The translations under genes were made by a program, and so were the position numbers. This document shows positions 1 to 23,646 of a stretch of DNA of 23,646 nucleotides, in pieces; the stretch's first letter is position 1, and every line of letters begins with the position of its first letter. The stretch covers positions 1 to 23,646 of the IMG/VR virus record IMGVR_UViG_3300046809_000429; one strand, written 5' to 3'. Under the pieces are notes generated by a model. It did no database searches. It saw only the letters and a list, made by a program, of their open reading frames with translations, and had not been told where the DNA came from. This DNA is from a virus.

Positions 1-1298
1 CCGCTGTGCACATAATCCGTCTTGTCCCCGGGTATCAACCGGTGATTGGGCGCGTTCACGATCGTCGTCCCCGTCAGGCTGCTCACATACACCTGCAGCT
101 GGGCCGCCTTGAAACCCGTCTGGAAACTCGTCTGCCCCGCTCCGTCCGGCTGCATAATCAGCGTCGGCGCCCCGTTCCCGTAAAACCCCGGCGTCAACGC
201 CTGGCGCTCCAGGTAAAACATCCCCAAACTCGCCCCGCTCATGTCCAGCTTGGTCGTCAGGCTCGCCGTCGTGTAAAGCTCCACCTTGTTGCCCGAGATC
301 AGCTTCACAAAATACAGCGTGTTCGGGTTCGGCGGGCTCGTCCCCAGGATGTAGCTCGAGGGAAACGCCACATACAGCACCCGATCCCCGTTCGCCCAGG
401 CCTGCGGCGAGTTGAGCTGGATCTGGCTCGTCCCGATGTCTATCGCCGGCGCCCCGAAATAGTGCCTCTCGTTGCCATGGCGCAGCAGCATCACCCCGTT
501 ATACACCGGGATCAACCTCGCCACGTCCCACACGTCATGTCCGTTGAGGGGGATAGCCTGCGGCGCCTGGCCGCTCATTATCCGCCAGGCCCGGCCGCGC
601 CCCCCGTCCTCGCCCGGCCCGTCCCGCAAATCGTCCGTCACCAGGATCAAGTTATCCGTCAGCGTATCCGGATCCGTAAAGCGCTTGTAAGCCATCGGGT
701 TCTGTCCGGTGGCATACACCTGCGCCGTCACACTCACCCCATTGGTGGTCCCGATGAAATTCAGGCTCGGATCCGCCGCGATGAAATACAGCACCACACC
801 CGCCCCGGGATTGGTCAGCGTCTGCGCCCCGTTAAGAATGAAATGGGTGGGCCCGGCCTCGTGCGCCCCGGTCACCAGCGCATACCCCTTACCCACGGTC
901 AAACCCGTGAAAATATAGTGGGGTTCACCCAAAGAATCCGGCGCATACACCTGCGCCGCCGGGATCAGCCCGCGCCAGGTCTTATACGGTAGCCGTCCCC
1001 AGCTTTGCAGCTCGATCGAGTAGCGCGGCCACACCCGGCCATCTTCGAACCGCTTATTGATCGCCCCGGCCGCCATCCCCGGCTCCAGCTCGTGCGGCGG
1101 CCTCTGCGTATCCACCCCGCGCCACGAGGCATCCCCATCACTCTGCGCCAGTGCCTGAGATTGCCATGCCATACCTAGTGAGTTACCGCAAAGAACGCAA
1201 AGAACGCAAAGCCGAACAGCGGCCAGCATGGAAGCAACTGGCATTTCTCTGCGTTCTCTGCGTTCTCTGCGTTCTTTGCGGTTAAATTCATACATCAT
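1..1298 (-). CDS. Large virion protein, C-terminus beyond the window edge
   Basis: The frame is open for 432 codons from position 1298 to the left edge, so the C-terminus is missing. The body is beta-rich and Gly/Thr/Asn-rich without enzyme motifs. A segment near residues 60-92 (GVDTQRPPHELEPGM, then AINKRFEDGRVWPR) resembles the start of phage tail-tube or stopper proteins as I remember them. The ATG at 1298 overlaps the upstream stop by 4 nt (ATGA), which favours this start. In that case residues 5-18 (RKERRER-type) and 30-38 (LCVLCVLCG) are encoded by a forward and an inverted repeat copy and form a signal-peptide-like N-terminus. The alternative starts are ATG at 1244, 1229 and 1172. The last would drop all repeat-coded residues and begin MAWQSQALAQ. 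The gene is certain, the start is uncertain, and the function is inferred from position next to the connector-like gene. Confidence 0.75.
   Translation of the reverse strand, partial: MMYEFNRKERRERRERREMPVASMLAAVRLCVLCVLCGNSLGMAWQSQALAQSDGDASWRGVDTQRPPHELEPGMAAGAINKRFEDGRVWPRYSIELQSWGRLPYKTWRGLIPAAQVYAPDSLGEPHYIFTGLTVGKGYALVTGAHEAGPTHFILNGAQTLTNPGAGVVLYFIAADPSLNFIGTTNGVSVTAQVYATGQNPMAYKRFTDPDTLTDNLILVTDDLRDGPGEDGGRGRAWRIMSGQAPQAIPLNGHDVWDVARLIPVYNGVMLLRHGNERHYFGAPAIDIGTSQIQLNSPQAWANGDRVLYVAFPSSYILGTSPPNPNTLYFVKLISGNKVELYTTASLTTKLDMSGASLGMFYLERQALTPGFYGNGAPTLIMQPDGAGQTSFQTGFKAAQLQVYVSSLTGTTIVNAPNHRLIPGDKTDYVHS
1183..1211 (+). repeat. 9-bp-period repeat, inverted copy
   Basis: It reads ACCGCAAAGAACGCAAAG on the plus strand, opposite to the genes. 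It pairs with the copy at 1246-1289 as an inverted repeat with a spacer of about 34 bases. On the coding strand it encodes LCVLCVLCG of the large virion protein. Confidence 0.9.
1246..1289 (-). repeat. 9-bp-period repeat, long copy
   Basis: It contains four tandem units after the TTTAACCGC head, in the gene direction. It lies between the stop at 1295 and the ATG at 1244, and encodes a basic RKERRERRERRE stretch if translation starts at 1298. Confidence 0.92.
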
Positions 1299-1924
1299 GG
1301 CAGTGCCAGCGGCGTCACCGGCCTTGGCCGCGCATAGCCCCTTCGCAGCCTCACATTGCGCCAGGTCGGCGGCACCAGCCGGTTTAACTCCGTTGCCAGC
1401 GCACCCTCCGCCAGTTGTAACCGGCTGTTTCCGCTCGCCTCGATGTCGCTATTGAGCAAATGCCCCGCCGCACGCAGCGCCAGGTAATTGCTGAATCGTC
1501 TTGGGATCAGGTAAGCCGCCAGCAGATTATCGGCCACCGCCATCAGGTCCGGCGCCGGCAGCATGTATTCCACCCACACACTGGCTATCGGCTCGTCCAG
1601 CTTCACCACGCCGTCACCCTCCACAAACCCCACCTCCCGCGCCCGCGTGCTGATGAGCGGGTTCGCAGTCCACACCGCCAATATGTCCCCCATCTCCGTC
1701 AAGGGCGTGCTCTCGTTCTTGCTGAATTGCTGGTTGACGATCGTTGTCACGTTCGGCGGATCCGGCCTCAGCTCCGGCCACTCGTGCTTGTTCCACACAT
1801 CGGCCAGGTCAACCGCCACAAACCCCCGGATCATCACCGCCTCCGACAACGGAATGTTGTCGCGCGTACGCCCCGCCAGCTCCGCCGCCCGGTAAAGTAT
1901 GTCCTGGTAAGCAACAGTTTTCAT
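1295..1924 (-). CDS. Head-tail connector-like virion protein (209 aa)
   Basis: The N-terminus (YQDILYRAAELAGRTRDN) starts a mostly helical region. A central segment carries EMGDILAVWTANP and WVEYMLPAPDL, followed by an alanine/leucine-rich helical C-terminal half ending in a basic, proline-containing tail. This pattern recalls small connector or tail-tubular-A-like proteins of phages, a recollection I could not test. The start ATG at 1924 overlaps the TGA of the short frame upstream (ATGA), and its own stop overlaps the next start in the same way. Its position just before the large virion protein suits a neck or tail-adaptor role. No membrane segment or signal is seen. Confidence 0.75.
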   Translation of the reverse strand: MKTVAYQDILYRAAELAGRTRDNIPLSEAVMIRGFVAVDLADVWNKHEWPELRPDPPNVTTIVNQQFSKNESTPLTEMGDILAVWTANPLISTRAREVGFVEGDGVVKLDEPIASVWVEYMLPAPDLMAVADNLLAAYLIPRRFSNYLALRAAGHLLNSDIEASGNSRLQLAEGALATELNRLVPPTWRNVRLRRGYARPRPVTPLALP

Positions 1925-2028
1925 TCATTGCTGAGCCGCGAAAGACTCATGTTCATTTCTTCTTCCTCAGATGAGGCGGCAAAAATGAACAAGCCCGTCT
2001 CTGCGTTCTTTGCGGTTAAATTCTTCAT
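1921..2028 (-). CDS. 35-aa reading frame bridging two genes
   Basis: A 36-codon frame starts at the ATG at 2028, overlapping the stop of the zinc-ribbon gene by 4 nt, and ends at a TGA that overlaps the start of the 209-aa gene by 4 nt. Residues 2-8 (KNLTAKN) come from a forward 9-bp-period repeat. The middle is a short hydrophobic GLFIFAAS followed by SSEEEE, and SLSRLS near the end comes from a partial inverted repeat. The ATGA overlap at both ends suggests it is at least translated through, so that coupling is maintained. It may have no function as a peptide. Confidence 0.35.
   Translation of the reverse strand: MKNLTAKNAETGLFIFAASSEEEEMNMSLSRLSNE
1933..1947 (+). repeat. Partial inverted copy of the 9-bp-period repeat
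   Basis: GAGCCGCGAAAGACT on the plus strand matches the head of the repeat (AGCCGCGAAAGAACGC variant). It faces the forward copy at 1997-2023. Confidence 0.6.
1997..2023 (-). repeat. 9-bp-period repeat
   Basis: A single-unit copy with the TTTAACCGCAAAGAACGC head in the gene direction. It encodes NLTAKNAE in the 35-aa frame. Confidence 0.88.
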
Positions 2029-2639
2029 TTCGGCAAAGGTATCGGTATCGCCACCACCGGGTTCAAATACACCTCCCGCGTCCAGAAAATCTCCCGCCCG
2101 CAACCCGGCCTGGTGCACCGCACCCGCATCCGATGCTCCTCGACCAGGCCACCGCCCATCGTCCGGCCGCCGCTCACCCGGTCAAACACCGCCCCGCTCA
2201 CAAAGCTCGTCCGGCATTCCGGGCATGTCACCTGCCACAAGTTCGTCGAGGGCATCCCCGGCAAATCCGGCGGCAAGTCCACCCCCAAGCTGCGCGCCGC
2301 GATCCGCATCGGTGAATTAGCCGGAACTATTGTATTCGTCCAGGTCTTCGTCGTCGCCGGATCGGGCTTCTCCGTCGTGTTCGTCCCGTCCGTCGTCACA
2401 ATGGTCCGTTGCGACACCGCCAGCCCCGTAATCGTCGCCGCCTCCGCCGCTTGCTGCTGCTGCAAACTGGCAATCTTGAGCAGGATCCCCGTCGTCAACT
2501 CCGGCGAATCCTTAAACGTGGCCAGCTTCCTCTGCTCCTCGCGAATGGTTTGCCCCGGAACCTCTTGCCGCCAAAGAACGCAAACAGCGCAGAGCAGTAT
2601 GACTGTTTTGCGTTCTCTGCGTTCTTTGCGGTTACTCAT
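2025..2639 (-). CDS. Zinc-ribbon protein with repeat-built N-terminal signal or anchor (204 aa)
   Basis: The ATG at 2639 overlaps the preceding stop by 4 nt. Residues 1-11 (MSNRKERRERK) are encoded by a forward 9-bp-period repeat. Residues 13-23 (VILLCAVCVLW) are encoded by an inverted copy. Together they form a basic region and a hydrophobic core like a signal peptide or type II anchor. A glutamine-rich helical segment lies at 55-70. A zinc-ribbon-like arrangement of Cys139, Cys142, Cys175 and Cys180 sits in the C-terminal half, with RCTRPGCGREIFW around the second pair. A zinc site is unusual in an exported protein, so the N-terminus may be an anchor or simply tolerated. Function is unknown; the surroundings suggest a virion or lysis-region accessory. 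Confidence 0.68.
   Translation of the reverse strand: MSNRKERRERKTVILLCAVCVLWRQEVPGQTIREEQRKLATFKDSPELTTGILLKIASLQQQQAAEAATITGLAVSQRTIVTTDGTNTTEKPDPATTKTWTNTIVPANSPMRIAARSLGVDLPPDLPGMPSTNLWQVTCPECRTSFVSGAVFDRVSGGRTMGGGLVEEHRMRVRCTRPGCGREIFWTREVYLNPVVAIPIPLPK
2565..2597 (+). repeat. 9-bp-period repeat, inverted copy inside a gene
   Basis: GCCGCCAAAGAACGC and following bases face the copy at 2606-2635 across an 8-base spacer. The two form a near-perfect arm pair of about 30 bases each. Confidence 0.88.
2606..2635 (-). repeat. 9-bp-period repeat at a gene start
   Basis: It starts four bases after the ATG of the zinc-ribbon gene, which reads ATGAGT then AACCGCAAAGAACGC. It encodes NRKERRERK. 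Confidence 0.92.
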
Positions 2640-2929
2640 AGTTTCCTCGCAAACATCTTCATCTTCGGGTCGTCCAGCGGGATCCCGGTCACAAACGCCC
2701 GCCCAAAGTCCGGCGGCTGCATCCCCTTGGCGGCGATCTTCACCACGTGCTCGAGGTCCTTGGTCAAAAAGTCGGCTGCCTTCGCTTCCGAGAGGCAGCC
2801 CTCGCACATCTGCAGGTTGATCACGATCTGGATCGGCTCATGTTCCGGGATCGGACAATCCTTGGCCGGCACATTGAGCATCAGCGCCACCACCGCATCC
2901 CGCTCGCACCCTGTCCTCGAGCATTTCAT
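2636..2929 (-). CDS. Small cysteine-rich protein (97 aa)
   Basis: Cys3 and Cys8 (MKCSRTGCER) and Cys42 and Cys45 (MCEGC), with Cys25 and His30 between them, suggest a small metal-binding fold. The rest is ordinary mixed sequence without a signal. The ATG at 2929 is preceded by CAGGACTG, giving a Shine-Dalgarno AGGA at short spacing, right after the CACGAAT-type repeat. The stop overlaps the next start as ATGA, so expression of the downstream zinc-ribbon gene is probably coupled. Two neighbouring Cys-rich proteins may work together, but this is inference. Confidence 0.7.
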   Translation of the reverse strand: MKCSRTGCERDAVVALMLNVPAKDCPIPEHEPIQIVINLQMCEGCLSEAKAADFLTKDLEHVVKIAAKGMQPPDFGRAFVTGIPLDDPKMKMFARKL

Positions 2930-2936
2930 CAGTCCT

Positions 2937-2963
2937 GATTCGTGCTATTCGTGCAATTCGTGG
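2937..2963 (-). repeat. CACGAAT-type 9-bp-period repeat
   Basis: Three degenerate units of the form CACGAATTG / CACGAATAG / CACGAATCA lie in the gap between two small genes. I remember this motif type from Verrucomicrobia and Planctomycetes intergenic regions. Confidence 0.8.
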
Positions 2964-2981
2964 GCCAGGTCACCCTCAGCC

Positions 2982-3239
2982 TCAGCTTAGTTGCTTCGCA
3001 TTCACCCGCACGCACGTCGCCGGCCGCCCGGTGAATTCCGAGTCACCCAAATCCACCGTCACCCACTGCGGCGCGTGCGGATGGATCGAGGCCACCGTCA
3101 CCTTGAGCGTCACCTCCTCCCCCACCGCGAGCACCCGCGGCGCCGGCGGCGGCCAGGTCTGCTGCCCTTGAAACTGGCGATCCTTGCCGGGCTCATCCGC
3201 TTCCTTCATCAAATTTGTTTCCGTGTTCTTCGTTGCCAT
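2982..3239 (-). CDS. Hypothetical protein (85 aa)
   Basis: I do not recognise this protein. The N-terminal 30 residues are polar and probably disordered (MATKNTETNLMKEADEPGKD). The remainder looks like a small beta domain (EEVTLKVTVASIHPHAPQWVTVDLGDSEFTGR). The ATG at 3239 follows AAAGGCAAGTT, in which the last bases of a 9-bp-period repeat merge with the AAAGG ribosome binding site. It sits in a run of small genes between the lysis-like group and the connector gene. Confidence 0.65.
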   Translation of the reverse strand: MATKNTETNLMKEADEPGKDRQFQGQQTWPPPAPRVLAVGEEVTLKVTVASIHPHAPQWVTVDLGDSEFTGRPATCVRVNAKQLS

Positions 3240-3244
3240 AACTT

Positions 3245-3272
3245 GCCTTTGCGTTCTTTGCGGTTAAAAAAA
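3245..3272 (-). repeat. 9-bp-period repeat in an intergenic gap
   Basis: TTTAACCGCAAAGAACGCAAAGG fills the 34-base gap between the 91-aa and 85-aa genes and supplies the Shine-Dalgarno of the latter. Confidence 0.9.
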
Positions 3273-3273
3273 A

Positions 3274-3549
3274 TCAACCCGTCTTGGTCATCCGATACGC
3301 CACCTGCGGATCCGTGTACTCCACGTTATCTATCGAGTAGCGGGAAGATCCCGGATGCGTGTGGCCCAGTGTTCCAGCAGGCACCCAGGGCTTGCCGGGA
3401 CCTGGGCTGCTTTCCAGCGAGTAAGTGCCCGGATCGGGCATCTCCCAAAACACGTTAAGGGCATACTCCGTTCCGAAGTACCCTGTCCACTCAACTTGCG
3501 ATGGAATGATTGATCCGATCGGTAATGGTGGGGGCACTGCGATTCCCAT
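3274..3549 (-). CDS. Hypothetical protein (91 aa)
   Basis: I do not recognise this protein. It is Pro/Gly/Tyr-rich with a proline-rich start (MGIAVPPPLPIGSIIP), a GYFGTEYALNVFWEMPDPG segment and YSLESSPGPG, suggesting a small beta-sandwich similar to fibronectin-type folds. No signal or membrane segment is seen. The ATG at 3549 follows AAAGGCAAATTATT, a good ribosome binding site directly downstream of a repeat copy. A small virion decoration protein is possible but unproven. Confidence 0.65.
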   Translation of the reverse strand: MGIAVPPPLPIGSIIPSQVEWTGYFGTEYALNVFWEMPDPGTYSLESSPGPGKPWVPAGTLGHTHPGSSRYSIDNVEYTDPQVAYRMTKTG

Positions 3550-3563
3550 AATAATTTGCCTTT

Positions 3564-3598
3564 CTCTCTCTGCGTTCTCTGCGTTCTTTGCGGTTAGA
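3564..3598 (-). repeat. 9-bp-period repeat in an intergenic gap
   Basis: The CTAACCGC head is followed by two units and a GAGAGAG tail, filling the gap between the lipoprotein gene and the 91-aa gene. Confidence 0.9.
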
Positions 3599-3607
3599 TT
3601 GCTTCCC

Positions 3608-3922
3608 TCACGGCTTCGCCGCCTTCACTCCTCCCTGCACCGCGCCGGACACCACCGCCTCTACCAGCGCGTTCAGGTTCGTCGTCGTGCTCACCTGGTT
3701 TAACCCGCCGATCGTCGTTCCCGCCGGCCATTGGCCGTTGGTCGTCGTTGTCGTCGCGTTGCGGAATTTGGTCAGCTCCGATTTTGAATCCATGAACGTC
3801 ACCACCCGCACGAAAGAGGTTCGCTGCCCCTGCTCATTGTAAGTCGTCGAGTGCAGCACCGCGCAGCCGGCCAGTCCCGCGATCACCATCAGTCCCATCA
3901 GTCCCATCAGTCTCAGTTTCAT
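3608..3922 (-). CDS. Small lipoprotein, possible outer-membrane spanin
   Basis: The N-terminus has a basic start, a hydrophobic stretch and a lipobox LAGC with Cys20, the expected lipidation site. The hydrophobic stretch (LMGLMGLM) is encoded by a tandem 9-bp repeat. The mature part is Thr/Asn-rich and about 85 residues long, with a C-terminal VEAVVSGAVQGGVKAA segment. The start shares one base with the upstream stop (TAATG). It follows a holin-like gene and a membrane/coiled-coil gene, as outer-membrane spanin subunits often do, which is the basis for the suggestion. The length is within the range of such lipoproteins, but no proline-rich segment typical of Rz1 is present. It could be another phage lipoprotein, such as a superinfection-exclusion factor. 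Confidence 0.7.
   Translation of the reverse strand: MKLRLMGLMGLMVIAGLAGCAVLHSTTYNEQGQRTSFVRVVTFMDSKSELTKFRNATTTTTNGQWPAGTTIGGLNQVSTTTNLNALVEAVVSGAVQGGVKAAKP
3887..3914 (-). repeat. GGGACTGAT-type tandem repeat
   Basis: Three 9-base units of ATCAGTCCC on the plus strand encode the MGLMGLM core of the lipoprotein signal peptide. I recall the same unit type as an intergenic repeat in Verrucomicrobia and Planctomycetes. Confidence 0.75.
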
Positions 3923-4179
3923 TATTTCGTGTCCTTCTTAGTCATTTCCGTATCCCCGGTGCTCTCAGGCGGCACCGGGCTCTGTTTCAGGTAGGCGAAC
4001 ATCCCCACCAGGCCGCCGGTCAGGCACATCACCCCCAGCTGCTTGAGGTCCAGCCGCTGCACATTCACCCCCACCGCGGCCGCCACCGCGATCCCCACAA
4101 AGGCGGATCCGCTCGAGGCCGCCCCGGTGATCACCGCCGCCGCCAGCGCCCTCAGCCACTGTTCAGTTTTGACTCTCAT
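3922..4179 (-). CDS. Holin-like small membrane protein (85 aa)
   Basis: Two hydrophobic segments can be seen: residues about 10-38 (ALAAAVITGAASSGSAFVG and on) and about 47-64 (QLGVMCLTGGLVGMFAYL). A charged C-terminal tail ends in MTKKDTK. Size and topology suit a two-segment holin. It overlaps the lipoprotein gene by one base and follows a single-span coiled-coil protein, so the trio resembles a lysis cassette. The ATG at 4179 stands six bases after a repeat copy that ends CGCAAAG, with no other ribosome binding site. No endolysin is present in the window to confirm the role. Confidence 0.6.
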   Translation of the reverse strand: MRVKTEQWLRALAAAVITGAASSGSAFVGIAVAAAVGVNVQRLDLKQLGVMCLTGGLVGMFAYLKQSPVPPESTGDTEMTKKDTK

Positions 4180-4182
4180 TAT

Positions 4183-4218
4183 CTTTGCGTTCTCTGCGTT
4201 CTTTCGCGGCTAAAATTC
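4183..4218 (-). repeat. 9-bp-period repeat upstream of the holin-like gene
   Basis: A variant head TTTTAGCCGCGAAAGAACGC plus two units ends as CAAAGAT immediately before the ATG at 4179. It fills the whole intergenic gap. Confidence 0.92.
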
Positions 4219-4221
4219 AAT

Positions 4222-4530
4222 TCACTTCCTCATCTTCTGCAGCTCCAGCTCCATCGCCGTCGTCCGGAGTTTCAGCTCCGCCAGGTCAATATCCTGCTTG
4301 GCCGAATGGTCCCGGAACCCCTGCAGCTCAACTTGCACCTCCACCCGCGGCATCATCTCCGCGTGCAACGCCTCCACGGTCTTGTTCAGCGCCGCCAGGC
4401 TCACTGCGGACGCCGCCTGCGTTCCCTCGATCACGCTCAGCGTATGGGTCGCCAGGAACCACGCCACCGCGCCCAGTCCGCCAATGATCAATAGCAGAAT
4501 CGTGTTGGTCTTGGATTGCTTGGTGTCCAT
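4222..4530 (-). CDS. Single-span membrane protein with coiled coil (102 aa)
   Basis: A short basic N-terminus is followed by a membrane segment at about 10-32 (NTILLLIIGGLGAVAWFLA). A long helical, coiled-coil-prone region rich in Glu, Leu and Lys then runs to the end (DLAELKLRTTAMELELQKM). This is the architecture of an inner-membrane spanin or a holin-accessory protein. It sits directly before the holin-like and lipoprotein genes. The ATG at 4530 has only a weak upstream purine tract. The assignment to lysis is inferred from order and topology, not from a recognised motif. Confidence 0.65.
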   Translation of the reverse strand: MDTKQSKTNTILLLIIGGLGAVAWFLATHTLSVIEGTQAASAVSLAALNKTVEALHAEMMPRVEVQVELQGFRDHSAKQDIDLAELKLRTTAMELELQKMRK

Positions 4531-4550
4531 GGTGTGGTGGAGCGCTGTGA

Positions 4551-4598
4551 TTAGGCCAGGCCGACGCAGAGCAACAGGAGGGTGAGGAGTTTGGTCAT
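4551..4598 (-). CDS. Possible 15-aa hydrophobic peptide or signal-peptide remnant
   Basis: An ATG six bases after the stop of the PKD-domain gene opens MTKLLTLLLLCVGLA and then TAA. It looks like a signal peptide without a protein. No good ribosome binding site is seen. It may be a relic of a deleted gene, a leader peptide or chance; the 74-base gap holds nothing else I recognise. Confidence 0.2.
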   Translation of the reverse strand: MTKLLTLLLLCVGLA

Positions 4599-4604
4599 AA
4601 GTTT

Positions 4605-5699
4605 TTATTGGTAAAGACTTCCGTCGAACTTGATTGCAAGGCTGTCCCAGAACGCCACTGTGTTTCCCCCGTCGCTGCTCGAAGGGATGCCGAGTTGAAA
4701 TAGCGCGACACCTCCAGCGATGCTGTCATTGCTTGAGTAGGTGCTGCCGACTAGATTGCCGGACATATCATAAAAGTTTATATAGCCACCATCCCCACTG
4801 ACCCATTTCCCAACAACTCGGTAATTGGTGTTTCGGGAGATAGTCACATTTGATCCAAACACGCATGGATTAGGAGAGGGGCAGGTTTCAGTTCTCAATG
4901 CGGGCAATCCTGAATGATAGTTTGGAAACGAGCAATAGACGCTCGCGTTGGTCGTGGACTCCATGACGCCATGATCGAAGAAGTTCCCGTTTGCCTCACC
5001 GAAAGACATGATACACTGGAAGGACACAGTTGGGTAATTGGTGGCCCAATTTAGCACTCCATACTGCTCGAAAGCGCCATTGAAGAAGTAAGCCATCCCG
5101 ACTCCGTTTGCCCCGTCATGTGCGGTACCGTCCACCTTGACTGGAGCAGGTAAGGCGGCGTTTACATTGGTGAAAAACATTGCTGTGGAAGTCGGAAGAT
5201 TGGTGGCCGTTTGACCTCCGAGTAATGTCCATGTCCCTTTGAAACTGGTGCTGATGTAAGACGAGGCTGCGAGCAGGTTTGTGGTTACTGCCTGTCCGCT
5301 TGTTCCACCGTGAAAGTCAACGAAGATGTCCGCCAGATAGTTGACAACGATGTTTGTCGTTGTGCTCGAACTTCCTCCCGCGTTCTGCGCGGTAAACGTC
5401 ACAGTCGTTAAACCCGATGCAAAACCGTGAGTCGGGTTCTGACTGGTGCTGGTGTTGCCGTCTCCGAAGTTCCAGAACCACGACGTTGGCGTTCCAGTCG
5501 AGGCATCAGTGAACGTCACGGAAAGCGTTGGATCACCTGCGGTCGTGCTGGCATTGAAGGCAGCAACCGGGGGCGCAATGAAAACTCCGTTACCACTAAG
5601 AACGGCCTTGCCGGTAATACTCGCTTGACCGGAGATTGTCCCCGTCACAGCCGCCCCGAGCGTCTGAGCAAGGCACAGCAATAGCGCAAGAGTCCTCAT
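4605..5699 (-). CDS. PKD-domain secreted or virion protein (364 aa)
   Basis: Residues 1-17 (MRTLALLLCLAQTLGAA) form a signal peptide. A PKD-like beta-sandwich spans about 44-120, with the characteristic SWFWNFGDGNTSTSQNPTH stretch. The remainder (about 125-364) resembles a concanavalin/LamG-type beta sandwich, with VDFHGG near its start, VGKWVSGDGGYINFYD and AFWDSLAIKFDG near the end, and two pairs of cysteines in the middle. Such domains bind sugars or proteins at cell surfaces. The start overlaps the tail-spike stop by 4 nt (ATGA), so the two are translationally coupled and may be a receptor-binding pair. The base composition is visibly more AT-rich than in the head genes. A signal peptide on a virion protein is odd; export from the infected cell is the alternative. 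Confidence 0.75.
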   Translation of the reverse strand: MRTLALLLCLAQTLGAAVTGTISGQASITGKAVLSGNGVFIAPPVAAFNASTTAGDPTLSVTFTDASTGTPTSWFWNFGDGNTSTSQNPTHGFASGLTTVTFTAQNAGGSSSTTTNIVVNYLADIFVDFHGGTSGQAVTTNLLAASSYISTSFKGTWTLLGGQTATNLPTSTAMFFTNVNAALPAPVKVDGTAHDGANGVGMAYFFNGAFEQYGVLNWATNYPTVSFQCIMSFGEANGNFFDHGVMESTTNASVYCSFPNYHSGLPALRTETCPSPNPCVFGSNVTISRNTNYRVVGKWVSGDGGYINFYDMSGNLVGSTYSSNDSIAGGVALFQLGIPSSSDGGNTVAFWDSLAIKFDGSLYQ

Positions 5700-8600
5700 T
5701 CAAGTATGGCGATGACGTTTTGAACCTTGAACTCGCACGATGCAGACGCACTCTGCCATTGCCAATACACGACAAAGTTTTGAGCGGAAGTGGTGTCTAT
5801 GGCCGTAGATGCCCCCCAGATAGGATTCATGAATACCGTCGAATTAGGAAACCCCGCACCAATCAACGGAGATGTTCCACCGCTGGCAAACAAAATGTTC
5901 CCAACCATTGATTGCGAATTAACGGTTCCTGTGTTTTGCAATATGAACTCAAACGAGAATCCCTGCCGTTGGGTTCTGGCCGGGAATAGTAAATTCTGAG
6001 TGTTTACAGCCCCGGTGTGATAGTTTGTAGTGCCACCGAAAGTAACCGCCAAGACAGCCCCAGTTGATGAGCCGGAGTTTTGCAAAAAGTCTCCCGCGAC
6101 ATAAATATGGACTGCCCTGTTAGTCCCCATAGACGCCGCAGGAATTGGGACCACGACCAAGTTGCTCAATGCGCTTGACGATGTATCGTTGCTGACATTG
6201 TAATTGCGATAGATCACTACAGGCACGTTCCCATTTGTCCCACCAAAACCAAATTGAGCGGATAGTTTTCCGGTAACGAACAGGTCAGCCTGATTCGTCA
6301 CGATACCATTCTGAGGCGCAAGAACCAAAGGACCAGTGCTGCTTGAGAATGTCGCATTTCCGCTGGTCGTAATCGCCACCGAGTTGCTGTTTATTGCGAC
6401 GTTGTTTCCATTGGCGCTGACCATTAATTCATCTTTAACAAACTCCACCCCATTATTAGTCAAAGGCCCAGTAATCGTTATCGCTCTGGTGTCGTTATTG
6501 GTTAACGCATTCGGATCAGTCGGTCCTTGTGGACCCGTTGCCCCTGTCAACGTTACAAAATACCCTGTCCCGAATGTAAAATCACTCGTCGCACCTGTTC
6601 CATCAGACGAATTAGTAAAGTAAAACTTCGCCCCTGCTTTAAGTATTCCCTCTAGTGGCACTACAATCGTCTGTTGTGTGGTCACAGAGTTTGACACAAC
6701 AGAGAGAGTAGTGAAAGTAGAACCACCAGACTGATCAGCCATTATCGCCATAACGCCTGAACCAGTGGTGGCAGGGCCAATCAATACTATGGACGATAAT
6801 GCAAGTATCGGGGCTGACCCCACCGTATAAACTTGATTGATGTTCCAGTTGGTCTGCGTGATCGTCGGCGCCCCGCCGCCGCCGCTTGTGGTTTGCCCGT
6901 TAGTGGAGAGTGTGTTTCCAGTCAGTAATAACCCGCTCCCCACCGTGATGCTGTTGAGCGCCTTGTTGGCGTCCGAGCCCACCAGCGTCGAGGCCGTCAA
7001 AGAGCCGTTCGTCATCCGGCCCGTCGTGGAAATGATGTTGGCGAACAACGGAAAATTCGCCGTCGCGTTCGTCGCCCACAAACCGTCCGTGCCGGAGAAG
7101 GCGTTGCCGCTCGCCATCACACCGCCCAGGCCCGCCCCCAGGATCACCGCCCCCGGCCCCAGCCCAAACGCGTTCGAGACTGTCCCCGCCCCGCCCCCGC
7201 CCGTGCTCGTGATCCCGATATTCGCCTGCCCGTTCACCACCGCCCCCGTCACCACGCTCGAGCCGTTGCCCAGTATGTTCAGGTTGGAGATCACCGTTCC
7301 CCCGGCCGCCACCGAGACGCCATTGGTCAGCACATTCACGATCGCGTTGCTCGCCGAACCACTCCCTCCACCCCCTGTACTTGTAAAACCAATTTCCGCC
7401 TGCCCATTCACAACCGCACCGGTGATTGCGATCCCCCCATTCCCGATGAAGTCCAGGTTACTAACCACGTCAGACCCTAAACTTACAGTATTCGTAAAAA
7501 TCCTAGTAACTGCGCCTACGATGTTAGACGCAAGAAGGACTTTCACCTGGATAGAAGTAAAGAAGTTGGTTCCAGAAAAAGTGTTTGATCCAGAAAGGTT
7601 CAAGCCATTTGTCCAATGCGCTAACCCTACCGCATCACTTACTAGAACACTGTCCAACGCAGGTCCGCCGCCTTTGATTGTAGCCGTGCCATTGACGGCG
7701 AAATTGTTCGAGGCGTTGAGGTTTCCCCAAATGCTCAACCCAAGAATGCTGTTTGAGACGATGGTGAATGGCCCGGTCGTCGTGGTGCTTGTTTGGGGGC
7801 TGAATGTAAACCACGGCGTGGTCCCGCTGTCATTGATAATCGCATCTCCATGATCTGCTTCTTGGAATCCGCCTTGCGAATGGTTCACGGCGCAATGGCC
7901 GCCCAAACTATAGTTAACCACCTTGTAGTTCCCTCCAAAGTAAAAGTCATTTGCCACCGTGATTGATCCACCCACATTGATCACCGACGCGCCACACTTC
8001 AGAAAGCTGTTGTTTTCAATGGTGAGGTCAGACGAATCGAATGTCTCGTAAACAATGGCCGGCCCTAAGCCCATGAAACTCGCCACATCCAGGCTCCCCG
8101 CGTAATCCGCGTTCGTCCAGAGCGTGGTATAGGTGTAAGCCGAATTGGTGAAGAACGATCCTATGCTGCCGAAATTGTTCCCGCTGATTATGCCTCGATT
8201 TCCTCCATGGGCAATCGCACAAGCCAACCCAAAAAAAGTGTTCCCGGTAAACTCCGACCACACGGACGAGCTGGGCTCTAGCCACACTCCCACTACCCCG
8301 GGCTGCACCGATTGCGTCAATTCATAGTTGTAGGTGTAACCGCCATTGGCATGCGCCGATTGATTGGTCAACCCAAAGTTCCAGGCGAATGTGTTGTTCC
8401 TGAAACGCACGTCCTGGTACGCCCCTATCTTGAAGATCATATTTGTCGTGTTCGGGATCATCAGCCACGAGATGTTGTCCACCTCCAACCGCAAACCATT
8501 GAACAAGGTGCTTCCGATATATTCTGTCGTGATGACGAAGTTCGATCCGCCTGGACCGTTGTAAATAACTTGCGGCAAGCCCTCGCCTCTGATCTTTAGG

Positions 8601-9172
8601 TTAAACGGCCTGTTGGTGTAAGACGGAATGATGATCTGCCCTGTGCACACAAACTGGCCCGGCCCTTCAAGCACAATCGTCCCGCCGCCCGGAATCAAAA
8701 ACTTGCTCGCCGCAGCTGAGGATGGCGCCAGCGGCATGTCGTTGATCGCCTCCTGGATCCCTGCCGAAACCGTCCCCGTCGTCACCAGCTTGCCCTTCGG
8801 CCCGATCACTGTCCCGTTGGTGAACACCCGGTACACGGCGCTGATGTTCGTCAGATTCCCGGCGTCCCCCACAAAGTTGGTCGAGGTGATTTGGCCTCCA
8901 ACAAAAGTGGGAAAATAATTGCTGCCGACAAAGATGGAGTTGCTGAACGTGCCGCCGGTAAAGGTATTGGTCCCGATAAACGTCACGTTGCTGAACGTGC
9001 CGCCGTTGATGTTGCTGTTAATGGTGAAGAAGTAGAAATTGCTGCCCGCCCCGCCCCCAGGCGAAAACACCGCCGGTTGCTGGGCGCGCGCCTCTTGCCG
9101 CGAAAGGACGCAAAGAGCGCACAGCACCAGCACCAGCATCAGCACCGGTTTGAGTCGAATTATTGTTTTCAT
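5696..9172 (-). CDS. Tail-spike-like beta-helix protein with signal peptide (1158 aa)
   Basis: Residues 1-30 give a convincing signal peptide: basic MKTIIRLK, hydrophobic LMLVLVLCALCVL and an ARAQ cleavage region; CALCVL is encoded by an inverted 9-bp-period repeat. Residues about 45-110 carry short Gly-Thr-Phe-Ser-Asn repeats. Residues about 135-480 look like a pectate-lyase-type right-handed beta helix (IQEAIND, GGGTIVLEGPG, IRGEG, then many Asn-rich turns). Residues 571-606 and 629-664 are a tandem duplication with a 58-residue period (VVNGQA core, GGGG linker). A collagen-like TGATGPQGP lies at 877-885, followed by a beta-rich C-terminal domain. The family commonly binds or cleaves host polysaccharide. 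I begin at the ATG at 9172, five bases after the previous stop. An upstream in-frame extension to 9418 has no domain and overlaps another gene. The C-terminal third is AT-richer. Confidence 0.8.
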   Translation of the reverse strand: MKTIIRLKPVLMLVLVLCALCVLSRQEARAQQPAVFSPGGGAGSNFYFFTINSNINGGTFSNVTFIGTNTFTGGTFSNSIFVGSNYFPTFVGGQITSTNFVGDAGNLTNISAVYRVFTNGTVIGPKGKLVTTGTVSAGIQEAINDMPLAPSSAAASKFLIPGGGTIVLEGPGQFVCTGQIIIPSYTNRPFNLKIRGEGLPQVIYNGPGGSNFVITTEYIGSTLFNGLRLEVDNISWLMIPNTTNMIFKIGAYQDVRFRNNTFAWNFGLTNQSAHANGGYTYNYELTQSVQPGVVGVWLEPSSSVWSEFTGNTFFGLACAIAHGGNRGIISGNNFGSIGSFFTNSAYTYTTLWTNADYAGSLDVASFMGLGPAIVYETFDSSDLTIENNSFLKCGASVINVGGSITVANDFYFGGNYKVVNYSLGGHCAVNHSQGGFQEADHGDAIINDSGTTPWFTFSPQTSTTTTGPFTIVSNSILGLSIWGNLNASNNFAVNGTATIKGGGPALDSVLVSDAVGLAHWTNGLNLSGSNTFSGTNFFTSIQVKVLLASNIVGAVTRIFTNTVSLGSDVVSNLDFIGNGGIAITGAVVNGQAEIGFTSTGGGGSGSASNAIVNVLTNGVSVAAGGTVISNLNILGNGSSVVTGAVVNGQANIGITSTGGGGAGTVSNAFGLGPGAVILGAGLGGVMASGNAFSGTDGLWATNATANFPLFANIISTTGRMTNGSLTASTLVGSDANKALNSITVGSGLLLTGNTLSTNGQTTSGGGGAPTITQTNWNINQVYTVGSAPILALSSIVLIGPATTGSGVMAIMADQSGGSTFTTLSVVSNSVTTQQTIVVPLEGILKAGAKFYFTNSSDGTGATSDFTFGTGYFVTLTGATGPQGPTDPNALTNNDTRAITITGPLTNNGVEFVKDELMVSANGNNVAINSNSVAITTSGNATFSSSTGPLVLAPQNGIVTNQADLFVTGKLSAQFGFGGTNGNVPVVIYRNYNVSNDTSSSALSNLVVVPIPAASMGTNRAVHIYVAGDFLQNSGSSTGAVLAVTFGGTTNYHTGAVNTQNLLFPARTQRQGFSFEFILQNTGTVNSQSMVGNILFASGGTSPLIGAGFPNSTVFMNPIWGASTAIDTTSAQNFVVYWQWQSASASCEFKVQNVIAILE
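9095..9124 (+). repeat. 9-bp-period repeat, inverted copy inside the tail-spike signal peptide
   Basis: GCCGCGAAAGGACGCAAAG on the plus strand is the repeat in reverse of the gene direction, encoding the CALCVLSR part. The flank CCTCTTGCCG is shared with the inverted copy at 2565. Confidence 0.8.
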
Positions 9173-9177
9173 CAAAA

Positions 9178-9537
9178 TCAGAGGTAAGCGGTCCAATCCA
9201 CCTTGAAATGGCCCACCGCACCCGCCGCGATCGTGCAGGCCGCGTCGGTGAACAGCGCCATGTAAATCCCATTCTCCATCCGGTCCCCGCCGTGCACTGA
9301 CCCGCTCAAAAAATTGTTCGCCGTGATCGGATAAACCGTGCATGGCCCTTTGTCCGTCCCAGCGTTGGCGCTGTCCTGCAGCTTCAGGTACACCGGCGCG
9401 CCCGAATTGTTGAAGCAATAGAAATTGACCAGGCGCCGCTTCGCGGCGATCACCTGCTTGCTCGCCTCAAACGTCGGGTTCCCGTTCGCATCGCTGCTCT
9501 TATAGTGCTCGTCCGCTGCCAATGAAATTGAGTGCAT
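9178..9537 (-). CDS. Small virion protein candidate (119 aa)
   Basis: The chain looks like a small beta-sandwich: RRLVNFYCFNNSGAPVYLKL, then CTVYPITANNFLSGS, then GIYMALFTDAACTIA and FKVDWTAYL at the end. It has no signal or membrane segment. The phrase pattern, with a surface-exposed beta barrel between capsid and tail-spike genes, suits a head-fibre or decoration protein as in other phages. This is inference. The ATG at 9537 follows AAAGGAAACTGATTTTTT, where the end of a repeat copy merges with the AAAGGA ribosome binding site. Confidence 0.7.
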   Translation of the reverse strand: MHSISLAADEHYKSSDANGNPTFEASKQVIAAKRRLVNFYCFNNSGAPVYLKLQDSANAGTDKGPCTVYPITANNFLSGSVHGGDRMENGIYMALFTDAACTIAAGAVGHFKVDWTAYL

Positions 9538-9551
9538 AAAAAATCAGTTTC

Positions 9552-9586
9552 CTTTGCGTTCTTTGCGTTCTTTCGCGGCAAAATTC
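9552..9586 (-). repeat. 9-bp-period repeat in an intergenic gap
   Basis: The AATTTTGCCGCGAAAGAACGC head and two units end CAAAGGAAAC, supplying the ribosome binding site of the 119-aa gene. It fills the gap almost exactly. Confidence 0.92.
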
Positions 9587-9983
9587 ATCCGTACTTCTTC
9601 ACGACCTTCCTGCCCGGCGTCCACCCGCTCACCGTTCGCAGGCTCACCGTTTCCACCCGGCATTGCGGGTTATCCTTCAGGATCTCCTTGATCCCTTCCT
9701 CCGAGTGCAGCCCTTCCCAGCCAAAATTTTTGCGCGTCGCCAGGTTCCAGAACAGCGTCTTGGGGATCCGCGCTTCCACCCGGCCCCATTCGTAACCGCT
9801 CTCGTCCCGGTAAGGCAGCGCCCGGTTGTCCGGCCGGCCCGCGCAGCGCCGCATCCGCGTCTCGTGCGCCGCGTGCTCCGCCAGCTCCCGCTGCTGAAAC
9901 ACTTCGATCACGTCCGGCACCATCGAGATCGGCAATCCCATGCCCTCGCAATAGTCGGCTAAAGTGTAAATCGGCTTGCTCAA
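9585..9983 (-). CDS. Hypothetical protein after the capsid gene (132 aa)
   Basis: I do not recognise the family. The first half is helical (YTLADYCEGMGLPISMVPDVIEVF followed by a Glu/His/Arg-rich helix), and the second half has ARIPKTLFWNLATRKNFGWEG and a basic tail ending KVVKKYG. No signal is present. The start is a TTG at 9983 without a clear ribosome binding site. The next in-frame ATG (residue 15) would shorten the helix. Position just downstream of the major capsid gene makes a head-completion or virion role plausible, unsupported by motifs. Confidence 0.6.
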   Translation of the reverse strand: MSKPIYTLADYCEGMGLPISMVPDVIEVFQQRELAEHAAHETRMRRCAGRPDNRALPYRDESGYEWGRVEARIPKTLFWNLATRKNFGWEGLHSEEGIKEILKDNPQCRVETVSLRTVSGWTPGRKVVKKYG

Positions 9984-9998
9984 GGTCGGTGAGTCAGT

Positions 9999-10033
9999 CT
10001 TTGCGTTCTTTGCGTTCTTTAGCGGCTAAAACC
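9999..10033 (-). repeat. 9-bp-period repeat downstream of the terminator
   Basis: TTTTAGCCGCTAAAGAACGC head and two units, between the terminator and the 132-aa gene, in the gene direction. Confidence 0.9.
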
Positions 10034-10076
10034 AAAACCAGGAGCGCGCCGGCCGCCCTCACGCGGCCGGCACGCT
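10029..10076 (-). terminator. Intrinsic terminator after the capsid gene
   Basis: On the minus strand GCCGGCCGC, the loop GTGAGG and GCGGCCGGC form a perfect 9-bp GC stem. It extends by four more pairs (AGCG with CGCT) past one mismatch. The T-rich tract CCTGGTTTTGGTTTT follows. It is the clearest terminator in the window and separates the capsid gene from the downstream tail genes. Smaller hairpins lie just before it (10081-10105 and 10105-10128). Confidence 0.8.
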
Positions 10077-10104
10077 GTGTCCAGTTTCCCGTGGTAGTTC
10101 ACTG

Positions 10105-10128
10105 GACGTAGGTTGGGGATCCTACGTC
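10105..10128 (-). other. Hairpin enclosing the capsid gene stop
   Basis: GACGTAGG, an eight-base loop and CCTACGTC form a perfect 8-bp stem. The TAG stop codon at 10124-10122 lies within the 5' arm. It may protect the capsid message 3' end together with the terminator. Confidence 0.55.
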
Positions 10129-11246
10129 AGCAACAGGAAACCAAATCCCACCGGGTTATAGAGCCCCCCGCTCGCGTAGCAGCGAACCTGCCGGTTCGTG
10201 CCGCCGCCGTCGTTCTGCAGTGTGTCCGTGTCAAACGGCACACCCCAGCGCTTGAAGAGTTTTTCCCGTGAAATGATCAACCCGTATTTCGGCTTGTTCA
10301 CATACACCCGCAACGATCGGTTTGCGTCATTCTCCGCCGACCCGTTCGCCGCCGTCGTCGTGTTGCCGATGAAGTCCGTGTCAATCACCATAAACCGCCC
10401 GTAATCCGTCCGGATCACGTCAATCGAGATGCCCAGTTGCGAGTCCGCCAGCGCCTGGGTGAAGTTCCGGCTTTGCGTCGCCGCCAGGGCCCCGCCCGTT
10501 GCGGATACCGTCACCGGATCCACCAGGCCGGTCACCGCCGCCCTCAGGTCCAGCCCCGCCAGCAGCTGGTAATCCTTGTAGCGCTTCACCGCCGTGCGCA
10601 AGGCCTGCGCCGCAGTCCGCAGCGCCGCCAGGTTGAATGCCCCCGCCAGTGTCCCGGTGATGATCGCTCCCGCCGGCGCGCTGTGCAGGTCCGTTGGCTT
10701 GCCATACGCGAACGCGCTCGGAGCGCTGTAGGCGTTGGCCGGGTCTATCAGGTTGCGGATGCCTGCCATCAGCGAGCCCGATGCCCCGCCCACGTCCGTA
10801 AAGCTGGCCTGGTCGAAGCTGGCCATGGCCACCTCGATGTCCTGCTTGAGCAGCACCATCGCGTCCGCCGCGCCTTCGGCCAGGATCTTGCCCCGCCCGG
10901 ATCCGGGCAGCCGCGGCACCGCGTTGGCGATCCAGCCGCTCCCGAACACGCGCCGGAATGCCTGCCCGGTGTTGCCCATCTTGCGCCGGTTGCTGGTGAC
11001 GTCCCGCACCTCGGCCGTCTGCACCGCGTAACCGTCGCCAGGTCCCACCGCGCCCGCCGCATTGGGCCAGCTATCCACTTCCCAGGCAAATTCCGTGTTG
11101 CCCAGCTCCATTTCCCTGCCCGCCATCGTGTAAAGCGGCGTTTGGGCCGGCTCCACCCGGTCCAGCACATCCATCAAATCCTCGTAAGCGAGGTCCGCGT
11201 ACAAGCTGTTTGCCTGCCTTAAATTTGGTTCTGTCGTTAATGCCAT
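10122..11246 (-). CDS. Major capsid protein, SU10-like HK97 fold (374 aa)
   Basis: The protein has the size and pattern of phage major capsid proteins of the SU10/DUF5309-like group. An early TPLYTMAGREMELGNTEFAWEVDSW-like segment is followed by a loop with DGYAVQTAEVRDVTSNRRK. An Ala-rich helix comes next (KILAEGAADAMVLLKQDIEVAMA, the probable spine region), and beta-strand-rich peripheral parts end in VNKPKYGLIIS and YNPVGFGFLLLT. It is preceded by a scaffold-like gene 14 bases upstream, and the gap carries a GAGAAGAGAG ribosome binding site. The gene ends in a hairpin and a strong terminator, as expected for a very abundant product. No protease gene is recognised here. Family placement is from memory of sequence pattern. 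Confidence 0.85.
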   Translation of the reverse strand: MALTTEPNLRQANSLYADLAYEDLMDVLDRVEPAQTPLYTMAGREMELGNTEFAWEVDSWPNAAGAVGPGDGYAVQTAEVRDVTSNRRKMGNTGQAFRRVFGSGWIANAVPRLPGSGRGKILAEGAADAMVLLKQDIEVAMASFDQASFTDVGGASGSLMAGIRNLIDPANAYSAPSAFAYGKPTDLHSAPAGAIITGTLAGAFNLAALRTAAQALRTAVKRYKDYQLLAGLDLRAAVTGLVDPVTVSATGGALAATQSRNFTQALADSQLGISIDVIRTDYGRFMVIDTDFIGNTTTAANGSAENDANRSLRVYVNKPKYGLIISREKLFKRWGVPFDTDTLQNDGGGTNRQVRCYASGGLYNPVGFGFLLLT

Positions 11247-11260
11247 AAACTCTCTTCTCT

Positions 11261-12373
11261 CTACCGAATTAGGTCCGCCTTCTCGAAATACTCCGCTAGA
11301 GACGCCTTGGTGCCCGTCTTCATCGCCGCCGTTCGCGCCGCATCCACCTTGGCCTTGTCCGGCCGCACCCGCCGCGCCGCGCCGCCCCCGCTCGTGTTGA
11401 GCGGTAACGCCGCCGGCCGCCGAATGGCCGCCGGTTGTGCGCCGCCGGCATTATTGCCTGGCGCCGCTCCGTTGCCATTGTTGCCACCGTTGCGCTTTTG
11501 CAGCTCGCGCTGGATCTGCAGGTTGCCGTGGATCGCGCACCCCAGCCAATACTCCCAGTTGGGCTGGGTCTTGAGCTGGGGAAACTGCCGCGCCATTTGC
11601 TGCAGCTGGGCATAACGCTCGTCGCCCGGGTCATTCACCCAGGGCATCAGCTTGCCCACCTGCTCGTGCGCCTGCGCGTATTGCTTCAGCCACGCCTCCC
11701 GCTTGGGAATGTTGCGCAGTGTCCGCCGGAAATCCGCCTTGGCATTGGCCAAAAAATCGGCCATGCGTTCGGTTGAGAAATCCTCGTTCCCGGCCTCGTC
11801 CTTGAGCGCGATCCCTTGCTGGCGCAGGTAAGCCTCCACCCGGGCCGGCGCCGCCGCCAGTTTGGAGAGTAGCAAATCCGCTTCCTCCAATCCTGTCTCA
11901 GCCCGTTCCTGCCTCACCGCCAGCTCACCGATGTCCTGGACACTTTCCAGGCCCGTGTTGGCTGGCGTTTGGTTCGGTGGATTGCGCGACGCATCCTGCA
12001 GCTCATCCTTGAGCAGCCGGATCTCGTTCTGCAACCGTGCGATGCGTTTCTTGACCCCTACAGTATCCGTCTCTGTGCCGGGTGGCTCTTCATTGGCCTG
12101 ACCGGCTCGGTCTATTTCGTCGCCAGGTTGGGGCTCTTCAGTCCCGGCTGCAGGTTCCCCTGGCGGAGGATCTACCTGCTCGGGCTGCGCGCCAGCTCCC
12201 GGCGCGGGCTCTTGGGGGTTTGGAATGACAAGCGGCTCGTCCTCAAGAGACGGGGCTAATACGTCCACGAGTGCGCTCATTGCCCCGGCGCTCGAGAGCG
12301 CTGAGGCTGGCGGATTTCCAGCCGCGGTATTAGCGGCGGCTGCAGGTTGTCCGGCCTGGTTCTGGTTTGGCAT
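11261..12373 (-). CDS. Capsid scaffold-like protein (370 aa)
   Basis: Residues 1-105 are Pro/Ala/Glu/Gln-rich and disordered. A coiled coil follows at about 107-130 (VKKRIARLQNEIRLLKDELQ). Further helical parts carry NIPKREAWLKQYAQAHEQVG and PQLKTQPNWEYWLG, then an Asn/Gly linker and a basic C-terminus. This composition and the place immediately before the major capsid gene are typical of scaffolding proteins, whose C-terminal basic region binds the capsid protein. The start is the ATG at 12373 (MPNQNQAGQP); the upstream extension to 12421 is not needed and has no ribosome binding site. Confidence 0.78.
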   Translation of the reverse strand: MPNQNQAGQPAAAANTAAGNPPASALSSAGAMSALVDVLAPSLEDEPLVIPNPQEPAPGAGAQPEQVDPPPGEPAAGTEEPQPGDEIDRAGQANEEPPGTETDTVGVKKRIARLQNEIRLLKDELQDASRNPPNQTPANTGLESVQDIGELAVRQERAETGLEEADLLLSKLAAAPARVEAYLRQQGIALKDEAGNEDFSTERMADFLANAKADFRRTLRNIPKREAWLKQYAQAHEQVGKLMPWVNDPGDERYAQLQQMARQFPQLKTQPNWEYWLGCAIHGNLQIQRELQKRNGGNNGNGAAPGNNAGGAQPAAIRRPAALPLNTSGGGAARRVRPDKAKVDAARTAAMKTGTKASLAEYFEKADLIR

Positions 12374-12384
12374 CTTTTGTTTAG

Positions 12385-12405
12385 AGCGGAGAGAGAAGTT
12401 CCGCT
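12385..12405 (-). promoter_or_regulatory. Leader hairpin before the scaffold gene
   Basis: AGCGGA, a nine-base loop and TCCGCT form a 6-bp stem on the minus strand. It ends 11 bases before the scaffold ATG, where a ribosome binding site would be expected. It could affect initiation. Confidence 0.4.
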
Positions 12406-12427
12406 TTCTTTCTGATGCCACCCTGAG

Positions 12428-12454
12428 CCCCCGCCCCCAACCCCGTCAACCCCC
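12428..12454 (-). promoter_or_regulatory. Candidate G-quadruplex in the leader
   Basis: Four runs of four or five G separated by TTGAC, TT and C on the minus strand meet the usual G-quadruplex pattern. It lies in the 91-base leader between the 57-aa gene and the scaffold gene. No promoter of the sigma-70 type is evident here. Confidence 0.5.
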
Positions 12455-12462
12455 TCTGTTCA

Positions 12463-12487
12463 GTTTAATAGGGTTTGATAGGGTTTT
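12463..12487 (-). repeat. Short direct repeat, AAACCCTAT unit
   Basis: Two and a half copies of a 10-base unit (AAACCCTATC, AAACCCTATT, AAAC) provide the TAA stop and last residues of the 57-aa gene. Confidence 0.7.
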
Positions 12488-12638
12488 CTCCCTTTGCCAT
12501 CTGCGATTTGCCATCTGCCATACCGCTTCTTAATTTCTCTTCCAAACGGTGAAAGCACAGAGCAATGTGCCCGTTTGTGATGAAAAACAGGCCGATCAGG
12601 CACATTATTAAAATGAAGGTGTCTTTTGATTCAAACAT
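12465..12638 (-). CDS. Small membrane protein (57 aa)
   Basis: The frame from the ATG at 12638 encodes MFESKDTFILIMCLIGLFFI and continues TNGHIALCF, one hydrophobic segment of about 22 residues, followed by a basic helix (HRLEEKLRSG). The last residues come from two repeat types (GGCAAAT-like, then AAACCCTAT). The start lies nine bases after the 87-aa gene with AGTGAG upstream as a ribosome binding site. A single-span protein of this size could be an accessory holin or inner-membrane regulator. It is unusual among head genes, and no family is recognised. Confidence 0.6.
   Translation of the reverse strand: MFESKDTFILIMCLIGLFFITNGHIALCFHRLEEKLRSGMADGKSQMAKGENPIKPY
12492..12521 (-). repeat. 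GGCAAAT-type 7-bp-period repeat
   Basis: ATGGCAGATGGCAAATCGCAGATGGC-type degenerate units, in the gene direction. They encode MADGKSQMAK near the end of the 57-aa protein. Confidence 0.8.
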
Positions 12639-12647
12639 AGCGTTTAC

Positions 12648-12911
12648 TCACTTTTGGTTGGTTTGTTGAGCCATGTGCGCCCGGCCCAGCATCCTCCAAA
12701 AATCCGTCTCCCCCGCCACCACCACAATCCACGCCGCCAACTCCAGCGCCGCCACCCGGTTCAAGTTGATCACCACCCCACCCACCTCAAACCTCACGTG
12801 CTGGATATACCCCTCCCTCAACTCCACCCCAAAAGTGTTTTCGTCTTTCAGATTTTCTTCGGAATTCGGCATTCGGCCCTCGGATTTCTTTCGGATTTCG
12901 GCCCTCGTCAT
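12648..12911 (-). CDS. Small hypothetical protein with repeat-coded N-terminus (87 aa)
   Basis: The ATG at 12911 overlaps the previous stop (ATGA), and the first about 22 residues (TRAEIRKKSEGRMPNSEE) are encoded by a CCGAAAT-type repeat. The rest (VELREGYIQHVRFEVGG, then NRVAALELAAWIVVVAGE) looks like a small beta-hairpin plus helix domain, similar in outline to the 67-aa protein at 16742-16945. The ancestral start could have been later, for instance a GTG near residue 29 or the ATG at residue 14. It is in the run of small genes between the glycosyltransferase and the scaffold. Function unknown. Confidence 0.6.
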   Translation of the reverse strand: MTRAEIRKKSEGRMPNSEENLKDENTFGVELREGYIQHVRFEVGGVVINLNRVAALELAAWIVVVAGETDFWRMLGRAHMAQQTNQK

Positions 12912-12923
12912 TCGGATTTTCTC
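12849..12923 (-). repeat. CCGAAAT / CCGAATGACGA-type repeat
   Basis: About ten degenerate 7-9-bp units span a gene junction. One unit contains the ATGA in which the 109-aa gene stops and the 87-aa gene starts. I recall this unit type from Verrucomicrobia and Planctomycetes. Confidence 0.85.
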
Positions 12924-13237
12924 GCTTGCCTCTGCTTCCTCCTGGCCTCCTCATCCGCCCTCGCCCCTTCCTTCCACCTCTGCACCCCCACCATGTAAGC
13001 CCCCATCGCGCTGGCCCGGCCCGCGTGCCAGAGCCGCTCCGGCTCCGTCAGTTGTTTGGGCGACTCCATCACCAGCGTCGCGTCGCTCTCAAACTGTTGC
13101 AGCGCCAGGTCCATCAACGCCCGGTAGAGCGGGTCATTGTCATCCAGCCGCGCCAGCACCGCGTCATTGCGCTCCGGCCTCGAGGGCGCCCGCGTCCGCC
13201 AACTCGCCGGCCTCAAAAAATCAAAAAACGCTCTCAT
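12908..13237 (-). CDS. Hypothetical protein (109 aa)
   Basis: I do not recognise this protein. It is charged and mostly helical: a basic start (MRAFFDFLRPASWRTRAPSR), PLYRALMDLALQQFESDATL in the middle, a conserved-looking ERLWHAGRASAMGAYMVGVQRW, then a very basic helix ending in RKSE that is partly repeat-coded. Its ATG at 13237 directly follows the TTGAAAATTTG-type repeat without a Shine-Dalgarno sequence. Its position between glycosyltransferase and scaffold genes suggests a head-assembly accessory. Confidence 0.62.
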   Translation of the reverse strand: MRAFFDFLRPASWRTRAPSRPERNDAVLARLDDNDPLYRALMDLALQQFESDATLVMESPKQLTEPERLWHAGRASAMGAYMVGVQRWKEGARADEEARRKQRQARKSE

Positions 13238-13240
13238 CCG

Positions 13241-13290
13241 AAAATTTCAAATCACAAATTTTCAATGCTCAATGCTCAATGCTCAATGCC
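13241..13290 (-). repeat. ATTGAGC 7-bp-period repeat with AAATTTGTGATTTG tail
   Basis: Four ATTGAGC units followed by GAAAATTTGTGATTTGAAA occupy the gap between two genes and contain the last codons and TGA stop of the glycosyltransferase-like gene. Confidence 0.88.
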
Positions 13291-14375
13291 TTCGGCACCA
13301 GCAACCCGTTCAGCACCTGCCACCGGATCCCGTTCACCCGCTCGATCATCAAATTGTCCTCGATATACGCCCGGCTCAGCAGGTAACGCGGATGCCGGTG
13401 GCCCTTCTCCCAACTCTGATGCGCCATGCCCAGGCACTCCCGCAGGATCTGTCCGAATTGTTCCGGCCCGCGGTAGGTCATCACCCCCGGCAAATTCCAC
13501 TCCGGCCAATCCGGCGCGATCACCGCCGCCCCCGCGCACGTCGCCTCGATCCACGCCAGGTTGCTCTTGCACCGGTTGAATGGATTGTCCTGCAGCGGCA
13601 CAATGTGCACGTAGGGCGCGAACAGCGAGAGCATCATGGGAAAACTCACCGGCCCGCTGGGCGGGCTCTCCTCCAGGTGCTTCACACGCTCGATCACCCG
13701 GTAAGGTGTCCCGCCGGAAAAATGCCAGCGCCAATCCTTAAATCCCGGGTCATGCGAAATTTTCGCGATCTCCTCCAGCACCGTCCCCACGTCCTCGTCA
13801 TGCGTCGCGCTGCCCCGCCAGCTCACCACCTTTTGCACCGGCAACTCATCGTAAAATTTCGAGACGCACGCATTGGGCACCACGTAAACCTTCTTCTCCT
13901 TGATCTCCCCGCGCAGGTTGCACCCGCGCATCCACGCCCTCACCCGGTTGGCCAGCTCCTCCGTCGCCACCGTGATCGCGTCCGCGTAAAACGCCAGCTG
14001 TCCCAGCATGCGCGGCAGCTCCGTGAAATTCGCGTACTGCTCGAAATGCGGGTTGCTGCGCGGGATGCAGGTCACGTCATCGTCCCACTCGATCCACACC
14101 TTCACCCCCATCTGCTTGGCGATCTTCACAAACGTCAGGTGATTCGGGTGGCAGGGCCTCTGCAAAAACACCGCGTGACAATCCGAGAGAAAATCCCAGT
14201 TGAGCTTCCACCCCTTGCCGTCATCGGTCGGCTCGGCCCGCTTGAGCGTCAGCCTCGGGTCTTCCCGCGCCATCCGCCCCAGCGGCCCGTACGCGCGATG
14301 CCACGAGGTCCCGTCCATCGGATGCGGCACAGAACAAGCCAGCCGCACATGGCTCAATAAAGGGTCCAGCAACAT
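13269..14375 (-). CDS. Glycosyltransferase-like protein, GT4/GT-B type (368 aa)
   Basis: The fold pattern is two Rossmann-like halves. The N-terminal half has HAVFLQRPCHPNHL and VKVWIEWDDD at about 67-100. A linker follows with VYVVPNACV at 163-171. The C-terminal half carries VVSWRGSATHDEDV and the family-type segment PFNRCKSNLAWIEATCAGAAV at 265-285, with Glu277 in the position of the nucleotide-sugar-binding glutamate. The expected role is transfer of a sugar from an activated donor, perhaps to capsid, spike or host envelope glycans. The ATG at 14375 abuts the TGA of the 65-aa gene with AGGAAAC upstream. The last residues (ALSIEH) and stop come from a repeat. The acceptor is unknown. Confidence 0.72.
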   Translation of the reverse strand: MLLDPLLSHVRLACSVPHPMDGTSWHRAYGPLGRMAREDPRLTLKRAEPTDDGKGWKLNWDFLSDCHAVFLQRPCHPNHLTFVKIAKQMGVKVWIEWDDDVTCIPRSNPHFEQYANFTELPRMLGQLAFYADAITVATEELANRVRAWMRGCNLRGEIKEKKVYVVPNACVSKFYDELPVQKVVSWRGSATHDEDVGTVLEEIAKISHDPGFKDWRWHFSGGTPYRVIERVKHLEESPPSGPVSFPMMLSLFAPYVHIVPLQDNPFNRCKSNLAWIEATCAGAAVIAPDWPEWNLPGVMTYRGPEQFGQILRECLGMAHQSWEKGHRHPRYLLSRAYIEDNLMIERVNGIRWQVLNGLLVPKALSIEH

Positions 14376-14573
14376 TCAGTTTGTTTCCTGGTTGCTGAGC
14401 AACGCCAAGTCCGCGCCGGACGCTTGCGCCATTTCCTTTGTGTGCTCCGAAAAGATCTTCTTCAACGCCCGCCAGGCCAGGATCTCTTTGCGCGTCACCC
14501 CCGCCCTTATCGGCACAAAGCGAATGTCCACGTTGCCATTGGGCTGCTCGGAGATTGTGAGGGAAATTTTCAT
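14376..14573 (-). CDS. Hypothetical protein (65 aa)
   Basis: I chose the ATG at 14573 (MKISLTISEQPNGNVDIRF), because upstream in-frame codons are pure repeat. The product is a short beta-hairpin followed by a helix (GVTRKEILAWRALKKIFSEH) and a polar tail. The repeat ends CGCAAAGCT right before the start; no other ribosome binding site is seen. Its stop abuts the glycosyltransferase start. Function unknown. Confidence 0.6.
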   Translation of the reverse strand: MKISLTISEQPNGNVDIRFVPIRAGVTRKEILAWRALKKIFSEHTKEMAQASGADLALLSNQETN

Positions 14574-14575
14574 AG

Positions 14576-14618
14576 CTTTGCGTTCTCTGCCATTTGCCAT
14601 TTGCCATTTGCCATTTGC
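14576..14618 (-). repeat. Composite repeat: GGCAAAT units fused to the 9-bp-period unit
   Basis: Four GGCAAAT-type units run directly into GCAGAGAACGCAAAG in the gap between portal and 65-aa genes. It is a fusion of two otherwise separate families. Confidence 0.88.
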
Positions 14619-16739
14619 TTACGTCGGCGTCCCCGGCTTCACCCCCAGCCGGCCAATCAACTTGTTATCCTGCTGCGCCACGTTCTGCTGCAGGTTCGCC
14701 AGGTATTTGTCCAGCTTCCCACGCTTGTCCTTGTTCAGGTCCGGGCTTTGCGGGTGGAGCTGCTTCACATAATCCGGGTTGCTCAGCACGATCTGCTTGG
14801 CAAAATCCATCTTCATTTTTGCCGCCGGATCGTTCTCCACATACAGCCCTTCGTTGCCGGCCATGATCGCGGAGATCTCGTCGCGCACGTCCTTGTAGGT
14901 CTTCTGCCGGGCGCCCGTCTGGTCCAGCGTCAGCTCTTCGGCCAGCGTCGGCTCCAGGTAAGCCAGCGCAAACTGCACCAGCTTCGAGCGGTCTATCACC
15001 CCGGCCGAATCCGCCGGTAACACCAGCTCGCCGATGTTCTTGAGCAGGCTCTCCACCCACGCCGGATCCATGGCTCGGGTATCAAACCAGAGCAGGAGCC
15101 GCTGCCTGGCGACGTCCATGGCCTGCAGCAATGGAGGCCTGCCCAAAAGTTCCGTCATCTCCTGGCCCATGTTCTGGTAGGCCAAACATGCCAGTTGCCA
15201 AAAAGCGATCCCCCACCCTTCCAGCCACCGGCTGGCGATCCGCTGCTGCCTCGGCTGCCAGCGGCTCGGCGGCATGTCCGCCCGCGCCACCCCGTAATAG
15301 TCCTCCTTCTCCCGCCGCACATCCTCCAGCAGCTTGAAAGCGATCTCCGGCTTGCCCGGCGGCGGCGGGAACCAGGCCCACTCGCTGCCCCCCACGTTGT
15401 TGATGATCCCCATCGGGCCAAGCTCCGGCGGCAGCCGGCTCGCCTGGGTCCCTCGTTTCTGCAGCGGCGGGGTCACGCTCATTTGCGAATACACAAACGT
15501 CGCGTCCCGCTGCTGCTTCATTTCCATCTGCGTCGTGCTCACCACGTCCGGCACGCCCCGCGAGTCGGCAGGCCTGCGCCCCGTCACTTCGTTCTGGATG
15601 ATCACAAACGGGTATTGCCCGTGCGGCAGGTCGCACAGCTCATGCCGGCCGTAAAGCGCCCGCGCCACCGGGATGCTCCGCAAGTGCGGGCTGATCACCG
15701 TGCAATAAATCCCGGGCACGCCATCGTCATCCACGCTCTTGGCGTAGGCGTACACCGTTTCTATCAGTTGAAAATTTTCATCCACCGCGTGCTCCGTGCT
15801 CGTCCCGTTCTCCATCGCCAGGCCCTTGGTCCCCAGGATCGCCGTGAGGAAGTCCTCGCTCCATTCCTCCTCCGCCGCCCGCGTCCGCACCTGGTGCTCG
15901 CTCAAAAACTGCCGGTGAAACATCGCCCGCGCCTCTTCCGGGTTGGCCGTGCTCTCGATCGGCATGATGAAATCCATCCACGGCACCAGCACCCGCACCT
16001 CCGGGCAGCCGTAACCCTTGTCCGGCGTCGGAAACTCCGCCTCCTCATTTTCGCGCAGCTCCTCGATCACTTTGCGCGCCCGCCCCGCCTTCAAATTCGG
16101 GAACAACGCCCGCAACAACTCCGCCACTTCATCGGTTTGCGTCGGGTCCTTGATCATTCCCGGCAATTTCTCCAGCAAACTGTCCGGCGGCGCCTGGCGC
16201 GATATTTGCAGTATGCTGTCTAGCGTCAGCTTCTGCAGGCGCATCTGCCGCTTCTGCCGCCAGTTCACATACAGCACCACCCAGCCGATCGTGTGCCGCA
16301 CCTGGCTGGCGAATTCCACATCGTTGATCAGGTTGGCCCGCATCGGGCCGTGGATCATCCACGAGTTCACCGCCCGCAATTCCCCGCTCTGCGCCAGGGT
16401 CAGCTTCGAGGCGCTCGCCGGGGCGATCTTCATCCGCGCATTCCAGAAACTCATCCAGTCGCGGTCCAGCAGATCCTGGATGATTGAGTCCGCCAGGTTC
16501 ACCCGCGTATCCGGCGCCCGGTCATACGGCATCGCCCGCTCGCCCTCGCGCAAAAGCTCCTGGTGCTTCAGCCCGTCGGTGGATTGCCCGGCCCACCTGG
16601 TGTAACGCACGTCCTCCGCGTTGGCTATCCGCGTCGTCGCATCCGGGTCCTGGTTCCACGCGTATTCATACTCCTGCTGCAACGCGTCCAAATCCGGCTC
16701 AGCGCCGGCCACTGCCAAAGCATCCGCATCCGTCATCAT
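14619..16739 (-). CDS. Portal protein (706 aa)
   Basis: The length and the N-terminal pattern (DVRYTRWAGQSTDGLKHQEL at about 43-62) match large portal proteins that carry a WxGQSxDGxKH motif. A long helical stem and clip region follow (KLTLAQSGELRAVNSWMIHGP; NWRQKRQMRLQKLTL). The central part holds PWMDFIMPIEST and a C-terminal helical barrel segment. The protein forms the DNA-entry ring of the head and binds the terminase. The start is ATG at 16739 with AAGAAAGGAAAA upstream (a second ATG follows immediately), and this ribosome binding site sits in the last codons of the 67-aa gene. The protein ends at a repeat. Confidence 0.88.
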   Translation of the reverse strand: MMTDADALAVAGAEPDLDALQQEYEYAWNQDPDATTRIANAEDVRYTRWAGQSTDGLKHQELLREGERAMPYDRAPDTRVNLADSIIQDLLDRDWMSFWNARMKIAPASASKLTLAQSGELRAVNSWMIHGPMRANLINDVEFASQVRHTIGWVVLYVNWRQKRQMRLQKLTLDSILQISRQAPPDSLLEKLPGMIKDPTQTDEVAELLRALFPNLKAGRARKVIEELRENEEAEFPTPDKGYGCPEVRVLVPWMDFIMPIESTANPEEARAMFHRQFLSEHQVRTRAAEEEWSEDFLTAILGTKGLAMENGTSTEHAVDENFQLIETVYAYAKSVDDDGVPGIYCTVISPHLRSIPVARALYGRHELCDLPHGQYPFVIIQNEVTGRRPADSRGVPDVVSTTQMEMKQQRDATFVYSQMSVTPPLQKRGTQASRLPPELGPMGIINNVGGSEWAWFPPPPGKPEIAFKLLEDVRREKEDYYGVARADMPPSRWQPRQQRIASRWLEGWGIAFWQLACLAYQNMGQEMTELLGRPPLLQAMDVARQRLLLWFDTRAMDPAWVESLLKNIGELVLPADSAGVIDRSKLVQFALAYLEPTLAEELTLDQTGARQKTYKDVRDEISAIMAGNEGLYVENDPAAKMKMDFAKQIVLSNPDYVKQLHPQSPDLNKDKRGKLDKYLANLQQNVAQQDNKLIGRLGVKPGTPT

Positions 16740-16741
16740 AA

Positions 16742-16945
16742 TTATTTTCCTTTCTTGCCTCTGCGTTCTCTGCGTTCTTTGCGGTTAAAATTCATTGATT
16801 CGTCCACCTTCTTCACCAAAAGTTTGGCCAGGTCCATCGCCTGCGCCGGCGGCAACATGATCCGCCCCCTGCCCAATGGCAGCGTCACCACCACCACGCC
16901 ACTGTCCAGGCTCACAATCAGGTCCCCGTCAATGATGTCGTTCAC
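16742..16945 (-). CDS. Small protein with repeat-coded C-terminus (67 aa)
   Basis: The GTG start at 16945 lies inside the previous gene, with a 17-base overlap. Residues 1-50 (DLIVSLDSGVVVVTLPLGRGR and QAMDLAKLLVKKVDES) are a beta-hairpin plus helix. The last 16 residues (NFNRKERRERRGKKGK) are encoded by a 9-bp-period repeat plus the ribosome binding site of the portal gene. The fold outline resembles the core of the 87-aa protein at 12648. The repeat appears to have been added downstream and replaced the original stop. Confidence 0.6.
   Translation of the reverse strand: MNDIIDGDLIVSLDSGVVVVTLPLGRGRIMLPPAQAMDLAKLLVKKVDESMNFNRKERRERRGKKGK
16758..16793 (-). repeat. 9-bp-period repeat before the portal gene
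   Basis: GAATTTTAACCGCAAAGAACGC and one further unit (CAGAGAACGC), then CAGAGGC. It is translated as part of the 67-aa protein. Confidence 0.92.
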
Positions 16946-17159
16946 AAGCCCTCCCCTCGTCGCGCAGTCGTTTGTGGTACGCCTTCATCTCCGCCTTATT
17001 GCGCCATGGCTTGCGCTCCTGGCTCAGCACACTCCCGTTGCGCTGCACCAGGTACGCGTCCCCGCTTTGAAAGTTGAAGGTCTTGCCCACCGCCAGATCT
17101 CCGGTCGTCCTCGCGGTCAGCTTGTGCATCACCTGCACGATTCGTCTTTGCTTGCTCAC
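16929..17159 (-). CDS. Hypothetical basic protein (76 aa)
   Basis: The GTG at 17159 overlaps the ACP stop as GTGA, so I prefer it to a longer upstream form. The chain is basic with MHKLTARTTGDLAVGKTFNF, a YLVQRNGSVLSQERKPW segment and a final helix NKAEMKAYHKRLRDEG. This suggests a small nucleic-acid-binding or structural protein, but I do not recognise it. It is translated with its acyl-carrier neighbour. Confidence 0.58.
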   Translation of the reverse strand: MSKQRRIVQVMHKLTARTTGDLAVGKTFNFQSGDAYLVQRNGSVLSQERKPWRNKAEMKAYHKRLRDEGRACERHH

Positions 17160-17422
17160 AAATTCGCCTTCTGTTTCGCCACCAGCAGCCACACCACCCT
17201 GGCCAGGTCGCCCACCGTCTCGACGTCCTCGGTCAGTTCCTCCGGTATGTCTATCCCGTGCTCCTCCTCCAGCTCCATCAGCAGCTCCAGAACATCCATC
17301 GAGTCCAGCCCCAGGTCCTCCTCCAGCCGCAACGCTTGCGGATCCACGCTCCCCACCAGCGCCTTATGCCCATCCTCCCGCAATCGCTGGAGCACGCTCT
17401 CCAAAATCAGGTCTTCACTCAT
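17156..17422 (-). CDS. Acyl carrier protein (88 aa)
   Basis: Residues 31-43 ([13 protein letters not shown]) contain the DS-M/L motif of acyl carrier proteins with Ser41 as the site for the 4'-phosphopantetheine arm. The four-helix outline, acidic helix II ([16 protein letters not shown]) and C-terminal helix fit the family, with a normal length. Such proteins carry acyl chains for fatty-acid or related synthesis, or partner with acyltransferases. The start overlaps the stop of the Gp37/Gp68 gene by 8 bases and the next gene starts at its stop (GTGA). No acyltransferase, ketosynthase or phosphopantetheinyl transferase is seen in the window, so it must use host enzymes. A carrier protein between terminase and portal genes is unusual. 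Confidence 0.85.
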
Positions 17423-18374
17423 GGGCCGCTCCTCTGCTTGTAATCGGAAACTGTCTTACACGCAAGCTCTCAATCCACTCCGCCGGATCTCCCCCTTTTC
17501 GGTGTTTATGTTTGCGCCGGTACCGCTCCGGGTCCCCCGCAAACGGATCCGTCCAAATCGAGTTGCCGCCCAGTTGCTTCACAAAGCACGGCACCTTTTG
17601 GGTCTGCGACCAAAACACCAGCTCCGAAATCCAGTTCTGCACGCACGGCCGCGCATGCGGGCCGCTCTCCCCGCCCACGATCATCCAGTCAATCGGGAAA
17701 TGTTCAAACGGCAATTTGGGTTTGATGTCCACCCGCCCCAGCAGCGGCTCGCACGAGAGAAACCGCACCATCGCCGGGATCTGTTGCAGGATCGGGATCC
17801 GGTAATCCGCCATCGCCTGGTTCTCCACCGATGCCCCAATCCATAGGTTCACCGGCGGCTCCCGATGGATCACCCACTGCTCCGCCATGCCCGCATAGTC
17901 TCTAATCTGCTCCCTATTGAATCTAGTCAGCGTGCCGTCGTACGAATCATTGAGCGGGTTCTTCCAGTCTCCACGTTGCTCCGCTATCACCAGCAGCTCC
18001 TTCACCACCTCCGTCATTCGCGCCGCCCACAAAGCCGGCCTCTTCGTCAGCAGCAGCCAGTTCACGTGCCGCGTCACCATCATCAGGCACCAGAATCGCG
18101 CCAGCCAGATCGCAGGCACATCCGGGTCCAGCCAATCCATCAGGCTCGGGAACACCCGCGGCTTTGGCTTGTTCCGGTCATAAGAGCTTTTCCGGTCCCA
18201 CCGATAAGGCGGGTTCCAGTCCTTGGTCAGCCGCCGCTCCCCGCCCCATTCCACCCCCAGCCGTTTGGCCATCGCTTCCGCGTAACAAAACTGGCACCCG
18301 GTGCTCACCTTCGTGCACCCAATCCACGGGTTCCACGTATGATCCGCCCACTCAATCTTAGTCACTTGGCTCAT
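17415..18374 (-). CDS. Phage Gp37/Gp68 family protein (DUF5131-like, 319 aa)
   Basis: The start ([20 protein letters not shown]) with Cys20, Cys27 and Cys30 in [15 protein letters not shown] is the hallmark of the Gp37/Gp68 family found in phages and prophages. The following [15 protein letters not shown] and FLSCEPLLG, the VGGESGP segment and the terminal CFVKQLGG are the usual conserved blocks. The CX6CX2C cluster resembles an iron-sulfur site of radical-SAM type, although as far as I know the function is not established. The ATG at 18374 follows AAAGGGAATTACTACT, a repeat end merged with a good ribosome binding site. It overlaps the ACP gene, which hints at joint use. Confidence 0.88.
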
Positions 18375-18386
18375 AGTAGTAATTCC

Positions 18387-18419
18387 CTTTGCGACTTTTG
18401 CGCCTTTTCGCGGCTAATC
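18387..18419 (-). repeat. Diverged 9-bp-period repeat
   Basis: The variant GCCGCGAAAAGGCGC, then AAAAGTCGCAAAG, ends in AAAGGGA, the ribosome binding site of the Gp37/Gp68 gene. Confidence 0.8.
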
Positions 18420-18426
18420 AGGTTCA

Positions 18427-18636
18427 TCATTTATTTTCCCCGTTCAAAATCTCCATCACCTGGCTGCGCTCGTACCACGGCCAGCCCCGCTCCGTCACCT
18501 GGTGCGTCCGCAGCACCCCCGCCTTCCTCAGCTTCGCCACATACTGCGCGTTCCACCCCGTCAACTCCCGCACCTCCGGCCCCCGAATCCAGCAGTGACA
18601 ATCCGGCCCGTGTCTCCGACTCAGCGGCCGCTTCAT
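18427..18636 (-). CDS. Small helix-turn-helix protein (69 aa)
   Basis: Residues 19-66 form a MerR/excisionase-like winged helix: PEVRELTGWNAQYVAKLRKA is helix-turn-helix, and GVLRT, GWPWYERSQVMEIL is the wing and following helix. The N-terminus has two closely spaced cysteines and histidine (HGPDCHC). The ATG at 18636 follows the TTGAAAATTTG repeat. The position directly after the large terminase suggests a small terminase subunit or a regulator. Neither can be separated here. I discarded the TTG at 18657 because it lies in the repeat. Confidence 0.65.
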   Translation of the reverse strand: MKRPLSRRHGPDCHCWIRGPEVRELTGWNAQYVAKLRKAGVLRTHQVTERGWPWYERSQVMEILNGENK

Positions 18637-18674
18637 TTTCAAATCACAAATTTTCAATTCTCAATTCCCAATCC
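18637..18674 (-). repeat. TTGAGAATTGAAAATTTGTG repeat
   Basis: TTGAGAATTGAAAATTTG and following bases fill the gap between the terminase stop and the helix-turn-helix start. It shares the AAAATTTGTGATTTG part with 13241-13290. Confidence 0.85.
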
Positions 18675-20470
18675 TACCATCCTCTCCCACCAACAACCTC
18701 CGGTATCTCCGGGTCCACATAGTAAAGCGGTTGCCCAAACAAATAGCGCAGCGTGTCCACTGGGTCTTTCCACGGGCTGGTCCGCGCCTGGTCCAGGCTC
18801 CAGTTGAGCATGCACCGGATCAGGTTCTGGCAGCGCTCGCTGATGTAGAGGCGCGGCTCGTTCTCGATCGTCACCGGCTTGTCCGGGTCATACGCCAGCA
18901 AATCGTTCACGTTCTCCAGGTCCAGGTTAATCGTCTGCCGAACCATCGCCGGCCGCCAATCCATCGGCGCCCCGTGCTCGCCCGTGTTTTGCTGCTGGAA
19001 CAAATTGAACAGGCTCGTGTTCCCTTCGGCCGATGCCGCCTGCGTCGCGAACCCACGCGGATCCCCGTAGGCCGCGATCGCCTCCTGGCCGTGCTCGATC
19101 TCCCGCTGTCGGATATGTTGCTTGTACCACACCGTCCCCAGGCCCGCGTAGATCCTCTGCCCGTCCCCTATCTCCCCATCGCTGCCCACCCATTCCCCCT
19201 CCTCGTAACGCGGCGATTCATCGAACACAAACGCCCGGCCCTGCTCGTCCACCCGCGCCCACAAGATGAACATGCTCCGCGCCGTCGCCGGATCCCCGCC
19301 CCGATAATCCGTTCCCTCCGTTGGGATCTTCCCGGGCTTGATCACGTGCACCGCCGGACTGAACAACGGAAAGGCGGTACCGGAAAGTTTGTCCGCCCAC
19401 CCAAAGAGCCGCGTGCGCACCTTCCCCTTGTTGTCGTTGCGCGCCGCGTCGAACACCGCCGGCGCCCCCTTCTGCTGCTTGCTCTTGGGCAGAAAAACAT
19501 TCCAGTGCGTCCAAAGAAAAATCACGGACTGCCGCGCATTGAGCGGCTGCATCCGGTATGGCATGTGCCCCTTCGGACATCCCTTCACCTGCACCTCTCC
19601 CGGGTCAAGGACGGGTATCTTCAACTCCGGATCCGCGAATCCGTCCACCGCCTTTGCGTTCTCTGCGTTCTCTGCGGTTAAATTCTTAGTCCGCCAACGC
19701 CAATTCATCGGCAAGCTCTTGACCAATTTGGCTCCCGTCAACACCTCGTTGCACACCGCGTCAAACCCATGGATCGCCGTGAACGTCACGAAAATTTTCC
19801 CCGCCCGCTTATGCACGCGATAGCGCAGTGTGGCCAGCAGTTTGAGCGGCGCCGGTTCATCCAGCCACACCAGGTCATACTCCGGCCCCTCGAAACTGTT
19901 CGGATCATCCAGGTATTGGCGCACCGTCTTGAACCAGCATTGCGAGCGGTTTGGCAAAACAAACGTCGCCTCCGTGAACCCGCCCGCCGGCGTGTACTTC
20001 ACCTTGGCCACTCGCTCCCGCCGCTGGGGACTCGTCAGCTCATTACGCGATTTGAGAGCGCGAGGCAGGTATTTGTAAACCGCCGGCTGCTGCAGCTGCT
20101 TGCTCGAATTCTCGTTTGTCGCCACGCACAGCACCCGCTTGTTGGAGTTGTAACACAGCGTCTCGGCCACGATCTTCCCGCCGATCTCCGTCTTGCCCGG
20201 CCCGTTGCCGCCCAGCGCATACAACTCGTCCCGGTTCTCCAGGATCGTCCGCACGTCCTTCCAAAAGGGCAGCTCGAACCCGTAGCGCAGCGGGTCCTCG
20301 TCCGACTCCCGAATCATCCGCTCCCGCGCATCCCAGTACTCGAGCACGGCCGCATCCCCGCCCGGTTGCGCCAGCCACGCATCCAGCTCCGACTCCGATA
20401 GCGCCGGCACCAACTCATCCGCCACCGGATGCGCCGTCCACTTTAATTGCGCTGTTGGCGCCGTCGTCAT
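18674..20470 (-). CDS. terL: Large terminase subunit with an in-frame repeat insert (598 aa)
   Basis: The ATPase half carries Walker A GGNGPGKT at 87-94 and a Walker B VWLDE at 201-205. The nuclease half has the acidic residues Asp393 (GGDPA), Asp470 (YGDPRG) and Asp569/Asp572 (WKDPVDTLRY), giving an RNase-H-type site. The enzyme packages DNA and cuts concatemers at the portal. Residues 263-273 (NLTAENAENAK) are encoded by a 9-bp-period repeat lying between the two domains, in frame and without damage to the motifs. The start ATG at 20470 overlaps the TGA of the 80-aa gene by 4 nt; a longer frame to 20656 is just an upstream overlap. The length is otherwise normal. Confidence 0.93.
   Translation of the reverse strand: MTTAPTAQLKWTAHPVADELVPALSESELDAWLAQPGGDAAVLEYWDARERMIRESDEDPLRYGFELPFWKDVRTILENRDELYALGGNGPGKTEIGGKIVAETLCYNSNKRVLCVATNENSSKQLQQPAVYKYLPRALKSRNELTSPQRRERVAKVKYTPAGGFTEATFVLPNRSQCWFKTVRQYLDDPNSFEGPEYDLVWLDEPAPLKLLATLRYRVHKRAGKIFVTFTAIHGFDAVCNEVLTGAKLVKSLPMNWRWRTKNLTAENAENAKAVDGFADPELKIPVLDPGEVQVKGCPKGHMPYRMQPLNARQSVIFLWTHWNVFLPKSKQQKGAPAVFDAARNDNKGKVRTRLFGWADKLSGTAFPLFSPAVHVIKPGKIPTEGTDYRGGDPATARSMFILWARVDEQGRAFVFDESPRYEEGEWVGSDGEIGDGQRIYAGLGTVWYKQHIRQREIEHGQEAIAAYGDPRGFATQAASAEGNTSLFNLFQQQNTGEHGAPMDWRPAMVRQTINLDLENVNDLLAYDPDKPVTIENEPRLYISERCQNLIRCMLNWSLDQARTSPWKDPVDTLRYLFGQPLYYVDPEIPEVVGGRGW
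19652..19684 (-). repeat. terL: 9-bp-period repeat inserted in the terminase gene
   Basis: AATTTAACCGC and two AGAGAACGC units plus AAAG, 33 bases and in frame. Confidence 0.93.
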
Positions 20471-20709
20471 TTTCTTTCTTTCCACACTAACATCGAGCAC
20501 GGCTTGACGCGCTTTCCGGAATCGAAGTTGCGGATGAACTGCCTGGCCCTGAGCGATAATACCCGGTGCTCCTCGTCGTACGTCGCACGGTCGTTGTCTA
20601 TTTTCCAGCCCAGGCCAGTTTTGCGAGTGACAGCCAAGGCAACTGGACAATGCCAAAAACTCGCCGCAAGCCCGTGATCTATGTCGTGCTGAGTAATTGT
20701 CACTTTCAA
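20467..20709 (-). CDS. Small phage protein of unknown function (80 aa)
   Basis: The pattern ITQHDIDHG, then CPVALAVTRK, then LRARQFIRNFDSGKRVKP recalls a short phage protein family of the form ITxxHIxxG...CPVALAL...FxxxFDxG, a recollection from phage genomes. The start is a TTG at 20709 with GTGAGG seven bases upstream. A GTG two codons downstream is an alternative. It overlaps the terminase start as ATGA. Function unknown. Confidence 0.68.
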   Translation of the reverse strand: MKVTITQHDIDHGLAASFWHCPVALAVTRKTGLGWKIDNDRATYDEEHRVLSLRARQFIRNFDSGKRVKPCSMLVWKERK

Positions 20710-20710
20710 C

Positions 20711-21154
20711 TCACAGCCTCACTTTCACAATCCCCCTGGCCGTCTTCAGCAATTTCTCGACCATGGGCGCCATCGAATCGGCAAACGCTTCCGCCACGCG
20801 CGCCGCGTCCTTCAGCGCTCCCTGCGTCGTGATTCGCAGCTCCTCAAAGTCGAGCACACCCCGCACGTGCTTTGTTTCCAGCGGCAAGGTTTCGCGCTGC
20901 CGGCACACCTTCCCCAGTTCGATCTTGCGGTTTCCCATTAAACTCTTGAGCGCCTTGATCGCCAATTCCTGCGCTTCGCCCCTCACCCAGTTCAGATCCA
21001 TTTCGTAATACCGAAACGGCGGCTCCGTGTAACACGTCCAGATTGTGCTGGATCGCAGCGGCACGATCGGCACTCCAAACAGGTCGTTCCACTTCGAGTC
21101 CCCGTTTAGAATCGCAAACGCGTGCGCGTTGATCCGGTGCTTTCTTTTGCTCAT
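20711..21154 (-). CDS. Hypothetical protein (147 aa)
   Basis: The chosen ATG at 21154 (MSKRKHRINAHAFAILNGDS) lies 14 bases after the DnaB stop; a longer form would consist of repeat codons. A central region, FRYYEMDLNWVRGEAQELAIKALKSLMGN, is followed by a charged coiled-coil-like C-terminus rich in Ala and Lys (DSMAPMVEKLLKTARGIVKVRL). It resembles no family I know. The place between replicative helicase and terminase genes suggests a DNA-replication accessory. Confidence 0.62.
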   Translation of the reverse strand: MSKRKHRINAHAFAILNGDSKWNDLFGVPIVPLRSSTIWTCYTEPPFRYYEMDLNWVRGEAQELAIKALKSLMGNRKIELGKVCRQRETLPLETKHVRGVLDFEELRITTQGALKDAARVAEAFADSMAPMVEKLLKTARGIVKVRL

Positions 21155-21156
21155 AG

Positions 21157-21194
21157 GTTCTTTGTGTTCTATGCGTTCTCTGCGGTTAAATTCA
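21157..21194 (-). repeat. 9-bp-period repeat at the dnaB terminus
   Basis: AATTTAACCGCAGAGAACGCATAG encodes the final NLTAENA and the TAG stop of the helicase. The copy runs up to the next ATG. Confidence 0.92.
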
Positions 21195-22752
21195 TTCCGG
21201 TTTGATTTCTCTCCCGCGCCGCCGCCGCCACCTGGTTGCGGTTGCGCTTCCACCATTCCCAATCGTAAAACCGCGTGCAGCTCCTCTGAAACAGCAGCTT
21301 GCAGTTCCCGTCAAATCCGTTGCGGTTTTTGGCGATGAACAAATTCACCCGCTCCGGTTTCTTGCTCCAGTCATCCCCAAAGTCCGCCTCCATCATGTCG
21401 TGATACTCCGCCCGCTCCTTCTCCGCCAGTTGCGGCTTGTAAAGGAACCCCACCAGGTCCGCGTCCTGCTCGATCGCCCCGCAATCTTTCAGGTCCGCCA
21501 GGCGCGGCTTGCGGTCCCCCTCCTTCTCAATGTCCCGGTTCATCTGCGCCAGCACCACCCACAGCGCGTCCAGCTCCTTGCCAAGCGCCGCCAGCTCGCT
21601 CGAGATCCACGTCAGCTCCGCCACCCGGTCCCCGCTCCGGACTGATAACGTGCGCAACAGTTGAATGTAGTCCAGGATGAAAACCTTGATCCCATACTGC
21701 CGGCTCATCCGCCGCGCCCGGGCCCGGACTTGTTCGATCGTCAATCGCGGCGTGTCGTCCAGCCAGATGTTGTGCCGGTCTATCAACGGCTGCCCGGCCC
21801 GTATCAGCTCGTGGATCGTCTCGCCCTCGCCGTAGCCCGTGCGCCAGCGCTGCAGGTCCGTAAATGCCCGCTGGAAGAGCATCCGCTGCATCAGCGTGCG
21901 CGTTTTCATTTCCAGCGAGAAAATCGCCACCGGCACCCCTACCCCGCTCGTGACCTTCCACTTGTCCCCTTCCATCACCGCCTGGCCCTGGCCGTCGAGC
22001 ACCGGCTTGAACCACACGTAATCCAGCGCCGCGTGTAATGCGAATTGCAGCATCCACGCGCTCTTGCCCGCCGCCGGCCGTCCCGCCAGCACCACGAAAT
22101 TTCCTTTGTCCTGGCCCAGCCCCAGCAGCAGCTTGTCCACGCTCTCCAGCCCGGTCGAGATCCCCTTCATCTGCGGCTTGCCCCGGTGATACTCCTCGTG
22201 CTCGTAGATCACCTGCGCCGCCACCTCCCGCACGTTCACCTCCGCGCACGCCTGCGCGTTTTCTGAAATCTGCCCAAGCTCGATCACCCCGCTCTCGATC
22301 ATCTTGGCCGTCTCACCCGTGCGCGCCTGGTCCTTCATCTTCCAGGCCAGCTCCAGCAGCTTGCGCCGTTGCCACAGCTCCTTCAGCGTGCCCAGCCAGT
22401 CCGGCAGGTTCGCCGCGCTGTGCGCCGCTTCGAACAGCTCGAGCACCCACGCCTCCCCTCCCGCCTCGTCCATCAAATCGTTCTGCCTCAAATGCTGGTG
22501 CAACATCAGCATGTCCGGCCCCACGATCGAACCCGCGCCATTTTCCTGCGCCGCCATTTTCCCCAGCAACTCGTGCAGCACCCGCCAGATCGTATTGCAG
22601 CGCAGATCGTAAAACCAGTCCGCGCTCGCCCCGGCCTCCTGGCACGCGTCGTAAGCAATCGCCGGGTCAATCAGCAGGCTCGATAACACCGCCCGCTCCT
22701 GCCCCACATCATGCGGCGGCAACTCCTCCTTCGGTATGTTTCGTGGTTTCAC
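21169..22752 (-). CDS. dnaB: Replicative DNA helicase, DnaB type (527 aa)
   Basis: The N-terminal domain (HDVGQERAVLSSLLID, primase-interacting) is at about 14-150. A linker with GISTGLESVDKLLLGL leads to the RecA domain: Walker A GRPAAGKS at 224-231, SLEM at 289-292, Walker B VFILDY at 357-362 and the AQMNR block at 402-406. A run of about 25 residues (LDGQGQAVMEGDKWKV) between Walker A and the SLEM strand is longer than in usual DnaB proteins. The last seven residues (NLTAENA) and the stop come from a repeat. The helicase unwinds DNA at the fork. The start is GTG at 22752, overlapping the 70-aa stop (GTGA). Confidence 0.93.
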   Translation of the reverse strand: MKPRNIPKEELPPHDVGQERAVLSSLLIDPAIAYDACQEAGASADWFYDLRCNTIWRVLHELLGKMAAQENGAGSIVGPDMLMLHQHLRQNDLMDEAGGEAWVLELFEAAHSAANLPDWLGTLKELWQRRKLLELAWKMKDQARTGETAKMIESGVIELGQISENAQACAEVNVREVAAQVIYEHEEYHRGKPQMKGISTGLESVDKLLLGLGQDKGNFVVLAGRPAAGKSAWMLQFALHAALDYVWFKPVLDGQGQAVMEGDKWKVTSGVGVPVAIFSLEMKTRTLMQRMLFQRAFTDLQRWRTGYGEGETIHELIRAGQPLIDRHNIWLDDTPRLTIEQVRARARRMSRQYGIKVFILDYIQLLRTLSVRSGDRVAELTWISSELAALGKELDALWVVLAQMNRDIEKEGDRKPRLADLKDCGAIEQDADLVGFLYKPQLAEKERAEYHDMMEADFGDDWSKKPERVNLFIAKNRNGFDGNCKLLFQRSCTRFYDWEWWKRNRNQVAAAARERNQTGMNLTAENA

Positions 22753-22961
22753 GCTTCGCTCCTAGGAATTGGTTGCACTCGGTTTAGCGCGTAACAGCCG
22801 GAGATTCCCTCGAGCCATACGACCGCTGTGTGACCGCCAAGGAGTTGCGCAGGTGCGCGCAGCTTCGTGTCCACGGTTCGACCGTCATCCAGATGCACTC
22901 GCACCGGCGTATCCAGCGAATAAGTCCGGTTGAATTTTTTGACTTGCTGCAGTTGTGTCAT
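22749..22961 (-). CDS. Hypothetical protein (70 aa)
   Basis: It overlaps both neighbours by 4 nt (ATGA upstream, GTGA downstream), a translational-coupling pattern. The product is a compact beta-rich domain (SLDTPVRVHLDDGRTVDTKL, then TAVVWLEGISGCYALNRVQPI). No motif is recognised. It is probably co-translated as a small partner of the initiator-like protein or the helicase. Confidence 0.65.
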   Translation of the reverse strand: MTQLQQVKKFNRTYSLDTPVRVHLDDGRTVDTKLRAPAQLLGGHTAVVWLEGISGCYALNRVQPIPRSEA

Positions 22962-23614
22962 AGTCCGCTCGCCTGCCTTTCCTGAAGTTTAGCCCGCAAA
23001 ATTTTTTTGGTCGCCAATTCCCTCCGCTCCTCCCGGTCCAGTTCGTCCCCGCGTTTTTCCAATTCTGTGATCCGCCGTGTCAGCGCCACCCACTGGATCC
23101 GCTCCGCTTGGAGATCCACTTCACCATTTCTCTCTCTCTCAGGCGGGGGCGTAGGCGTAGGTACACAAGGCGTAGGCGTAGGCGTAGGCGTAGGCGTAGG
23201 AGCTACGCTTTTGTCTGCATCCGTATGCACTTGCGGCAAGTTGCCTGAATCCGGTGCGGCTTGTAAGGACTTGCCCGGTCCCGGCCACTTTTCCTTGCAG
23301 CCTGCTCGCGGACGTTCCTGCCACTGAAGCATTTGCAGCACTTTTTTGCCGTCCGCCTCGTAGAAGAACACCAGCCCTTTATCCTGCAACTCCTCACAAG
23401 CTGCCGCAAGTTGTGGCAACTCCACGGCATTTGCGGGGTTGATTTCGTTCCAAACCGCGAATGTTTCACCCAGCAGCACGCTTTTTCTGCCGTTGTAACG
23501 CCCGAAGTCGTCCACCAGCGTCAGGATGCGCACCCAGAGCGTCTGCGCCAGCAGCGACACGGAGTTGAACCGCTCGCTGTTGCGGAGCGCTGGGCGCAGG
23601 TAGCGTGATGGCAT
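22958..23614 (-). CDS. Replication initiator-like protein with PT-repeat linker (218 aa)
   Basis: The N-terminal about 110 residues (PSRYLRPALRNSERFNSV, then LWVRILTLVDDFGRYNGRKS, KGLVFFYEADGKKVL, QWQERPRA) follow the winged-helix pattern of phage replisome organiser proteins. Residues 139-158 are a Thr-Pro repeat linker encoded by GGCGTA tandem units, and the C-terminus is a charged helix (ELEKRGDELDREERRE) that may bind a helicase. It would recruit the helicase encoded directly downstream. The ATG at 23614 has AAAGGGACC as ribosome binding site. The match to that family is from memory. Confidence 0.75.
   Translation of the reverse strand: MPSRYLRPALRNSERFNSVSLLAQTLWVRILTLVDDFGRYNGRKSVLLGETFAVWNEINPANAVELPQLAAACEELQDKGLVFFYEADGKKVLQMLQWQERPRAGCKEKWPGPGKSLQAAPDSGNLPQVHTDADKSVAPTPTPTPTPTPCVPTPTPPPERERNGEVDLQAERIQWVALTRRITELEKRGDELDREERRELATKKILRAKLQERQASGL
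23148..23201. repeat. GGCGTA hexanucleotide microsatellite
   Basis: About eight GGCGTA units with a single interruption (GTACACAAGG), encoding the Thr-Pro linker of the initiator-like protein. The unit is six bases, so length changes do not alter the frame. Confidence 0.9.
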
Positions 23615-23646
23615 TAAACAGGTCCCTTTGTGGACAAATCTACAAA

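Follow-up and report, generated by a model that had tools for sequence, protein, structure and literature searches.

Described palindromic repeats and the repeat examined here

Several described families of short repeats share features with the one examined here. Rickettsia palindromic elements are dispersed sequences of ~100-150 bp, some of which are in-frame insertions in unrelated protein-coding genes (Ogata et al., 2000, 2002; reviewed in PMC10969869). Likened by description, our repeat is also palindromic, about 100-150 bp long and dispersed, with paired arms that fold, and members of its family lie in frame in unrelated genes (a terminase and, twice, CarB), although the copy at the junction discussed below was judged intergenic. 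It differs from the Rickettsia elements in its tandem 9-nt arms, its mostly intergenic copies, and its occurrence in phages and many phyla. REP/REPIN elements are high-copy, mostly intergenic palindromes of 20-40 bp that form GTAG and CGTC families, and GTAG families occur in Verrucomicrobia too (PMC3733652). The present repeat is likewise mostly intergenic, but it has longer arms and no GTAG or CGTC end tag, which places it outside the REP definition.

Two further families invite comparison. PARCEL elements are 25-residue tandem protein repeats within ORFs and, like our repeat, consist of palindromic translated DNA with a patchy distribution across distant taxa (PMC2996958), whereas the copies here are single hairpins at junctions. 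The TAACTGA repeats of Beggiatoaceae are 7-nt direct repeats, with one indirect set reported (PMC4679880); they resemble our repeat as short tandem intergenic units common to distant lineages and differ from it in that the 9-nt arms here are paired and inverted.

The viral window and its genes

The window, meaning the whole stretch of DNA analysed, is a 23.6-kb virus record (23,646 nt) of a tailed phage whose main genes are encoded on the minus strand. It encodes a replication protein, DnaB, an SU10-type capsid protein, fibre-like proteins, a portal-like protein that resembles those of relatives, and a terminase that matched Terminase_6N slightly below the curated cut-off and was 58-64% identical to two other viral terminases. 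The target gene, which is cut by the window edge, continues on IMGVR_UViG_3300046837_000232 (L001), a contig with 100% identity to the window over the 5.2 kb compared. Single-sequence searches of IMG/VR with the target, capsid and terminase returned this identical contig and only two terminase relatives, and a phage collection searched with the N-terminal 390 aa of the target gave no relatives. Similarity between the window phage and viruses G001 and G002, which also carry the repeat, was limited to the DnaB of G002, and we therefore treated both as unrelated to it in their structural genes.

Other features of the window were recorded in passing. The small gene at 17156-17422 may encode an acyl carrier protein look-alike. 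Some gaps hold repeats of other kinds, namely the heptamers TGCCATT, TCAATGC and TGCCATC and a 32-nt tandem repeat (14588-14618, 13262-13289, 12495-12521, 12841-12919). Several tail-region genes have signal-peptide-like or lipoprotein-like N-termini (5696-9172, 4605-5699, 3608-3922; L001:6560-7489), which would be unexpected if their products were virion proteins; in gene 3608-3922, a different 9-nt tandem repeat (3886-3912) encodes LMGLMGLM.

The repeat at the connector/head-closure junction

Pfam and PHROGs searches gave no match for the protein encoded just upstream of the target gene, so we named it connector by position only. On the minus strand, its stop overlaps ATG 1298 within an ATGA at 1298-1295, and the frame from this ATG reads MMYEFNRKERRERRERREMPVASMLAAVRLCVLCVLCGNSLGMAWQSQALAQ... 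and continues into the large ORF of the 3-1172 gene. The junction has the following features:

1295..1924, minus strand: connector-position protein, 209 aa (ORF); its TGA stop at 1297-1295 overlaps ATG 1298
1296..1298, minus strand: ATG in the ATGA overlap, proposed as a start by the sequence-only reading; judged not the main start
1173..1294, minus strand: intergenic palindromic element, 122 nt, from connector stop to ATG 1172 (gap sequence, RNA fold)
1245..1280, minus strand: sense arm of four 9-nt units, CGCAAAGAA CGCAGAGAA CGCAGAGAA CGCAGAGAA
1187..1213, plus strand: inverted arm of three units
3..1172, minus strand: head-closure (P22 gp10/Hc3-like) gene from its likely start at ATG 1172 (homologues, gene caller); runs off the window

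The sequence-only reading had described a forward four-unit repeat and its inverted copy in a frame open from the ATGA at 1298. The ORF, the TRF scores of the two arrays (65 and 50) and a control search confirm this description: the repeat 18-mer had 16 matches in the window. Chance repetition was rejected, as the reversed control gave 0 matches.

The ends of the element read TTAACCGC...GCGGTTAA, and neither a GTAG nor a CGTC tag was seen there. As RNA, the 122-nt gap is predicted to fold into a 27-bp stem (-61.1 kcal/mol, z -8.46) that ends 12 nt before ATG 1172. The same layout of stop, element and start recurs at other window junctions and in phage G002. No empty site lacking the element was found, the sole overlapping contig being identical to the window. 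The connector frame past its TGA is open through the element (1297-1175) to a TAG 2 nt before ATG 1172, and this TAG is possibly the original connector stop, predating the arrival of the repeat.

Very probably, the intergenic gap at 1294-1173 is filled by one copy of an interspersed palindromic repeat, and translation of the head-closure gene begins at ATG 1172. The arms of this repeat, made of tandem, stop-free 9-nt units, would then separate the connector stop from the head-closure start, the element would form a long stem-loop in the polycistronic mRNA, as the folding prediction suggests, and the head-closure protein would be translated from ATG 1172 as MAWQSQALAQSDGD....

Homologues and the start of the head-closure gene

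The complete target gene on L001 encodes 845 aa from ATG 1172 (L001:4001-6538), and the ORF from ATG 1298 encodes 887 aa (L001:3875-6538). Its product had no match in Pfam or PHROGs. By BLASTP, it aligned with the protein annotated 'head closure Hc3' of C75C1 (WJE88190) at 30% identity over 107 aa (E 3e-9), with 40% over 47 aa at the N-terminus, and it also matched the 'phage stabilization protein' of ctKR88 (UOF78248). This similarity marks the product as a distant head-closure protein of the P22 gp10 type. Both of these distant homologues start without the repeat. When an alignment of the three sequences was used as query, 79 further viral loci were found (E <= 1e-3).

From these loci, C75C1 and ctKR88, we assembled a set of 64 homologues with intact 5' ends (38 distinct N-termini, target included). 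They have 7-22 residues, with a median of 16, before a shared D-x-D motif; the target has 11 when read from ATG 1172 and 53 when read from ATG 1298. The frames of the homologues are closed within 18 codons upstream of the first ATG, and a simple gene caller also picked ATG 1172 in the target. In 27 distinct homologues, the distance from the end of the upstream gene to the start has a median of 5 nt, whereas a 122-nt hairpin lies between the two genes in the target. The repeat was not found before homologue starts, with 3 loose arm matches in the 79 loci (487 kb). A clear Shine-Dalgarno site was absent both before ATG 1172 and before 1298. The comparison of homologues that had been proposed to locate the native start, possibly ATG 1172, thus places it at about that codon, and the claim that the target gene has a repeat-built N-terminus is opposed by the homologue starts, the codon score of the leader and the layout of the junction.

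The open leader as evidence of coding

No stop occurs in any of the six reading frames of the unit CGCAAAGAA, which makes the openness of the leader a weak argument for coding: the frame from ATG 1298 stays open for lack of stops in the repeat arms. One antisense frame of the 126-nt leader is open throughout as well, and a given frame stays open 13% of the time when the leader is shuffled with its dinucleotides preserved. Among genes downstream of other copies, the frame is open through the whole element in 5 of 66, one of which has an upstream start codon. The argument that a random insertion of about 100 bases would mostly break the frame carries little weight with stop-free arms, which likewise weaken the case for a start at 1298 on grounds of the open frame. 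The leader scores as non-coding, its codon score of -16.6 falling in the lowest 0.2% among in-gene windows; likely coding copies of the repeat have low scores too (zinc-ribbon gene, -0.161 per codon).

The ATGA overlap and the open frame would also fit an upstream start, at 1298 by stop-start coupling or at ATG 1244 or 1229 within the element, with the repeat acting as a Sec signal peptide that has LCVLCVLCG as its core and ALA/Q as its cleavage site (the slash marks cleavage). By inspection, the ORF from 1298 has the hydrophobic core and ALA/Q, but its n-region is unusually long and the homologues have no such N-terminus. The A-x-A/Q pattern also ends the signal-like N-termini of the fibre (ARA/QQ) and the next gene (AHA/QL), and a fibre-like gene of the unrelated phage G002 is laid out in the same way, its ATGA overlap being followed by a whole element in frame and an AHA/A end. 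P22 gp10-type head-closure proteins should assemble in the cytoplasm, which counts against export, as does the low codon score of the leader. We consider a signal peptide here unlikely, while recognizing that an ATGA overlap, an open in-frame leader and ALA/Q before the conserved domain make a notable coincidence if the element is intergenic.

Slightly less likely still is a translated leader that begins at 1298 and forms a plain extension of the N-terminus with no role in export, as an in-frame insertion into the coding region similar to that in the terminase. The in-frame copies of the family in the terminase and, twice, in CarB speak for such an extension, but ATG 1172 would then stand at the family-typical start position by coincidence, and the leader codon score is again unfavourable.

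Copies in the window and within genes

The window holds 13 merged arms, mostly placed in the gaps that separate the stop of one gene from the start of the next. Besides the two arms at the junction, it contains the following copies:

1997..2014, minus strand: copy between the zinc-ribbon gene and the connector
2604..2630, minus strand: copy within the N-terminal part of the zinc-ribbon gene (start at ATG 2639), probably translated
3245..3262, minus strand: copy filling the gap between genes 3274-3549 and 2982-3239
3566..3592, minus strand: copy filling the gap between genes 3608-3922 and 3274-3549
4181..4198, minus strand: copy filling the gap between genes 4222-4530 and 3922-4179
9109..9126, plus strand: inverted arm in the N-terminus of fibre-like gene 5696-9172 (LVLCALCVLSRQEARAQ)
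9550..9576, minus strand: copy filling the gap between genes 9585-9983 and 9178-9537
9997..10023, minus strand: copy between the capsid gene and gene 9585-9983
16766..16783, minus strand: copy immediately before the portal gene that also reads as the C-terminal end of a small called ORF (16742-16945)
19650..19676, minus strand: copy in frame within the terminase gene (NLTAENAENAK)
21158..21184, minus strand: copy at the dnaB 3' end (MNLTAENA, then stop), continuing into the next gap

The zinc-ribbon gene has no alternative ATG, GTG or TTG before codon 47, and it probably starts just before the repeat and is translated through it. In the terminase, the repeat sits in a variable linker that is 8 residues longer than in one relative (locus L004) and 4 longer than in another (L005). 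At the same site, L005 has a different short repetitive stretch (L005:10740-10920, GGAAACAGAGAGAACAGAGA), and L004 has neither.

Outside the window, two whole palindromic elements lie in frame in the CarB gene of a bacterium (isolate RUG12612; L053:2908-2987 and 3205-3264). This CarB aligns over its full length with the carbamoyl-phosphate synthetase of E. coli, and the elements fall in linker-like, poorly matching stretches between well-matching ones. In three genes of G001, the antisense arm encodes a signal-peptide-like core (LSALFAFSAV, LSAFSAFFAV, LSAFCAFSAV), and the next possible start in these genes comes no earlier than codon 51. Signal peptides were judged by inspection and a simple score. 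The general claim that the repeat can build N-termini is partly supported: the zinc-ribbon gene and the unrelated phage genes with predicted signal peptides agree with it, and the head-closure gene does not. At other loci, the family seems to code for protein ends and linkers.

The repeat-built, signal-peptide-like N-termini seen in genes of two other phages are at L058:11400, L058:14249, L059:3118 and L061:13723, and one of them is on a zinc-ribbon protein. Long genes also contain in-frame copies, two of which lie in a 2,187-aa phage ORF (L064:963-7523) and one where holin-like and lipoprotein-like parts join (L068:6225-6995).

Distribution among phages and bacteria

Arms of the repeat were concentrated between genes. 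Intergenic arms numbered 41 of 57 in phages (9.5 expected; twelve virus loci), 134 of 157 in Verrucomicrobiota-type, host-like sequences (28 expected; 60 loci) and 75 of 91 in other bacteria (16 expected), with expectations taken from random circular shifts and genes called by a simple gene caller. The spacers of paired arms measure 10-192 nt in phages, compared with 9-168 nt in hosts, and 33 and 41 arms, respectively, are unpaired. In G002, paired arms lie between stop and start at six junctions.

The exact 33-nt pattern did not occur in the bacterial genomes searched. A shorter exact pattern gave 46 stretches, and a stricter one was present in 22 of 288 genomes of one phylum. By contig title, exact copies belong to Verrucomicrobia, Burkholderiales, a cyanobacterium, Caldilineaceae, Thermoguttaceae and others, many of these contigs being metagenome bins that are possibly impure. 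The density of the repeat is far higher in these phages than in these bacterial genomes, the other phages having been chosen for having the repeat. No Rfam family matched at the gathering threshold, and a literature search for the unit returned only papers whose titles indicate unrelated subjects; the family thus looks undescribed.

Spread and possible function of the element

The strong predicted folding and the placement of elements shortly after stops (a median of 12 nt in phages) would also suit a hairpin selected as a regulatory element, whether an mRNA stabiliser, attenuator or terminator, rather than tolerated as a repeat. Roles of this kind have been proposed for REP elements (PMC3733652), and by analogy a REP-like role in mRNA stability or termination is possible. 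On inspection of the sequence, however, the stem of the junction hairpin lacks a following T-run of the kind seen in intrinsic terminators; copies also lie inside genes, and positional conservation between related phages is lacking in support. We regard selection for regulation as doubtful, and it is compatible with an interspersed repeat copy that fills the gap before ATG 1172.

For such a copy, spread would most likely be that of a non-autonomous repeat, either selfish or dispersed by recombination, that is tolerated where genes meet, with occasional in-frame copies in linkers and protein ends because the repeat is stop-free. We tentatively suggest that one interspersed palindromic repeat of phages and many bacterial phyla may be a recurrent raw material for new protein ends, giving hydrophilic linkers and tails (NLTAKNAENAK) when read one way and Sec cores (LSAFSAFFAV, LCVLCVL) when read the other, which phage tail, envelope and zinc-ribbon genes would have taken up repeatedly. 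In its strongest form, with the head-closure gene included, this is improbable.

The locus is a worked example of how a stop-free repeat beside a start codon can lead gene callers to a false N-terminus. The repeat family is dense in some phage genomes and can serve as a testable case of dispersed hairpins becoming linkers and export signals.

Follow-up and report, generated by a model that had tools for sequence, protein, structure and literature searches.

How does a phage gene come to begin with a basic stretch and a hydrophobic core that are copies of one short DNA repeat in opposite orientations, and could such an N-terminus direct the protein to the Sec machinery? The gene that raises this question lies in a window of 23,646 nt (the whole stretch of DNA that we analysed), which matches positions 180-23825 of the 42.7-kb record IMGVR_UViG_3300046837_000232 at 100% identity, on its reverse strand. 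Genes for an SU10-like major capsid protein, a terminase and a DnaB helicase are present according to PHROGs and Pfam, and by its gene content the window is a portion of a tailed-phage genome. The gene studied sits in the tail/lysis section, with gene 2929->2636 before it and gene 1924->1295 after it. The window also carries a PP-binding domain (acyl-carrier-like) gene and a glycosyltransferase-like gene (17156-17422 and 13269-14375), and a set of small membrane/lipoprotein-like genes (4222-4530, 3922-4179 and 3608-3922) that could be a lysis module, holin/spanin-like by appearance only.

Anatomy of the N-terminus

The features at the start of the gene are as follows.

2636 to 2929, minus strand: preceding gene, whose TGA is shared with the ATG of the gene studied
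2025 to 2639, minus strand: gene studied, 204 aa, translation MSNRKERRERKTVILLCAVCVLWRQEVPGQT..., its ATG on the previous stop (ATGA)
2603 to 2636, minus strand: F arm (forward repeat), AGTAACCGCAAAGAACGCAGAGAACGCAAAACAG, coding for the charged n-region NRKERRERK
2571 to 2596, minus strand: I arm (inverted repeat), TGCTCTGCGCTGTTTGCGTTCTTTGG, coding for the hydrophobic core LLCAVCVLW
2550 to 2570, minus strand: c-region RQEVPGQ, with a weak candidate cleavage site VPG/Q

Here and below, cleavage sites marked with a slash were placed by eye. The repeat is the 9-nt unit GCARAGAAC (the 9-nt repeat of the genome is AGTAACCGCAAAGAACGCAGAGAACGCAAA). Counted as CGCARAGAACGCARA with at most one mismatch, it has 20 matches in the window, where 0.01 are expected by chance, and 24 in the 42.7-kb record. 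Codons 1 to about 11 of the gene are a forward (F) copy of this repeat and codons 13-23 an inverted (I) copy. The two form an inverted pair, 2572-2598 with 2602-2628, of 27 nt and 81% complementarity. A stricter aligner scores the pair at 29, and 100 shuffles reach 20 at most, so that a chance origin of the repeat and of the inverted pair is ruled out. Together with the translation, this bears out the proposal of an earlier note that one repeat read in two directions provides both the n-region and the h-region. The same note had assigned the copies to residues 1-11 and the core with an 8-base spacer between them. The opposite orientation stands; the h-region, however, is T12-W23, residue 12 (T) belongs to the spacer, the I copy is degenerate (CTCTGCGCTGTTTGCGTTCTTTGGCGGC), and the separation is 3-8 bases depending on how the arms are drawn. 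The ATGA overlap, with AGGA in front of the ATG, agrees with the claim that the start is placed for translation.

Codon statistics support the reading frame overall (+0.12 per codon for the whole gene) and divide it in two: residues 31-204 score +0.20 and residues 1-30 score -0.34. The first 30 codons thus look non-coding and the remainder coding, as expected if spacer DNA turned coding. Relatives of the gene in viral contigs come only from the same phage, none is found among named phages, and PHROGs and Pfam give no match. This lack of homologues counts against export, as do cysteine pairs in the C-terminal part (CPEC...CTRPGC), which hint at a zinc ribbon, usually a cytoplasmic fold. Also on the negative side, the AlphaFold model is of low confidence and too poor for a structure search.

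Likeness to a Sec signal

The N-terminus resembles Sec signal peptides and signal anchors in having a basic n-region, an uncharged hydrophobic core and a polar c-region. The net charge ahead of the core is +4 by our scoring rule, the positive charge expected of a Sec signal, and the best 10-residue window of the core is uncharged with a mean hydropathy of 3.53, where Sec signals have cores of about 7-15 residues. Unlike in usual Sec signals, the n-region is unusually rich in Arg and Glu together, and the cleavage motif is weak, which counts against export: the AxA rule (small residues at -3 and -1) fails here, VPG/Q being the best candidate, whereas the rule holds in the homologues of gene A and in the 1158-aa gene, both described below. 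The core has only about 11-12 residues (T12-W23) before R24, short of the about 15-20 residues of a signal anchor. From these features the N-terminus may be a cleavable signal peptide or a short signal anchor.

In the reading that we propose, palindromes made of an F array and, after it, the inverted copy I occupy the spacers between genes. In the gene studied the start codon overlaps the stop of the gene before it and precedes the element, and the entire F-I unit would be translated as the N-terminus. The purine-rich F would give charged or polar residues (KER, AKN, QRT) and the pyrimidine-rich I would be hydrophobic in two of its three frames (VLC, FFA), so that the F-to-I order would place an n-region before an h-region and provide the protein with a functional Sec signal, either a signal peptide or a short anchor. 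The steps that we infer are translation from this ATG, engagement of the Sec machinery and origin by spacer capture. To the reading that a captured spacer hairpin has the role of a signal peptide or of a short anchor targeting the product to Sec we assign a probability of about 0.6, favouring it because of the anatomy, the non-coding look of the first 30 codons, the recurrence with unrelated repeat families, a signal cassette that two non-homologous genes of a relative have in common, the F-to-I order of near pairs and the intrinsic likeness of F-I elements to signals.

Repeat families and other repeat-built signals in this phage

A solitary F array of the 9-nt repeat, one of about ten copies in the window, lies between genes just beyond the end of the gene studied.

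1994 to 2018, minus strand: solitary F array between genes
near 3244, 3561, 4179, 9547, 9994, 16756, 19648 and 21156: further solitary F arrays of the same 9-nt repeat

A second family has the 7-nt unit AAGTATG. Forward arrays of both families occupy spacers and gene starts or form in-frame parts of a large polyprotein, and the clear inverted arrays are all in N-termini in this phage. Many forward arrays stop 0-19 nt ahead of a start codon, where they resemble a ribosome-binding sequence, a role that we infer from their position. In the large polyprotein, the in-frame forward arrays appear as charged low-complexity linkers (IMGVR_UViG_3300046837_000232 at 31572-31609 and 33771-33800; at 7306, 7723 and 10508 in the phage called relative 2 below). 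Many other 7- and 9-nt spacer families of the same phage (CACGAATAA, GCAAATG, GCATTGA, ATTGAGA and GACTGATGG) are mostly gene-oriented (window 3244-4210, 13245-13306 and 18637-18698; locus L133).

Repeats also enter the signal-like N-termini of other genes.

1 to 1298, minus strand, running on past the window: nozzle-like gene, N-terminus MMYEFNRKERRERRERRE...VRLCVLCVLCG...QALAQS
1242 to 1284, minus strand: F arm upstream of or in the nozzle gene
1181 to 1214, minus strand: I arm of the nozzle gene, reading RLCVLCVLCGN
5696 to 9172, minus strand: 1158-aa gene, signal MKTIIRLKPVLMLVLVLCALCVLSRQEARA/QQP, containing an inverted copy (LCALCVLSRQEARA/QQ)
9102 to 9127, minus strand: I array within the hydrophobic core of the 1158-aa gene's signal, with no forward partner found
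3882 to 3917, minus strand: (GACTGATGG)n array, read as LMGLMGLM within the signal of gene 3922->3608, which is lipoprotein-like

The 1158-aa gene shares with the gene studied a stretch of 36 nt at 86% identity, TGCTsTGCGCTsTTTGCGTyCTTTsGCGGCAAGAGG, which in the former is part of the signal. Translation of the nozzle gene may begin at the upstream start or further on, at the ATG that is M42 in the 887-aa reading; relative 2 is out of frame there, and relatives 3 and 4 show signal-like starts. Gene A of this phage, which lies beyond the window, starts MKYEMNRHGRWAGLWLILHTSYFILAGTAHA/QLTATVTPGYQF and is built from the AAGTATG family, with an inverted pair scoring 50 against a shuffle maximum of 24. 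A test for coincidence between inverted-repeat starts and signal-like starts is not relied on: since inverted arrays are hydrophobic when translated, it is partly circular.

Signals of related phages

The nozzle gene and gene A are common to four phages. In relative 2 (IMGVR_UViG_3300046505_000105), gene A begins MKTQNKSRGQQKWGLQFRLSKFLLSTFACAFCFLLSTLALRA/DLTAVVTPGYQF and uses a third family, AAAGCAG, with an inverted-pair score of 35 against 24. The signals of this phage and of relative 2 both end in AxA, and a conserved mature start follows. A 94-nt cassette of gene A in relative 2 recurs at 37424 in a gene that is not homologous, while gene 42541 and the nozzle-gene leader have another cassette in common; as a sequence match, the 94-nt cassette shows copying only. 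F-I cassettes in a relative phage also stand upstream of the starts of likely cytoplasmic genes, untranslated, which counts against export. The gene A signal of relative 3 (IMGVR_UViG_3300041809_002760) is a plain one, MRTKILRAAVAMVCLWAATCGA/TLTAIVSPGYQL, a fourth repeat being present solely upstream of the start; relative 4 (IMGVR_UViG_3300050821_010368) has ...RRRVVVAFALLSAIISQPSTSFA/QLTATVSPGYTF. Neither has a significant inverted pair at gene A, though both have a signal peptide. A GTTGATG pair in gene A of relative 4 was rejected, its score of 18 being below the null maximum of 21.

Two distant relatives, C75C1 (a named phage) and a prophage of bacterial genome G386, have no signal at the start of the nozzle protein; the apparent gene A counterpart of the prophage, a weak match with 27% over the N-terminus, lacks one as well. 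Because of these distant relatives, the signals seem to have been gained within this phage lineage. The DNA source of the gene A signal varies among phages. Homologous phage genes with signals from different repeats are in this respect a natural experiment.

The same comparison bears on the strongest alternative, in which repeats are inserted or copied at random and survive only where the peptide is harmless, so that the export signal pre-dates the repeat. Inverted copies would then persist in older signal cores, and forward ones in spacers and disordered linkers. The gene A signals of relatives 3 and 4 and the in-frame forward arrays of the large polyprotein are as this account predicts, and at gene A the repeats may have rebuilt or overwritten a pre-existing signal, since relatives without a significant inverted pair also carry one. 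In the gene studied, however, F supplies the n-region and I the core, leaving little of any older signal, and the distant relatives of the nozzle protein and of gene A lack a signal. We regard this alternative as plausible, if short of an even chance; its likelihood overlaps that of Sec targeting because it concerns the origin of the peptide and not its use.

F-I hairpins in bacteria and the coding logic

Returning to capture of a spacer hairpin, F-I pairs of the 9-nt repeat occur in bacteria of many phyla. In two genomes inspected closely they are in spacers, where F follows one gene and I precedes its neighbour. Spacers are often flanked F...I, about 75-170 nt apart and in any gene orientation (loci L177-L196 in genomes G008 and G006). 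The order is F to I in all 26 of the near pairs listed from six genomes (a manual count), and by 125 to 1 against the reverse among pattern-selected loci, a count biased by the selection.

We called a frame signal-like if a net charge of at least +2 is followed by a 10-residue uncharged hydrophobic stretch, and applied this rule to both strands of 124 F-I elements. A signal-like frame is found in 38% of the elements, in 1.3% of dinucleotide shuffles and in 0% when the halves are swapped. Arrays of GCAAAGAAC translate as AKN/QRT/KER and their complement as VLC/FFA/SLR; AAAGCAG arrays behave alike, with KAESRKQ forward and LLSAFCF inverted. F-I hairpins can thus read as signals because the purine-rich F is charged or polar, the pyrimidine-rich I is hydrophobic, and F nearly always precedes I. 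The suggestion of the earlier note that such repeats are a route to export signals gains ground from this intrinsic signal-likeness and from the recurrence of other repeat families at gene starts, which go part of the way towards it. The analysis suggests that such DNA hairpins could supply export signals ready-made. The broader view that F-I palindromes are pre-formed signal peptides, set by the genetic code and a fixed polarity, and in this phage lineage repeatedly captured or copied as portable cassettes onto different genes, with families swapping at one gene, we put forward tentatively.

Capture in this form is uncommon in cells, going by a scan for ATG-F-I in 384 genomes of one bacterial class, which gives 4 matches; the readable ones stop, by eye, within or just after the F arm. 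ATG-plus-LCVLC patterns in bacterial genomes are mostly stops or spacers. In one gene (476 aa in genome G205, at least 259 aa in G145, where the end of the locus cuts it; loci L151 and L163) an F-I hairpin that is free of stops and in frame immediately precedes the gene's own ordinary signal peptide, an arrangement that is possibly the cellular state one step before capture.

F-I hairpins form ordinary spacer DNA in bacteria, where they are not translated, and in a relative phage they precede some starts. Both observations would also fit an element retained as an RNA hairpin at the start of the gene (for translation control, coupling or mRNA stability), its peptide tolerated and unused for export. 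A strong hairpin (-40.4 kcal/mol, z = -3.4) is predicted at the beginning of the gene studied, right behind its start codon. Yet the gene A signal and its AxA are conserved in four phages, two of which (relatives 3 and 4) do not keep the hairpin, and inverted arrays within coding sequence occur only where a hydrophobic core is wanted, which makes this explanation unlikely. Less likely still is a true start downstream of an untranslated extension: the repeat is stop-free in most frames, which makes in-frame reading cheap, and for the nozzle gene a later ATG fits the start region of relatives, but in the gene studied no in-frame ATG, GTG or TTG follows the first ATG before or just after the core, so that a start past residue 25 would need a codon deep in the coding part, and the AGGA and the coding signature from about codon 31 speak against it.

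Known repeat systems

Rickettsia palindromic elements (RPE) occur in intergenic DNA as well as within genes, where they are in frame, and the phage repeats are like them in being palindromic, intergenic and in frame. RPE are not known to serve as signal peptides. The gene studied shows two features of such repeat fusions, also those of RU type: its repeat is dispersed in spacers, and a palindromic element is read in frame.

RU-2 of Yersinia led to the proposal that intergenic repeats can turn into signal peptides (Delihas 2007, PMC2759123). The enterobacterial RU-1, RU-2 and RU-3 small mobile repeats are likewise intergenic repeats joined in frame to ORFs, but they are MITE-like units of 103-168 nt (PMC2759123), whereas the phage units are arrays of 7-9 nt; here, moreover, the arms of a palindrome give the n- and h-region, families replace one another at one gene, and the host is a phage. 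Borg tandem repeats, intergenic and in ORFs of extrachromosomal elements, add protein segments (PMC9879509), as do the in-frame F arrays of the large phage polyprotein. The Borg repeats all run in direct orientation and produce disordered segments (PMC9879509), whereas the inverted phage copies give hydrophobic cores and the phage repeats are common in bacteria too. In the open-licence papers searched we found neither the 9-nt repeat sequence nor the orientation logic nor the swapping of repeat families at one gene. Repeat-derived signal peptides are thus a known idea; the palindrome logic and the family swapping look new. The origin of new export signals has mostly been argued from random sequences, and spacer hairpins, present in many phyla, would be a concrete and abundant DNA source.

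That tail-module proteins of these phages appear to carry signal peptides at all is also flagged by this analysis. Signal-like N-termini are seen on several tail-module proteins of the four phages: the nozzle, the fibre-like gene A product, a spike-like protein and a PKD protein.

1 to 1298, 4605 to 5699 and 5696 to 9172 of the window: tail-module signal-like loci
1996 to 6014 of locus L176: tail-module signal-like locus
1977 to 3837 of locus L209: tail-module signal-like locus
25926 to 28559 of phage 4 (G586), reverse strand: tail-module signal-like locus
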